Position numbers and translations under genes: made by a program | The notes under the pieces: model-generated | Seen by the model: the letters and a program-made list of their open reading frames with translations, nothing else | What the model was told of the DNA's origin: nothing | Databases searched by the model: none | Assembly: GCF_013927005.1 (NCBI RefSeq) | Contig: NZ_CP055930.1 | Coordinates: 3,596,001 to 3,660,000 of the forward strand | Direction of reading: 5' to 3' | DNA length: 64,000 nt | Source: Enterobacter sp. RHBSTW-00175 | Lineage (GTDB): Bacteria; Pseudomonadota; Gammaproteobacteria; Enterobacterales; Enterobacteriaceae | Part shown: piece by piece, positions 1 through 64,000 of the stretch | Layout of the letters: every line of letters begins with the position of its first letter | How positions within the stretch are numbered: position 1 is the stretch's first letter

Positions 1-1
1 C

Positions 2-964
2 AGCTCCTACTATATGCTGCGCGGTCGTGACTTTGCTTTCGCTAAGCGCTCCTTTGCTATCGCTGCTAGCTTCGGTATGGCTGCAATCCTCTCCGTTATC
101 GTACTGGGTGATGAATCCGGTTACGAAATGGGTGACGTGCAGAAAACCAAACTGGCAGCCATCGAAGCTGAGTGGGAAACACAACCGGCTCCGGCTGCCT
201 TTACCCTGTTCGGTATCCCGGATCAGGATGCGCAGCAAAACCACTTCTCGATTCAAATCCCTTACGCGCTGGGCATCATCGCAACCCGCTCCGTCGACAA
301 ACAGGTTACTGGCCTGAAAGATCTGATGGTGCAGCATGAAGGCCGTATCCGTAATGGTATGAAAGCTTACTCACTGCTGGAACAGCTGCGTGCTGGTTCT
401 ACCGATCAGGCTATACGCGATCAGTTCAACAGCGTGAAGAAAGACCTGGGTTATGGGCTGCTGCTCAAACGCTATACCCCGAACGTCTCTGACGCGACGG
501 AAGCGCAAATCCAGCAGGCCACTAAAGACTCCATTCCGCGCGTTGCGCCGCTGTACTTTGCGTTCCGTATCATGGTGGGCTGCGGCATCATCATGCTGCT
601 TATCATCGCGGCGTCCTTCTGGTCTGTTATTCGTAACCGTGTCGGTCAGAAAAAATGGCTGCTGCGTACCGCGATGTACGGTATCCCACTGCCGTGGATT
701 GCTATCGAATCCGGTTGGTTTGTGGCGGAATATGGCCGTCAGCCATGGGCGATAGGTGAGGTGCTGCCAACGGCGGTAGCGAACTCCTCCCTGACAGCGG
801 GCGATCTGATCTTCTCCATGCTGCTGATTTGTGGTCTGTATACCCTGTTCCTGGTGGCTGAACTGTTCCTGATGTTCAAGTTCGCGCGCCTTGGCCCAAG
901 CAGCCTGAAAACCGGTCGCTATCACTACGAGCAGTCTGCTGCGACTACTCAGCCGGCACGCTAA
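2..964 (+). CDS. cydA: Cytochrome bd-I ubiquinol oxidase subunit I, 3' part only
   Basis: Catalytic subunit of the high-affinity quinol:O2 oxidoreductase in the inner membrane. The gene enters from the left edge in frame (reading frame opens at base 2), so about 200 N-terminal residues of a roughly 520-residue protein are missing, including the haem b595/d ligands. The visible part starts just before the periplasmic Q-loop (KLAAIEAEWE region, quinol binding). It contains FRIM, matching the Arg/Met haem b558 ligand region, and the conserved GWFVAEYGRQPW segment, followed by two further membrane helices. cydB follows after 15 bp with a good ribosome site. Nearly identical to E. coli CydA throughout. 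Confidence 0.98.
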   Translation, partial: SSYYMLRGRDFAFAKRSFAIAASFGMAAILSVIVLGDESGYEMGDVQKTKLAAIEAEWETQPAPAAFTLFGIPDQDAQQNHFSIQIPYALGIIATRSVDKQVTGLKDLMVQHEGRIRNGMKAYSLLEQLRAGSTDQAIRDQFNSVKKDLGYGLLLKRYTPNVSDATEAQIQQATKDSIPRVAPLYFAFRIMVGCGIIMLLIIAASFWSVIRNRVGQKKWLLRTAMYGIPLPWIAIESGWFVAEYGRQPWAIGEVLPTAVANSSLTAGDLIFSMLLICGLYTLFLVAELFLMFKFARLGPSSLKTGRYHYEQSAATTQPAR

Positions 965-979
965 GACAGGAGTCATCAA

Positions 980-2119
980 ATGATCGATTATGAAGTATTG
1001 CGTTTTATCTGGTGGCTGCTGGTTGGTATTTTGCTGATTGGCTTTGCTGTCACCGACGGTTTCGACATGGGGGTGGGGATGCTCACCCGTTTCCTCGGTC
1101 GTAATGACACCGAGCGTCGAATTATGATCAACTCCATTGCCCCGCACTGGGACGGTAACCAGGTGTGGCTCATCACCGCTGGCGGCGCGCTGTTCGCTGC
1201 CTGGCCGATGGTCTACGCGGCTGCGTTTTCCGGCTTCTATGTGGCGATGATTTTGGTGCTGGCGTCTTTATTCTTCCGTCCGGTGGGTTTCGACTACCGT
1301 TCCAAGATTGAAGACACCCGCTGGCGCAACATGTGGGACTGGGGCATCTTCATTGGTAGCTTTGTTCCACCGCTGGTGATTGGTGTGGCGTTCGGTAACC
1401 TGTTGCAGGGTGTTCCGTTCCACATTGATGAGTACATGCGTCTTTACTACACCGGTAACTTCTTCCAGCTGCTGAATCCGTTTGGTCTGCTGGCGGGCGT
1501 GGTGAGTGTGGCGATGATCATTACTCAGGGCGCGACTTACCTGCAAATGCGTACGGTAGGTGAACTGCATCTGCGTTCACGTGCAACTGCTCAGTTGGCC
1601 GCTCTGGTGACGCTTGTCTGCTTCGCACTGGCCGGTGTCTGGGTGGTGTACGGTATTGATGGCTACGTGGTGACCTCTGCGATGAACCATGCTGCGCCGT
1701 CTAACCCGCTGACGAAAGAAGTTGTGCGTCAGGCTGGTGCCTGGATGACTAACTTCAACAACATGCCTGTGCTGTGGGTTATCCCGGCTCTGGGTGTTCT
1801 GTTGCCGTTGCTGACTGTACTGACGTCCCGTCTGGAAAAAGGCGCCCTGGCGTTTGTGTTCTCTTCGCTGACGCTGGCGTGCATTATTCTGACGGCAGGT
1901 ATCGCGATGTTCCCATTCGTTATGCCGTCCAGCACCATGATGAACGCAAGTCTGACCATGTGGGATGCAACATCTAGCCAGCTGACACTGAACCTGATGA
2001 CGTATGTTGCGTGTGTGTTCGTACCGATTATCCTGCTCTACACCACCTGGTGTTACTGGAAAATGTTCGGTCGTATCACGAAAGAAGACATTGAACGCAA
2101 CACTCATTCCCTGTACTAA
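980..2119 (+). CDS. cydB: Cytochrome bd-I ubiquinol oxidase subunit II
   Basis: Second large subunit of cytochrome bd-I, 379 residues, the usual length. It is a polytopic inner-membrane protein with no haem ligands of its own in this family; it pairs with CydA. The start ATG lies 7 bases after an AGGAG ribosome site. Conserved N-terminal sequence FIWWLLVGILLIGFAVTDGF and the RNDTERRIMINSIAPHWDGN loop are intact. Sits between cydA and cydX in one operon. Confidence 0.98.
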   Translation: MIDYEVLRFIWWLLVGILLIGFAVTDGFDMGVGMLTRFLGRNDTERRIMINSIAPHWDGNQVWLITAGGALFAAWPMVYAAAFSGFYVAMILVLASLFFRPVGFDYRSKIEDTRWRNMWDWGIFIGSFVPPLVIGVAFGNLLQGVPFHIDEYMRLYYTGNFFQLLNPFGLLAGVVSVAMIITQGATYLQMRTVGELHLRSRATAQLAALVTLVCFALAGVWVVYGIDGYVVTSAMNHAAPSNPLTKEVVRQAGAWMTNFNNMPVLWVIPALGVLLPLLTVLTSRLEKGALAFVFSSLTLACIILTAGIAMFPFVMPSSTMMNASLTMWDATSSQLTLNLMTYVACVFVPIILLYTTWCYWKMFGRITKEDIERNTHSLY

Positions 2120-2133
2120 GTAAGGAGCTGAAT

Positions 2134-2247
2134 ATGTGGTATTTCGCATGGATTTTGGGGACGCTTCTTGCCTGTGCATTTGGCATCATTACTGCCCTGG
2201 CGCTTGAGCACGTTGAAGCGTCCAAAGCGGGTGACGAAAAGCACTAA
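2134..2247 (+). CDS. cydX: Cytochrome bd-I small accessory subunit
   Basis: A 37-codon gene preceded by AAGGAG. The product begins MWYFAWILGTLLACAFGI and has one membrane helix followed by a short charged tail, the hallmark of CydX, which stabilises the haem sites of the CydAB complex. Its TAA stop shares one base with the ATG of ybgE (TAATG), which suggests translational coupling. It is short enough to be missed by standard gene callers. Confidence 0.97.
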   Translation: MWYFAWILGTLLACAFGIITALALEHVEASKAGDEKH

Positions 2248-2537
2248 TGAACATTATCGCGATGCTTTACGCGGTAATGGATAAGCGCCCGTTAAGGGCG
2301 CTTTCTTTAGTGATGGCATTACTGCTGGCAGGTTGTATTTTCTGGGACCCTTCGCGTTTTGCAGCGAAGACCAGCGAGCTTGAGATTTGGCACGGTTTGT
2401 TCATCATGTGGGCCGTGTGCGCAGGTGTTATTCACGGCGTTGGCTTTCGTCCGAAAGCCATTCACTGGCAGGGTATTTTCTGCCCGCTGATTGCCGATCT
2501 GGTGCTTCTCGCTGGGCTGATTTTCTTCTTCTTCTGA
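2247..2537 (+). CDS. ybgE: Cyd operon protein YbgE
   Basis: 96 residues with predicted membrane helices at about residues 15-30, 45-65 and 75-95, and no recognisable catalytic motif. It belongs to the YbgE family that always travels with cydABX. A role in bd-oxidase assembly or function is assumed from context. The start codon overlaps the cydX stop. A stem-loop terminator follows about 20 bp after the stop codon. Confidence 0.95.
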   Translation: MNIIAMLYAVMDKRPLRALSLVMALLLAGCIFWDPSRFAAKTSELEIWHGLFIMWAVCAGVIHGVGFRPKAIHWQGIFCPLIADLVLLAGLIFFFF

Positions 2538-2558
2538 ATAAGAAATGTCCGTTAATCA

Positions 2559-2580
2559 TATGGGCTTACCCGAGCCCATA
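2559..2580 (+). terminator. Stem-loop after the cyd operon
   Basis: Perfect 8-bp inverted repeat TATGGGCT / AGCCCATA with a 6-base loop, just after ybgE. The tract that follows is A-rich then mixed rather than a clean T-run, so termination efficiency is uncertain. Confidence 0.6.
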
Positions 2581-2685
2581 AAAATTTACTCTCCGTTTAC
2601 TTTCTCCCATTCCAAACCACCTTTCCCGCGCGTATAGTAGCGAAGTTTAAAAGAGTTAACTTTTGTTGCATTACCGGGATGTAAA

Positions 2686-3779
<1,094 letters not shown>

Positions 3780-3782
3780 ACC

Positions 3783-4211
3783 ATGGCCAGATCGCGTGGA
3801 CGAGGTCGTCGCGAGCTCAAGTCCGAAATCAATATCGTTCCGCTGCTGGACGTACTGTTAGTGCTGCTGCTTATCTTTATGGCAACAGCGCCGATAATCA
3901 CCCAGAGCGTGGAAGTGGATCTGCCGGATGCGACAGAATCACAGGCGGTAAGCACCAATGACGATCCTCCGGTTATCATTGAGGTTTCCGGCGTAGGGCA
4001 ATACAGCGTGGTGGTAGAAAAAGATCGTATGGATCAGTTACCGCCAGAGCAGGTGATTGCTGAAGCGCAGCGCCGCCTGGAGTCAAATCCGAAGACGGTC
4101 TTTTTAATCGGTGGCGCAAAAGATGTGCCTTACGATGAAATTATAAAAGCGCTGAACTTGCTCCATAGCGCGGGCGTTAAGTCTGTTGGCTTAATGACGC
4201 AGCCTATTTGA
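3783..4211 (+). CDS. tolR: Tol-Pal system membrane protein TolR
   Basis: 142-residue ExbD/TolR family protein: short cytoplasmic N-terminus rich in Arg, one membrane helix (about residues 18-38) carrying the proton-carrying Asp in VPLLDVLLVLLLIF, and a periplasmic domain. Partner of TolQ. Start ATG 3 bp after the tolQ stop. Confidence 0.98.
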   Translation: MARSRGRGRRELKSEINIVPLLDVLLVLLLIFMATAPIITQSVEVDLPDATESQAVSTNDDPPVIIEVSGVGQYSVVVEKDRMDQLPPEQVIAEAQRRLESNPKTVFLIGGAKDVPYDEIIKALNLLHSAGVKSVGLMTQPI

Positions 4212-4252
4212 TCACCTGCTAGCAGTGGGATACGAGTTTTTGGGAACCGATA

Positions 4253-5551
4253 GTGTCAAAGGCAACCGAACAAAACGATAAGCTTAAGCGAGCGATAATT
4301 ATCTCCGCAGTGCTGCACGTTATTCTTTTTGCGGCACTGATCTGGAGTTCGTTCGACGAGCATATAGATGCATCAGCTGGCGGTGGTGGGGGGTCTTCCA
4401 TCGACGCCGTCATGGTGGATCCTGGTGCGGTAGTACAAAACTATAATCGCCAGCAACAACAGCAGGCGAGTGCAAAACGTGCTGAAGAGCAGCGTGATAA
4501 ACAGGCGCAACAGCAAGCTGAGGAACTGCGTGAAAAGCAGGCCGCGGAGCAGGAGCGTTTGAAGCAGCTCGAGAAAGAACGTTTGCAGGCGCAGGAAGCA
4601 GCGAAAGAGCAAGCGGAACAGCAGAAACAGGCTGAAGCCGCCGCTAAAAAAGCGCAGGAACAGCAGAAACAAGCCGAAGAAGCCGCAGCAAAAGCGGCTG
4701 CTGACGCGAAAGCTCAGGCTGACGCACAGGCAAAACTGGCCGCAGAAGCCGCGAAGAAAGCCGCAGCGGATGCCCAGAAACAGGCTGAGGAAGCAGCGAA
4801 GAAAGCGGCTGCCGATGCTCAGAAGAAAGCTGAAGCAGAAGCTGCGAAGAAAGCCGCAGCAGATGCCCAGAAGAAAGCTGAAGCAGATGCAGCGAAAAAA
4901 GCCGCTCAGGAAGCTGAGAAGAAAGCTGCCGCCGACGCTGCTAAGAAAGCGGCTGCCGCTGAGAAAGCCGCTGCGGAAAAAGCCGCTGCTGCTGAGAAGG
5001 CTGCTGCCGCTGCTGCGGCCAAGAAAGCCGCCGCCGCTGAAAAGGCTGCTGCCGATAAAGCTGCTGCCGCTGAAAAAGCTGCTGCTGATAAGAAAGCCGC
5101 TGCGGCTGAAAAAGCTGCTGCTAAAAAGGCTGCTGCGGAAAAAGCCGCTGCTGCCTCGGGAGTGGATGACCTGCTGGGCGACCTGAGTTCTGGTAAGAAT
5201 GCGCCGAAAGGCACAACCAGTGGTAGCGCAGGTGGTTCATCTCCTGCTAAAGGAAGTAAGCCGGGGCAGGGTGGTGCATCTCAGGCAGAGATTGCTTCGT
5301 ACATATCACAGGTTCAGGCAGCCATTCGTGGTCACCTGTATGACTGGGATACCTACAAAGGCAAAACCTGTACTTTGCGTGTAAACATTGGTTCAGACGG
5401 CTCGATACTTAGTGTGAAATCGGAAGGTGGGGACGATGCGTTCTGTCAGCAGATGCTGTCTGCGACCAGCAGAATGACCAAGTTCCCTAAACCGCCATCT
5501 CAGGCTGTGTATGAAACGTTTAAAAATGCACCACTGGACTTCAAACCTTAA
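4253..5551 (+). CDS. tolA: Tol-Pal system protein TolA, periplasm-spanning
   Basis: 432 residues from a GTG start. Domain I: one membrane anchor (about residues 14-34), then a Gly stretch. Domain II: a very long Ala/Lys/Glu/Gln helical rod (about residues 60-300) built of KAAA-type repeats. Domain III: globular C-terminal part (about 320-432) with two Cys expected to form a disulphide. It couples the TolQR motor to TolB and Pal. The repeat region is rich in GCN/AAR codons and differs in length and order from E. coli, as expected for a repeat expansion zone. Antisense and shifted open frames over the repeat are artefacts of codon bias. Confidence 0.97.
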   Translation: MSKATEQNDKLKRAIIISAVLHVILFAALIWSSFDEHIDASAGGGGGSSIDAVMVDPGAVVQNYNRQQQQQASAKRAEEQRDKQAQQQAEELREKQAAEQERLKQLEKERLQAQEAAKEQAEQQKQAEAAAKKAQEQQKQAEEAAAKAAADAKAQADAQAKLAAEAAKKAAADAQKQAEEAAKKAAADAQKKAEAEAAKKAAADAQKKAEADAAKKAAQEAEKKAAADAAKKAAAAEKAAAEKAAAAEKAAAAAAAKKAAAAEKAAADKAAAAEKAAADKKAAAAEKAAAKKAAAEKAAAASGVDDLLGDLSSGKNAPKGTTSGSAGGSSPAKGSKPGQGGASQAEIASYISQVQAAIRGHLYDWDTYKGKTCTLRVNIGSDGSILSVKSEGGDDAFCQQMLSATSRMTKFPKPPSQAVYETFKNAPLDFKP

Positions 5552-5557
5552 GTTACA

Positions 5558-5581
5558 TTTTCCCCGTGCAAACGGGGAAAA
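5558..5581. other. GNRA-capped stem-loop between tolA and tolB
   Basis: Perfect 10-bp inverted repeat TTTTCCCCGT / ACGGGGAAAA with loop GCAA, 6 bp after the tolA stop. It is symmetric enough to act as an RNA hairpin that protects or attenuates the upstream message. There is no proper downstream T-run on the plus strand. tolB is known to have its own promoter in E. coli, which fits a partial terminator here. Confidence 0.55.
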
Positions 5582-5685
5582 ATAGACCAGGTTTAGTCAC
5601 AGGGTTCTGGTAGTTTTGTCTATTTGAGTTTGTTAACATTCTGCTAAATTATCGCGGGTAAGGTTACCCAGATAAGGGAGATATG

Positions 5686-6978
5686 ATGAAGCAGGCATTA
5701 CGTGTAGCATTTAGTTTCTTAATGCTGTGGGCAGCTGTGCTGCACGCAGAAGTACGTATCGAAATCACCCAGGGGGTGGACTCGGCACGCCCAATCGGTG
5801 TTGTTCCGTTCCAGTGGGCCGGTCCTGGCGCTGCACCAGAAGATATTGGTGGCATCGTTGCGGCTGACCTGCGTAACAGCGGTAAATTCAACCCGTTAGA
5901 TCGTTCTCGTCTGCCTCAGCAGCCTGGTACTGCGCAGGAAGTTCAACCTGCAGCATGGTCTGCGCTGGGTATTGATGCGGTTGTTGTAGGCCAGGTTACT
6001 CCTGGCCCGGACGGCGGCTATAACGTGGCTTATCAGCTGGTGGATACCGGCGGTGCGCCAGGTACCGTTCTGGCTCAGAACTCTTACAAAGTGAACAAGC
6101 AATATCTGCGTTATGCTGGCCACACGGCGAGTGACGAAGTGTTCGAAAAGCTGACCACGATTAAAGGCGCTTTCCGTACTCGTATCGCTTATGTGGTACA
6201 GACCAACGGTGGTCAGTTCCCGTATGAGCTTCGCGTGTCCGATTACGATGGTTACAACCAGTTCACTGTTCACCGTTCTTCACAGCCGCTGATGTCTCCG
6301 GCATGGTCACCAGACGGTTCTAAACTGGCTTATGTTACCTTTGAAAGCGGTCGTTCTGCACTGGTTATTCAGACGCTGTCTAACGGTGCTGTACGCCAGG
6401 TTGCGTCCTTCCCGCGTCACAACGGTGCGCCTTCATTCTCACCGGATGGTTCTAAACTGGCATTTGCTCTGTCTAAAACCGGTAGCCTGAACCTGTACGT
6501 GATGGACATTGGTTCTGGTCAGATCCGCCAGGTGACGGATGGTCGTAGCAACAACACTGAGCCGACCTGGTTCCCGGATAGCCAGAACCTGGCGTTTACT
6601 TCCGACCAGGCAGGCCGTCCACAAATCTATAAAGTGAATGTCAACGGCGGTGCTCCGCAGCGTATTTCCTGGGAAGGTACACAAAACCAGAACGCAGACG
6701 TGAGCAGCGACGGTAAGTTTATGGTAATGGTCAGCTCCAACGGTGGGCAGCAACACATTGCCAAACAAGATCTGGTAGCGGGTGGCGTTCAAGTTCTGTC
6801 GTCAACGTTCCTGGATGAAACGCCAAGTCTGGCACCTAACGGCACTATGGTAATCTACAGCTCTTCTCAGGGGATGGGATCTGTGCTGAATCTGGTTTCT
6901 ACAGATGGGCGTTTCAAAGCGCGTATTCCGGCTACTGATGGACAGGTAAAATCACCTGCCTGGTCGCCGTATCTGTAA
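5686..6978 (+). CDS. tolB: Tol-Pal periplasmic beta-propeller protein
   Basis: 430 residues. The second of two adjacent ATGs is chosen: it lies 5 bases from the AAGGGAG ribosome site and gives the family start MKQALRV. Signal peptide to about residue 21 (cleavage after LHA). An N-terminal alpha/beta domain is followed by a six-bladed propeller with repeated SPDGSKLA motifs (about residues 200-430). TolB binds Pal and the TolA C-terminus in the periplasm. Confidence 0.97.
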
Positions 6979-6989
6979 ATAATAATTAA

Positions 6990-7535
<546 letters not shown>

Positions 7536-7544
7536 GAGAATTGC

Positions 7545-8339
7545 ATGAACAGTAACTTCAGACATCATCTGTTGAGTCTGTCGTTACTGGTTGGAATAGC
7601 GGCCCCCTGGGCCGCTTTTGCTCAGGCACCAATCAGTAGTGTCGGCTCAGGCTCGGTTGAAGACCGTGTCACTCAACTCGAGCGTATTTCTAATGCTCAT
7701 AGTCAGCTTTTAACCCAACTCCAGCAGCAACTTTCCGATAACCAAACCGATATTGATTCTTTGCGTGGGCAGATCCAGGAAAGTCAGTATCAGCTTAATC
7801 AGGTTATGGATCGTCAGAAGCAGATCATGTTGCAAATCGATAGCCTTAGCAACGGTGGTGCAGCTGCACAGCCAGCAGCGGGCGATCAGAGTGGTGGTGC
7901 TGCGGCAACACCGGCTCCGGCAGCAGATGCTTCAGCCTCGACAGGTGCGCCTGTACAGAGCGGTGACGCGAATACGGATTACAATGCGGCCATTGCACTG
8001 GTACAGGACAAATCTCGTCAGGAAGATGCAATCGTTGCGTTTCAAAACTTCGTCAAGAAGTACCCTGATTCCACTTACCAGCCAAATGCGAATTACTGGC
8101 TTGGTCAGCTGAATTACAACAAGGGTAAGAAGGATGATGCGGCGTTTTATTTTGCCTCCGTGGTGAAAAATTACCCAAAATCACCTAAAGCACCTGATGC
8201 GATGTTCAAGGTCGGCGTGATCATGCAGGACAAAGGTGATACCGCAAAGGCAAAAGCAGTCTACCAACAGGTTGTGACGAAGTTCCCGGGTACCGAAGGT
8301 GCCAAACAGGCGCAAAAACGTCTGAGTTCGATGGGATGA
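7545..8339 (+). CDS. cpoB: Cell division coordinator CpoB
   Basis: 264 residues, formerly ybgF. Signal peptide to about residue 26 (cleavage after AFA), an N-terminal coiled coil (VEDRVTQLERI onward, about residues 35-105) that trimerises, an Ala/Gly/Ser/Thr linker, and TPR repeats (about residues 140-260). Periplasmic protein linking PBP1B peptidoglycan synthesis with Tol constriction. Last gene of the tol-pal operon. Confidence 0.97.
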   Translation: MNSNFRHHLLSLSLLVGIAAPWAAFAQAPISSVGSGSVEDRVTQLERISNAHSQLLTQLQQQLSDNQTDIDSLRGQIQESQYQLNQVMDRQKQIMLQIDSLSNGGAAAQPAAGDQSGGAAATPAPAADASASTGAPVQSGDANTDYNAAIALVQDKSRQEDAIVAFQNFVKKYPDSTYQPNANYWLGQLNYNKGKKDDAAFYFASVVKNYPKSPKAPDAMFKVGVIMQDKGDTAKAKAVYQQVVTKFPGTEGAKQAQKRLSSMG

Positions 8340-8422
8340 TTACCGCATGACCAGAAATCGCCTTATTTCTGGTCGTGCAGCATGATTACTAAGCAGTTAA
8401 GTGATCTTCATCGAAATTTTTG

Positions 8423-8450
8423 TTGCGCAGAATTCTTAAATCAGTAATAT
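8423..8450 (+). promoter_or_regulatory. Probable stable-RNA promoter of the tRNA array
   Basis: TTGCGC, a 16-base spacer and TAATAT, followed by a GC-rich discriminator (GCCGCCG) typical of stringently controlled tRNA promoters. The first tRNA begins about 45 bases after the expected start. Inferred from motif and position. Confidence 0.5.
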
Positions 8451-8500
8451 ATGCCGCCGTTGCCACGGGATATCAAACAACGTGAAAGCAGCGCAAAAGT

Positions 8501-8576
8501 GGGTCGTTAGCTCAGTTGGTAGAGCAGTTGACTTTTAATCAATTGGTCGCAGGTTCGAATCCTGCACGACCCACCA
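8501..8576 (+). tRNA. lysT: tRNA-Lys(TTT), copy 1
   Basis: 76-base cloverleaf with encoded CCA; acceptor GGGTCGT/ACGACCC, anticodon loop CTTTTAA giving anticodon TTT, and T-arm GCAGGTTCGAATCCTGC. Identical to the other three Lys copies. Confidence 0.99.
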
Positions 8577-8658
8577 CTAATCTGGTGGATAGTAGTAATT
8601 CAGCGTGAAGGATAACGTTGCGTAAGCAACGGCCAGTAGGGCGAGGCAAAGCCGAGTC

Positions 8659-8676
8659 ATCCTGCACGACCCACCA
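8659..8676 (+). repeat. Decayed 3' end of tRNA-Lys, copy A
   Basis: 18 bases (ATCCTGCACGACCCACCA) identical to the 3' end of tRNA-Lys, with no tRNA body upstream. It closes a 100-bp segment that follows the first tRNA-Lys. This resembles the tandem segments after E. coli tyrT, each of which carries the last 19 bases of its tRNA. Confidence 0.85.
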
Positions 8677-8703
8677 ATTAAAGCAGTACCGGTAATACAG
8701 AGT

Positions 8704-8779
8704 GGGTGATTAGCTCAGTTGGTAGAGCATCTCCTTTACACGGAGGGGGTCGGCGGTTCGAGCCCGTCATCACCCACCA
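8704..8779 (+). tRNA. valT: tRNA-Val(TAC)
   Basis: 76-base cloverleaf with CCA; acceptor GGGTGAT/ATCACCC, anticodon loop TTTACAC giving anticodon TAC. Followed after 3 bases by the next tRNA-Lys, so both come from one transcript. Confidence 0.98.
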
Positions 8780-8782
8780 CTC

Positions 8783-8858
8783 GGGTCGTTAGCTCAGTTG
8801 GTAGAGCAGTTGACTTTTAATCAATTGGTCGCAGGTTCGAATCCTGCACGACCCACCA
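8783..8858 (+). tRNA. lysW: tRNA-Lys(TTT), copy 2
   Basis: Same 76-base sequence as copy 1, with encoded CCA and anticodon TTT. Separated from tRNA-Val by the three bases CTC. Confidence 0.99.
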
Positions 8859-8900
8859 ATTCTTATTGGTTCCGAGTGATAATTCAGGCAATACCCAGAT

Positions 8901-8976
8901 GGGTCGTTAGCTCAGTTGGTAGAGCAGTTGACTTTTAATCAATTGGTCGCAGGTTCGAATCCTGCACGACCCACCA
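8901..8976 (+). tRNA. tRNA-Lys(TTT), copy 3
   Basis: Identical 76-base copy, with encoded CCA and anticodon TTT. Confidence 0.99.
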
Positions 8977-9007
8977 GCCTGAATAAATTTGAAGTACATC
9001 CCGCAAG

Positions 9008-9083
9008 GGGTCGTTAGCTCAGTTGGTAGAGCAGTTGACTTTTAATCAATTGGTCGCAGGTTCGAATCCTGCACGACCCACCA
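9008..9083 (+). tRNA. tRNA-Lys(TTT), copy 4
   Basis: Identical 76-base copy. Immediately followed by a strong terminator, so it is the last working tRNA of the array. Confidence 0.99.
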
Positions 9084-9122
9084 ATGTAAAAAAGCGCCCT
9101 AAAGGCGCTTTTTTGCTATCTG
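9066..9122 (+). repeat. 57-bp direct repeat, first copy (tRNA 3' end plus terminator)
   Basis: Covers the last 18 bases of tRNA-Lys copy 4 plus the following terminator and a few bases beyond. An exact copy lies at 9221-9277, 155 bp downstream. Confidence 0.95.
9088..9114 (+). terminator. Intrinsic terminator of the tRNA array, copy 1
   Basis: Stem AAAAAAGCGCC / GGCGCTTTTTT with loop CTAAA, 4 bases after the last tRNA CCA. The A/T flanks make it able to work in both directions. Confidence 0.95.
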
Positions 9123-9132
9123 CGATTTGAAC

Positions 9133-9156
9133 GATTCGAACCTGCCGCAGGTTCGA
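9133..9156 (+). repeat. Inverted tRNA T-arm fold-back
   Basis: GATTCGAACCTGC, the reverse complement of the tRNA-Lys T-arm, is followed after one base by the forward form GCAGGTTCGA. The result is a 10-bp perfect palindrome made of a T-arm and its mirror. It lies between the two copies of the duplicated terminator. Confidence 0.75.
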
Positions 9157-9220
9157 GCCGAACAACGTGAGGCAGCGGAGCCGTTTACGGCGACGACCCG
9201 AAGGGCGAGCGAAGCGAGTC

Positions 9221-9277
9221 ATCCTGCACGACCCACCAATGTAAAAAAGCGCCCTAAAGGCGCTTTTTTGCTATCTG
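9221..9277 (+). repeat. 57-bp direct repeat, second copy, with tRNA-Lys 3' remnant B
   Basis: Exact copy of 9066-9122. Its first 18 bases are the 3' end of tRNA-Lys, again without a tRNA body, followed by the duplicated terminator. The preceding sequence (GCGAGCGAAGCGAGTC) resembles that before remnant A at 8641-8658. Confidence 0.95.
9243..9269 (+). terminator. Intrinsic terminator, copy 2
   Basis: Same stem, loop and T-run as the terminator at 9088-9114. Confidence 0.93.
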
Positions 9278-9300
9278 TTATTCCGATATGTTTCGACCTT

Positions 9301-9332
9301 GTGGGTCGGGTTAGGCAAAGCCGCCACCCGAC
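9301..9332. repeat. Diverged REP-type palindrome
   Basis: Stem GTCGGGT / ACCCGAC with inner GGC-AAA-GCC. Same layout as the two better-preserved copies at 26257-26288 and 34107-34138 (GCCGGGT / ACCCGGC). Confidence 0.75.
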
Positions 9333-9384
9333 AAATGCTGCGCGCACCTAATTCCGGTGACTTTTAAGCTCAAATTCGCTATCT

Positions 9385-9402
9385 TGTTTAGTATACAAAA
9401 CA
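9385..9402. promoter_or_regulatory. NadR operator before nadA
   Basis: TGTTTA, six bases, AAAACA: matches the 18-bp NadR dyad (TGTTTA-N6-TAAACA) except for one base in the second half. Lies 73 bp before nadA, the usual NadR target. Repression in the presence of NAD is inferred from the family. Confidence 0.85.
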
Positions 9403-9475
9403 CAATTGCCACCCGTTTTGCTATGTCATGCAAAAGAAAGGCAATATTGTTAAGCCAGTAAAACGAGAAGCCAAA

Positions 9476-10519
9476 ATGAGTGTGATGTTCGATCCAGAAG
9501 CCGCGATCTATCCTTTCCCGCCAAAACCCGTCCCGCTAACCCTGGATGAAAAACAGTTTTACCGTGAGAAAATCAAGCGACTTCTCAAAGAGCGCGATGC
9601 TGTGATGGTGGCGCATTACTACACCGACCCTGAAATTCAGCAACTGGCGGAAGAGACCGGCGGTTGTATCTCCGATTCCCTGGAGATGGCGCGTTTCGGC
9701 GCAAAACATCCGGCTTCCACGTTACTGGTAGCGGGCGTGCGTTTTATGGGGGAAACGGCAAAGATCTTAAGCCCGGAAAAAACTATCCTGATGCCGACGT
9801 TGAACGCCGAATGTTCACTCGATCTCGGTTGCCCTATCGAGGAATTCTCCGCGTTCTGCGATGCGCATCCTGACCGTACTGTCGTGGTCTACGCCAATAC
9901 CTCTGCCGCGGTCAAAGCACGTGCAGACTGGGTCGTGACCTCCAGCATTGCGGTAGAGTTGATTGAACATCTCGATAGCCTGGGTGAAAAAATTATCTGG
10001 GCACCCGATCGTCATCTTGGGAACTATGTTCAAAAGCAAACCGGTGCTGATGTTCTCTGCTGGCAGGGGGCATGTATTGTGCATGATGAATTCAAAACGC
10101 AAGCGCTGGCACGTATGAAAGGGTTATACCCACAGGCGGCTATTCTCGTTCACCCGGAATCACCACAGTCGATTGTTGATATGGCAGATGCCGTTGGGTC
10201 AACCAGTCAGCTGATTAATGCTGCGAAAACGCTGCCGCACAAGCAGCTTATTGTGGCCACCGATCGCGGCATCTTCTATAAGATGCAACAGGTCGTGCCG
10301 GAAAAAGAGCTGCTGGAAGCACCGACCGCAGGAGAGGGCGCAACATGCCGTAGCTGTGCCCATTGTCCGTGGATGGCCATGAACGGCCTGAAAGCCATTG
10401 CGGAAGGGTTAGAAACTGGAGGTGTAGCCCATGAAGTTCATGTTGATGCTGCGTTGCGTGAAGGCGCGTTAATTCCGCTTAACCGAATGCTGGATTTTGC
10501 GGCTACACTACGTACTTAA
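9476..10519 (+). CDS. nadA: Quinolinate synthase
   Basis: 347 residues; makes quinolinate from iminoaspartate and dihydroxyacetone phosphate, the second step of de novo NAD synthesis, with a [4Fe-4S] cluster. Cluster Cys are visible in [10 protein letters not shown] (about residue 113), CWQGAC (about 200) and CRSCAHCPW (about 291-297). The start giving [10 protein letters not shown] is chosen by homology; an upstream ATG at 9428 would add 16 residues. pnuC follows after 22 bp. Confidence 0.98.
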
Positions 10520-10541
10520 TTCAAAACGCCCAGGGGAAAAG

Positions 10542-11261
10542 ATGGATTTTTTTAGCACGCAAAACATTCTGGTTCATATACCGATTGGTGCGGGTGGCTA
10601 CGACCTGTCATGGATTGAAGCTATAGGCACTCTGGCTGGCCTGCTTTGCATCTGGCTGGCCAGTCTGGAGAAGATCAGCAACTACGCGTTTGGGCTTATC
10701 AACGTCACGTTGTTTGCGATTATTTTCTTCCAGATCCAACTCTATGCCAGCCTGCTATTACAGCTGTTCTTCTTTGCCGCGAATATTTATGGCTGGTATG
10801 CCTGGTCGCGTCAGAACAGCCAGCAGGAAGCAGAACTCCAAATCCGCTGGTTGCCGCTGCCCAAGGCAATCGCCTGGTTTGCGGCCTGCGTTGTCGCCAT
10901 CGGCTTTATGACTGTGTTTATCAACCCGGTGTTCGCCTTCCTGACGCGCATTGCGGTGTCAATAATGTCTGCGCTTGGGTTGAATGTCACCCTGCCAGAG
11001 CTCCAGCCTGATGCCTTCCCGTTCTGGGATTCCTGCATGATGGTGCTGTCGATTGCGGCAATGATCCTCATGACCCGCAAGTACGTCGAAAACTGGCTGC
11101 TGTGGGTCATCATTAACGTCATTAGCGTGGTGATTTTTGCCCTGCAAGGTGTTTACGCTATGTCGCTGGAATATCTGCTGTTGACCTTCATTGCGCTGAA
11201 CGGTAGCCGCATGTGGATAAACAGCGCGCGTGAACGTGGCTCACACGCGCTATCCAGTTAA
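10542..11261 (+). CDS. pnuC: Nicotinamide riboside transporter
   Basis: 239-residue inner-membrane protein of the PnuC family with about seven membrane helices and the conserved WRVLILWxxxN-like helix 6 region seen here as [14 protein letters not shown]. Start chosen to give [14 protein letters not shown]; a longer in-frame start at 10497 overlaps nadA and lacks support. Imports the NAD precursor, consistent with its place in the NadR-controlled nadA operon. Overlaps the 3' end of zitB by 4 bp, tail to tail. Confidence 0.97.
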
Positions 11262-12190
11262 TGCTGGTGATGATGTGAATGACCGGACTGCATCTCGTTA
11301 AGATGGCAGTCCGGGCCATTACAGGGCTGATATTCCATCTGAATGGTTGCGTGAGCAATCTCGTAGTGGTGTTCCAGGAAATGCTGAATGCGTTCAAGTA
11401 GCGCATCATGATCGTGAGGTGGTATCACCTGGACGTGCAGCGTCATAATTGGTTTTTCACCGACCAGCCAGACATGAACATGATGCACGTTTCGCACCTC
11501 AGGGATCGAGCGGCACAGGTTGCGCTTGAGAGCCGGGATGTCCAGCGAAGTGGGAGCTCCCTCCAGTAACTCATTGACGCTCTCCTTCAAAAGCCGCCAG
11601 GCGCTGCGCAAAACAAGGCACGAAACCAGCACCGACAGGATCGGGTCAATAGGCGTCCAGCCTGTATAGAGGATAACCAGCGCAGCCACAACAGCCCCTA
11701 CCGAACCGAGCAAATCCCCCAGCACATGAAGGGCCGCAGCCCGCACGTTCATATTCTTTTCGCCGCTACCGCGATGCAAGATCCAGAATGCCAGGATATT
11801 GGCAAGGAGCCCGGCAATGGCAATAACCATCATGGTTGCACCGGCTACAGGCTGCGGGTGTCTGAAACGCTGGAACGCCTCCCAGACGATAAGAATGGTA
11901 ATAACAACCAGTGCAATGGCGTTAACAAAGGCTGCAAGGGTCGTGAGTCTGAGCCAGCCAAACGTATGACGGGCATTTGGCCGCCGGCGTGCAAACTGTA
12001 CCGCCAGCAGTGCAAACAGCAGGGCGGCGGCGTCGGTAAGCATATGCCCGGCGTCTGCCAGCAGCGCCAGAGAGCCTGAAACCACCCCACCGATGACCTC
12101 GATGACCATAAAGGTTGCAGTAACCCCGAAAGCCAGCGCCAGCCGTTTGGCGTTGTCATCGGCCCAAGCGTGTGAATGGGAGTGTGCCAT
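11258..12190 (-). CDS. zitB: Zinc efflux cation diffusion facilitator
   Basis: 310 residues, CDF family. Six membrane helices, with the zinc-site motif [12 protein letters not shown] in helix 2 (about residues 42-53) and [10 protein letters not shown] in helix 5 (about 155-164), matching the HxxxD pairs. His-rich N-terminus (MAHSHSHAW) and C-terminus (SGHSHHHQH). A cytoplasmic ferredoxin-like domain covers about residues 210-290. Proton-driven export of zinc from the cytoplasm. The E. coli neighbour ybgS is absent here. Confidence 0.97.
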
Positions 12191-12286
12191 ATCTATTTTC
12201 CTGGTTCATTTTTAGGTTAAGTGTAGAGTTTTTAATGTGTTACACAAACGTGTTTTTTGGCCTGTCTCTGCAAACCCCGGAGAGAG

Positions 12287-12304
12287 TGTAAAAGGTGGTT
12301 TACA
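12287..12304. promoter_or_regulatory. TyrR box before aroG
   Basis: TGTAAA, six bases, TTTACA: a perfect TyrR strong-box dyad, embedded in the larger palindrome AGTGTAAA/TTTACACT. It lies 71 bp before the aroG start. In E. coli aroG is repressed by TyrR with phenylalanine. The 184-bp intergenic region holds nothing else that can be assigned. Confidence 0.88.
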
Positions 12305-12374
12305 CTAAGCGGCGGGCAAGTTAGATTGAAAGCATTGCATTCAATACTAGAGTTATGGCAGAGCTGAATAGAAA

Positions 12375-13427
12375 ATGAATTATCAGAATGACGATTTACG
12401 CATTAAAGAGATCAATGAGTTATTACCTCCAGTAGCACTCCTTGAAAAATTCCCCGCCACAGAAAACGCTGCAAACACGGTTTCCCATGCCCGCAAAGCG
12501 ATCCATAAGATCCTGAAAGGTAATGACGATCGTCTTCTGGTGGTGATTGGCCCATGCTCCATTCACGATCCTGCGGCGGCCAAAGAGTACGCTTCCCGCT
12601 TGATTAAACTGCGTGATGAGCTGAAAGGTGAGCTGGAAATCGTGATGCGCGTTTATTTTGAAAAACCGCGCACTACCGTGGGCTGGAAGGGGCTGATTAA
12701 CGATCCACACATGGATAACAGTTTCCAGATCAATGACGGCCTGCGCATCGCGCGTAAGCTGCTGCTGGAAATCAACGACAGCGGTCTGCCAGCTGCCGGC
12801 GAATTCCTGGACATGATCACCCCACAGTATCTCGCCGACCTCATGAGCTGGGGCGCCATCGGTGCACGTACCACTGAATCTCAGGTACACCGTGAACTGG
12901 CGTCCGGCCTTTCTTGCCCGGTTGGTTTTAAGAATGGGACTGACGGCACCATCAAAGTGGCCATTGACGCGATCAATGCTGCAGGCGCGCCGCATTGCTT
13001 CCTGTCAGTGACCAAATGGGGTCACTCTGCCATCGTGAACACCAGCGGTAACGGTGACTGCCACATCATCCTGCGCGGCGGTAAAGAGCCTAACTACAGC
13101 GCAAAACATGTGGCGGAAGTGAAAACCGGTCTTGAGAAAGCAGGACTGGCACCACAGGTGATGATCGACTTCAGCCACGCTAACTCCAGCAAGCAATTCC
13201 AAAAGCAGATGGACGTGGGCACGGACGTTTGTCAGCAGATTGCGGGCGGCGAAACCGCTGTTATCGGTGTGATGATCGAAAGCCACCTGGTGGAAGGCAA
13301 CCAGAACCTGGAAGGCAGCGAGCCGCTGGTTTATGGCAAGAGCGTGACGGATGCCTGCATTGGCTGGGAAGATACTGACACGATTCTGCGTCAGCTGGCG
13401 GAAGCGGTAAAAGCACGCCGCGGCTGA
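12375..13427 (+). CDS. aroG: Phenylalanine-sensitive DAHP synthase
   Basis: 350 residues, the exact family length. Condenses phosphoenolpyruvate and erythrose 4-phosphate in the first shikimate-pathway step. Conserved GPCSIHD (about residue 60), RVYFEKPRTTVGWKG (about 92-106), KNGTDG and DFSHANSSK (Mn and substrate contacts) are intact. Preceded by a TyrR box and followed by a strong terminator. Confidence 0.98.
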   Translation: MNYQNDDLRIKEINELLPPVALLEKFPATENAANTVSHARKAIHKILKGNDDRLLVVIGPCSIHDPAAAKEYASRLIKLRDELKGELEIVMRVYFEKPRTTVGWKGLINDPHMDNSFQINDGLRIARKLLLEINDSGLPAAGEFLDMITPQYLADLMSWGAIGARTTESQVHRELASGLSCPVGFKNGTDGTIKVAIDAINAAGAPHCFLSVTKWGHSAIVNTSGNGDCHIILRGGKEPNYSAKHVAEVKTGLEKAGLAPQVMIDFSHANSSKQFQKQMDVGTDVCQQIAGGETAVIGVMIESHLVEGNQNLEGSEPLVYGKSVTDACIGWEDTDTILRQLAEAVKARRG

Positions 13428-13443
13428 TACGAATTTTGGCAAT

Positions 13444-13474
13444 AAAAAAGCGTGGATTGCTCCACGCTTTTTTT
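13444..13474. terminator. Bidirectional terminator between aroG and gpmA
   Basis: AAAAAAGCGTGGA / TCCACGCTTTTTTT with a 4-base loop. It lies between two convergent genes and has A and T runs on both sides. Confidence 0.95.
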
Positions 13475-13488
13475 ATGTCTGGCGAAAA

Positions 13489-14241
13489 TTACTTCGCTTT
13501 ACCCTGGTTCGCTACTGCCGCCGCTTTTGCAGCGATTTCATCAGCGTTGCCCAGATAGTAGTGTTTGATTGGTTTGAAGTTTTCGTCGAACTCGTACACC
13601 AGCGGCACGCCAGTTGGGATGTTCAGTTCGAGGATCTCGTCTTCACCCATGTTATCCAGGAATTTCACCAGCGCGCGCAGGGAGTTACCGTGAGCTGCGA
13701 TGATAACGCGCTCACCGCTTTTCAGGCGTGGGAGAATGGTTTCGTTCCAGTAAGGCACAACGCGGTCGATGGTCAGCGCCAGGCTTTCGGTCTGTGGCAG
13801 TTCAGCATCGGTCAGTTTTGCGTAGCGCGGATCGTGGCCCGGGTAACGCTCGTCATCTTTGGTCAGCTCTGGTGGAGTTACCGCGAAGCCACGACGCCAC
13901 TGTTTAACTTGCTCGTCACCGTATTTCTCAGCGGTTTCAGCTTTGTTCAGGCCTTGCAGGGCACCGTAGTGACGCTCGTTCAGTTTCCAGGATTTCTCAA
14001 CTGGCAGCCATGCCTGATCCAGCTCGTCCAGGACGTTCCACAGAGTGTGGATGGCACGTTTCAGCACAGAGGTGTAAGCAAAATCAAAGCTGAAGCCTTC
14101 TTCCTTCAGCAGTTTACCCGCCGCTTTCGCTTCGCTTACGCCTTTTTCGGACAGGTCAACATCGTACCAACCGGTAAAGCGGTTTTCGTTGTTCCACTGG
14201 CTTTCGCCGTGGCGCACCAGAACCAGCTTAGTAATAGCCAT
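13489..14241 (-). CDS. gpmA: 2,3-bisphosphoglycerate-dependent phosphoglycerate mutase
   Basis: 250 residues. Interconverts 3- and 2-phosphoglycerate in glycolysis. The phosphohistidine motif [10 protein letters not shown] is at about residues 8-17, the second catalytic His is in [10 protein letters not shown] (about 184), and the [12 protein letters not shown] loop is present. Single-gene transcription unit with a Fur-like site upstream. Confidence 0.98.
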
Positions 14242-14265
14242 CTCTTACTCCTCAAGCATTTTGAA

Positions 14266-14280
14266 TGATAACAATTCTCA
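14266..14280. promoter_or_regulatory. Fur-like box before gpmA
   Basis: TGATAACAATTCTCA agrees with the 7-1-7 Fur motif TGATAATNATTATCA at 12 of 14 defined positions, 25 bp before the gpmA start. gpmA has been reported as a Fur target in E. coli; regulation here is inferred. Confidence 0.65.
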
Positions 14281-14413
14281 TTATATTGCCGTGACCATGC
14301 CAGCGGCAACGCTTAACCATAACCATAGCGAAAATAGTCTCTCAGTGTAAGATGCTTGTGAATCCAGGGTTATGATTTTGTCTATGAGTGGCGCTATTTT
14401 CAGCAAGATGGGC

Positions 14414-14438
14414 AAAAAAAGCCCTCATGGCGAGGGCT
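14414..14438 (-). terminator. Terminator of the gal operon
   Basis: Stem AGCCCTC / GAGGGCT with a 5-base loop and a seven-base A-run on the plus strand, which becomes the T-run for minus-strand transcripts leaving galM. Confidence 0.9.
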
Positions 14439-14469
14439 CTGCTTTTATACTGCCGGATGACACCTGGTG

Positions 14470-15513
14470 TTATGCGTGAGGGATAAAATGATATTCCGTT
14501 ACGCTAACGTACTCTTCACCCGGGCGCAGCACGCAGTCTGGCTGCGGCCATTCTGTATGGTTAGGGCTGTCCGGGAGGAACTCGCTTTCCAGCGCCAGAC
14601 CCTGCCAGTCGCTGTACTCGTTATGTGTGCGGGCTGGCGTGCCGCCGAGGTAGTTGCCCGAATAAAATTGCAGGGCAGGGGCCGTGGTGTAGACCGTCAT
14701 CTGCAACTTTTCATCCGCTGACCAGACGTGGGCTGCAGGCTGCTTCACGTCGCCTTTTGCCTGTAACAGGAAAGCGTGATCGTAACCTTTCACTTTGCGC
14801 TGATCGTCATCGCTCAGGAAATCCTGGGCGACAGATTTTGTCGCGCGGAAATCAAAGCTGGTGCCGCTCACCGATTTCAGGCCCTGATGCGGGATACCCA
14901 TCTCATCGACCGGCAAATAGTCATCCGCCAGCAGCTGAAGCTTATGCTGGCGAACATCGCACTGGTTACCGTCGAGATTGAAATACGCGTGATTAGTCAT
15001 ATTGACCGGGCAGGCTTTATCGGTCGTTGCGCGGTACTCAATCGCAATACGGTTATCTTCCGTCAGGGTAAAACGTGCCGTGGCGGCGAGATTACCCGGG
15101 AAGCCCTGATCGCCATCGGGGGAGTCCAGCGAGAACAGCACTTCGCCATCATTCTGCCGAACAATCTGCCAGCGGCGTTTATCAAATCCTTCCGGCCCAC
15201 CGTGCAGCTGGTTTTCGCCCTGGCTTGACAGCAGCGGATAGCTCACGCCATCCAGTTCAAAACGGCTTTTGGCGATGCGGTTGGCGTAACGGCCCACGGA
15301 TGCGCCGAGATAGGCCGCCTGAGTGATGTATTGTTCCGGCGATGCGCAGCCGAGCAGGGTTTCACGCACGCTGCCATCAGGCATAGGCACACGTGCGGAG
15401 AGTAATGTTGCGCCCCAGTCCATCAGCGTAACCACCATCCCTGCGCTGTTGCGCAGGGTTAACAGGCGATACGGCAGACCATCCGGTGCGAGGGTTGGCG
15501 TTTCGTTTAGCAC
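14470..15513 (-). CDS. galM: Galactose mutarotase (aldose 1-epimerase)
   Basis: 347 residues. Interconverts beta- and alpha-D-galactose, supplying galK. Catalytic residues are in [12 protein letters not shown] (His, about residue 175) and near [14 protein letters not shown] (Glu, about 310). Starts at a GTG that overlaps the last 7 bases of galK and follows AAGGAG, so translation is likely coupled. Last gene of galETKM. Confidence 0.97.
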
Positions 15514-16655
15514 TGTCCCGCTCCTTGCGTTGCTTTACACACATAGAAGGTTTCTTTGATGCCGGTTTTGGCTTCGTATTGTTTCGCTACTGCATCCTGA
15601 ACGGCCGGAACCAGCTCTTCAGGAATCAGCGCCACGATGCAGCCGCCAAAACCGCCGCCAGTCATGCGCACGCCGCCTTTATCACCGATGGTGGCTTTAA
15701 CAATCTCAACCAGCGTGTCAATTTGCGGCACGGTGATTTCGAAATCATCGCGCATAGAGGCATGAGATTCGGCCATCAACTCACCCATGCGTTTCAAATC
15801 GCCTTTTGCCAGCGCTGAAGCGGCTTCAACCGTACGGGCGTTTTCCGTCAGTACGTGGCGAACGCGTTTAGCCACCACCGGATCAAGCTCATGGGCAACT
15901 TTGTTGAATTCATTGATTGAAACGTCGCGCAGGGCAGTCTGCTGGAAGAAACGCGCGCCGGTTTCACACTGCTCACGACGGGTGTTGTACTCGCTGCCTA
16001 CCAGGGTACGCTTGAAGTTACTGTTGATGATAACGACCGCCGCGCCCTTTGGCAGCGGAACCGCTTTGCTTCCCAGCGAGCGACAGTCAATCAGCAGCGC
16101 GTGTTCTTTCTTGCCGAGGGCAGAAATCAGCTGGTCCATAATGCCGCAGTTGCAGCCAACGAACTGGTTTTCTGCTTCCTGGCCATTCAGCGCGATTTGT
16201 GCGCCGTCCAGCGGCAGATGGTAAAGCTGCTGGAACACAGTACCTACCGCCACTTCCAGCGAAGCCGACGAGCTCAGCCCGGCACCCTGCGGAACGTTAC
16301 CGCTGATCACCAGATCGGCGCCGCCGAAGTTTTTATTGCGCTTTTGCAGATGCTTAACAACGCCGCGCACGTAGTTCGACCATTGCTGGGTATCGTGCGC
16401 AATAATCGGGGCATCAAGAGAGAATTCGTCGGTCTGGTTGTCATAATCTGCCGCTACCACGCGAACCTTGCGGTCATCACGTTTAGCGCAACTGATCACC
16501 GTCTGGTAATCAATGGCGCAGGGCAGCACGAAACCGTCGTTATAATCTGTGTGTTCGCCAATCAGGTTAACGCGGCCAGGCGCCTGAATAACGTGGGTGG
16601 CAGGGTAGCCAAATGCTTCAGCAAACAGGGATTGTGTTTTATCTTTCAGACTCAT
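15507..16655 (-). CDS. galK: Galactokinase
   Basis: 382 residues, GHMP kinase family. Galactose signature [19 protein letters not shown] near residue 28, ATP motif [18 protein letters not shown] (about 115-132), and the C-terminal MTGGGFGGC motif. Phosphorylates galactose in the Leloir pathway. Begins 5 bp after galT. Confidence 0.98.
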
Positions 16656-16660
16656 TTTTT

Positions 16661-17707
16661 TTAGACTCCTGATTCGCGATAGTGGACGTCGCTAACGGCA
16701 CGCAGACGTTCTGCTGCCTGTTCTGCCGTCAGGTCACGCTGGGTTTCTGCCAGCATTTCGTAGCCCACCATAAATTTACGTACCGTCGCGGAACGCAGCA
16801 GCGGCGGATAGAAATGGGCATGTAACTGCCAGTGTTGGTTTTCTTCACCGTTAAACGGCGCGCCGTGCCAGCCCATCGAGTAAGGGAAGGAACACTGGAA
16901 CAGGTTGTCGTAGCGGCTGGTCAGTCTTTTCAGCGCCAGCGCCAGGTCATCGCGCTGCGCATCGCTGAGGTCAGTAATGCGTTGCACATGTACTTTTGGC
17001 AGCAGCAGCGTTTCAAACGGCCAGGCAGCCCAGTAGGGTACAACGGCCAGCCAGTGCTCGGTTTCGACTACGGTACGGCTGCCATCTGCCAGCTCGCGTT
17101 GGGTGTAATCCACCAGCATTGGCGAGCCATTCTGCGCGTAATACGCTCTTTGCAGACGGTCTTCGCGTTCGGCTTCATTTGGCAGGAAGCTGTTTGCCCA
17201 AATCTGGCCGTGCGGGTGCGGGTTAGAGCAGCCCATCGCCGCACCTTTGTTTTCAAACACCTGCACCCAGGGATAGGTTTGGCCTAACTCTGCGGTCTGT
17301 GTCTGCCAGGTGCTCACCACCTCTTTCAGGGCCTCGATGCTCAGTTCCGGCAGCGTTTTGCTGTGATCGGGCGAGAAGCAGATCACGCGGCTGGTGCCAC
17401 GTGCGCTTTCGCAACGCATCAACGGATCCTGGCTTTCCGGGGCATCCGGGGTGTCGGTCATCAGGGCCGCAAAATCGTTGGTGAAAACGTATGTGCCCTT
17501 GTATTCCGGGTTGGTATCGCCCGTGACGCGTGTGTTGCCCGGACACAGAAAACAGTCTGGATCATGCTGAGGCAGCGTCTGTTTTGCAGGCGTTTCTTGC
17601 GCCCCCTGCCAGGGGCGCTTAGCGCGATGCGGTGAAACCAAAATCCATTGCCCGCTGAGCGGGTTAAAACGACGATGTGGGTGATCGACGGGATTGAATT
17701 GCGTCAT
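16661..17707 (-). CDS. galT: Galactose-1-phosphate uridylyltransferase
   Basis: 348 residues, HIT superfamily. The active-site motif [12 protein letters not shown] (about residues 159-170, HxH) is intact, with zinc ligands in DCFLCPG near residue 52. Transfers UMP between UDP-glucose and galactose 1-phosphate. Lies 9 bp downstream of galE. Confidence 0.98.
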
Positions 17708-17716
17708 GACAAATCC

Positions 17717-18733
17717 TTAATTCGGATAGCCCTGCGGATGGCGTGACTGCCAGTGCCAGGTATCCTGTGCCATTTCATCGAGCGTGCGCGTTACACGCCA
17801 GTTAAGCTCTTTATCGGCTTTGGTTGCGTCAGCCCAGTAAGCCGGAAGGTCGCCATCGCGGCGGGGGGCGAAGTGATAATTCACCGGTTTGCCACACGCT
17901 TTGCTGAAGGCATTAACCACATCCAGCACGCTGCTTCCGACACCCGCGCCAAGGTTGTAAATATGCACACCCGGTTTGTCTGCCAACTGCTGCATCGCCG
18001 CAACGTGACCATCGGCCAGGTCCATGACATGAATATAGTCACGCACGCCGGTGCCATCTTCGGTTGGATAATCGTTACCAAAAATCGCCAGTGAATCGCG
18101 ACGGCCAACGGCCACCTGCGCGATATACGGCATCAGGTTATTTGGAATGCCCTGTGGGTCTTCACCCATATCGCCTGATGGATGCGCGCCAACCGGGTTG
18201 AAGTAACGCAGCAGGGCGATGCTCCAGTCAGGCTGTGCTTTTTGCAGGTCGGTCAGGATCTGTTCCACCATCAGCTTGCTTTTGCCATACGGGCTTTGCG
18301 GCGTACCGGTAGGGAAGCTTTCGGCATAAGGGATTTTTGGCTGATCGCCATATACGGTAGCTGACGAGCTGAAGATAAAGTTTTTAACGTTTGCCGCGCG
18401 CATGGCTGAAATTAAGCACAGCGTACCGTTGACGTTGTTGTCGTAATACTCAAGCGGTTTTGCGACCGATTCGCCAACTGCTTTCAGACCCGCGAAGTGA
18501 ATCACGGTTTCAATGGCGTGGTCGTGAAGGATTTCAGTCATCAACGCTTCGTTGCGAATATCGCCTTCGACGAAGGTAGGTTGTTTGCCGCCAAGACGTT
18601 CAATCACAGGCAGCACACTGCGCTTACTATTGCACAGGTTGTCGAGGATGATGACATCATGACCGTTTTGCAGCAGCTGCACGCAGGTATGACTACCGAT
18701 GTAACCGCTACCACCTGTTACCAGAACTCGCAT
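17717..18733 (-). CDS. galE: UDP-glucose 4-epimerase
   Basis: 338 residues, extended short-chain dehydrogenase. NAD motif GGSGYIG at residues 7-13; catalytic SSSATVYG (Ser about 124) and YGKSK (Tyr about 149). The start is set at the ATG after GGAGCGAA, giving MRVLVTGG; an upstream in-frame start at 18775 falls inside the gal promoter and is rejected. The first 35 bases contain the internal GalR operator. Confidence 0.98.
   Translation of the reverse strand: MRVLVTGGSGYIGSHTCVQLLQNGHDVIILDNLCNSKRSVLPVIERLGGKQPTFVEGDIRNEALMTEILHDHAIETVIHFAGLKAVGESVAKPLEYYDNNVNGTLCLISAMRAANVKNFIFSSSATVYGDQPKIPYAESFPTGTPQSPYGKSKLMVEQILTDLQKAQPDWSIALLRYFNPVGAHPSGDMGEDPQGIPNNLMPYIAQVAVGRRDSLAIFGNDYPTEDGTGVRDYIHVMDLADGHVAAMQQLADKPGVHIYNLGAGVGSSVLDVVNAFSKACGKPVNYHFAPRRDGDLPAYWADATKADKELNWRVTRTLDEMAQDTWHWQSRHPQGYPN
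18699..18714. promoter_or_regulatory. Internal gal operator (OI) inside galE
   Basis: ATGTAACCGCTACCAC, the reverse complement of the E. coli OI sequence as recalled, within codons 7-12 of galE. In E. coli GalR bound at OE and OI loops the DNA to silence the promoters. Distance to OE centre is 113 bp, as in E. coli. Confidence 0.88.
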
Positions 18734-18763
18734 ATTTCGCTCCATTGGGCTTATGGTATGAAT

Positions 18764-18810
18764 TAACCATAGCATAACAGAGACACGAAAAGTGTGACAT
18801 GGGATAAAAT
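18764..18810 (-). promoter_or_regulatory. gal promoters P1/P2 and CRP site
   Basis: On the minus strand two -10 hexamers, TATGGT and TATGCT, sit 5 bp apart (18766-18771 and 18771-18776), the P1/P2 arrangement of E. coli gal. A CRP-type half site TGTGA is at 18793-18797, placed to activate P1. Confidence 0.82.
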
Positions 18811-18811
18811 A

Positions 18812-18827
18812 GTGGAATCGTTTACAC
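18812..18827. promoter_or_regulatory. External gal operator (OE)
   Basis: GTGGAATCGTTTACAC, the 16-bp GalR/GalS operator matching the E. coli OE sequence, just upstream of the CRP site. Confidence 0.9.
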
Positions 18828-18906
18828 TAATCATCGCACCTTAATTTTGAATGGACGGTAGCATTCTAGATCAAAGAGATAACGTTGTAATGTTGCAGGT
18901 AATCTG

Positions 18907-18927
18907 AAAAGCGGGGGCAGAGCCCCC
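18907..18927 (-). terminator. Terminator after modEF
   Basis: Stem GGGGGC / GCCCCC with loop AGA, flanked by a plus-strand A-run that serves as a short T-run for transcripts leaving modF on the minus strand. Confidence 0.8.
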
Positions 18928-18932
18928 TTTGA

Positions 18933-20405
18933 TTAATCGATTTTGCTCAGGAGATAGCGATAGCACTCACCATCCGGGATGAATTCCAGGCGGTGGGTAA
19001 TGCAGGAAGGGGCATCTTCGGCGTGATGTGAAACAAACAACAGCTGGGTTTCACCTTCCCCGATCAGTACATCCACAAAGCGTCTAATCAACTGGCGATT
19101 GAGCGGATCAAGCCCCTGGAGCGGTTCGTCGAGAATCAACAAAGTTGGGTGTTTCACCAGCGCACGGACGATAAGCGCCAGCCGCTGCTGCCCCCACGAC
19201 AGGCTATGAAACGGCGCGTCAGCGACCCGGTTATCCATACCCAGAATATCCAGCCACTGTTGCGCCAGCTTGTGCTGTTTGTCCGAAACCGCCTGATAAA
19301 TGCCGATGGAATCGAAGAACCCCGACAAAATGACGTTACGCACCGTGGTACTGACACGGTAGTCCAGATGCAAACTACTACTAACGTAGCCAATATGCTT
19401 TTTGATGTCCCAGATGGTTTCGCCGCTTCCGCGACGACGGCCAAACAGGGTGAGATCGTTACTGTAACCCTGCGGATGATCGCCGGTTATCAGGCTCAGC
19501 AGCGTCGATTTCCCCGCTCCGTTAGGGCCAGTAATCTGCCAGTGATCGCCTGGGTTTACCGTCCAGCTCAGCTGGTTAAGGATAGGGCGATCGTTATAAG
19601 AAACCACACCGTTATGTAACACAATGCGCGGCTGGTGGGGATCTAAGCCGTGGCGGGCAGAAGGGGCGTCGGGCTCCGGAAGCGAAATGCCGTCCAGCTT
19701 TTCACTGTGCGCCAGCTGCGCAATCAGTGCCTGCTCCAGTAATGCGACTTTTTCACCGGTTTCGATCAGGCTACAGTCGGCTAAGACACCAGCATGCTGC
19801 ACAAAATCCGGGATTTCATCAAAGCGGTTAAGCACCAGAACCAGGGTGTAACCTTGCTGATTGAGCTTTTCCAGCAGGGCTGCCAGCTGGGCACGGGATT
19901 GCACATCCAGCCCGTCGAAGGGTTCATCCAGGATCAGCAGTTCAGGCTCGCTCATCAGCGCCTGACACAGCAGCGTTTTTCGCGTCTCGCCGGTTGAAAG
20001 ATATTTAAAACGTCTGTCCAGGAGGGCGGTGATACCGAATTGTTCGGCCAGATGCTGACAGCGTGCGCTGTCTTTTATTTCATCCTGGATTATCTCTGCC
20101 GTGGTGCGACCGGTATCTTCTTCACCTGGGCTGAGTAAGTCGGTGTTGTTACGTTGCCACTCATCGCTGACCAGCTTTTGCAGTTGCTCAAACGAGAGGC
20201 GAGTCAGGCGTGTAAAACCGCACTGACGCTCACCTTTAAGCTGAGTTAGCTCGCCTGCCAGCGCGCGCGCCAGGGCGGATTTACCGCTACCGTTTGTGCC
20301 GACAAAGGCCCAGCTTTCACCTGCGCGTAACGTTAAATCAGGAAGCGCCAGCGTTCGGGTATCGCTAAGACGAAACGTGCCTTGCGAAATATGCAATGAT
20401 GACAT
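18933..20405 (-). CDS. modF: Dual ABC ATPase ModF (PhrA)
   Basis: 490 residues with two ABC ATPase halves. Half 1: Walker A GTNGSGKSA (about 36-44), signature LSTGETRK, Walker B LLILDEPFDG. Half 2: Walker [10 protein letters not shown] (about 294-302), signature LSWGQQRLA, Walker B LLILDEPLQG. No membrane segments. It is co-transcribed with the molybdate regulator modE; its exact job is not established. Confidence 0.95.
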   Translation of the reverse strand: MSSLHISQGTFRLSDTRTLALPDLTLRAGESWAFVGTNGSGKSALARALAGELTQLKGERQCGFTRLTRLSFEQLQKLVSDEWQRNNTDLLSPGEEDTGRTTAEIIQDEIKDSARCQHLAEQFGITALLDRRFKYLSTGETRKTLLCQALMSEPELLILDEPFDGLDVQSRAQLAALLEKLNQQGYTLVLVLNRFDEIPDFVQHAGVLADCSLIETGEKVALLEQALIAQLAHSEKLDGISLPEPDAPSARHGLDPHQPRIVLHNGVVSYNDRPILNQLSWTVNPGDHWQITGPNGAGKSTLLSLITGDHPQGYSNDLTLFGRRRGSGETIWDIKKHIGYVSSSLHLDYRVSTTVRNVILSGFFDSIGIYQAVSDKQHKLAQQWLDILGMDNRVADAPFHSLSWGQQRLALIVRALVKHPTLLILDEPLQGLDPLNRQLIRRFVDVLIGEGETQLLFVSHHAEDAPSCITHRLEFIPDGECYRYLLSKID

Positions 20406-20472
20406 GATTTATCCCATTTTTTGCAGCAATAAGCGTCAGGGATACGCACAGACGGCACGCTTGTCAATGCGC

Positions 20473-21261
20473 TTAGCATAATGTGGCGATAATCACCCGG
20501 TCTGCGTTGAAATATGCGGTGACGACAGCACCTTCCTCTAACTCATCCGCGTCGATGACCGGCACCGTGGCACACAGAATTTGCCCATCCGGTAACGTCA
20601 TGAGCACCTCACACTGCTCCTCGCCGCGTTCAATGTGGCTGATTGCGCCGTGCAGTTGGTTATCGGCGTGTTTTGCCAGGTCAGGGTCGCGCGTGATGCT
20701 GACCCAGGGAGCTTTCAATAACACCAGAACTTCTTTGCCTTCATCTAGCCCGAGACGCTCTCCGCTTTGCGCGGTGATGGCCGCTTTCAGACGCGTAGCG
20801 CCGTCAGCCAGCAGGATCTCGATATGCTGCTGCACCTGCGAGTTGTCTCTTGCCGTTACGGTACCAAACCACTGGTTGCGGGCACTGGTCTGGAGCGAGA
20901 AACGGGAAATGGCGGCCAACAGGCTGTCCAGCGGAACGTTGTCGTCGTCACTTAAAACATCGAAAGCTTTTTGCTGTATCTGTGCCAGCAGATCGTAAAG
21001 CTGGATCAGACGTTGACCGTAGCGGGTCAGTACTGCTCCGCCACCGCCCTTACCGCCAGTCGCTCTGTCGACCAGTGTCTGCTCACTCAGGGTGTTCATC
21101 TCATTGATGGCATCCCAGGCGCTTTTGTAGCTGATACCCGCGTTTTTTGCCCCCTGGCTAATTGAGCCAGTTTGCTCTATTTGTTTAAGCAGGGCGATAC
21201 GTCGCGGATCGGCGAAAAGCTTCTGCTGAAGTCGTAGGGTGAGGAGAATTTCGGCCTGCAT
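20473..21261 (-). CDS. modE: Molybdate-responsive transcription regulator
   Basis: 262 residues. N-terminal winged helix-turn-helix of the LysR-like type (about residues 20-80, with [20 protein letters not shown]), then tandem molybdate-binding (MOP) domains with the SARNQW motif (about residue 126) and the related stretches further on. The start giving [10 protein letters not shown] is chosen; the open frame extends 28 codons upstream without family support. It represses modABC and activates moa when molybdate is bound. Confidence 0.97.
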
Positions 21262-21388
21262 AACAATGTCCTGGCAAAAAGTGTATTGTGACCCAAATGC
21301 CCCAGCGGGCAAAGCGCACCGCACAAAAGGGGATGTTTTTCTCACTTTTCAGGGTAGAATAAGACGTTCACAATGTCTGGAGAAAACC

Positions 21389-21538
21389 ATGTTAGAGTTG
21401 TTGAAAAGTCTGGTATTCGCCGTGTTCATGGTACCAGTGGTGATGGCTCTCATCCTCGGTGCTATCTACGGCCTGGGTGAAGTGTTCAACGTGTTTTCGA
21501 ACATCGGTCATAAAGACCAGCCTAAAAAGCAGCATTAA
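21389..21538 (+). CDS. acrZ: AcrAB-TolC efflux pump small accessory protein
   Basis: 49 residues, one membrane helix (about 8-28), product [20 protein letters not shown] and onward, matching AcrZ (YbhT). Preceded by CTGGAG. It binds AcrB in the inner membrane and alters its substrate range. Divergent from modE and followed by a strong terminator. Confidence 0.96.
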
Positions 21539-21546
21539 TTCCCTAC

Positions 21547-21573
21547 AAAACGCCCGGTCAGCCCGGGCGTTTT
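21547..21573 (+). terminator. Terminator after acrZ
   Basis: AAAACGCCCGG / CCGGGCGTTTT hairpin with a 5-base loop TCAGC, 8 bp after the stop codon. Confidence 0.95.
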
Positions 21574-21672
21574 GCTCTCAAGTTTCTTCCTTTCACGCCG
21601 ATATTATTCACAACATCGGGTGAGTTTACTCATTAATCGGTACGATTTATCGCTAGGATATCCCGACAGTTG

Positions 21673-21698
21673 TCGTTATATTCATATGTATATAACGA
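21673..21698. promoter_or_regulatory. ModE operator before modABC
   Basis: TCGTTATAT, 8 bases, ATATAACGA: a perfect 9-bp dyad 18 bp before the modA start. It matches the ModE operator known at the E. coli modABC promoter. Confidence 0.92.
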
Positions 21699-21716
21699 AA
21701 CTCACAGGAGCTACAG

Positions 21717-22490
21717 ATGGCACGTACATGGTTACGCCTTTTTGCAGGGGCAACACTGACACTTTCTCTGGCAGGTCACGCACTGGCTGAAGAAGGTAAA
21801 ATCACGGTCTTTGCAGCGGCGTCTCTGACTAACGCGATGCAGGATATTGCGGCGGAATACAAAAAAGAGAAGAACGTTGAGGTTGTCTCCTCTTTTGCAT
21901 CCTCTTCTACACTGGCGCGCCAGATTGAAGCCGGTGCACCTGCCGATCTGTTCATTTCTGCTGACCAGAAATGGATGGACTACGCGGCAGAGAAAAAATC
22001 TATCGATACGGCAACCCGTGCAACTTTGCTGGGTAACAGCCTGGTTGTTGTGGCACCAAAGGCCAGCGTGCAGGCTGAAATCGCCATCAACAAAGAGACC
22101 GACTGGACTCGCCTTCTGAACGGTGGCCGTCTGGCGGTGGGCGATCCTGAGCACGTACCTGCGGGTATTTATGCCAAAGAAGCCCTGCAAAAACTGGGCG
22201 CGTGGGAGACGTTATCCCCTAAACTGGCACCGGCGGAAGACGTGCGCGGCGCACTGGCGCTGGTGGAACGCAACGAAGCACCGCTGGGTATTGTTTACGG
22301 CTCTGATGCTGTGGTCAGTAAAGGTGTAAAAGTGGTTGGTACGTTCCCGGAAGATTCCCACAAGAAAGTGGAATATCCTGTTGCTGTGGTTGATGGACAT
22401 AAAAATGCGACAGTCAGCGCCTTCTACGACTACCTGAAGGGCCCGCAGGCGTCTGCAATCTTTAAACGTTACGGATTTACGACTCACTAA
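21717..22490 (+). CDS. modA: Molybdate-binding periplasmic protein
   Basis: 257 residues. Signal peptide to about residue 24 (cleavage after ALA). Type 2 periplasmic binding protein with the oxyanion-binding Ser residues in AAASLTNAM and SSFASSSTLARQIEAGAPADLFISAD. Captures molybdate or tungstate for ModBC. Its stop overlaps the modB start by one base. Confidence 0.97.
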   Translation: MARTWLRLFAGATLTLSLAGHALAEEGKITVFAAASLTNAMQDIAAEYKKEKNVEVVSSFASSSTLARQIEAGAPADLFISADQKWMDYAAEKKSIDTATRATLLGNSLVVVAPKASVQAEIAINKETDWTRLLNGGRLAVGDPEHVPAGIYAKEALQKLGAWETLSPKLAPAEDVRGALALVERNEAPLGIVYGSDAVVSKGVKVVGTFPEDSHKKVEYPVAVVDGHKNATVSAFYDYLKGPQASAIFKRYGFTTH

Positions 22491-23179
22491 TGATATTGAC
22501 CGATCCTGAATGGCAGGCCGTGCTGCTGAGCCTTAAAGTCTCTTCCCTGGCCGTTGTGCTGAGTTTGCCTTTTGGGATCTTCTTTGCCTGGTTACTGGTT
22601 CGCTGTAAGTTTCCAGGCAAAGCCCTGCTCGACAGTATTCTTCATCTTCCTCTCGTTTTACCCCCGGTTGTGGTGGGCTACCTGTTGCTGATTGCGATGG
22701 GGCGGCGCGGTTTTATCGGCGAAAGGCTATATGACTGGTTTGGCCTGACGTTTGCGTTTAGCTGGCGCGGGGCGGTACTGGCGGCGGCAGTGATGTCCTT
22801 CCCGCTGATGGTGCGGGCAATTCGCCTGGCGCTGGAAGGTGTTGATCTCAAACTTGAACAGGCGGCACGTACGTTAGGCGCAGGTCGCTGGCGCGTGTTT
22901 CTGACCATTACCTTACCGCTCACGCTGCCGGGCATTATCGTCGGTACCGTGCTGGCCTTTGCCCGTTCACTGGGCGAGTTCGGGGCGACCATAACTTTTG
23001 TGTCAAACATCCCGGGCGAAACGCGCACCATTCCATCGGCTATGTATACCCTTATTCAGACGCCTGGCGGTGAAAGCGCGGCGGCAAGACTTTGTATTAT
23101 CTCTATTGTTCTGGCGCTGGTTTCACTGCTGGTTTCAGAATGGCTGGCGCGTATCAGCCGTGAACGGATGGGGAAATAA
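22490..23179 (+). CDS. modB: Molybdate ABC transporter permease
   Basis: 229 residues with about five membrane helices. The EAA loop characteristic of binding-protein-dependent permeases is visible as [15 protein letters not shown] (about residues 123-137). Start overlaps the modA stop (TAATG), and modC follows after 2 bp. Confidence 0.97.
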
Positions 23180-23181
23180 CC

Positions 23182-24240
23182 ATGCTGGAGCTGAATTTCA
23201 CCCAGACGCTGGGCGACCATTGCCTGACGCTGAACGAGACCCTGCCGGCGAGCGGCATTACGGCTATTTTTGGCGTCTCTGGCGCGGGGAAAACCTCGCT
23301 GATTAACGCCATTAGCGGTCTGACTCGCCCTCAGTCAGGTCGTATCGTATTGAATAAGCACGTCTTAAATGACGTGGAAAACAAAATTTACCTGTCACCG
23401 GATAAACGGCGCATCGGTTACGTTTTCCAGGATGCAAGGTTATTCCCGCACTACAGCGTGCGCGGTAATCTGCGTTACGGCATGGCGAAAAGCATGGCCG
23501 GGCAGTTTGAGAAGCTCGTTGCGTTGTTGGGCATTGAACAACTGCTCGACCGCCTTCCGTCTTCGCTTTCTGGCGGTGAGAAACAGCGTGTTGCCATTGG
23601 GCGTGCATTACTGACCGCACCGGAATTACTGTTGCTGGATGAGCCGCTGGCATCGCTGGATATCCCGCGTAAGCGCGAACTGCTGCCGTATCTGCAACGC
23701 CTGGCCCGCGAAATTAATATCCCGATGCTCTACGTCAGCCATTCGCTTGATGAAATTCTGCATCTGGCAGACAAAGTGCTGGTGCTGGAAAACGGCAGTG
23801 TGAAAGCGTTTGGCAATCTGGAAGAGGTGTGGGGCAGCAGCGTCATGCATCCGTGGCTGCCGAAAGAGCAACAGAGCAGTATCCTGAAGGTCAGTGTGCT
23901 GGAGCATCATCCGCACTACGCAATGACCGCGCTGGCGCTCGGCGATCAGCATTTGTGGGTCAATAGGATTGATAAACCGCTTCAGTCTGCGTTGCGTATT
24001 CGCATTCAGGCCTCGGATGTCTCTCTGGTGCTGCAACCACCTCTGCAAACCAGCATTCGTAATATTCTGCGCGCCAAAGTGGCTCAGTGTTTTGATGATA
24101 ACGCCCAGGTGGAAGTGCAGCTCGAGGTTGGCAGCAAAACGCTGTGGGCGCGTATCAGCCCGTGGGCCAGAGATGAGTTGGGGATCAAACCTGGCCTGTG
24201 GCTTTACGCGCAAATCAAGAGTGTCTCGATCACCACCTGA
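23182..24240 (+). CDS. modC: Molybdate ABC transporter ATP-binding protein
   Basis: 352 residues. N-terminal ATPase: Walker [10 protein letters not shown] (about 31-39), Q-loop FQD, signature [10 protein letters not shown], Walker [13 protein letters not shown]-terminal MOP-type regulatory domain (about 280-352) senses molybdate. Ends one base before the convergent ybhA. Confidence 0.97.
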
Positions 24241-25059
24241 TCACAGCAGGTGGGTATAGATATACTGCGCAATGCTGTCGGTGGTGTTGTCGCCAATTAC
24301 CACGTTGGCGCGCGCTTTAATGGCGTCATCGGCATTGCCCATCGCCACGCCAGTGCCTGCGGCTTCCAGCATACTGATGTCGTTATAGTTGTCGCCAAAA
24401 GCAATCACGTTCTGCATTGACCAGCCCTGAGACTCCACATACTGCGTCAGACGTTTGCCTTTGCTGTTGCCTTTGCGGGCAATATCCACCTGATCGTGCC
24501 ATGACCATTCGCATTCCAGACCGAGCGTCTGCTCGACGTGTTTTGCAAAGCCGTTCAGTTTGGTGGTGTCTTCGTCCGTCAGGGCGAATTTCCAGATAGC
24601 GTCAACATCCGCAGCCGCCTGGCGCAAAGAGGCAACCTGAGTAAAGACCGGACGCTGTGCTTCAGGCAACGATAACGCCCAGTTGCTGGTACGGATAACG
24701 TGGCCTGTTGGGCGTTCATACACCATCGCGTTATCTACATACATCAGGCCATGAATGTTGTGTTCATCCAGCAGATCAATCAATTGCAGCGCCTGAGGAA
24801 CAGGCAGTGGATCAGACTCCAGAACCTTTTTTGCCTGATAATCATACAAATAAGTGCCATTACAACAAATTGCAGGTGTATCTAACGCCAGTGCCTGATA
24901 AAAAGGATGAATGGCAACGTGATGTCGACCCGTTACGATCAGGAGTTGATATCCCGCTTCTTTTGCACGCTTTAGCGCATCGAGAGAAGAGGGCAGCAGG
25001 GTTTTTTGAGGGGTAAGCAGTGTACCGTCTAAATCCAGTGCAATCACACGCGAGGTCAT
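24241..25059 (-). CDS. ybhA: HAD-superfamily sugar/pyridoxal phosphate phosphatase
   Basis: 272 residues, Cof-type HAD hydrolase. Motif I DLDGTLLTP at residues 9-17 (nucleophile Asp), motif III Lys in RKGNSKGKRL, and motif IV GDNYNDISML (about 222-231). E. coli YbhA dephosphorylates pyridoxal phosphate and fructose 1,6-bisphosphate in vitro. Divergent from pgl across a 140-bp promoter region with no further assigned sites. Confidence 0.95.
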   Translation of the reverse strand: MTSRVIALDLDGTLLTPQKTLLPSSLDALKRAKEAGYQLLIVTGRHHVAIHPFYQALALDTPAICCNGTYLYDYQAKKVLESDPLPVPQALQLIDLLDEHNIHGLMYVDNAMVYERPTGHVIRTSNWALSLPEAQRPVFTQVASLRQAAADVDAIWKFALTDEDTTKLNGFAKHVEQTLGLECEWSWHDQVDIARKGNSKGKRLTQYVESQGWSMQNVIAFGDNYNDISMLEAAGTGVAMGNADDAIKARANVVIGDNTTDSIAQYIYTHLL

Positions 25060-25199
25060 TTGTTCTTCCGGGTTAATATTGAATTTAAGGTCTTAGGGGA
25101 TGGTACACCGAGTGAAGATCGCTGCAAAATTCCTGGCTAAAATTCAGCATTCACCGTTAAAAATAATCACTTTCACGCGCAGTGAGGAAAGGAGTATTC

Positions 25200-26195
25200 A
25201 TGAAACAAACCGTTTATACCGCCAGTCCTGAAAGCCAGCAGATCCATGTCTGGCGTTTGAATGCAGAAGGTTCACTCACGCTGGTTCAGGTTGTTGATGT
25301 TCCCGGACAAGTTCAGCCGATGGTCGTCAGCCCGGATAAACGTTTTCTCTATGTTGGCGTGCGCCCTGAATTTCGCGTACTGGCTTACCGCATCGCCCCG
25401 GATGATGGCGCACTGACCTTCACCGCCGAAGCTCCGCTGCCGGGTAGCCCAACCCATATTTCGACCGATCACAAAGGCAACTTCGTGTTCAGCGGCTCCT
25501 ATAACTCCGGCTGCGTCAGCGTGACGCGTCTGGAAGATGGCATCCCGGTTGAAACTGTCGATGTGGTCGAAGGGCTGGAAGGGTGCCACTCTGCCAATAT
25601 CACCCCGGACAACCGCACGCTGTGGGTTCCTGCGCTGAAGCAGGATCGCATTTGCTTGTTTACCCTGAGTGACGATGGTCACCTGGTTACGCAAAACCCG
25701 GCTGAAGTGACGACCGTTGAGGGCGCAGGCCCACGCCACATGGTGTTCCATCCCAATCAGCAGTACGCCTATGTGGTGAACGAGCTGAACAGTTCTGTGG
25801 ATGTGTGGGAACTGAAAGATCCAAACGGCGAGATTGAGTGCGTACAGACACTGGATATGATGCCGTCAGACTTCTCCGACACTCGCTGGGCTGCGGATAT
25901 CCACATTACACCGGATGGCCGTCATCTCTACGCCTGTGACCGCACCTCAAGCCTGATTACCGTGTTCAGCATCTCTGAAGACGGCAGCGTGCTGGCGATT
26001 GAAGGCTTCCAGCCAACGGAAACCCAGCCACGCGGTTTTAATATCGACCACAGCGGGAAATACCTGATTGCGGCGGGACAAAAATCCCATCACATTGCGC
26101 TGTATGAAATCAAAGGTGAGCAGGGCTTGCTGGAAGAGAAGGGGCGTTATGCCGTAGGCCAGGGGCCAATGTGGGTTGTCGTTAACGCACACTAA
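25200..26195 (+). CDS. pgl: 6-phosphogluconolactonase, beta-propeller type
   Basis: 331 residues, the YbhE/Pgl seven-bladed propeller family, unrelated to the DevB type. Hydrolyses 6-phosphogluconolactone in the oxidative pentose phosphate pathway. The start after GAAAGGAG gives [10 protein letters not shown]; an upstream in-frame ATG at 25182 lies before that ribosome site. Motifs [10 protein letters not shown] and [13 protein letters not shown] mark successive blades. A strong terminator follows. Confidence 0.97.
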
Positions 26196-26207
26196 GCGGT
26201 GTAAAAC

Positions 26208-26236
26208 AAAAAACCTCGCCGATGCGAGGTTTTTTT
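26208..26236 (+). terminator. Bidirectional terminator after pgl
   Basis: ACCTCGC / GCGAGGT with loop CGAT, extended by A and T runs on either side. Lies between convergent pgl and ybhC. Confidence 0.94.
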
Positions 26237-26256
26237 ATGCCCAGTGAATGGGTTTT

Positions 26257-26288
26257 GTAGGCCGGGTAAGGCGAAGCCGCCACCCGGC
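26257..26288. repeat. REP element
   Basis: GTAGGCCGGGT, then an inner GGCGAAGCC stem, then ACCCGGC: a single REP unit between pgl and ybhC. The same unit recurs at 34107-34138. Confidence 0.9.
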
Positions 26289-26296
26289 AAAACAGA

Positions 26297-27580
26297 TTAC
26301 TGCTTCGGCTCTGCAACCACTTTGCTACCCAGACCGCGGTTGTTGTATTCCCACATGCGGTTGAAGTTAGCGTCGTTCAGGTTGCGCTGCACGTTGCCTT
26401 TATCATCCACAGCACCGGTGTTGCCGGAGAATGGACGTTTAGACACTGCGGCGTCTGCCCACGGTTTTGCCGTGTTGAAACCTTCGTTGATCACGCTGTC
26501 GCGGATAACAACCTGGCCGTTGGTGGCAGAGTCCACATCCAGAGAGCGACCCAACTGCGCAACGCCATTACCGGACGCGGTGAAGCGGCTGTTCACCGCC
26601 AGGAAGCCGTAGAACAGGCTGGACTGTGTTGCCGGCGCGAACACATAACCTTCCTGCTGTGTACGGGAGTTCACTACGCGGAATTCAGTGTTATTAAACA
26701 CCACGGCGCCACGACCAGAAACGAGGTCTACATCGCCTTCAACGTAGCTGTTGGTGACCAGAGTACGGGTCAGACGGTTATTCACAATCGTGTTCTGTAC
26801 ACCGCTGTTGGTCACGAAGAAGGTGTTCTGACGACCCAGAATGTTCACGTTATTAATCTGAACCTGATCGCCATCACTGCGCAGTGCAACCGCCTGATGA
26901 GTACCAGCATCCACGCTATCACCCAGGGTGTTTTGAATGGTCAGGTTCTGCAACTGAAGGCCGTTGTTCTGCGACCAGAATACCGCAGAGCACATCATAC
27001 CCACGGTCGCGGTACGTTTGCTCTGGCAGTTATCGAACATATACCACGCAGGTTTGCCCGGCATATATTTCCCGGCCGGGTTCACCAGACGACGCCAGGT
27101 GTTGCTGTCGATTTCGGAGTCAATCGCCAGACCAATTTTCGCGTCGATGGCTTTTTCACCCGTACCGTACAGGGTAATGCTGCCTGGCGCGGCAGGCACA
27201 TAAACGGTGCCTTCGTATTCGCCTGGCAGGATCGCGATGTACTGGCGGGATGCGCTGTGTTTGGTGATTGCTGCGTCAACTGCTGCCTGAATAGAGGTAT
27301 GCGTGACACCCTGCGTACCTGCCGGGCCGACAACAAAATCAGGCTGCTTAGGCAGGTTGATTGAAGACGGGCTCCACGGTGCCCCATTTGGGTCCATTGC
27401 CGTGAAGTAACGCGCCTGGCTGAAGTTTTTCGCTTCATCAGCAGACAGTACCGGACGAGATGCGGTGCCCGGTGCAACCTGCTCAGAAGGCTGCTGGTCC
27501 GGTGGGGTTGAGCTACATGCGGATAATGTCACGCCAAAGGCAAGTGCTAACGCCAGACGGGAAATCCTGGAAATGTTCAA
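26297..27580 (-). CDS. ybhC: Outer-membrane lipoprotein of the pectinesterase fold, YbhC
   Basis: 427 residues. Lipoprotein signal with lipobox LSAC at Cys22; the following residues (Ser-Ser) fit outer-membrane sorting. A right-handed beta-helix of the pectin methylesterase family fills the rest (IQAAVDAAI, SYVEGDVDLVSGRGAVVFNN). E. coli YbhC is reported as an acyl-CoA thioesterase rather than a pectinesterase, so the substrate is uncertain. Confidence 0.93.
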   Translation of the reverse strand: MNISRISRLALALAFGVTLSACSSTPPDQQPSEQVAPGTASRPVLSADEAKNFSQARYFTAMDPNGAPWSPSSINLPKQPDFVVGPAGTQGVTHTSIQAAVDAAITKHSASRQYIAILPGEYEGTVYVPAAPGSITLYGTGEKAIDAKIGLAIDSEIDSNTWRRLVNPAGKYMPGKPAWYMFDNCQSKRTATVGMMCSAVFWSQNNGLQLQNLTIQNTLGDSVDAGTHQAVALRSDGDQVQINNVNILGRQNTFFVTNSGVQNTIVNNRLTRTLVTNSYVEGDVDLVSGRGAVVFNNTEFRVVNSRTQQEGYVFAPATQSSLFYGFLAVNSRFTASGNGVAQLGRSLDVDSATNGQVVIRDSVINEGFNTAKPWADAAVSKRPFSGNTGAVDDKGNVQRNLNDANFNRMWEYNNRGLGSKVVAEPKQ

Positions 27581-27627
27581 GGTAAAGCTCCTGGGTATGC
27601 AAGTCTTAACGAGATAGACGAAATAGC

Positions 27628-27648
27628 CTGCTTTTTTATACTAAGTTG
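27628..27648. other. attB: Phage lambda attB-like attachment site
   Basis: Contains the exact 15-bp lambda core GCTTTTTTATACTAA at 27630-27644, preceded by CT and followed by GTTG. It equals the 21-bp lambda attB as recalled at 20 of 21 positions; the one change (C to G after the core) makes the right half read CAACTTAGT on the minus strand, the sequence of the attP C' site. It lies just upstream of ybhC, its position in E. coli. No prophage is present. Confidence 0.85.
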
Positions 27649-27744
27649 AGCGAAACGGGAAGTTTAAATGGTAAAAAGTTGCATTTTTCGCCCAGCGGAT
27701 GCGGGAAAGTAATCACAAATAAATAACATTTTCCGTAAAGGCGG

Positions 27745-27782
27745 TTGACAGCGGCAAACAGATGAAAATAAATGTCTATACA
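27745..27782 (+). promoter_or_regulatory. hutIGC promoter with HutC operator
   Basis: TTGACA at 27745-27750, a 17-base spacer and ATAAAT at 27768-27773. The 10-bp sequence TGTCTATACA (27773-27782) overlaps the end of the -10 and the expected start point. The identical 10-mer sits at the hutU promoter, which supports it as the HutC repressor site. Confidence 0.75.
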
Positions 27783-27804
27783 ACCCATGACAAGTGGAAG
27801 CCCC

Positions 27805-29028
27805 ATGCAGCAGCTTCATCCCGACGATGTTATCTGGCGTAATGCGCGACTGGCGACAATGGATCCCGACCATCCCGCCCCTTATGGACTGACTGAACAC
27901 TCTGCGCTGGTGGTCCGCGGCCGGACGATCCTGGCCGTGATCCCCGAAGCAGACATCCCTCACGGGCACGCTAACAGCAAGGATTTAGCGGGAAGGCTGG
28001 TTACGCCGGGGCTTATCGACTGCCATACCCATCTGGTATTTGGCGGCGATCGCGCGGCGGAATGGGAGCAGCGGTTAAACGGTGTCTCTTATCAGACCAT
28101 AAGCGCACAGGGCGGCGGGATTAACGCCACCGTGACCGCAACCCGCAACAGCACCCCGGAAGCGTTACTGAAGCTTGCTCAGCAGCGCCTGCAACGGCTG
28201 ATGAATGAAGGCGTGACAACCCTTGAAATCAAGTCAGGATACGGTCTGAATGCCGAAGCCGAAGAGAAAATGTTGCAGGTGGCGCGCCAGCTCGGCCATA
28301 AAAATCCGGTGGAAATTAGCCCGACGCTGCTTGCGGCTCATGCGGTGCCCGCAGAATACCGGCATGACCCGGATGCCTATCTCACGCTGGTGTGCGAGCA
28401 GATAATGCCTGCCCTGTGGCAAAAAGGGTTGTTCGAATCGGTAGACGTTTTTTGTGAAAACGTCGGATTCACCCCAGCGCAAACCGAGCGGGTATTCCAG
28501 GCCGCGCTCGCGCTGGGTATTCCGGTGAAAGGGCATGTCGAGCAGCTTTCTAATCTTGGCGGCGCGGCGTTGGTCAGCCGTTACCAGGGGCTTTCCGCCG
28601 ATCATATTGAATATCTTGATGAGGCCGGGGTTCAGGCGATGGCAGAAAGCGGCACTGTTGCAGTACTGCTACCCGGTGCTTTCTATTTCCTCCAGGAGCG
28701 CCAGCGCCCGCCGGTTGAACAGCTCAGAAAACAGGGTGTTGTTATGGCGGTCGCCACCGACTACAACCCCGGGACCAGCCCGTTTGCCAGCCTGCATCTG
28801 GCGATGAATATGGCCTGTGTCCAGTTTGGCCTGACCCCCGAAGAAGCCTGGGCTGGTGTGACGCGACATGCCGCACACGCGCTCGGACGTGGTGCAACTC
28901 ACGGGCAGTTAAAGGCAGGTTTTGTGGCTGACTTTATCGTCTGGGATGCTAAGCACCCTGTAGAAATGGTGTATGAACCCGGGCGTAACCCGCTGTATCA
29001 ACGTATCTTTCGTGGGGAGGCAGTATGA
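27805..29028 (+). CDS. hutI: Imidazolonepropionase
   Basis: 407 residues, amidohydrolase family. Metal-site motif [12 protein letters not shown] (about 75-86), further ligands in [11 protein letters not shown] (about 249) and [10 protein letters not shown] (about 321). Opens the imidazolone ring in step 3 of histidine breakdown. The start at 27805 (after GGAAG) is chosen because upstream in-frame starts (27772, 27787) fall in the promoter/operator. Overlaps hutG by 4 bases. Confidence 0.95.
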
Positions 29029-29963
29029 CGTTATGGCGGCCCGTTTCTGAACAGGTCTGGCAGGGGCGCGATGACAGCGCAGAGGCCAGCAATGCCACAC
29101 GCATTTTCCAGACCATCCGGCAGCAGGCGCAGTTTGCGCCCGAATCCTCAGGTATTGCGCTGCTGGGCTTCGGGTGTGATGAAGGCGTAAAACGCAACCA
29201 CGGCAGACCGGGTGCCGTGCAGGCTCCCGATGTCCTGCGCAAAGCGCTGGCAAATATGGCCAGCCATCAGGGGCATGAGCGGCTTGTGGATATGGGCACG
29301 ATTGATGTCGAGGGTGAAGCGCTTGAAGCCGCGCAGCGGGCGTTAAGCGATGCGGTTACAGCCTGCCAGCGTGCCGGGATGCATACGCTTGTTTTTGGCG
29401 GCGGGCATGAAACCGCCTGGGCGCACGGGCGCGGCGTACTGGATGCCTTCCCGCATGAGCGTGTGGCCATTATTAACCTTGATGCCCATCTTGATCTGCG
29501 CAAGGCAGAACGTGCCACCTCCGGCACGCCGTTTCGTCAGCTTGCGCACTACTGTGCTGAACAGTCTCGCGCGTTTCAGTATGCCTGTTTTGGCGTAAGC
29601 CGGGCGGCAAATACTCAGGCGTTGTGGGATGAAGCCGAACGGCTGAACGTGACGCTGGTTGAAGATCTCCATTTCCGTCGCGACGCGTTATCCGCGCTTG
29701 AGGAGGTTCTGGCCCGGGCAGACAACGTTTATCTGACCATCGATCTTGATGTGTTGCCCGCCGGTGAGATGCCCGCCGTATCAGCTCCTGCGGCGTTAGG
29801 TATTCCTGCGCTGGACTTGTTGCCGGTCATCGAGCGCATCTGCCGCAGCGGAAAACTGCGGGCGGCAGATTTAGTTGAATTTAATCCACATTACGACCGG
29901 GACGGTCAGGGGGCGAAACTCGCCGCCCGTCTGGCCTGGCAAATTGCTCACTGGTGGGCATAA
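29025..29963 (+). CDS. hutG: Formimidoylglutamase
   Basis: 312 residues, arginase/agmatinase fold. Two-manganese site residues in GGGHETAW (about 127), NLDAHLDLR (about 153-157) and [10 protein letters not shown] (about 240-243). Hydrolyses N-formimidoyl-glutamate to glutamate and formamide, the last hut step. ATG overlaps the hutI stop. Confidence 0.95.
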
Positions 29964-29982
29964 CACAGGTTAAGGAGTCACC

Positions 29983-30717
29983 ATGTTTTCACGCTCACCT
30001 CAGACCCAACCGAGCCCGCCTGCGCCGTTTTACGAAAAGGTGAAGCAGGCGATCAGCGAAAAAATTGCCAGCGGCGTATGGCGCCCACACGACCGTATAC
30101 CGTCAGAGGCTGAGCTGGTGGCGCAGTTTGGTTTTAGCCGTATGACCATCAACCGCGCGCTGCGCGAGCTGACCGATGAAGGCTTGCTGGTGCGCCTGCA
30201 AGGGGTGGGGACCTTTGTGGCTGAACCAAAAGGACAATCGGCCCTGTTTGAAATCCGCAGTATTGCCGATGAGATTGCAGCGCGTAACCATCAGCACCAT
30301 TGCGAAGTGCTGGTGCTTGAAGAAACCCAGGCCAGTGCCGAACAGGCTCTGGAGCTGAACGTCAAAGAGGGGACGCGGGTTTTCCATTCGATAATGGTCC
30401 ACTTTGAAAATGATGTCCCGGTGCAGATTGAAGATCGCTGCGTCAATGCGCTGAGCGTGCCCGAATATCTTGAACAGGATTATACCCGCACCACACCGCA
30501 CGCGTATTTGTCGCTGGTGGCACCGCTCACGGAAGGGGAGCATATCGTGGAAGCAGTGCGCGCTACACAGCAGGAGTGGGAACTGCTGCGGATTAAAGAG
30601 CACGATCCCTGCCTGCTTATCCGCCGCCGCACCTGGTCATCGTCCCAGATAGTGTCACACGCCAGGCTGCTGTTCCCGGGAGATCGTTACCGGTTGCAGG
30701 GCCATTTTATGTCCTGA
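29983..30717 (+). CDS. hutC: Histidine utilisation repressor
   Basis: 244 residues, GntR family, HutC subfamily. Winged helix-turn-helix at about residues 18-80 (IPSEAELVAQFGFSRMTINRAL), then a UTRA effector domain (about 95-238) expected to bind urocanate. Third gene of hutIGC, so it controls its own operon. Two matching operator cores are found in the region. Confidence 0.95.
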   Translation: MFSRSPQTQPSPPAPFYEKVKQAISEKIASGVWRPHDRIPSEAELVAQFGFSRMTINRALRELTDEGLLVRLQGVGTFVAEPKGQSALFEIRSIADEIAARNHQHHCEVLVLEETQASAEQALELNVKEGTRVFHSIMVHFENDVPVQIEDRCVNALSVPEYLEQDYTRTTPHAYLSLVAPLTEGEHIVEAVRATQQEWELLRIKEHDPCLLIRRRTWSSSQIVSHARLLFPGDRYRLQGHFMS

Positions 30718-30736
30718 GGGTCATAAGAAGTAAAAG

Positions 30737-30812
30737 CGTGATAGCTAACTCAATATAACAAAATTGTATCTTTTTTGTTAAAACCATCCTTGTGTGTGCT
30801 TGTCTATACAAG
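30737..30812 (+). promoter_or_regulatory. hutUH control region: CRP-like, NAC-like and HutC sites
   Basis: From upstream: a CRP-like site with half site CGTGA (about 30737-30752), a NAC-type motif ATA-N9-TAT at 30755-30769, and the HutC core TGTCTATACA at 30801-30810 extended to the palindrome CTTGTCTATACAAG. CRP and NAC centres are 17.5 bp apart, the spacing I recall for Klebsiella hutU (-81.5 and -64). That predicts a start near 30826. Confidence 0.7.
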
Positions 30813-30853
30813 TATATCTATTTGTATCATCTGTCCCGTATGAGGAGCACACA

Positions 30854-32539
30854 ATGTCGTCAGGTAAATACCGCCAGCAGGATGTCCGCGCTGCGCGTGG
30901 CACCACGCTCACTGCAAAAAGCTGGCTCACCGAAGCACCGCTGCGCATGTTGATGAACAACCTTGATCCTGAGGTCGCAGAAAATCCCCATGAGTTAGTG
31001 GTCTACGGCGGCATTGGCCGTGCCGCGCGCAACTGGGAGTGCTACGACGCCATTGTAGAAGCCCTGACTCAACTGGAGAACGACGAAACTCTGCTGGTGC
31101 AATCCGGCAAACCGGTCGGCGTATTCAAAACCCACAAAAACGCGCCGCGCGTGCTGATTGCAAACTCAAACCTGGTGCCACACTGGGCGACCTGGGAACA
31201 CTTCAACGAGCTGGACGCGAAAGGGCTGGCGATGTACGGCCAGATGACCGCAGGTAGCTGGATCTATATTGGCAGTCAGGGGATTGTGCAGGGAACCTAT
31301 GAAACCTTCGTTGAGGCCGGTCGCCAGCACTATAACGGCTCGCTGAAAGGCCGTTGGGTACTGACTGCGGGTTTAGGCGGAATGGGCGGTGCACAGCCGC
31401 TGGCCGCAACGCTTGCTGGTGCCTGTTCCCTGAACATTGAATGCCAGCAGAGCCGCATCGATTTCCGTCTGCGTACCCGCTATGTCGATGAACAGGCCGA
31501 AAACCTTGATGACGCGCTGGCGCGCATTAAAAAATACACCGCTGAAGGTAAAGCTGTGTCGATTGCCCTGTGCGGTAACGCGGCGGATATCCTCCCGGAA
31601 CTGGTGGCTCGCGGCGTTCGCCCTGATTTAGTCACCGACCAGACCAGCGCCCACGATCCGCTGCACGGCTATCTGCCTAAAGGCTGGACGTGGGAAGCCT
31701 ATCAGCAAAAAGCCGAAACCGACCCGGAAGGCACGGTGCTTGCGGCAAAACAATCCATGGCAGAGCATGTGAGCGCCATGCTGGCGTTCAGCAAGATGGG
31801 CATCCCTACCTTCGATTACGGCAACAACATCCGCCAGATGGCCAAAGAGATGGGGGTGGCCAACGCTTTTGATTTCCCGGGCTTCGTACCTGCCTATATC
31901 CGCCCGCTGTTCTGTCGCGGTATTGGCCCATTCCGCTGGGTTGCCCTGTCCGGCGACCCGGAAGATATCTACAAAACGGATGCGAAGGTCAAAGAGATTG
32001 TTGCAGACGACGAACACCTGCATCACTGGCTGGATATGGCCCGCGAACGCATTAACTTCCAGGGCTTACCGGCGCGTATCTGCTGGGTAGGGCTGGAATG
32101 GCGCCAGAAGCTGGGCCTGGCGTTTAACGAAATGGTGCGCAGCGGTGAAGTCTCCGCGCCGATTGTTATCGGACGCGACCACCTCGATTCCGGTTCGGTC
32201 GCTAGCCCTAACCGTGAAACCGAAGCCATGCGTGACGGTTCGGATGCGGTATCCGACTGGCCATTACTGAATGCGTTACTGAACACTGCCAGCGGTGCAA
32301 CCTGGGTATCGCTGCACCACGGCGGCGGCGTAGGAATGGGCTTCTCCCAGCATTCGGGGATGGTCATTGTCTGCGACGGTACTGACGAAGCGGCCGCGCG
32401 TATCGCTCGCGTGCTGCATAACGACCCGGCAACCGGCGTGATGCGACATGCGGATGCGGGTTACGAGATAGCGGTTGAATGTGCCAAAGAGCAGGGGTTA
32501 AACCTGCCGATGATCCCTGCCACACAAGGAAAGCTTTAA
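30854..32539 (+). CDS. hutU: Urocanate hydratase
   Basis: 561 residues. NAD-dependent conversion of urocanate to imidazolonepropionate. NAD-fold motif [18 protein letters not shown] (about 173-190); active-site region with [19 protein letters not shown] (Cys about 405). Start at the ATG after GAGGAG; a longer open frame reaching 30794 crosses the promoter. Its stop overlaps the hutH ATG. Confidence 0.97.
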
Positions 32540-34059
32540 TGAACGTTCTTACACTCACCCCCGGCTCACTGACGCTAAAACAGCTGCGTAACGTCTGGCG
32601 TCACCCGGTGACACTGGCGCTGGATGAAAGCGCCCATCGCGCAATTAACGACAGCGTTGCCTGCGTCGAGGCCATTGTGGCCGAAGGGCGCACCGCGTAC
32701 GGTATCAACACCGGATTTGGCCTGTTAGCCCAGACGCGTATTGCGACTCACGATCTGGAAAACCTGCAACGTTCGCTGGTGCTTTCCCATGCGGCGGGCG
32801 TTGGGCAGCCGCTGGATGATGAGATTGTCCGTCTGATGATGGTACTCAAAATCAACAGCCTGGCGCGTGGTTTTTCCGGCATCCGACTGAGCGTTATCCA
32901 GGCGCTGATGGCGCTGGTGAATGCCGACGTCTATCCGTGGATCCCGGCGAAAGGCTCTGTGGGTGCCTCCGGCGACCTGGCTCCCCTGGCGCATATGTCT
33001 TTGCTGCTGCTGGGTGAAGGCAAGGCGCGCTGGCAGGGAGAGTGGTTACCTGCGAAAGAGGCGCTGAAAAAAGCGGGTCTGGCGCCGATTACGTTGGCGG
33101 CGAAAGAAGGCCTGGCGCTGCTCAATGGGACGCAGGCATCCACTGCATTTGCCCTGCGCGGCCTGTTTGAAGCCGAAGATCTGTTTGCCTCGGCGGTGGT
33201 GTGCGGTGCCCTGACCACCGAAGCTGTGCTCGGCTCACGTCGTCCGTTTGATGCTCGTATTCACGAGGTGCGCGGTCAGCGTGGGCAGATTGATGCCGCT
33301 GCGATGTACCGTCATTTACTCACGGATACCAGCGACATTGCCGAGTCTCACCATAACTGTGACAAGGTGCAGGATCCGTATTCCCTGCGCTGCCAGCCAC
33401 AGGTGATGGGGGCGTGTCTGACGCAACTACGTCAGGCGGCAGAGGTATTGCTGGTGGAAGCCAACGCGGTGTCGGATAACCCGCTGGTGTTTGCCCAGGA
33501 AAACGAAGTGGTGTCCGGTGGTAACTTCCACGCTGAGCCTGTGGCAATGGCAGCAGATAACATTGCGCTGGCGATTGCCGAAGTGGGGGCGTTATCTGAA
33601 CGCCGTATCGCGCTGATGATGGACAAACATATGTCTCAGTTGCCACCGTTCCTGGTGCGTAACGGCGGGGTGAACTCGGGCTTTATGATTGCCCAGGTGA
33701 CGGCCGCGGCGCTGGCAAGTGAGAACAAAGCGCTGTCGCATCCGCACAGCGTGGACAGCCTGCCGACATCGGCAAACCAGGAAGATCACGTTTCGATGGC
33801 TCCGGCTGCCGGGCGTCGTCTGTGGGAAATGGCCTCTAACACCCGTGGAGTACTGGCGGTTGAGTGGCTGGCGGCCTGTCAGGGTGTTGACCTGCGTGAA
33901 GGGCTGAAATCCAGTGCGTTACTGGAGCAGGCACGCCATGTTCTGCGCGAGCATGTCACGCATTACGATGACGACCGTTTCTTTGCCCCGGATATTGATA
34001 AGGCGATGCAGCTTCTTGAGGAAGGGCGGCTGGTGGGATTGTTACCGTCGGTGCTGTAA
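32539..34059 (+). CDS. hutH: Histidine ammonia-lyase
   Basis: 506 residues. Deaminates histidine to urocanate, the first hut step. The Ala-Ser-Gly triad that forms the MIO prosthetic group is in [16 protein letters not shown] (about residue 140); the active-site loop YGINTGFG is near residue 53. ATG overlaps the hutU stop (TAATG). Confidence 0.97.
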
Positions 34060-34065
34060 TTGCTT

Positions 34066-34138
34066 GCCCGGTGGCACTGAGCTTACCGGGCCTACGGGTG
34101 CAAAATGTAGGCCGGGTAAGGCGAAGCCGCCACCCGGC
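34066..34138. repeat. Pair of REP units in inverted orientation (BIME)
   Basis: REP unit 1 at 34066-34095 (GCCCGGT / ACCGGGC then CTAC) faces REP unit 2 at 34107-34138 (GTAGGCCGGGT / ACCCGGC). They sit between hutH and the convergent ybhB, where they may also aid termination. No separate terminator is obvious. Confidence 0.9.
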
Positions 34139-34144
34139 TTTTTA

Positions 34145-34621
34145 TCAGGAGTACATCGCCGTTATCGACGCGCTTCCAAGCGAATGGAAGTGCACGTTAA
34201 AGCCCACCATCGCGCCGCTGGCACCTTCGTCCACTTCAATCCTATCCACATCCAGTGCATGAACCGTGAAGATATAGCGGTGGGTTTCCCCTTTTGGTGG
34301 TGCAGCGCCGCCGTACCCCGCTTTACCAAAGTCGGTACGCGTCTGGATCGCGCCCTCTGGCAGGGCGGCAACGCCAGAGCCCGCACCCTGCGGCAGGACG
34401 CGCGTGCTGGCTGGCAGGTTGGCGACAATCCAGTGCCACCAGCCCGAGCCGGTTGGCGCATCCGGGTCGTAGCAGGTGACGACAAAGCTTTTGGTTCCCT
34501 CAGGAACGTCATCCCAGGCCAGATGCGGGGATAAATTATCCCCCTGATATCCCATTCCGTTAAATACGTGGCGCTCAGGCAATTTCTCGCCGTCGCGCAG
34601 ATCCTGACTGATGAGTTTCAT
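34145..34621 (-). CDS. ybhB: PEBP-family protein YbhB
   Basis: 158 residues, phosphatidylethanolamine-binding/Raf-kinase-inhibitor-like family. Conserved CYDPDAPTGSGWWHW (about 50-64) and GPNGHR-equivalent PPKGETHRYIFTVHAL. No signal peptide. Start chosen as MKLISQDLRD; nine upstream codons are not family-like. Function in bacteria is unknown. Confidence 0.94.
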   Translation of the reverse strand: MKLISQDLRDGEKLPERHVFNGMGYQGDNLSPHLAWDDVPEGTKSFVVTCYDPDAPTGSGWWHWIVANLPASTRVLPQGAGSGVAALPEGAIQTRTDFGKAGYGGAAPPKGETHRYIFTVHALDVDRIEVDEGASGAMVGFNVHFHSLGSASITAMYS

Positions 34622-34691
34622 TCGTTTTCTCCGTACTGAGCCGTGCAAAAAGTGTAATGCATAAACAGAGTACCGAAGCTAACGCCCTGGA

Positions 34692-35981
34692 TTAAATCGC
34701 AAAATGTGCGGGAACCTTAACCGCTTCGACAACCGCGGCGGTCAGCTTGCGCAGCTGATCCCCGGTAATGAGATATGGCGGCATCAGATAGATAAGCTTA
34801 CCGAAAGGACGAACCCAGACGCCACGCTCGACGAAGAAGCGTTGTAGCGCGGCCATATTCACTGGATGTGTTGTCTCAATCACGCCAATAGCGCCAAGCA
34901 CGCGCACATCTGCAACAAACTCAGAACCCGATGCCGCGCTGAGCTCCTGCTGAAGCTGCGCTTCAATTGCAGCCACCTGGGTTTGCCATTCGCCGCTCTC
35001 CAGGATGGCAAGGCTTTCGCTCGCGACCGCACAGGCCAGTGGATTTCCCATAAACGTCGGGCCATGCATAAAGCAACCTGCTTCACCGTCGCTGATGGTA
35101 TCGGCAACGTGGCGCGTGGTGAGCGTGGCGGAAAGCGTCATCGTGCCGCCGGTCAGCGCTTTACCCAGGCACAGAATATCCGGCGCAATACCGGCATGTT
35201 CACAGGCAAACAGTTTGCCGGTGCGGCCAAAGCCGGTGGCTATCTCATCGGCAATCAGCAGAATGCCTTCGCGATCGCACATCTTACGAATACGTTTCAG
35301 CCACTCGGGATGGTACATGCGCATCCCACCTGCACCCTGCACAACAGGCTCGAGGATCACTGCGGCTATCTCATGGCGGTGCGCGGCCATCAGTCGCGCA
35401 AAGCCGACCATGTCCATCTCGTTCCACTCACCACCGAAACGGCTTTGTGGCGCCGGGGCAAACAGGTTTTCCGGCAGGTAGCCCTTCCACAGGCTGTGCA
35501 TCGAGTTATCCGGATCACAGACCGACATCGCGCCGAAGGTATCCCCGTGATAACCGTTGCGGAAGGTGAGGAACCGCTGGCGGGCCTCGCCTTTTGCGTG
35601 CCAGTACTGCAACGCCATTTTCATCGCCACTTCAACGGCGACGGAACCCGAGTCCGCGAGGAAAACGCACTCCAGCGAGTCAGGTGTCATCGCCACCAGA
35701 CGGCGGCAAAGGTCAACCGCAGGCTGATGAGTGATGCCGCCGAACATCACGTGCGACATCTGGTCAATCTGCGCTTTCATCGCCGCGTTCAGACGCGGAT
35801 TGTTGTAGCCGTGAATGGCGGCCCACCAAGAGGACATCCCGTCAACAAGCCGCTCGCCGCTGGCGAGATGCAGTTCGCAGCCGTGGGCAGAGGCCACAGG
35901 GTAAACGGGCAGCGGGTTCGTCGTGGAAGTGTAAGGGTGCCAGATATGCAGCTTATCGAAGGCGAGATCGTCCTGGGTCAT
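34692..35981 (-). CDS. bioA: Adenosylmethionine-8-amino-7-oxononanoate aminotransferase
   Basis: 429 residues, class III PLP aminotransferase. Makes 7,8-diaminopelargonate using S-adenosylmethionine. Conserved [11 protein letters not shown] (about 51-61), [14 protein letters not shown] (PLP contact) and [10 protein letters not shown] (PLP Lys, about 274). Start ATG at 35981 gives [10 protein letters not shown]; an upstream in-frame start lies inside the BirA operator. Confidence 0.98.
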
Positions 35982-35988
35982 AATCGAC

Positions 35989-36022
35989 TTGTAAACCATT
36001 TTGAAAAGTTTTAGGTTTACGA
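35989..36022. promoter_or_regulatory. BirA operator between bioA and bioB
   Basis: TTGTAAACC, 16 bases, GGTTTACGA: the two half sites of the biotin operator, with one change from perfect symmetry (GGTTTACAA expected). It lies between the divergent bioA and bioBFCD starts. BirA-biotinoyl-AMP binding here shuts off both directions in E. coli. Confidence 0.92.
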
Positions 36023-36067
36023 GTATAAACCGAACCGAAAATTAACAAAACCCTTTGGAGAAGCCCG

Positions 36068-37108
36068 ATGGCTCACCACGCACGCTGGACAATGTCGCAA
36101 GTCACTGAATTATTTGATAAGCCTTTCCTTGAGCTGCTGTTTGAAGCGCAAACGGTACACCGCCAGCACTTCGACCCGCGTCATGTGCAGGTCAGTACGC
36201 TGCTGTCGATCAAGACGGGCGCGTGCCCGGAAGATTGCAAATATTGCCCGCAAAGCGCTCGCTATAAAACCGGTCTTGAATCCGAACGCCTCATGGAAGT
36301 GGAGCAGGTCCTGGATTCTGCGCGTAAAGCGAAAAACGCAGGATCGACCCGTTTTTGCATGGGTGCTGCGTGGAAGAACCCACACGATCGCGACATGCCC
36401 TATCTGGAACAGATGGTGAAAGGCGTGAAGGAGATGGGGCTGGAAGCCTGTATGACGCTGGGAACGCTGAATGACGATCAGGCACAACGTCTGTCCGCTG
36501 CGGGTCTGGATTACTACAACCATAACCTCGACACCTCTCCTGAGTTTTACGGCAACATCATCACCACGCGTACCTACCAGGAGCGCCTGGACACCCTGGA
36601 TAAAGTCCGTGATGCGGGCATCAAAGTGTGTTCCGGCGGTATTGTCGGCCTGGGCGAAACGGTGAAAGATCGCGCCGGTCTGCTGTTGCAACTGGCCAAC
36701 CTGCCAACCCCACCAGAAAGCGTGCCAATTAACATGCTGGTGAAGGTGAAAGGTACGCCGCTGGCGGATAACGACGACGTCGATGCGTTTGATTTTATCC
36801 GCACCATTGCGGTGGCGCGCATCATGATGCCGACCTCCTTTGTGCGCCTGTCTGCCGGGCGCGAGCAGATGAGCGAACAGACGCAGGCGATGTGCTTTAT
36901 GGCCGGTGCAAACTCTATTTTCTACGGTTGCAAACTGCTGACCACGCCAAACCCGGAAGAGGACAAAGACGTCCAGCTGTTCCGTAAATTAGGGCTGAAT
37001 CCGCACCAGACTGATGTGCTGACGGGCGATAACGAGCAACAGCAGCAGCTGGAGCAGCAAATTTTCAACGCCGATACTGACCAGTTTTACAACGCGGCAG
37101 CTGTATGA
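36068..37108 (+). CDS. bioB: Biotin synthase
   Basis: 346 residues, radical SAM. The [4Fe-4S] motif CPEDCKYC lies at about residues 53-60; the [2Fe-2S] ligands include Cys in RFCMGAAW (about 97), EACMTLG (about 128) and KVCSGGIVG (about 188). Inserts sulphur into dethiobiotin. Overlaps bioF by 4 bases. Confidence 0.98.
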
Positions 37109-38262
37109 CCTGGCAACAACGCATAAACACCGCCCTGGAGGAACGCCGGGCGGCGGAGGCTTTTCGCGTACGCAGGGTTGTGGAAAACGGTGCAGGCCGT
37201 TTTCTCACCCGCGACAATCAGCGTTTTTGCAACTTCTCCAGTAACGATTATCTGGCCTTAAGTCAGCATCCGCAGATTGTCCGCGCCTGGCAGCAGGGAG
37301 CCGAACGTTACGGCGTGGGCAGTGGGGGATCAGGCCACGTCAGCGGTTACACCACAGCCCATCAGGCGCTGGAGGAAGAGCTTGCCGACTGGCTGGGGTA
37401 TCCCCGTGCGTTGCTGTTTATCTCGGGTTTTGCGGCCAATCAGGCGGTGATTACCGCCCTGATGGGGAAAGACGACAGAATTGTGGCCGACCGTTTAAGC
37501 CATGCCTCACTACTGGAGGCGGCAAACCTGAGCCCGGCGCAGCTTCGCCGCTTTGCCCATAATGACGCCACCCCGCTTCACGCTCTGCTGGACAAACCCT
37601 GTGACGGCCAACAGCTGGTGGTGACGGAAGGGGTGTTTAGCATGGACGGCGACAGCGCACCGCTAAACGCCCTGCATGACGTTGCGCAGCAGCATAACGC
37701 CTGGCTGCTGGTGGATGATGCCCACGGGATCGGCGTGGTGGGTGATGAAGGGCGCGGAAGCGCGTATCACCAGGGCGTGAAACCCGAATTGCTGGTGGTG
37801 ACGTTCGGTAAAGGATTTGGTGTCAGCGGAGCGGCGGTGCTGTGCAGTGAAACGGTTGCCGATTATCTACTGCAATTCGCACGACACTTGATTTACAGCA
37901 CCAGTATGCCGCCTGCGCAGGCCGTGGCGTTATCTGCGTCAATGCAGGTAATACGTGGGGATGACGGAGAAGCACGTCGGCAGCGCTTAGCACAACACAT
38001 CCGGCATTTCCGCCAGGGCTTAAGCACGCTGCCTTTCCAGAGCACTGACTCACTGAGTGCAATTCAGCCGGTGATCGTAGGGGATAACGGCCGGGCACTG
38101 AAGCTGGCGCAAATGCTACGCGAACAGGGCATGTGGGTGACGGCGATCCGCCCGCCGACGGTACCTCCTGGCACGGCGCGGTTACGCCTTACGCTCACGG
38201 CGGCTCACGAAACGCAGGATATCGATACGCTGCTGGAGGCGCTGTATGCCGCCCGTCAATAA
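37105..38262 (+). CDS. bioF: 8-amino-7-oxononanoate synthase
   Basis: 385 residues, alpha-oxoamine synthase family (PLP). Condenses pimeloyl-ACP with alanine. Motifs [10 protein letters not shown] (about 43-52), [10 protein letters not shown] (about 203-212) and [11 protein letters not shown] with the PLP Lys (about 235). ATGA overlap with bioB; its 3' end overlaps bioC by 17 bases. Confidence 0.97.
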
Positions 38263-39001
38263 AGAGGCCATTGCCGCTGCGTTTGGTCGCGCGGCGCAGA
38301 GCTATTCACAACACGATGAACTGCAACGTCAGAGCGCGCGTGGGTTGCTCAGCACGCTGGGCGAGAGCCATTTCCCGCAGGTGCTGGATGCCGGATGTGG
38401 CCCGGGCGCGAACAGCCGCTACTGGCGCGCCGCGGGAAGCTGTGTGACAGCTATCGATCTCTCTTCGCAAATGCTTGACGAAGCACGCCAGCAACAGGCG
38501 GCTGACCGCTATCTGGTCGCGGATATTGAAGCCATTCCCCTGCCCGACGGGCAGTTTGACCTGGTGTGGAGCCACCTTGCAGTGCAGTGGTGCAGCAGCC
38601 TGCCTCAGGCGTTGCATGAGCTGTATCGCGTGGCACGACCCGGTGGAAAAATCGCTTTTACCACGCTGCTTGAAAGCTCGTTGCCGGAGCTGAATCAGGC
38701 CTGGCATGCGGTGGATGCCGGGGCGCACGCTAACCGGTTTTTATCGCAGGATGAGGTGCTCCAGGCGCTGAAAGGCTGGCGTAACCGCAGCGTGGTGCAG
38801 ACCATTACGCTCAGTTTTAGCGATGCCCTCAGCGCCATGCGCTCGCTGAAAGGTATTGGGGCGACGCATTTGCATTCGGGACGGGACAAAAAACCGCTTA
38901 CCCGTGGACAATTGCACCGTTTAGAGATGGCCTGGCCGCAGCAACAGGGCGAGTTTCCGCTCTCTTATCAACTTTTTCATGGGATTATCGAACGTGACTG
39001 A
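38246..39001 (+). CDS. bioC: Malonyl-ACP O-methyltransferase
   Basis: 251 residues, class I SAM methyltransferase. SAM motif [12 protein letters not shown] (about 46-57). Methylates malonyl-ACP to start pimelate synthesis by the fatty-acid enzymes. More diverged from E. coli than its neighbours, which is normal for BioC. Overlaps both bioF and bioD, implying tight translational coupling. Confidence 0.95.
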
Positions 39002-39695
39002 ACGTTATTTTGTCACCGGCACCGATACGGAAGTCGGTAAGACGGTTGCCAGCTCGGCGCTATTGCAAGCGGCGAATCTGCAAGGGTTTATCACCGCGGG
39101 CTACAAACCAGTGGCCTCGGGCAGTGAGATGACAACAGAGGGATTACGCAATACGGATGCGCTGGCGTTGCAACGTAACAGCAGCCTTACGCTGAGCTAC
39201 TCGCAGGTGAATCCCTACACATTCGCCGAGCCAACCTCGCCGCACATCGTCAGTGCAGACGAAGGCCGGGCGATTGATTTCGCGGTGTTGTCGAAGGGAT
39301 TACGCGCTCTGGAGCAACAGGCAGAGTGGGTACTGGTGGAAGGAGCAGGCGGCTGGTTTACACCACTTTCGGATCAACAAACCTTTGCCGATTGGGTACA
39401 GGCTGAACAGCTCCCGGTTATCCTGGTGGTGGGGGTGAAGCTTGGCTGCATCAACCACGCTATGCTGACTGCGCAGGCCATCCAGCAGGCGGGGTTGCGC
39501 CTGGCGGGCTGGATAGCCAACGATGTGGTCGCACCAGGCAGGCGTCATCAGGAATATCTGGCAACACTAAAACGCGTGCTGCCCGCGCCATGCCTGGGTG
39601 AGATCCCCTGGCTTGCTGAGGGGGCCGACAGTGCCGAAACCGGTCACTATCTGGATCTCAGCGTCTTGCCTCCAGTGTCATCCAGTGGGCAATAA
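38994..39695 (+). CDS. bioD: Dethiobiotin synthetase
   Basis: 233 residues from the GTG at 38994 ([17 protein letters not shown]), overlapping bioC by 8 bases. P-loop GTDTEVGKT at about residues 8-16; [11 protein letters not shown] (about 115). Closes the ureido ring with CO2 and ATP. An ATG at 38979 would add five residues but has no ribosome site. The C-terminus is longer than in E. coli, and its last 38 bp overlap the tail of the convergent ABC ATPase gene. Confidence 0.95.
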
Positions 39696-40380
39696 GCTCA
39701 TCATTCAGCTCGTTAACGTGGCCCTGTGCCACGTTACGCCCGCGATACAACATGCAGAAGCGGTCCGCAACCCGACGGATAAACGACAGCTGCTGCTCCG
39801 CTAACAGTACCGTCATACCCAGCTCACGGTTCAGCCTTATCAACAGTTGCGCAAGCTTCTGGGCAAAGCTCGGCCCTGCGCCGTGCATCGGTTCATCCAG
39901 AATCAACACCCGCGGGCGATTCACCAGGGCGTTGGCTATCGCCAGCTGATACTGAATATCGGGCGGTAACCCGTTGGCGCGTGTCTGGCGCAGCGTATAG
40001 AGCTGCGGGAAAAGCGCGTAAACCTCGCTTTTGGCTGAGGCATCAGGCTTTCCCGTGGCCCGCATCGCGATATGCAGATTCTCTTCAATGGTCAACTGCG
40101 AGAAAATCCGTCTGTCCTGCGAGACGTAGCCAATGCCAGGTCGGTTTCGCTGTTCAGGTGGCTGGCTGAGCAGATCGCGCGGTGGTGCCCCCGCTTCATG
40201 CCAGATGATTGTTCCGCTATCAACGGGTAAATTTCCCGCGATGCAGTTCATCAGCGTGGTTTTCCCCATACCCGGCAGGCCAATGACCCCCGTACACAGG
40301 CCTGGCGGTAAATCTAAATCAACATTCCATAGCGTATGTTGGCTTCCGTAAAACTGATTAACTGCACGCAGACTCAACAT
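39658..40380 (-). CDS. Orphan UrtE-like ABC ATPase lacking the signature motif
   Basis: 240 residues, LivF/UrtE-type ATPase: NQFYGSQHTLW start and RRVADRFC near the end are typical of UrtE. Walker A GLPGMGKTT (about 34-42), Q-loop YVSQDRRIF and Walker B VLILDEP are intact. The usual LSGGQ signature is replaced by LPPDI in NGLPPDIQYQLAIANAL (about 137-153). No permease or binding-protein gene lies nearby. Ribosome site AAGGAGAG and a sigma-54-type promoter precede it. Could be a remnant of a urea/amino-acid transporter operon or a protein with a new role. Confidence 0.85.
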   Translation of the reverse strand: MLSLRAVNQFYGSQHTLWNVDLDLPPGLCTGVIGLPGMGKTTLMNCIAGNLPVDSGTIIWHEAGAPPRDLLSQPPEQRNRPGIGYVSQDRRIFSQLTIEENLHIAMRATGKPDASAKSEVYALFPQLYTLRQTRANGLPPDIQYQLAIANALVNRPRVLILDEPMHGAGPSFAQKLAQLLIRLNRELGMTVLLAEQQLSFIRRVADRFCMLYRGRNVAQGHVNELNDELIAHWMTLEARR

Positions 40381-40425
40381 GTTTCTCTCCTTAAAAATCG
40401 ATGTGGGTATGGCTCGTACGGATTG

Positions 40426-40441
40426 TGCAAAACTCCTGCCA
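40426..40441 (-). promoter_or_regulatory. Sigma-54 (-24/-12) promoter before the UrtE-like gene
   Basis: On the minus strand TGGCAGGAGTTTTGCA. This matches the sigma-54 consensus TGGCACGNNNNTTGCA at 11 of 12 defined bases, with the required GG-N10-GC spacing. The predicted start is about 35 bases before the gene's ATG. Confidence 0.82.
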
Positions 40442-40516
40442 GAACCGTTAAGTTGATTAAAAAAGAGACTTTTTTAGGAATGAGCCTGGGGCAAGGTAGG
40501 GATGCGGCACGGAATT

Positions 40517-40531
40517 GCACAGTGGCAGTGC
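40517..40531. promoter_or_regulatory. NtrC-type enhancer site
   Basis: GCAC, seven bases, GTGC: the NtrC (GlnG) dyad core. Its centre is about 109 bp upstream of the predicted sigma-54 start, a distance normal for NtrC enhancers. A second half site TGGTGCA is at 40548-40554. Regulation by nitrogen limitation is inferred. Confidence 0.7.
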
Positions 40532-40711
40532 TGGCGGTGTTGAGTTGTGGTGCAGCGATAAAATCACTGAATTGTGATTAAGATCTCACCAAACCGTTAT
40601 GTCTGACGCAACTGATTATCATCAAAAAACAGCTATAAAATTTTTTTGTCACCCCACCGGTGGGAAAAACCGGGAATTAGCTGAGTGGCGGTCTATACGG
40701 GCTGGAAGCAG

Positions 40712-40734
40712 TTATCCACTATTCCTGTGGATAA
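40712..40734. promoter_or_regulatory. Inverted pair of DnaA boxes upstream of uvrB
   Basis: TTATCCACT (8 of 9) and, inverted after 5 bases, TGTGGATAA (9 of 9, consensus TTATCCACA). The 750-bp region 40381-41131 has no gene; besides the sigma-54 and NtrC-type sites it holds these boxes and the uvrB SOS box. DnaA boxes near a distal uvrB promoter have been reported in E. coli. Confidence 0.8.
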
Positions 40735-41038
40735 CCATGTGTATTAGAGTTAGAAAACACGCGATAAGCGAGAGAACACGCGGCTTACACCTGAATTGGT
40801 GCGAAACGCGGCTTTAGAAAATATCGGTTAAAAATCAAATTGTTATATAAAAGCAATTAGCGTAATGAAACTGTCACTGGTTGCCACAAAACTTTCATTA
40901 CACGGCTTGACAAATGTTAAAAAAGAAAAAGTTCTGGGGATAACCCGGGTTCGCTGGTGTTTTATTTTGTCGCAGTCTAAATTTTGACCGGGATTACGCT
41001 AATCAATCGAACGCTACTCTAAATATCCTGACACGCCA

Positions 41039-41054
41039 CTGGTTTTTCATCCAG
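41039..41054. promoter_or_regulatory. LexA (SOS) box of uvrB
   Basis: CTG, ten T-rich bases, CAG: the LexA operator core, about 80 bp before the uvrB start, where E. coli uvrB has its SOS box. Confidence 0.85.
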
Positions 41055-41131
41055 TATTTTTTACTGGCAATCCTGGCAGCTGCGAGTAAAATTACTCACC
41101 TGCCGCTAATTACGTCATCAGGTCATCGCCC

Positions 41132-43147
41132 ATGAGTAAACCGTTCAAATTGAATTCTGTTTTCAGCCCTTCAGGCGACCAGCCTGAGGCGATCCGTCGC
41201 CTGGAAGAGGGGCTGGAAGACGGTCTGGCACATCAGACGCTTCTGGGCGTTACCGGCTCGGGTAAGACCTTTACCGTTGCCAACGTCATTGCGGATCTCC
41301 AGCGCCCCACTATGGTGCTTGCCCCGAATAAAACCCTGGCGGCTCAGCTTTATGGTGAGATGAAAGAGTTCTTCCCGGAGAACGCGGTGGAGTACTTCGT
41401 TTCTTACTACGATTACTACCAGCCAGAAGCGTATGTCCCAAGCTCCGATACCTTTATCGAAAAAGATGCGTCGGTGAACGAACACATCGAACAAATGCGT
41501 CTGTCGGCAACCAAAGCACTGCTGGAACGCCGCGATGTGATTGTGGTGGCTTCGGTGTCCGCTATCTACGGTCTGGGCGACCCGGACCTGTACCTGAAGA
41601 TGATGTTGCACCTTACCCAGGGGATGATCATCGATCAGCGTGCGATTTTGCGCCGCCTGGCAGAGCTGCAATACACCCGCAACGACCAGGCCTTCCAGCG
41701 TGGTACGTTCCGCGTGCGCGGCGAAGTTATCGATATCTTCCCGGCAGAGTCAGACGATATTGCACTGCGTGTTGAACTGTTCGACGAAGAGGTTGAGCGG
41801 CTGTCGTTGTTTGACCCGCTGACCGGGCATGTGGAATCGGTCATTCAGCGTTTCACGGTTTACCCTAAAACGCACTACGTGACCCCGCGTGAACGTATTG
41901 TGCAGGCGATGGAAGATATTAAAGACGAGCTGGCAGACCGCCGTAAGGTGCTACTGGCGAATAACAAGCTGCTCGAGGAGCAGCGTTTAAGCCAGCGTAC
42001 CCAGTTTGATCTGGAGATGATGAACGAGCTGGGTTACTGCTCCGGTATCGAAAACTACTCGCGCTTCCTCTCTGGCCGCGGGCCGGGCGAGCCACCGCCA
42101 ACCCTGTTTGACTACCTTCCGGCGGACGGCCTGCTGGTGGTGGATGAATCCCACGTGACGATTCCGCAGATTGGCGGCATGTATCGCGGCGACAGGGCAC
42201 GTAAAGAGACGCTGGTAGAGTACGGTTTCCGCCTGCCATCAGCGCTGGATAACCGCCCGATGAAGTTTGAAGAGTTTGAAGCACTTGCTCCGCAAACTAT
42301 CTACGTGTCGGCAACGCCGGGCAGCTATGAACTGGAGAAATCGGGCGACGAGGTGGTGGACCAGGTGGTGCGTCCTACCGGTCTGCTGGATCCGATTATC
42401 GAAGTACGCCCTGTTGCTACGCAGGTTGACGATCTTCTGTCTGAGATTCGTATCCGCGCTGCCATCAATGAACGCGTGCTGGTGACGACCCTGACCAAGC
42501 GCATGGCGGAAGACCTGACTGAATATCTTGAAGAACACGGTGAGCGCGTGCGGTATCTGCACTCGGATATCGATACCGTGGAGCGTATGGAAATTATCCG
42601 TGACCTGCGTCTGGGCGAGTTCGACGTACTGGTGGGGATCAACCTGCTGCGAGAAGGTCTGGATATGCCTGAAGTGTCGCTGGTCGCGATTCTGGACGCC
42701 GACAAAGAGGGCTTCCTGCGTTCTGAGCGTTCCCTGATCCAGACCATTGGCCGTGCCGCGCGTAACGTGAACGGTAAGGCGATCCTCTACGGCGATAAGA
42801 TAACCCCATCGATGGCGAAAGCGATTGGTGAAACGGAACGTCGACGCGAGAAACAGCAGCGTTATAACGAAGAAAATGGTATTACGCCGCAAGGGCTGAA
42901 CAAGAAGGTGGTGGATATTCTGGCGCTGGGTCAGAACATCGCCAAAACAAAAGCAAAAGGGCGGGGCAAGGCGCGTTCAGTGGTGGAAGAAGATACTGTC
43001 GTGCTGACACCAAAAGCGCTCCAGCAGAAAATTCATGAGCTGGAAGCGCAGATGATGCAACACGCGCAGAATCTGGAGTTTGAAGAGGCTGCGCAAATCC
43101 GTGACCAGCTGCATCAGTTGCGGGATTTGTTTATTGCAGCATCGTAA
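41132..43147 (+). CDS. uvrB: Excinuclease ABC subunit B
   Basis: 671 residues. Damage-verification helicase-like subunit of UvrABC nucleotide excision repair. Walker [15 protein letters not shown] (about 39-52); beta-hairpin with [16 protein letters not shown] (about 89-104); DESH box; motif [11 protein letters not shown] (about 540). The C-terminal UVR domain (about 630-665) binds UvrC. SOS-controlled. Confidence 0.98.
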
Positions 43148-43154
43148 CAAAAGC

Positions 43155-43689
43155 AAAATGGCAGCCAAAAGCTGTACTGCTTGTCAGTTAAGCACGGTGC
43201 ATGATTCCGTTCACCTTAATATCAGCAGAAAATAATTCGTTCAGAACCTGTGAACGGGATAAGGGGGCCACCGCGGCCCCCTTATCAATTCCCGCGGCCC
43301 GCAATGAAATCGGTGCTTCGCACTGCGCTCACCTCCCGACCGTCTGCCTGCGGTCGGCTCGACTCGACATCCTGTCTCATTTCGCCTCTGGCCGCCATCC
43401 ATGGCGTCCAGCCCTTGTCATCCGGCCTCCGGTTCGCCGATTTCTGCGGGACTCAACAACCGTGCCATTTTCAGGCCGCAGAGAAGGTTGAGGGTACCGC
43501 GAAGCGGTGATTTTCTTTGCCGGGAGCCGGGATTGCTAAGGGGGCTGCCGCCGCCCCCTTAGCACGTTCACTGCAGCGGATTATGCAGGTAGCAGGAAAG
43601 TCTGAGTGAACGGAACGATGCCACTAAAATAACAGAGTGGCTTAATATCGCTTAACTGACTGGCATTACAGCCAAAAGCTGCCATTTTT
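43155..43689. repeat. 535-bp fold-back (nested inverted repeat) element
   Basis: No gene is seen between uvrB and ybhK. The outer arms (43155-43193 and 43650-43689) are imperfect inverted repeats sharing AAAATGGCAGC and GTCAGTTAAGC. Inside are CCGTTCAC (43208-43215) and GTGAACGG (43605-43612); GTGAACG (43250-43256) and CGTTCAC (43564-43570); a 12-bp GC hairpin at 43258-43286 and an 11-bp one at 43535-43563. A near-perfect central hairpin lies at 43388-43411. The inner flanks also pair imperfectly. It looks like a non-coding mobile or structured-RNA element. Confidence 0.75.
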
Positions 43690-43699
43690 AGTGTTTTCT

Positions 43700-43738
43700 C
43701 CCTCTCCCTGTGGGAGAGGGGCGGGGTGAGGGCACCAG
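43700..43738. repeat. Intergenic CCCTCTCCC hairpin repeat, copy 1
   Basis: CCCTCTCCC-TGT-GGGAGAGGG hairpin followed by GCGGGGTGAGGGCACCAG, at the 3' end of ybhK. An inverted copy is at 48508-48545. A dispersed enterobacterial intergenic repeat, probably helping termination. Confidence 0.8.
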
Positions 43739-43757
43739 ACCGCACTGAAGCAAAACC

Positions 43758-44666
43758 TTAACCCAACGCCTGAATCGCTTTCTCCAGTGCTTCACGCAGC
43801 AGATGACGATCGTGGCGATACTGAATATCGCTGGCTTCCAGTGGCTCCTGCACCACCACGCGTGCGCCGATCCCCGACACATCAGCTTTCGGCCCAACCA
43901 CAACCGCGTCGATGATTTTTTTCCCGACGTACTGCTCCATGATACCGAGCTTGTCCGCAAGCGTCAGGCTTGCTGCCGCCGGGCTCAGTTCACGCCCTAA
44001 ATTACCGATATAGACCACCGGAGCTGGTGTTCTGCGCAGGGCCTGAGCCAGCTCTTTTACCAGCAGAATGGGCATCAGGCTGGTGTAAAAACTTCCCGGC
44101 CCAATCAGGATCAAATCCGCTTCGCCGATAGCATCGACGGCTTCACGCGTAGCGGGAACGCCCGGATATGTCATGAGCTCTTTCGGCGGCAGGGTCAGCT
44201 GGTCAATATTCACTTCGCCGTAAACTTCATGGCCTTCCACATCAATTGCCATCAAGTCGACCGGTTGTTCAGACATCGGAATCAGGAACGCATCAACTTT
44301 AAGCAGATTACGTATTAAATTGATGGCTTCAAGAGGGCGAACGCTCAGGTGATCCAGCGCCTTTAACATCAGGTTTCCGAGGTTATGGCCAGAAAGTTCG
44401 CCATTACCGGCAAAACGGTACTCAAACATCGCTGACGCCACGCTCGGTTCGGTAATTAACTGATTTAAGCAGTTACGCATATCGCCCCACGCGATACCGC
44501 CTTCCGAACGACGAATGCGCCCTGTAGAACCGCCGTTATCGGTTGTAGTGACTATCCCTGTAAGCCTGGATCCAAGAGAGGAAAGTGAAGACATCACTCG
44601 CCCCAGACCGTGGCCTCCGCCAAGAGCGACTACCCGATCAAGATCCGCAAAAGTGCGATTGCGCAT
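43758..44666 (-). CDS. ybhK: YvcK/CofD-like family protein YbhK
   Basis: 302 residues, UPF0052/YvcK family (2-phospho-L-lactate transferase-like fold). Starts with [17 protein letters not shown] (about 12-28) and [15 protein letters not shown], which form the nucleotide-sugar pocket in the family. The Bacillus relative is needed for growth on gluconeogenic carbon and for cell shape and binds UDP-GlcNAc; the enterobacterial role is not known. Confidence 0.93.
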
Positions 44667-44806
44667 ACCTATTCCTTATCACGTTCGAACAGCGTAACAG
44701 TAACCTAACTACCCCTAAAAGACGATGCTTCACCCGGTGCAAAATGACGTATATCAATGCGAAAGTACCGTTTTTGCGTATTCTGTTACGAAAATGCACG
44801 ATCATG

Positions 44807-44832
44807 TCGCTATATATAAAATTATATAGCGA
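44807..44832. promoter_or_regulatory. ModE operator before moaA
   Basis: TCGCTATAT, 8 bases, ATATAGCGA: same 9-8-9 design as the modA operator with one symmetric base-pair change. In E. coli ModE activates moaABCDE. The 348-bp region 44667-45014 also holds the Moco riboswitch. Confidence 0.88.
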
Positions 44833-44901
44833 AAACCGATAATGGCGAAGAGGTGATTTCCGCGCTACTATCGCCTAAACCACGTTTTCGAATTTGAAAA
44901 C

Positions 44902-45013
44902 ATACACTCTAGCCTTTGTGCCTGTGTCGAAAGATATGGCGCTCTGGCCGTGGCGGATTTGCCACCAGGGTACAGAAAGAAATGACTGTGCCTCCCGTAT
45001 CTGGAAAGGTGTA
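44902..45013 (+). promoter_or_regulatory. Molybdenum cofactor (Moco) riboswitch in the moaA leader
   Basis: The leader contains CTCTAGCCTTTGTGCC, GATATGGCGCTCTGGCCGTG and TGACTGTGCCTCCCGTAT in the order of the E. coli moaA Moco RNA motif. The hairpin GTGGCGGATTTGCCACC is at about 44950-44966. It ends at the moaA ribosome site (GGAAAGG), consistent with control of translation. Boundaries are approximate. Confidence 0.85.
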
Positions 45014-45014
45014 C

Positions 45015-46004
45015 ATGGCTTCACAACTTACTGATGCTTTCGCGCGTAAGTTCTTTTACTTACGTCTGTCGATTACCGATGTGTGCAATTTCCGTTGCAC
45101 CTACTGTCTGCCTGACGGTTACAAACCTGGCAGTACCACCAATAATGGCTTTCTCTCCGTGGATGAAGTGCGCCGCGTCACGCGTGCGTTCTCTGAACTC
45201 GGCACCGAAAAAGTGCGGCTGACCGGGGGAGAACCTTCTCTGCGTCGCGACTTTCCCGATATTATCGCTGCTGTGCGCGAAAACGACCGTATCCGTCAAA
45301 TTGCGGTTACCACCAATGGGTATCGCATGGCGCGGGACGTGGCGAACTGGCGTGACGCTGGCCTGACGGCGATCAACGTCAGTGTCGATAGCCTTGATGC
45401 CCGCCAGTTCCATGCAATTACCGGCCAGGATAAGTTTCGGCAGGTGATGGACGGCATTGATGCGGCGTTTGCTGCCGGTTTCGAGAAGGTGAAAGTCAAT
45501 ACGGTGCTAATGTGCGATGTAAACCACCATCAACTGGACACCTTCCTGGCGTGGATCAAATCACGCCGCATTCAATTGCGTTTTATTGAGCTGATGGAAA
45601 CCGGCGAGGGCAGCGAGCTGTTCCGTCGTCATCACATCTCCGGCATGGTGCTGCGCGACGAACTGCTGAAACGCGGCTGGATCCACCAGATCCGCCAGCG
45701 CAGCGACGGCCCGGCGCAGGTCTTTTGCCACCCTGATTACGAAGGGGAAATCGGGCTTATCATGCCTTATGAGAAAGAGTTCTGTGCCAGCTGTAATCGC
45801 CTGCGCGTCTCGTCTGTGGGCAAGCTGCACTTATGCCTGTTCGGGGATGGTGGCGTAGACCTTCGCGATCTGCTGGAAGACGACTCTCAACAGGACGCGC
45901 TTGAAGCGCGTATTTCCGAAGCGCTGACGCATAAAAAACAGACCCATTTCCTGCATCAGGGCAACACCGGAATTACTCAGAACCTGTCATACATTGGCGG
46001 GTAA
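45015..46004 (+). CDS. moaA: GTP 3',8-cyclase
   Basis: 329 residues, radical SAM. N-terminal [4Fe-4S] motif CNFRCTYC (about 24-31), [11 protein letters not shown] (about 70), and the C-terminal cluster Cys in [22 protein letters not shown] (about 256-277). First step of molybdopterin synthesis with MoaC. The open frame reaches back 33 codons into the riboswitch; the ATG giving MASQLTDAF is correct by homology and by its ribosome site. Confidence 0.98.
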
Positions 46005-46028
46005 TCAGTCTTAAGAAGGAACCAGAAG

Positions 46029-46541
46029 ATGAGTCAGGTAAGCGCAGAATTTATCCCGACACGTATTGCTATTCTTACCGTTTCTGAACGCCGTGGTGAA
46101 GAGGATGATACCTCCGGCCACTGGTTGCGCGATGCGGCACACGAAGCCGGGCACCATATTGTTGCTAAAGCGATTGTTAAAGAGAACCGCTACGCCATCC
46201 GTGCCCAGGTTTCCCAGTGGATCGCCGGTGATGAAGTGCAGGTGGTGCTGATTACAGGCGGTACTGGTTTTACCGCAGGAGATCAGGCTCCCGAAGCGTT
46301 GATTCCCCTGTTTGATCGCGAAGTAGAAGGCTTTGGCGAAGTATTTCGGATGCTCTCATTTGAAGAGATTGGCACCTCAACCTTGCAGTCACGCGCGGTG
46401 GCGGGGGTAGCGAACAAAACGCTGATTTTTGCCATGCCGGGCTCCACCAAAGCGTGCCGTACCGCGTGGGAGAACATCATCGCGCCGCAGCTCGATGCCC
46501 GCACCCGTCCGTGTAATTTCCATCCCCATTTAAAGAAATAA
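46029..46541 (+). CDS. moaB: Molybdopterin biosynthesis protein B
   Basis: 170 residues, MogA/MoaB family with the molybdopterin-binding motif ITGGTGFTAGDQAPEAL (about 77-93). In E. coli MogA does the adenylylation and MoaB's role is minor or unclear. Between moaA and moaC, 24 bp and 3 bp away. Confidence 0.96.
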   Translation: MSQVSAEFIPTRIAILTVSERRGEEDDTSGHWLRDAAHEAGHHIVAKAIVKENRYAIRAQVSQWIAGDEVQVVLITGGTGFTAGDQAPEALIPLFDREVEGFGEVFRMLSFEEIGTSTLQSRAVAGVANKTLIFAMPGSTKACRTAWENIIAPQLDARTRPCNFHPHLKK

Positions 46542-46544
46542 GTT

Positions 46545-47030
46545 ATGTCACAACTGACCCACATTAACGCCGCTGGCGAAGCGCATATGGTGGATGTGTC
46601 TGCCAAAGCCGAGACGGTGCGCGAAGCGCGTGCTGAAGCTTTCGTTACCATGTTGCCTGAAACCCTGGCGATGATTATCGATGGCAGCCACCACAAGGGT
46701 GATGTGTTTGCTACCGCACGCATTGCCGGTATCCAGGCCGCGAAACGGACCTGGGATTTGATCCCACTGTGCCACCCGTTGATGCTCAGTAAGGTTGAGG
46801 TAAACCTGCTGGCGCAGCCGGAACACAACCGCGTGCGAATTGAATCACTTTGCCGTTTAACCGGGAAAACCGGCGTTGAGATGGAAGCGCTGACGGCGGC
46901 CTCTGTCGCCGCGTTGACCATCTACGATATGTGTAAAGCCGTGCAAAAAGACATGGTGATTGGCCCGGTTCGTCTGCTGGCAAAAAGCGGCGGGAAATCT
47001 GGCGATTTTAAGGTGGACAGCCATGATTAA
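46545..47030 (+). CDS. moaC: Cyclic pyranopterin monophosphate synthase
   Basis: 161 residues. Converts the MoaA product to cyclic pyranopterin monophosphate. Conserved [15 protein letters not shown] (about 71-85) and the [21 protein letters not shown] region with catalytic Lys/Asp. Overlaps moaD by 8 bases. Confidence 0.98.
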
Positions 47031-47268
47031 AGTGCTCTTTTTTGCTCAGGTCCGCGAGCTGGTCAACACCGATAGTCTGACCCTGGAAACCTCATTCGAT
47101 AACGTTGCCGCACTGCGCGCACATCTGGCAGAACAAAGCGACCGCTGGGCGCTGGCGCTGGATGAAGGCAAATTGCTGGCGGCAGTTAATCAGACTCTGG
47201 TGGATTTTAACCATCCGCTGAAGGCCGGTGACGAAGTGGCGTTCTTCCCGCCGGTGACAGGAGGCTGA
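47023..47268 (+). CDS. moaD: Molybdopterin synthase sulphur carrier subunit
   Basis: 81 residues, ubiquitin-like fold, ending in the required C-terminal Gly-Gly (PPVTGG) that carries the thiocarboxylate. Start [13 protein letters not shown] overlaps moaC; moaE begins one base after the stop. Confidence 0.98.
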
Positions 47269-47269
47269 A

Positions 47270-47722
47270 ATGGCTGAAACCCGAATTCTGGTAGGTCATG
47301 ACCGCTTCAGTGTCGGTACAGAATACAGCTGGCTGGCGGAGCGCGATGAAGATGGCGCGGTTGTCACCTTCACTGGCAAAGTGCGTAACCACAATCTTGG
47401 CGACAGCGTGAAAGCGCTCACGCTGGAGCACTATCCGGGCATGACCGAAAAATCGCTGGCGGAGATCGTGGACGAGGCGCGTGGACGTTGGCCGCTCGGG
47501 CGCGTCACGGTTATCCACCGCATCGGCGAAATGTGGCCGGGTGAAGAGATCGTGTTTGTTGGCGTGACCAGTGCGCATCGCAGCAGCGCGTTCGCGGCGG
47601 GCGAATTTATTATGGACTACCTCAAAACCAAAGCGCCATTCTGGAAGCGTGAAGCGACGCCAGAAGGTGAGCGGTGGGTGGAATCGCGTGACAGCGATAA
47701 ACAAGCTGCTGGTCGTTGGTAG
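47270..47722 (+). CDS. moaE: Molybdopterin synthase catalytic subunit
   Basis: 150 residues. Adds two sulphurs from MoaD to make molybdopterin. Conserved LEHYPGMTEKSL (about 45-56), HRIGEMWPGEEIVFVGV and the catalytic-Lys region YLKTKAPFWKRE (about 118-129). Last gene of moaABCDE. Confidence 0.98.
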   Translation: MAETRILVGHDRFSVGTEYSWLAERDEDGAVVTFTGKVRNHNLGDSVKALTLEHYPGMTEKSLAEIVDEARGRWPLGRVTVIHRIGEMWPGEEIVFVGVTSAHRSSAFAAGEFIMDYLKTKAPFWKREATPEGERWVESRDSDKQAAGRW

Positions 47723-47786
47723 TCTGTTTACGTGGATGTGTTAGTCTTAAAACGTGTGTCTACTTAATCTTAATCAGGAGTGAATC

Positions 47787-48494
47787 ATGGACCGATTTCC
47801 GCGTTCCGATTCTATAGTGCAGCAGACCCGAACCGGGCTGCAAACGTATATGGCCCAGGTGTACGGCTGGATGACAGTCGGCCTGCTGCTGACCGCGTTT
47901 ATTGCGTGGTACGCCGCAAATACACCTGATCTGATGATGTTTATCTTTTCCAGCAAAATCACCTTCTTTGGGTTGATCATCGCCCAACTGGCGCTGGTGT
48001 TTGTCCTCTCAGGCCTGGTGCAAAAGCTCAGCGCCGGCATGGCGACCACGCTGTTTATGCTGTACTCGGCGCTGACCGGGCTAACGCTTTCGAGTATTTT
48101 CATCGTTTACACCTATTCCTCCATCGCCAGTACATTTGTGGTGAGCGGCGGGATGTTCGGCGCGATGAGCCTGTACGGTTACACCACAAAGCGCGATTTG
48201 AGCGGTTTTGGCAGTATGCTGTTTATGGCGCTGATTGGGATCGTGCTGGCATCGCTGGTGAACCTGTGGCTCAAGAGTGAAGCGCTGATGTGGGCGGTGA
48301 CCTACATTGGGGTGATTGTCTTCGTCGGGCTGACGGCCTACGACACCCAGAAACTGAAAAATATCGGCGAGCAGATTGACGTGCGCGATAGCTCAACGTT
48401 GCGCAAATACTCCATCCTTGGTGCGCTGACGTTGTATCTGGACTTTATCAACCTGTTCCTGATGCTGCTGCGTATTCTGGGCAACCGTCGCTAG
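47787..48494 (+). CDS. ybhL: Bax inhibitor-1 family membrane protein YbhL
   Basis: 235 residues with seven membrane helices and the BI-1 family feature TAYDTQKLKNIGEQ (about residue 190) before the last helix. Possibly a calcium or ion leak pathway by analogy with BsYetJ; the enterobacterial function is unknown. ATG 6 bases after an AGGAG. Confidence 0.94.
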   Translation: MDRFPRSDSIVQQTRTGLQTYMAQVYGWMTVGLLLTAFIAWYAANTPDLMMFIFSSKITFFGLIIAQLALVFVLSGLVQKLSAGMATTLFMLYSALTGLTLSSIFIVYTYSSIASTFVVSGGMFGAMSLYGYTTKRDLSGFGSMLFMALIGIVLASLVNLWLKSEALMWAVTYIGVIVFVGLTAYDTQKLKNIGEQIDVRDSSTLRKYSILGALTLYLDFINLFLMLLRILGNRR

Positions 48495-48507
48495 AGGTTG
48501 GTGCGGC

Positions 48508-48545
48508 CTGGTGCCCTCACCCTGACCCTCTCCCACGGGAGAGGG
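48508..48545. repeat. Intergenic CCCTCTCCC hairpin repeat, copy 2 (inverted)
   Basis: CTGGTGCCCTCACCCTGA followed by CCCTCTCCC-AC-GGGAGAGGG; in reverse complement it aligns with 43700-43738. It lies at the 3' end of ybhL. Confidence 0.8.
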
Positions 48546-48556
48546 AACAAACACTA

Positions 48557-48581
48557 AAAACGGCAACCTTGTTGCCGTTTT
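48557..48581. terminator. Bidirectional terminator between ybhL and ybhN
   Basis: AAAACGGCAAC / GTTGCCGTTTT, loop CTT, between two convergent genes. Confidence 0.92.
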
Positions 48582-48585
48582 GCTT

Positions 48586-49548
48586 TTATTTTGCCAGTGC
48601 CTTCTCATTCTTCTCCCGCAACTTTTTCGCCCGGCTCTCCAGCAGCAAATAACAGACCGTCGCCAGCGCCAGCGGCAGGAAGTAATAGAGCATTCGATAC
48701 GCGAGCAGGGCGGCGATAATCGTTCCCTGAGAGACGCGCTCCCCGGCAAGCAGGGCGATAAACACCGCTTCCAGCACGCCAATCCCTGCCGGGATATGGA
48801 CAATTACACCCGCGATACTGCTCACCAGCAGCACGCCAAGCACAAAGAAGTAATTCACGTCTTCGCCAATCAACAGCCCTATAATCGCCCCCATTGCCAT
48901 CCAGTTGGCGCTGGAAATCGCCATCTGTAATACCGCGAACTTCCATGATGGCAGCACCAGTTTTTGCCCTTTGATGGTTATATGGCGGCGTTTAGCAAAC
49001 GCACAGGCCCACAGATAGAAGGCGATAATCAGCAGCAGCACCATGCCCAGAATCCGCAGCGTGGTTTCGTCGACATACCAGTGAGCAGGCAACTGCACCA
49101 CGCCGGTGGTGAAGATCACCCCGCCGAGCAGAATGTAACCCAGCCAGTTGGTCGTGATGCTCAATGAGAAAATGCGGGTGATGGTGCTGCTGGGCAGTCC
49201 AAGACGCGAATAGAGGCGGTAACGCATTCCAATGCCGCCGACCCAGGTGCTCAGCGTCAGGTTGAAGGCGTAGCAGATAAACGACACCAGCATCACCTGG
49301 CGCTTTGCCAGCTTGTGCCCGCAGTAGGCGCGCCCCAGCAGGTCGTAGCAGCCGTAAATCAGGTAACTTACAATCACCAGCCCAGACTCGCCCAGCAGTA
49401 CCATGCGGTTGTAGTTGCGGATAACCTTCCACACCTCTTCCCAGTCGACTTTCTGGGCGTACACCACCAGCAACACCGCGACGGCGATAAAGAAAAGCCA
49501 GGTGAGGATTTTCTTAGCCAGGCGCCAGTGAGGATGGGATTGTGACAT
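48586..49548 (-). CDS. ybhN: Lysylphosphatidylglycerol synthase-like membrane protein YbhN
   Basis: 320 residues, about eight membrane helices, UPF0104/AglD-like flippase domain. Contains GGIGMRYRLYSRLGL and VHIPAGIGVLEAVFI, conserved in the family. No aminoacyltransferase domain. Starts exactly at the end base of clsB, so it is coupled to it. A lipid-related role is inferred from the clsB neighbour. Confidence 0.92.
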   Translation of the reverse strand: MSQSHPHWRLAKKILTWLFFIAVAVLLVVYAQKVDWEEVWKVIRNYNRMVLLGESGLVIVSYLIYGCYDLLGRAYCGHKLAKRQVMLVSFICYAFNLTLSTWVGGIGMRYRLYSRLGLPSSTITRIFSLSITTNWLGYILLGGVIFTTGVVQLPAHWYVDETTLRILGMVLLLIIAFYLWACAFAKRRHITIKGQKLVLPSWKFAVLQMAISSANWMAMGAIIGLLIGEDVNYFFVLGVLLVSSIAGVIVHIPAGIGVLEAVFIALLAGERVSQGTIIAALLAYRMLYYFLPLALATVCYLLLESRAKKLREKNEKALAK

Positions 49549-50786
49549 CAGGTTTTTCCTCCATCTTCCACTTCAACGCGATCCTGTGTTTCCATTTCAG
49601 GCTGCACCGGCGGGTGTACCAGTGCAAGCTTAGGTGTGTGCGCGGGCAGCCAGCCGACCATGGCCGGGAAATGGCGCAGGAAGTGGAACACCACCACGCC
49701 GATACCGAGGTTCCACCAGGTACGTTTCGGTACCATAGAGTCATCCACTCGCACGCAGTCGTTAACGATCAGTCCCTGAAGGTTATCGCGCAGGGTTTGG
49801 TTGAACTGGCGATCGTGGACGATCAGATTGGCTTCAAGATTGAGCGACAGGCTCAGCGGATCGAGATTACTGGAGCCAACGGTCGCCCAGTGATCGTCCA
49901 TCAGTGCGACCTTTCCATGCAGCGGTCGGCGGCGGTATTCGTAAATCTGCACACCGCCTTTTACCAGATAGTTATACAGCAGACGTGCGCCGACTTTGAC
50001 AATCGGCATATCGGGCTCGCCCTGCACAATCAGTTTCACCCGCACACCGCGACGTGCTGCATTGCGCATGGCGTGCAACAAGCGGTAGCCAGGGAAGAAG
50101 TAGGCGTTGGCAATAATTACCTCGCGCTTCGCATTCGCCAGCATCTTCAGATAATGACGCTCAATATCATCCCGGTGCTCGCCGTTATCCCGCCAGACAA
50201 ACAGCGCCTGCGCTTCGCCGGGCTTGCGGTTCTCTTCCGGGCGATGGTGGCGCTTCCACCAGCGTCGCACAGCATCTTTACCCGGCAGGTTTTCCAGTTC
50301 GAACAGTAAAATGTCCTGAACTACCGGGCCTTCGATACGGATCGCGTAATCCTGCTTGGCCTCAGGGCCATAGTCAGACATATGTTCTGCGGAATAATTA
50401 ATGCCGCCGACAAAGGCTACCGCTTCATCAACCACCACAATTTTGCGGTGCATACGGCGAAAGAGATTGGTGCGCATGCCAAACAGACGCGAGCCGGGAT
50501 CGTAGTAGCGGAATATCACGCCCGCCGACGTGAGTTCATTGACGAATTCGTCGCTCAGATCCGGAGAACCATAGCCGTCGAGCAGCACTTCGATTTTAAT
50601 GCCGCGCAGGGCGGCGCGCAGCAGCACGCTATGTAACTGTTTCCCCACCTCGTCCTCGAACCAGATAAAGGTTTCGAGGATCACTTTCTGCTGTGCATGG
50701 TCAATGGCCTTGAACACCGCAGGATAATAGTTATCGCCATTTTCCAGCAGCGTGATGCGGTTTCCTTCCTGCCATGAGCATCTCAT
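49548..50786 (-). CDS. clsB: Cardiolipin synthase B
   Basis: 412 residues, phospholipase D superfamily with two HKD motifs: [16 protein letters not shown] (about 113-128) and [19 protein letters not shown] (about 288-306). Joins phosphatidylglycerol units at the membrane. Overlaps ybhP by 4 bases and ybhN by one: a ybhP-clsB-ybhN operon. Confidence 0.96.
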
Positions 50787-51544
50787 AAGTGGATCTCCAC
50801 GCTAAGCGGGGCGTGGTCGGAAAGATGGCGCCAGTTGAGTAACGCCAGGGCAGTCGGGCTGCTGGCATGGGCATTTTTCACGTAGATGCGGTCAAGTCGC
50901 AGCAGGGGAAAGCGCACCGGGAACGTCCGCGCGGGGCGGCCATTGGCGCGGGTAAAAATCTCCTCCAGCCCGGCATCCACCTTCAGTGGGTGATTGGCCC
51001 GCTGACGCCAGTCGTTAAAATCACCCGCCACCACCACCGGCTCACCTTCCGGTAGGGCGTTGCTCCATTCGGCCAGCATCTTTAACTGCGCCTGACGGTG
51101 CGCTTCACGAAGGCCGAGATGCACGCAGCCAACGTGAACGGGAAATTCCAGTTCGGGTGGGATAATGCGGCAGTAAAGCAGCCCGCGTTTTTCGCTTTCG
51201 CCCACAGAAACGTCGCGGTTTTCGTAATATTCGATCGGGAAACGCGATAGTACCGCGTTGCCGTGGTGGCCTTCAGGGTAAACCGCGTTACGCCCATAGG
51301 CATAATCACTCCACATCGTATCTGCCAGAAATTCGTAGTGCGGCGTGTCGGGCCAGTTTTCGACATGCATTGGGTGCACATCATGGGCGCCCATAACTTC
51401 CTGTAGGCAGACGATGTCAGCACTGACGGTGCGTACAGCGTCGCGCAGCTCCGGTAACATGAAGCGACGGTTAAATGCAGTGAAGCCTTTGTGAATGTTA
51501 ATTGTCAGCACTTTAAGCGATAAATGCTGCGTTTTATGCGTCAT
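50783..51544 (-). CDS. ybhP: Endonuclease/exonuclease/phosphatase-family protein YbhP
   Basis: 253 residues, EEP fold. Metal and catalytic residues in TINIHKGF (about 15), [10 protein letters not shown] (about 46), VAGDFNDWR (about 163) and [11 protein letters not shown] at the C-terminus. The ATG 5 bases after GGAAGG is preferred over a GTG two codons upstream that abuts the ribosome site. Neighbouring lipid genes suggest a membrane-lipid phosphodiesterase, but this is inference. Confidence 0.93.
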
Positions 51545-51611
51545 AAGCACCTTCCGGGGTGACTATCCTGATGAAAATAAAGTGTAGTAGGCGTCACAAA
51601 AAGATGCGGTG

Positions 51612-51629
51612 TTACGGAATTTTCCGTAA
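51612..51629. promoter_or_regulatory. Perfect dyad before ybhQ, regulator unknown
   Basis: TTACGGAA, two bases, TTCCGTAA: an 18-bp perfect palindrome in the 133-bp gap between divergent ybhP and ybhQ. Its place fits an operator; no known regulator was matched. Confidence 0.5.
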
Positions 51630-51677
51630 AGTGCGGTAGTCTGAATTAGCAGAGAAATGTTCTTCAGGAGAGAAGCC

Positions 51678-52088
51678 ATGAAGTGGCAACAACGTGTTCG
51701 TGTCGCAACTGGCCTGAGTTGCTGGCAGATAATGTTGCATTTACTGGTCGTGGCCGTACTGGTGATGGGCTGGATGAGCGGTACGCTGGTGCATGTTGGC
51801 TTAGGGTTATGTGTTCTTTACGGTGTTACCGTACTGTCGATGCTGTTTTTACAGCGCCACCATGAAGCGCGCTGGCGCGAGGTGGGTGATGTGCTCGAAG
51901 AGCTCACCACCACCTGGTATTTTGGTGCTGCAATGATCGTGCTTTGGCTGTTGTCGCGTGTGCTGCAAAACAACCTGCTGCTGGCCCTGGCGGGTCTGGC
52001 AATTCTTGCAGGGCCTGCGGTTGTCTCACTGCTGACCAAAGAGAAAAAGCTACGCAATGTTTCGTCTAAACATCGCGTACGCCACTGA
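51678..52088 (+). CDS. ybhQ: Inner-membrane protein YbhQ
   Basis: 136 residues with about four membrane helices, product starting [13 protein letters not shown] after AGGAGAG; an upstream in-frame ATG at 51657 precedes the ribosome site. Function unknown. Its last 39 bases overlap ybhR, tail to tail. Confidence 0.93.
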
Positions 52089-53156
52089 GCCTGTCGTGGC
52101 CGCTATAACCAAAAGCGGCCACAAACTTCCCCAGATAATCCCCATACTTGCATCCTTGAGATAAATTTGTTTGGTGATATCCGTAAAGTGCCGGATGGGG
52201 TTAATCCATGTAAGATCCTGCAACCACACCGGCATGTTCTCGATGGGAGAAACATACCCCGAGAGCAAGATCGCCGGCATCATAAAGACGAATACCCCGA
52301 TAAACGCCTGCTGTTGCGTGGAGCACAGCGCTGAAATCAACAGACCAAATCCCACCAGTGACAGACCGTAAATCACCATAGTGAAGTAGAACAGGGCCAG
52401 CGATCCGGCAAAGGGAATTTGATATGCCCAGATCCCCACGCCCAGCACAATTGTCGCCTGGAAGGTGGCAACAATCAGCGCCGGAACGGCTTTACCGACA
52501 AAAATCTGCCAGGTGGCCAGCGGGGAAACCAGCAGTTGATCGAGCGTGCCTTGCTCGCGTTCACGGGCGACCGACAACGAGGTTACGATCATCACACCAA
52601 TGGTGGTGATCATGGCGATAAGCGACGGCACCACAAACCATTTGTAGTCCAGATTCGGGTTATACCAGTTACGCACCACCAACTGGCTGTTGTTGGGTTT
52701 AGGTTTGCCTTCCATCAGCTCCTGCTGATAGTCCTTGACCACCTGTTGCAGGTAATTTGCGGCAATTTGCGCACTGTTCGAGTTACGCCCGTCCAGAATC
52801 AGCTGCATCGGTGCAGTCTGCCAGGTATCCAGGTTGCGGGAAAAGTCGGCCGGGAAACGCACCAGCAGCAGCGCTTTTTGCGTGTCGATGGTGGGCTGGA
52901 TCTCCCTGGGGCTTTTCAGCAGCAGAATGTGGGTAAAGGCTTTCGCCCGGGCAAAACGCTGCGTCAGCTCTACGGAGTGTTTCCCGCTGTCCTCGTTGTA
53001 GATGGCAATGGTGGCGTTCGTCACCTCAAGCGTCGCAGCAAACGGGAACAGGAATACCTGGATCAGCACGGGCAGGATCAAAATGGCGCGGGTTTGCGGC
53101 TCGCGCAGCAGCGATTGCAGCTCTTTGCGGATCAATGTCCATAAACGGTGAAACAT
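52050..53156 (-). CDS. ybhR: ABC-2 type export permease YbhR
   Basis: 368 residues, ABC-2 permease: an N-terminal helix (about 22-42), a large periplasmic domain, then five helices from about residue 175. The [20 protein letters not shown] motif (about 193-212) is the family coupling region. Works with YbhS and YbhF; in E. coli the YbhFSR pump affects tetracycline-class drugs and Na+/Li+ tolerance. Last gene of cecR-ybhGFSR. Confidence 0.95.
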
Positions 53157-53165
53157 GCTCGCTCC

Positions 53166-54299
53166 TTAATCCAGTCGCCGTTTGGTTTTTACCCACGTCA
53201 GCCCAATAAACATTACCGCTGACACCATCAAAAACAGGATGTTGACAATCAGCACCGCCGGAATATTCCCGGCCAGGAACAGGCTTTGCAGCGTACTGAC
53301 AAAATAACGCGCTGGAATGATATAGGTCACCGCACGGATGACGGCTGGCATACTGTCTATCTGGAAGATAAAGCCCGACAGCATGATAGACGGCAAAAAG
53401 GCGGCGTTTAGCGCAACCTGCGCGGCGTTAAACTGGTTACGGGTGATGGTTGAAATCAGCAGCCCCATGCCCAGGGTGCTCAGTAAAAACAGACTGGTGA
53501 TAAAGAACAACAGCACCAGCGAACCGCGATAAGGCACTCCCAGAATGAACACCGACACCAGCATACAGAGCAGCATGGCCAGCATTCCGAGGAAGTAATA
53601 GGGGATAAGCTTACAGAGCAGCAGCTCCACCCGCGTGACCTCGGTTGAGAGCAGCGCTTCCATGGTACCGCGCTCCCACTCGCGGGCGATCACCAGCGAC
53701 GTGAGGATAGCCCCGATCACCGTCATGATAATGGTCACCGCACCCGGAATAATAAAATGCTGGCTGATGGCGGCAGGGTTAAACCAGTAGCGGGTCTGTA
53801 TGTCGATCAGCGGTTCGAAGGTTTCCCCCCTGTCTTCCGCCCGCTGTTTCTGCCAGAGCTGCCAGATGCCTTCGACATAGCCCTGCACAAAGTTGGCGGT
53901 GTTAGGCTCGCTGCCGTCGGTGATGACCTGAATCGGCGCGTCGGTATTTGCGCGCGCCATGTTGGCGGCGAAATCGACCGGGATAACCACCAGGCCGCGA
54001 ATTTTCCCCGCCTGCATTTTCTGGATCAACGCCTGGCGATCGTCGCTGATGGTGGCGTCAATGTAGGGCGAGCCGGTCATGGCGTGGGTGAAATTCAGGG
54101 CCTCTTCGCTGTGCTGCTCCAGCAAAATCCCCACCCGCAGCTTGCTGGAGTCGAGGTTTATCCCGTAGCCAAAGATAAACAGCAGCAGCAGCGGGATTAC
54201 TACCGCAATCAGCCAGCTGCTGGGATCGCGTACGATCTGGCGGGTTTCTTTGATGCATAACGCCCGCACCCGGCGCCATGAAATCGCGTTATGACTCAT
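53166..54299 (-). CDS. ybhS: ABC-2 type export permease YbhS
   Basis: 377 residues, same architecture as YbhR with the coupling motif [20 protein letters not shown] (about 201-220). Pairs with YbhR as the membrane part of the exporter. Overlaps ybhF by 11 bases; ybhR begins 9 bp after it. Confidence 0.95.
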
Positions 54300-56028
54300 T
54301 AGCGTGTTCCTTATCCCAGTCGTGAATGAGCGTGATAAACGCCTGCTCCATGGTGGGGTCCGGTTGCTTATCGTCGGCGGCCTGGCTTTTCAGATCATCC
54401 GGCGTGCCGTGGGCGATCAATTTGCCGCGATACACCAGCCCGATGCGGTCGCAATATTCCGCTTCATCCATAAAGTGAGTGGTCACCATGACGGTAACGC
54501 CTTTCTCCACCATGCTATTGATGTGCAGCCAGAACTCGCGGCGGGTGAGGGGGTCAACCCCAGAGGTTGGCTCATCAAGAAACAAGATGTCAGGTTCATG
54601 CATCAGCGAGCAGGCCAGTGCCAGACGCTGCTTGAAACCGAGTGGCAGGTCGTCAGTGGCGTGAGAGGCAATGTTCGTCAGGCTGAACGCGTCGCTCATG
54701 CGGCTGATTTTCTCGTTTTGCGCGCGCCCGCACAGGCCGTAAACGCCGGAGAAAAAGCGTAAGTTCTGTTCAACGGTCAGGTTGCCGTACAACGAGAATT
54801 TTTGTGCCATGTAGCCGAGGTGTTGCCGCGCTTTCCCGGAGCTCACTTTCAGATCCATATCCAGCACCAGCGCCTTACCAGAGGTTGGCACCAGCAGGCC
54901 GCACATCATTTTAAAGGTGGTGGATTTGCCCGCACCGTTGGGGCCCAGCAGGCCAAAGATCTCGCCGCGTTTCACCGCGAAATTGACGTTGTCGGTGGCG
55001 GCAAAATCGCCAAACTTTTTGGTCAGGGATTTGGCTTCAATCACCGTTTCGCCTGGTGTGCCATCAACGGTATGCAGGATCGCCCCCAGCGGGGATTCTG
55101 ACGTTCCTGCACCGCCCAGCAGGTCGATAAACGCGTCTTCAAAACGCGGTGCGGTCTCTTCTATCTCCACATCCGGCATTCCCTGCGCCTGGCGAATGTC
55201 GTCCACCGTGGCCTCTTTTTTGAGAATGACCCGCACAGATCGCCCCTGAATCATCCCGTCGCTGACCTGCGGCAGTTTCAACACTCGCTGGAGCAGCTTG
55301 CGGTTGGACTCCTGCGGGCTGTGCAACAAGAAGCTGCGCCCGGCCATGCTTTGCGTGAGCTTTGTCGGCTCGCCCTGATAAAGCAGCTCTCCTTCGTTCA
55401 TCAGCAAGACATCGCGACACTGTTCCGCTTCGTCGAGGTAAGACGTGCTCCAGAGAATCAGCATCCCGTCGCCTGCAAGCTCGTGCACCATTTGCCACAA
55501 CTCACGGCGCGAAATGGGATCCACGCCCACGCCGGGTTCATCAAGCAGCAGCACTTTTGGCTCACCCACCAGCGTGCAGGCCAGCCCGAGTTTTTGCTTC
55601 ATCCCGCCGGATAACTTACCCGCGAGGCGCTCCGTGAACGGCCCGAGCGAGGTAAATTCCAGCAGGCGGGCGAAGGTTTTTTGCCGTGTTTCCCCGGTGA
55701 CGCTGCGTAAATCGGCATACAGATTCAGGTTTTCCATCACCGTTAAATCTTCGTACAGACCGAATTTCTGCGGCATATACCCCAGCATGGCGTGAAGGGC
55801 GCTGTCGTCCTGGACGGGATCAAGCCCCAGCACGCGGGCGCGCCCGTCATCAGGTTTGAGTAACCCGGCGAGCATTCGCATCAGCGTGGTTTTGCCTGCG
55901 CCATCGGGGCCAACCAGCCCCGTGACATAGCCCTTTTGCAGCGTACAGTTCAGCGGCGCGACGGCGGGTTTATCCATGCCCGCGAAGCGTTTTACCAGAT
56001 TGTCGAGTTGAATAACCGCATCATTCAT
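54289..56028 (-). CDS. ybhF: Fused dual ABC ATPase YbhF
   Basis: 579 residues with two ABC domains. Domain 1: Walker [10 protein letters not shown] (about 39-47), signature LSGGMKQK, Walker [11 protein letters not shown]. Domain 2: Walker [10 protein letters not shown] (about 362-370), a non-canonical signature LPLGFKQR, Walker [11 protein letters not shown]. The altered second signature is also found in E. coli, so it is ancestral. Powers the YbhSR permease; overlaps ybhG by 8 bases. Confidence 0.96.
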
Positions 56029-57016
56029 GTCGTTCCCCGTCGGTGAATTTCACGGTAACCGGCATCCCCTGACGAAGGGAATCGTCAGCGTCTGTCACAA
56101 TGATGCGCAGACGATAGACCAGGTCAGTACGCAGATCTGGCGTTTCAACGGTTTTCGGCGTGAACTCAGCGGTTGGCGACACAAAGCCCACCTTGCCGTG
56201 GTATGGCTTGTCAGGGCGACCATCGGTATAAAGCAGCAGCTCACGCCCAGGCCTGACCTGGCTGAGGTTCGGCTCGTCGATATAGGCACGCACCCACACC
56301 GGGCGCGTCAGCGAAAGGGTCAGTACGGTGCTGCCTGCGCTTAACATGCTGCCGGGCTCTACGGCGCGGGTCATTAGCGTACCGTCGGACGGGGCAACCA
56401 GCGTGGTGTCATGCAAATCCAGTTGTGCCTGCGCCAGTTGCGCCTGCGCCTGTTCAAGGCTGGCTTTGGCCTGTGCGATATCCTGCGGGCGATTACCGGT
56501 GTGATACTGGCTTAATTTATCCTGCGCGGATTTAAGCGTTGCCTGCGCCTGGTCGCGGGAAGAACGGGCATTTTCCAGGTCGTTGGCGGAAATGGTGCGG
56601 CTTTTCCACAGCCCCTGCTGACGGGCGTAGAAGTTCTGCGCATAGTCGTAGGCGGCCTGCGCCTGTTTGACTGCCGCCGCGGCCTGGGCAATTTCTTCAT
56701 CGCGATAGCCTGCCAGCATCAGGTCATATTGTGCCTGGGCGACGGAAACGCCTGCTTTTGCCTGCATCAGCGCGTTCTCGTAAGGCGCGGTGTCCAGCAC
56801 GCCTAACGTCTGCCCGGTTTTAATCGTGTCACCTTCATCAACAGAAAGCGAAGCCAGGCGGCCGCCAACGCGGAAACTCATGTCCACCGTTCGAATATCG
56901 ACGTTGCCGTACAGCGTCAGGCCGTTGTCTTGTCGGCTCTGATACCACAGCCAGCCACCGATCCCCGCAGCAAGCAGAATAACGACCACCAGAATGATGG
57001 CGACAGGTTTTTTCAT
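56021..57016 (-). CDS. ybhG: HlyD-type membrane fusion protein YbhG
   Basis: 331 residues. N-terminal membrane anchor (about 5-23), lipoyl/barrel-sandwich halves around a long coiled-coil hairpin (about 80-210, Ala/Gln-rich), then a beta-barrel domain. Links the YbhFSR pump to the periplasm or outer membrane. Overlaps cecR by 4 bases. Confidence 0.95.
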
Positions 57017-57690
57017 GACTTCAGGCTCCTTTGCGTTAAGCCTTGCAGGATCAGATCAAGGTGACAGGTGATCACCTGGCTAATCTGCGCGGCTTTATCC
57101 TCATCAAATTGTGTCCAGCCGGTGCGTAACAAAATGGTTTCCCGTCCCAGGCGAAAAGCCAGTACTTCGCCCAGCAGGGCGTGGGTATGCAAAATGGTCT
57201 CAGTATCGCTGGCATCACGGCCGGTATAGGCCGCAATGAGCCGGGTCAGGTGCGTGTGCATTGGGGAGATCACCTGATCGTGAACCAACTGGTAGGCGGC
57301 GGAAGGCGAGAGTTGTTCGCGTGAGATAAACTTACTCAGGTTCAGCGTATCGTCGTGCGTCAGCAGGCGGATCATATTATGGCAGGCGTTAAGGATAAGC
57401 TGACGGATGGCGGCCCGGTCAGGCGAGGGCTGGCTGAACAGCGCGGTGGTTTCGTCAACGTGCTGGCGAAAATGCGTGCTGATAAAATCGGCAATCCACT
57501 GTGCGCAGGCGAGGTACAAATCCTCTTTTGAGCCAAAATAGTAGGTAATGGCCGCTATGTTCTGCCCGGCCTGCGCGGCAATATCGCGCGTGGTGGCATG
57601 AAGTCCATACTCGCCAAACTGTGCCAGGGCGGCGGCGATAAGCTGGCTTTTGGCCTGTTCGCCTTTGGTTGTTGTCGGGGTTGTATTCAT
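57013..57690 (-). CDS. cecR: TetR-family regulator CecR (YbiH)
   Basis: 225 residues. N-terminal helix-turn-helix (about 14-60, [28 protein letters not shown]), C-terminal ligand domain. In E. coli CecR controls its own operon and rhlE and alters cefoperazone and chloramphenicol sensitivity. A perfect palindrome lies just upstream between cecR and rhlE. Confidence 0.95.
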
Positions 57691-57704
57691 AGCAGCACTT
57701 AAAA

Positions 57705-57724
57705 TTAATCAATCGATTGATTAA
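57705..57724. promoter_or_regulatory. CecR operator between cecR and rhlE
   Basis: 20-bp perfect palindrome TTAATCAATCGATTGATTAA, 14 bp before the cecR start. Its size and symmetry fit a TetR-type operator, and it agrees with the known CecR site of E. coli. It can serve both divergent units. Confidence 0.88.
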
Positions 57725-57929
57725 GATTATGCCCGGTTCACAATTTTGTCCAGTTGCACTCTTGTGCGGGAAATATTTCGTCGATGAATCACAGAGGGAT
57801 ATTTTATGCGCCACGTCACAAAAGCTGCTACACTCCGCTGCTTCGCGACATTGTGGTTTTTGTCCTCTCATATTCGTTATATCTCCCTGAAAACTACACC
57901 TGTGATGGTCGGGGCGGTTCGGAGTTTTT

Positions 57930-59315
57930 ATGTCTTTTGATTCCCTTGGCCTGAACCCGGAAATTCTGCGCGCGATTGCAGAGCAGGGCTACGTTGAGCC
58001 TACCCCAATTCAGACGCAGGCAATCCCTGCCGTGCTGCAAGGCCGCGACCTGATGGCCAGCGCCCAGACCGGTACCGGTAAAACCGCTGGCTTTACCCTG
58101 CCGCTCCTGGAGCTGTTGGTTAAAAACCAGCCGCACGCAAAAAGTCGTCGCCCGGTGCGCGCCCTGATCCTCACGCCAACCCGTGAACTGGCAGCACAGA
58201 TTGGTGAGAACGTGCGTGAGTACAGCCGCTATCTCAACATTCGCTCACTGGTGGTCTTTGGCGGGGTTAGCATCAATCCGCAGATGATGAAACTGCGCGG
58301 TGGCGTGGACGTGCTGGTGGCAACGCCGGGTCGTCTGCTGGATTTGGAACACCAGAATGCGGTGAAGCTCGATAGCATCGAAATCCTGGTGCTGGATGAA
58401 GCTGACCGGATGCTGGACATGGGCTTCATTCATGATATTCGTCGTGTGCTGGCTAAGCTGCCGTCACGTCGCCAGAACCTGCTGTTCTCTGCGACCTTCT
58501 CTGACGAAATCAAAGCCCTTGCTGAGAAACTGCTGCATAACCCGCTGGAAGTGGAAGTGGCGCGCCGTAACACGGCCTCCGAGCAGGTGACCCAGCATGT
58601 GCATTTCGTTGATAAAAAACGTAAGCGGGAACTGCTCTCGCAGATGATTGGCCAGGGCAACTGGCAGCAGGTGCTGGTGTTCACCCGTACCAAACATGGT
58701 GCCAACCACCTGGCGGAACAGCTGAATAAAGACGGCATTCGCAGCGCCGCTATTCACGGTAACAAGAGCCAGGGCGCGCGTACCCGTGCGCTGGCAGATT
58801 TTAAATCTGGTGATATTCGCGTGCTGGTGGCAACCGACATCGCCGCGCGTGGTCTGGACATTGAAGAGCTGCCACACGTGGTGAACTACGAGCTGCCAAA
58901 CGTGCCGGAAGACTATGTTCACCGTATCGGCCGTACCGGTCGTGCCGCGGCAACCGGTGAAGCGTTGTCTCTGGTCTGCGTTGATGAGCACAAACTGTTG
59001 CGTGACATCGAACGTCTGCTGAAAAAAGAGATCCCACGCATCGAAATCCCGGGCTACGAAGTGGATCCGTCCATTAAAGCCGAGCCGATTCAGAACGGCC
59101 GTCAGGGTGGCGGTGGCCGTGGTCAGGGTGGTGGCGGTCGTGGCCAGCAACCGCGTCGTGCTGAAGGTGGCGCGCCAAAAGCATCAGGCAAACCGCCGCG
59201 TCGCAACAACGAGGCAAAACCAGCGGGTGAAAACCCGTGGCGCAGTGGCGAAGGGAAACCGGCAGGAGAAGGCCAACGCCGACGCCGCCCGCGTAAACCT
59301 GCCAGCGCGCAGTAA
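57930..59315 (+). CDS. rhlE: DEAD-box ATP-dependent RNA helicase
   Basis: 461 residues. Q motif with [10 protein letters not shown] (about 25-34), motif I AQTGTGKT (about 46-53), Ia PTRELAAQ, Ib TPGR, II DEAD (about 155), [26 protein letters not shown]. The C-terminal tail from about 390 is Gly/Arg-rich, then basic, for RNA binding. Acts in ribosome assembly and RNA turnover. Confidence 0.97.
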
Positions 59316-59320
59316 TCTGG

Positions 59321-59344
59321 AAGCCCGGCCGTAAAGCCGGGCTT
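59321..59344 (+). terminator. Terminator after rhlE
   Basis: AAGCCCGGC / GCCGGGCTT with a 6-base loop, followed by a T-rich tract, 6 bp after the stop. Confidence 0.93.
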
Positions 59345-59378
59345 TTCTTTTTGCGACAACGAAAAGAAAGTGCCACAA

Positions 59379-59398
59379 TAGTGGCTGTTTATACAGTG
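59379..59398. promoter_or_regulatory. Weak LexA-like box before dinG
   Basis: TAGTGGCTGTTTATACAGTG aligns with the LexA box TACTGTATATATATACAGTA: the right half CAG is kept, the left half reads GTG instead of CTG. Position matches the E. coli dinG SOS box, which is also asymmetric. Confidence 0.6.
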
Positions 59399-59412
59399 TT
59401 TCAGGTTTTCCG

Positions 59413-61590
59413 ATGGCTTTAACCGCTGCGCTAAAAGCGCAAATTGGCGCCTGGTATAAGGCGTTACAACAGCAGATCCCCGACTTTATCCCCCGAGCGC
59501 CGCAGCGGCAGATGATTGCTGACGTGGCAAAAACGCTCGCCGGGGACGACGGGCGACATCTGGCGATTGAAGCCCCCACGGGGGTCGGGAAAACTCTGTC
59601 GTACCTGATCCCCGGCATTGCCATCGCCCGTGAAGAACAAAAAACGCTGGTGGTCAGTACCGCCAACGTGGCGTTGCAGGATCAGATCTACAGCAAAGAT
59701 TTACCGCTGCTGCGCAAAATTATCCCGGATCTGCGCTTTACGGCGGCATTTGGGCGCGGGCGTTATGTTTGCCCGCGTAACCTGACGGCGCTTGCCAGCA
59801 GCGAGCCCACGCAGCAGGATCTGCTCGCATTTCTGGATGACGAGCTGACGCCAAACAACAAAGCCGAGCAGGATCAGTGTGCGAAGCTAAAAGCCTCTCT
59901 GGATAGCTATAAGTGGGACGGCCTGCGCGATCACACCGATCAGGCCATAGGCGATGACCTGTGGCGTCGGCTCAGTACTGATAAAGCCAGCTGTCTGAAC
60001 CGTAACTGCCACTACTACCGCGAATGCCCGTTTTTTGTCGCACGCCGTGAAATTCAGGAAGCAGAAGTGGTGGTGGCTAATCACGCGCTGGTGATGGCCG
60101 CACTGGAAAGCGAAGCGGTTCTGCCGGAACCGAAAAATTTGCTGCTGGTGCTGGATGAAGGCCACCATTTGCCAGATGTGGCGCGGGACGCGCTGGAAAT
60201 GAGCGCTGAGATCACTGCGCCGTGGTTTCGCTTGCAGCTGGATCTGTTCTGCAAACTGGTGGCGACGTGTATGGAGCAGTTCCGTCCTAAAACCACGCCA
60301 CCGCTGGCAGTGCCTGAGCGTCTGAGCGAACACTGCGAAGAGGCTTATAGCCTGATTGCCTCACTCAATAACATCCTCAATCTTTGGCTTCCGGCAACGC
60401 AGGAGGCTGAACATCGCTTTGCGATGGGCGAACTCCCGAATGAAGTGATGGCGATTTGTCAGCAACTGGCAAAGCATCTTGAAAAGCTGCGCGGGCTGGC
60501 GGAGATGTTTTTAAACGATCTCAGTGAGAAAACCGGTACGCATGATGTGGTGCGATTGCACCGCATCCTGCTCCAGATGAACCGCGCGCTGGGGATGTTT
60601 GAAGCACAAAGTAAGCTGTGGCGACTGGCCTCGATGGCGCAGGCCTCTGGCGCGCCGGTCACCAAATGGGCCACCCGTGAAGTGAAAGACGGCCAGGCAC
60701 ATCTGTTTTTCCACTGCGTGGGGATCCGCGTGGCCGATCAGCTGGAAAAACTTATCTGGCGTAGCGTGCCGCATGTGGTGGTGACGTCGGCCACGCTGCG
60801 TTCCCTGAACAGTTTTTCACGTTTGCAGGAAATGAGCGGCCTGAAAGAGAAAGCGGGCGATCGCTTCGTGGCGCTGGACTCGCCGTTTAACCACTGCGAG
60901 CAGGGGAAGCTTGTGATCCCGCGTATGAAGTATGAACCGCTTATCGACAACGAAGAGCAGCATATTGCCGAGATGGCCGCCTACTTCCGCGAGCAGGTTG
61001 AGAGCAAAAAACACTCCGGGATGCTGGTGCTGTTTGCCAGCGGGCGCGCGATGCAGCGCTTCCTGGAACATGTTACTGACCTGCGGTTGTTGCTGCTGGT
61101 GCAGGGCGATCAGCCGCGCTATCGGCTGGTGGAGCTGCACCGCAAACGCATCGACAACGGTGAACGCAGCGTGCTGGTTGGATTGCAGTCATTTGCAGAA
61201 GGGTTGGATCTGAAAGGGGACTACCTGACGCAGGTCCACATTCATAAAATTGCCTTCCCGCCTATCGATAGCCCGGTGGTGATCACCGAAGGCGAGTGGC
61301 TGAAAAGCCTGAATCGTTATCCGTTTGAAGTACAAAGCCTGCCTGCGGCATCGTTTAACCTGATTCAGCAAGTGGGGCGTTTGATTCGTAGCCACGGCTG
61401 CTGGGGCGAGATTGTCATTTATGACAAACGTCTGCTGACCAAGAACTACGGCCAGCGCTTACTGAACGCGCTGCCGGTGTTTCCGATTGAACAACCGGAC
61501 GTTCCGGAAGTGAAAAAAAGCCCGACAAAAGTGGCCGCCGGGCGTAAAAAAAGCATCCGTGCTAAGAGGCGCGGTCCTACTGGTAAGTAA
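59413..61590 (+). CDS. dinG: Damage-inducible ATP-dependent DNA helicase DinG
   Basis: 725 residues, XPD-like 5'-3' helicase. Walker A EAPTGVGKT (about 53-61); iron-sulphur Cys in RYVCPRN (about 120) and SCLNRNCHYYRECPF (about 194-205); motif II DEGHH (about 248); motif VI QQVGRLIRS (about 655). Unwinds R-loops and resolves replication-transcription conflicts. The basic C-terminal tail differs from E. coli. Its end overlaps the fimbrial gene by 14 bases, tail to tail. Confidence 0.97.
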   Translation: MALTAALKAQIGAWYKALQQQIPDFIPRAPQRQMIADVAKTLAGDDGRHLAIEAPTGVGKTLSYLIPGIAIAREEQKTLVVSTANVALQDQIYSKDLPLLRKIIPDLRFTAAFGRGRYVCPRNLTALASSEPTQQDLLAFLDDELTPNNKAEQDQCAKLKASLDSYKWDGLRDHTDQAIGDDLWRRLSTDKASCLNRNCHYYRECPFFVARREIQEAEVVVANHALVMAALESEAVLPEPKNLLLVLDEGHHLPDVARDALEMSAEITAPWFRLQLDLFCKLVATCMEQFRPKTTPPLAVPERLSEHCEEAYSLIASLNNILNLWLPATQEAEHRFAMGELPNEVMAICQQLAKHLEKLRGLAEMFLNDLSEKTGTHDVVRLHRILLQMNRALGMFEAQSKLWRLASMAQASGAPVTKWATREVKDGQAHLFFHCVGIRVADQLEKLIWRSVPHVVVTSATLRSLNSFSRLQEMSGLKEKAGDRFVALDSPFNHCEQGKLVIPRMKYEPLIDNEEQHIAEMAAYFREQVESKKHSGMLVLFASGRAMQRFLEHVTDLRLLLLVQGDQPRYRLVELHRKRIDNGERSVLVGLQSFAEGLDLKGDYLTQVHIHKIAFPPIDSPVVITEGEWLKSLNRYPFEVQSLPAASFNLIQQVGRLIRSHGCWGEIVIYDKRLLTKNYGQRLLNALPVFPIEQPDVPEVKKSPTKVAAGRKKSIRAKRRGPTGK

Positions 61591-62077
61591 AGGTGGCTTG
61601 CACAACGCTGCTGAAGGTGCCTGCCGCGACGGGCATTGAGGTCGCGTAATAGCGTGCCGCCATCGGAAAATCGGCCATGTGCGTGCTGGCATCAATGACC
61701 GCACTGAATCTGGCCTGGGGTGCAAGCACGATATAATCCAGACGATCGGCTAACTCTAATGCCATTCCTTTTGCGGTTCCGCTATTGGCGAACTTAAAGG
61801 GATGTATGGCATCGCGCTGACCATCAAGAGAGATAGTGGCAACCGCCAGCGTTGGCGGGCAATTTGTCAGTTTTAAATCAAAATCTTTCCACGGACCGGT
61901 ATCGCCGACATTCTTGAAATCAGTGGACACGGCCTGCCCCAGATCCACCACCATATTCTGGCTGGCACTGTCGACCTCGCAGGTCGTGTCGTAAATGTTG
62001 CCCTCGATATTCAGCGTAACGTCAGTCGCGCCCGCGGAGAGGCTCATCAACGCGAGTAAAAATAGTAACGTTCTCAT
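61577..62077 (-). CDS. Minor fimbrial subunit (pilin domain)
   Basis: 166 residues. Signal peptide to about residue 18 (cleavage after SAGA). Pilin fold: Cys pair about 36 residues apart (TTCEVD ... LTNCPP), conserved hydrophobic strands, and penultimate aromatic (ATFTYQ) used for donor-strand exchange. The second of two ATGs is chosen, 5 bases after GGAGG. An open frame reaching 62254 overlaps the upstream gene and is not used. Last gene of the fimbrial operon; not assignable to a named type. Confidence 0.82.
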   Translation of the reverse strand: MRTLLFLLALMSLSAGATDVTLNIEGNIYDTTCEVDSASQNMVVDLGQAVSTDFKNVGDTGPWKDFDLKLTNCPPTLAVATISLDGQRDAIHPFKFANSGTAKGMALELADRLDYIVLAPQARFSAVIDASTHMADFPMAARYYATSMPVAAGTFSSVVQATFTYQ

Positions 62078-62087
62078 CATCCCTCCA

Positions 62088-63077
62088 TTACTGGTATTCA
62101 AGATCGATTGTGGCAATCGTGTTAGCTTTACCCGCGGTAACGGTGGCGTCCGTCTGGTAATACTGTACGGCGAAGCGGATGACATCCGGAACGTTAGGTT
62201 CGGTTTTTCCACCGACCGGGATAGGGTAGTCGTATCTGAGATCGACACCGTCAAGCAGCATTCTCACACCAACGCCCGTAGCGCTGTCGTTGCCCGGGGT
62301 AAGGTTCAGGACATCATCAAACTGGCTATTAAGGCCATTCGCGCTGGTTACCGAGGCCGTGAGGTTGACCGCTTCCGTACAGGTGGCGTTGATATCGAAA
62401 TACTTCCACGCCGTATAGCTGCCCACGTGAGTAAATTGTGAAACCGGGAAGTCACCTAACGTCACCGTCAGGTTCAGAGGATCGATGGAGCAGGTTGCCG
62501 TTCTTTCGGAGAGCGTGGCGGAAAAGTTGCTTGTATTCTGCGAACCAGATATACCGGCAGATTTATAAACGCCAAATCCAAAGGACGTCAGGGTATTTGT
62601 CAGGGTCCCACTGCCAATATGTGTTGCTGTTTTGATGAGACGTTCGGTGTAGCTGAAAGATAACGTTTGGCCGCTATCACTGGTGACGGTTCCCAGTGGC
62701 GTTGAGGTTGAATCACACTCGTAGCCCATGCCACGAACGATCTGTCCGCTGCTGTTTAACAGTTCAATGCCGATACCGTCAATATTGGTGGAGTAAACGC
62801 CCGGCATGCCTCCCACTTCTGTACCCGTTCCGTAATAGCACGCGATAACGGTGTGACTCGCTAGCTTTCCGGTGCAACTGCCTGTCACGGTGTGCGTTTT
62901 TGCCGAACCCGGGATGACGCTGCCAACATCAAGGGTGGTAGGGACAGAAAGCGTACCGGCAGCAATAGTATAGGGCAGGTCTGGAGAATCACAGGTTGTC
63001 GCCGCATGAGCATGCGGCACCAGACAGGCGCTTGTGAGGAGGACAACCAGCGCAAAGGTATATTTAAACATGTTCAT
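62088..63077 (-). CDS. Two-domain fimbrial tip protein, putative adhesin
   Basis: 329 residues. Signal peptide to about residue 25 (cleavage after AHA). An N-terminal domain (about 26-185) with four Cys and Ser/Thr/Gly-rich strands resembles receptor-binding domains; a C-terminal pilin domain (about 186-329) has its Cys pair (TATCSIDP ... NATCTEAV) and ends IDLEYQ. Size and layout match FimH-like adhesins. Start chosen at MNMFKYTF for a clean signal peptide; a GTG nine codons upstream overlaps the usher. Confidence 0.78.
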   Translation of the reverse strand: MNMFKYTFALVVLLTSACLVPHAHAATTCDSPDLPYTIAAGTLSVPTTLDVGSVIPGSAKTHTVTGSCTGKLASHTVIACYYGTGTEVGGMPGVYSTNIDGIGIELLNSSGQIVRGMGYECDSTSTPLGTVTSDSGQTLSFSYTERLIKTATHIGSGTLTNTLTSFGFGVYKSAGISGSQNTSNFSATLSERTATCSIDPLNLTVTLGDFPVSQFTHVGSYTAWKYFDINATCTEAVNLTASVTSANGLNSQFDDVLNLTPGNDSATGVGVRMLLDGVDLRYDYPIPVGGKTEPNVPDVIRFAVQYYQTDATVTAGKANTIATIDLEYQ

Positions 63078-63094
63078 TTTTTTCTCGGAAAGGT

Positions 63095-64000
63095 TTATAC
63101 GCACTGCGCCGTGATGTTAATAACAGCACCGTTGTCTTTTGTTGGCAGGTGATAGGTTGCGGCGCAATGGCTGTCGGCAGTTTGTCCCCAGCTAACGTCA
63201 ACCGTGCCTTTTTCCTGCATGCCGGTCAGATAAACCTGCCCGCCATCGCCCACGATAAACTCGCCATCCTGATGAGCCTGAGATGCCGTTGCGCCGAACG
63301 GGATAGCGCTGCCATCAGCGCGTTTCAGCGTCATTAATACCCGGCTGCCAACGTGCGTTTCATAATGTGCGCGCACGATGGCGCCGCGCGTTGGCGTCAC
63401 GGTTTTGGCCGCCTGGTCAACATCCGCATTTCCCGGCAGCGTTTCGGTGTTGAGTGCAAGGGTGTTATGACGGTACGGCGACACGTACGGCACAATGGCA
63501 TAGCCGCGGAAATCGGTATTCACGCCGGTCTGATTGGTGATGTTGGTGTCGTCTGCACCCGGGGCTTCGACCAGCGCGGCCGTCTCGCCCATTGGCTGAC
63601 CCAGTGTGATGCCGTGCGCATGGGCGATCATACTTCCCTGCAACCCAACGTTAAGCTGTTGCTGCTGGTTATCCTGGGAATACCCGGCATTTACTTCACC
63701 GTAAGTACCTTTGTAATCTGCATTCAGGCTGGTGCTGTCGCCGCTGCTCTGACTGTGGCCTTGCTGAACACCCCAGCTCAGGTTATTGCCTGCAAGTGCG
63801 GTGCCGTTCAGACCCACGCTTTGGGTGGTATCGTGTTTTGTGCTGTTCAGGTTGTAGTTGACCCAGGTATTGCTGAGCCAGTGTTCGAGCGGGACAGAGA
63901 CGTTGAAAGCGATGTTTTGTTCGCTCGTTTTTTCGTTGTTATCGTCACCGCCATCACGCGTGTTTTTATCCAGTCCATAACTGAGCCCGTAGCTGATGCC
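63095..64000 (-). CDS. Fimbrial outer-membrane usher, C-terminal part
   Basis: The frame is open from the right edge to a stop at 63095: 301 codons of a protein usually over 800. The visible part covers the end of the beta-barrel (GISYGLSYGLD..., repeated NYNLNS-type strands), then the plug-distal C-terminal domains with GTVDVSWGQTADSHCAATYHL, whose Cys and closing TAQCV match FimD/PapC ushers. It exports and assembles the pilins encoded downstream. Chaperone and major pilin must lie beyond the window. Confidence 0.9.
   Translation of the reverse strand, partial: GISYGLSYGLDKNTRDGGDDNNEKTSEQNIAFNVSVPLEHWLSNTWVNYNLNSTKHDTTQSVGLNGTALAGNNLSWGVQQGHSQSSGDSTSLNADYKGTYGEVNAGYSQDNQQQQLNVGLQGSMIAHAHGITLGQPMGETAALVEAPGADDTNITNQTGVNTDFRGYAIVPYVSPYRHNTLALNTETLPGNADVDQAAKTVTPTRGAIVRAHYETHVGSRVLMTLKRADGSAIPFGATASQAHQDGEFIVGDGGQVYLTGMQEKGTVDVSWGQTADSHCAATYHLPTKDNGAVINITAQCV

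Follow-up and report, generated by a model that had tools for sequence, protein, structure and literature searches.

An empty lambda-type attB site in an Enterobacter genome lies within a conserved element upstream of ybhC

The window analysed here, the whole stretch of 64,000 nucleotides at positions 3,596,001 to 3,660,000 of Enterobacter sp. RHBSTW-00175 contig NZ_CP055930.1, carries an empty, ordinary and well-conserved relative of the phage lambda attB site. It is likely to be an attachment site for integrases of the lambda Int family, unoccupied here and enclosed in a 38-bp cis element, which is itself most probably the promoter or operator of ybhC. The features concerned are as follows.

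26297..27580, minus strand: ybhC, putative acyl-CoA thioester hydrolase or pectinesterase-like outer membrane lipoprotein (NF007822, 675.9 bits against a cut-off of 436)
27625..27662, minus strand: 38-bp conserved cis element of ybhC containing attB; on the ybhC strand, CTTCCC (27662-27657), 16 nt and TATAAA (27640-27635)
27628..27648, plus strand: attB orthologue, the 21-mer CTGCTTTTTTATACTAAGTTG, with G at 27645 where K-12 has C and no other difference
27635..27641, plus strand: TTTATAC, 7 bp, identical to K-12 and to lambda attP
27805..34059, plus strand: hutI, hutG, hutC, hutU and hutH, neighbours on the other side and outside the site
34145..34621, minus strand: ybhB, which adjoins attB in E. 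coli
34692..35999, minus strand: bioA, next after ybhB

A first-pass annotation had described a near-perfect attB with the exact 15-bp lambda core in the same place as in E. coli, and this description holds. The core lies at 27630-27644 and occurs once in the 5.57-Mb genome, still once when one mismatch is allowed, while the reversed control gave no match. Within the window, a scan allowing up to three mismatches returned three core matches against 0.76 expected in shuffled sequence; 6 of 100 shuffles reached three, and the two further matches have three mismatches each. The orthologous place in E. coli MG1655 reads CTGCTTTTTTATACTAACTTG and is 44 bp from the annotated ybhC, compared with 47 bp in the window. 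The two sites agree at 20 of 21 bases, position 27645 being G in the window and C in MG1655. Lambda attP (J02459) reads CAGCTTTTTTATACTAAGTTG; it differs at the second base and has G at the base matching 27645, so the run shared with lambda is 19 bp for the window and 15 bp for K-12. The right half of the window site is thus the lambda C' half, as the annotation had proposed, and the left half is identical to that of K-12.

TTTATAC at 27635..27641 is taken to be the 7-bp strand-exchange overlap of lambda. Both the core and this overlap equal those of lambda attP and attB. Two inverted Int core half-sites, B and B', are present. The chromosomal place is also the same, with mod, pgl and ybhC on one side and bioA on the other, and the orthologous site is occupied by Int-family elements in relatives. 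The distance to hutI (start 27805), put earlier at about 160 bp, was measured as 156 bp. Enterobacter soli ATCC BAA-2102 is a close relative, with 95.3% identity to the window over 8001 bases. No close relative of lambda Int was found in the window's genome, the best match having 39% identity and lying 0.5 Mb from the window. Five clustered tRNA genes, four Lys (ttt) and one Val (tac), were seen at window positions 8501-9083.

PMC4880445 places lambda attB between gal and bio, and PMC9580842 describes the Escherichia ybhC/ybhB site as the phage lambda locus and a locus abundant in GIs.

The base at 27645, noted earlier as the single difference, is not peculiar to this lineage. The exact 19-mer GCTTTTTTATACTAAGTTG is present once each in 60 of the 61 genomes of the window's genus, the exception being a 79%-complete assembly. 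The 30 loci inspected, which represent 30 of these 60 genomes, all share the same 37 bp around the core, with hutI following. None of the 61 genomes has another exact core; a second match with two mismatches occurs in four of them (G321, G322, G333 and G347), at least about 145 kb away or on another contig. When a species collection was scanned for both forms of the 21-mer, with C and with G, 83 sites were obtained on 82 stretches; 80 of the sites have G and three have C, so that the conservation in relatives on which the annotation depended is present. The fetched piece includes ybhC for 78 of the 80 G sites, the other two pieces ending less than 80 bp from the site. Host sequence lies to the right in 75 and phage-type DNA, the attL arrangement, in five. 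When 80 empty loci were aligned from ybhC, 67 had G and 13 had C. G is therefore the common state at this position and the C of E. coli the exception, and we infer that G is ancestral.

The three C-form sites of the species collection all fall in the archaeon Ferroplasma acidarmanus (L224 1990-2010; L291 5210-5230 and 7649-7669), and one of the copies adjoins polylinker-like sequence. These may be vector DNA in the assembly.

Whole sites in E. coli are almost all of the C form. A 401-bp K-12 probe matched 5374 of 5426 complete genomes, 3455 of them unbroken, and a short probe requiring C found the whole site in the same number, 3455. The corresponding probe requiring G found the whole site in one genome and matched partially in 1566 others; among the matches listed, these partial matches cover the left half only, as expected of attL. 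In 12 Escherichia genomes the right half reads AACTTG in three, AACTTT in four and AAGTTG in five. Four of the five AAGTTG genomes are occupied or in attL form, and in the attR of two occupied ones the host half carries G too. Viral contigs with host sequence on the left and phage sequence on the right have G in all of at least 80 sites. In those with host sequence on the right and phage sequence on the left, the matches listed comprise 33 with C, three with T and one with G, and among the matches listed for other flank classes there are two further G sites. One viral contig (L150 8787-8805) has a host-like right side, AACGAAACGGGAAGCCGATTT, with no match among the named genomes compared.

The sole E. 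coli genome with a whole G site is KR2009 (L382, site near 3011-3031), which differs from K-12 over 6055 bp only by this C to G change. Such a pattern would be left by imprecise prophage loss or by chance mutation. The same event could be imagined for the window, whose site would then be a scar, a B-O-C' hybrid left by imprecise loss of a lambda-type prophage and phage-like in its right half for that reason; the G carried by attL copies fits this idea, as does KR2009. The proposal is scarcely credible, given that 60 of the 61 genus genomes have the G form flanked by host DNA to the left and to the right (the right flank having been inspected in 30) and that 67 of the 80 empty loci from the family as a whole have it too.

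The orthologous site is occupied elsewhere, as a search of relatives for lambdoid prophages, suggested with the first annotation, revealed. Elements were seen in Escherichia, Citrobacter, Salmonella and a Buttiauxella-like genome. Next to the site, sequence similar to lambda Int is present in Escherichia (at 73-99% identity, in some cases only as pieces), in Citrobacter amalonaticus S646 (75%, residues 162-355), in a Salmonella-like genome (64%, residues 110-355) and in a Buttiauxella- or Cedecea-like genome (65%, residues 228-341). In a second Salmonella-like genome, where the site is interrupted, there is only a 34% lambda Int match. The C. amalonaticus remnant is bounded by two cores 4570 bp apart and the Salmonella remnant by two cores 4759 bp apart; hutI follows in each. 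The available stretches of the remaining two interrupted genomes, the Buttiauxella- or Cedecea-like one and the second Salmonella-like one, contain no second core. A 51-kb viral contig has both an attL with a 75% Int and an attR with 189 bp that are 99.5% identical to C. portucalensis. A metagenomic contig has an attR beside ybhB and bioA, with Buttiauxella as its nearest relative (79%). The 61 genomes of the window's own genus showed no insertion of lambda type, and a scan of IMG/VR with an Enterobacter-type left flank gave no prophage match. The 4.8-kb Salmonella-like remnant (L071 3732-5330) also has a 532-aa reading frame beside integrase and transposase-like pieces.

Conservation at the site extends beyond attB. 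Among 295 family genomes, 109 carry ybhC above the family cut-off. The window's 38-bp string was found within nine edits upstream of ybhC in 84 of the 109, where it was located partly by the best 21-mer match and not by distance to ybhC; the other 25 are at 14-17 edits. Random control stretches (60 drawn, 58 scored, two dropped because they held part of the site) are at 15-18 edits. Five of the 84 loci are interrupted in the right half of the element. An initial conservation profile of 143 loci had been chosen by the 21-mer itself, and the values quoted here come from a profile that starts from ybhC. Over 79 empty genomes and K-12, mean conservation is 0.93 for attB and 0.96 for the next 14 bp, compared with 0.52 in the flank on the ybhC side and 0.57 beyond the element. 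The outer edge is sharp: conservation is complete at the final three positions and drops from 1.00 to 0.68 at the one after. Of 20 ybhC loci that the ungapped scan had not picked up, eight have a T run shorter by one base. Since the 14 bp beyond attB match attB itself in conservation, constraint exerted by the host is suggested.

The element keeps company with ybhC. All 67 genomes with a site at two or fewer mismatches belong to the ybhC-bearing set, as judged by comparing two listings, and ybhC lies on the same side of the element in the 84 loci and K-12. Of the 78 loci with an aligned protein start, 69 have the element 32-45 bp from ybhC and nine have it 56-112 bp away. The other neighbour varies, with hut in 34 of the 84 genomes, something other than hut in 48 and no assignment in two; depending on the genome, hut, ybhB, bioA or an insertion lies beyond. 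The site thus goes with ybhC and not with hut, and it is kept in hut-less genomes too. A conserved block near ybhC, with sharp edges and independent of the other neighbour, is what a promoter or operator of that gene should look like.

The element has the length of a promoter, and its TATAAA matches a -10 at five of six positions. On the ybhC strand the -35 is poor; the best candidate, which needs a 15-nt spacer or another -10, agrees at 8 of 12 positions. A consensus promoter scan at the site named only a plus-strand candidate directed towards hutI, TAGACG-16-TATACT, at 9 of 12. Given the poor -35 and a scan that named only this candidate, the role as promoter or operator of ybhC is one that we infer.

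The conservation might then stem from the right-hand side, as a promoter for hutI, which starts 156 bp away and towards which the 9-of-12 candidate points. This appears improbable, because 48 of the 84 genomes have the element with something other than hut next to it, and the region of the TAGACG -35 (positions -13 to -8) is not conserved. Somewhat less improbable, but still unlikely, is an element with no transcriptional function kept beside ybhC, for example a site for a chromosome-binding protein. The poor -35, a conserved spacer that would be unusual for a plain sigma-70 promoter and the single copy in each of six genomes are all consistent with such a site. Both the place and the length of the element nevertheless suit a promoter: its end falls roughly where transcription would be expected to start, and the leader that follows shows little conservation. 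A promoter or operator of ybhC that phages use accordingly stays the most likely reading of the 38 bp.

A regulon sharing the element was also considered and rejected. At up to three mismatches, the outer part of the element was found once in each of six genomes, in each case coinciding with known places of the site, and no second target appeared. No description of a ybhC element at attB was found in the literature searched, which was judged mostly by titles and abstracts.

The relation of the site to hut was approached through the 76 nt beyond the element in K-12, which were compared with ten genomes (seven hut-bearing, three hut-less). Six of the seven hut-bearing genomes align to K-12 from near the start of this stretch, the best at 22 of 24 positions and the window itself at only 14 of 16 with a gap. 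No alignment from the start was obtained for one hut-bearing genome (G001) or for any of the three hut-less ones. Past the element, some hut-bearing relatives have about 25 nt in common with Escherichia, which puts the hut boundary in these about 40 bp to the right of attB. The claim that hut fills exactly the interval between attB and ybhB therefore stands in part: hut does occupy an interval that is short in E. coli, but "exactly" is only approximate, as 14 conserved bp and about 25 nt past attB separate the boundary from the site.

These observations bear on the idea that attB itself is the boundary of a phage-mediated insertion or loss of hut. The start of hut is close to the site, and elements do insert there in some genomes. 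Such an origin is very unlikely all the same, considering that 14 bp of the element lie on the far side of attB whether or not a genome has hut there, that the 25 or so nucleotides beyond it are common to Escherichia and some hut-bearing genomes, and that the window has no second core closer than three mismatches.

The comparison of the att-hut-ybhB region across Enterobacteriaceae that had been proposed for dating the loss of hut points in the same direction as the shared nucleotides. A tree of ybhC proteins was built from 71 of 85 rows, the other 14 having been dropped as fragments. In it, the three Escherichia rows fall within a clade of 16 (100/100) whose other 13 rows are hut-bearing, and the hut label changes six times over the whole tree against 22.7 in shuffles. 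As Escherichia is nested among hut-bearing relatives and has the 25 or so nucleotides in common with them, it has probably lost hut.

Some further observations concern hut sequences. ATGTCTATACAACCNATGACAAG stands at 27770-27797, before hutI, and recurs in many of the hut-bearing genomes compared; we take it to be possibly a HutC operator. A palindromic, REP-like repeat lies at 34106-34138 between hutH and ybhB, and at its counterpart in Enterobacter soli a second identical 33-bp copy is present. E. coli CE10 (L295, 11932-19673) has a hut cluster of another kind, which is near sucD and remote from attB, with hutU, a permease, a hutD-like gene, hutI, hutG and an ammonia-lyase. Matches resembling hutU or hutH occur in 167 of 5426 E. 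coli genomes, CE10 being the one inspected.

As the promoter or operator of ybhC, the element would have TATAAA near its downstream end and a ybhC leader of about 47 nt. The host would keep it, and temperate phages with a lambda-type integrase would exploit it. Int and IHF would carry out strand exchange within TTTATAC. After integration, the ybhC-side half would stay beside ybhC as attL, with int directed towards ybhC, and the other half, with GAGCGAAACGGGAAG at its end, would be carried to attR at the far end of the integrated element. The window's copy is predicted to be competent for recombination, and an insertion may affect ybhC expression.

According to PMC6814406, HK022 attB lies between torS and torT and the prophage is shown to replace the torS promoters. 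The window site would resemble that case in that a lambda-family phage inserts where a host gene is controlled and places int beside the gene. It differs in that the attB and the host gene are others and the control region of ybhC is deduced from sequence. With slightly less than even confidence, it is proposed that attB is half of a ybhC control element across much of the Enterobacteriaceae, that a lysogen cuts this element and leaves ybhC beside phage DNA, as HK022 does with torS, and that the phages are built on a G-carrying host signal of which the E. coli copy is a derived, less phage-like form.

Compared with attB of E. coli K-12, the window site shares 20 of 21 bases, the position 5' of ybhC and the overlap. 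Unlike that site, it has the phage C' sequence as its right half (G at 27645) and hut, not ybhB, as its next neighbour, and it is known here from sequence. The Citrobacter, Salmonella and Buttiauxella-like elements use the orthologous site with Int relatives of 64-75% identity and carry G in the phage half. Their P' arms are different, two of them are short remnants with Int pieces, and the window has no such element.

For the window itself, an empty conserved site is an ordinary finding. The surprise lies in the larger element and in E. coli as the exception. Questions raised are whether lysogeny affects ybhC expression and why phages keep G opposite the C of E. coli. The textbook attB of lambda is placed inside a conserved ybhC element, and relatives of lambda Int use the same site in other genera.
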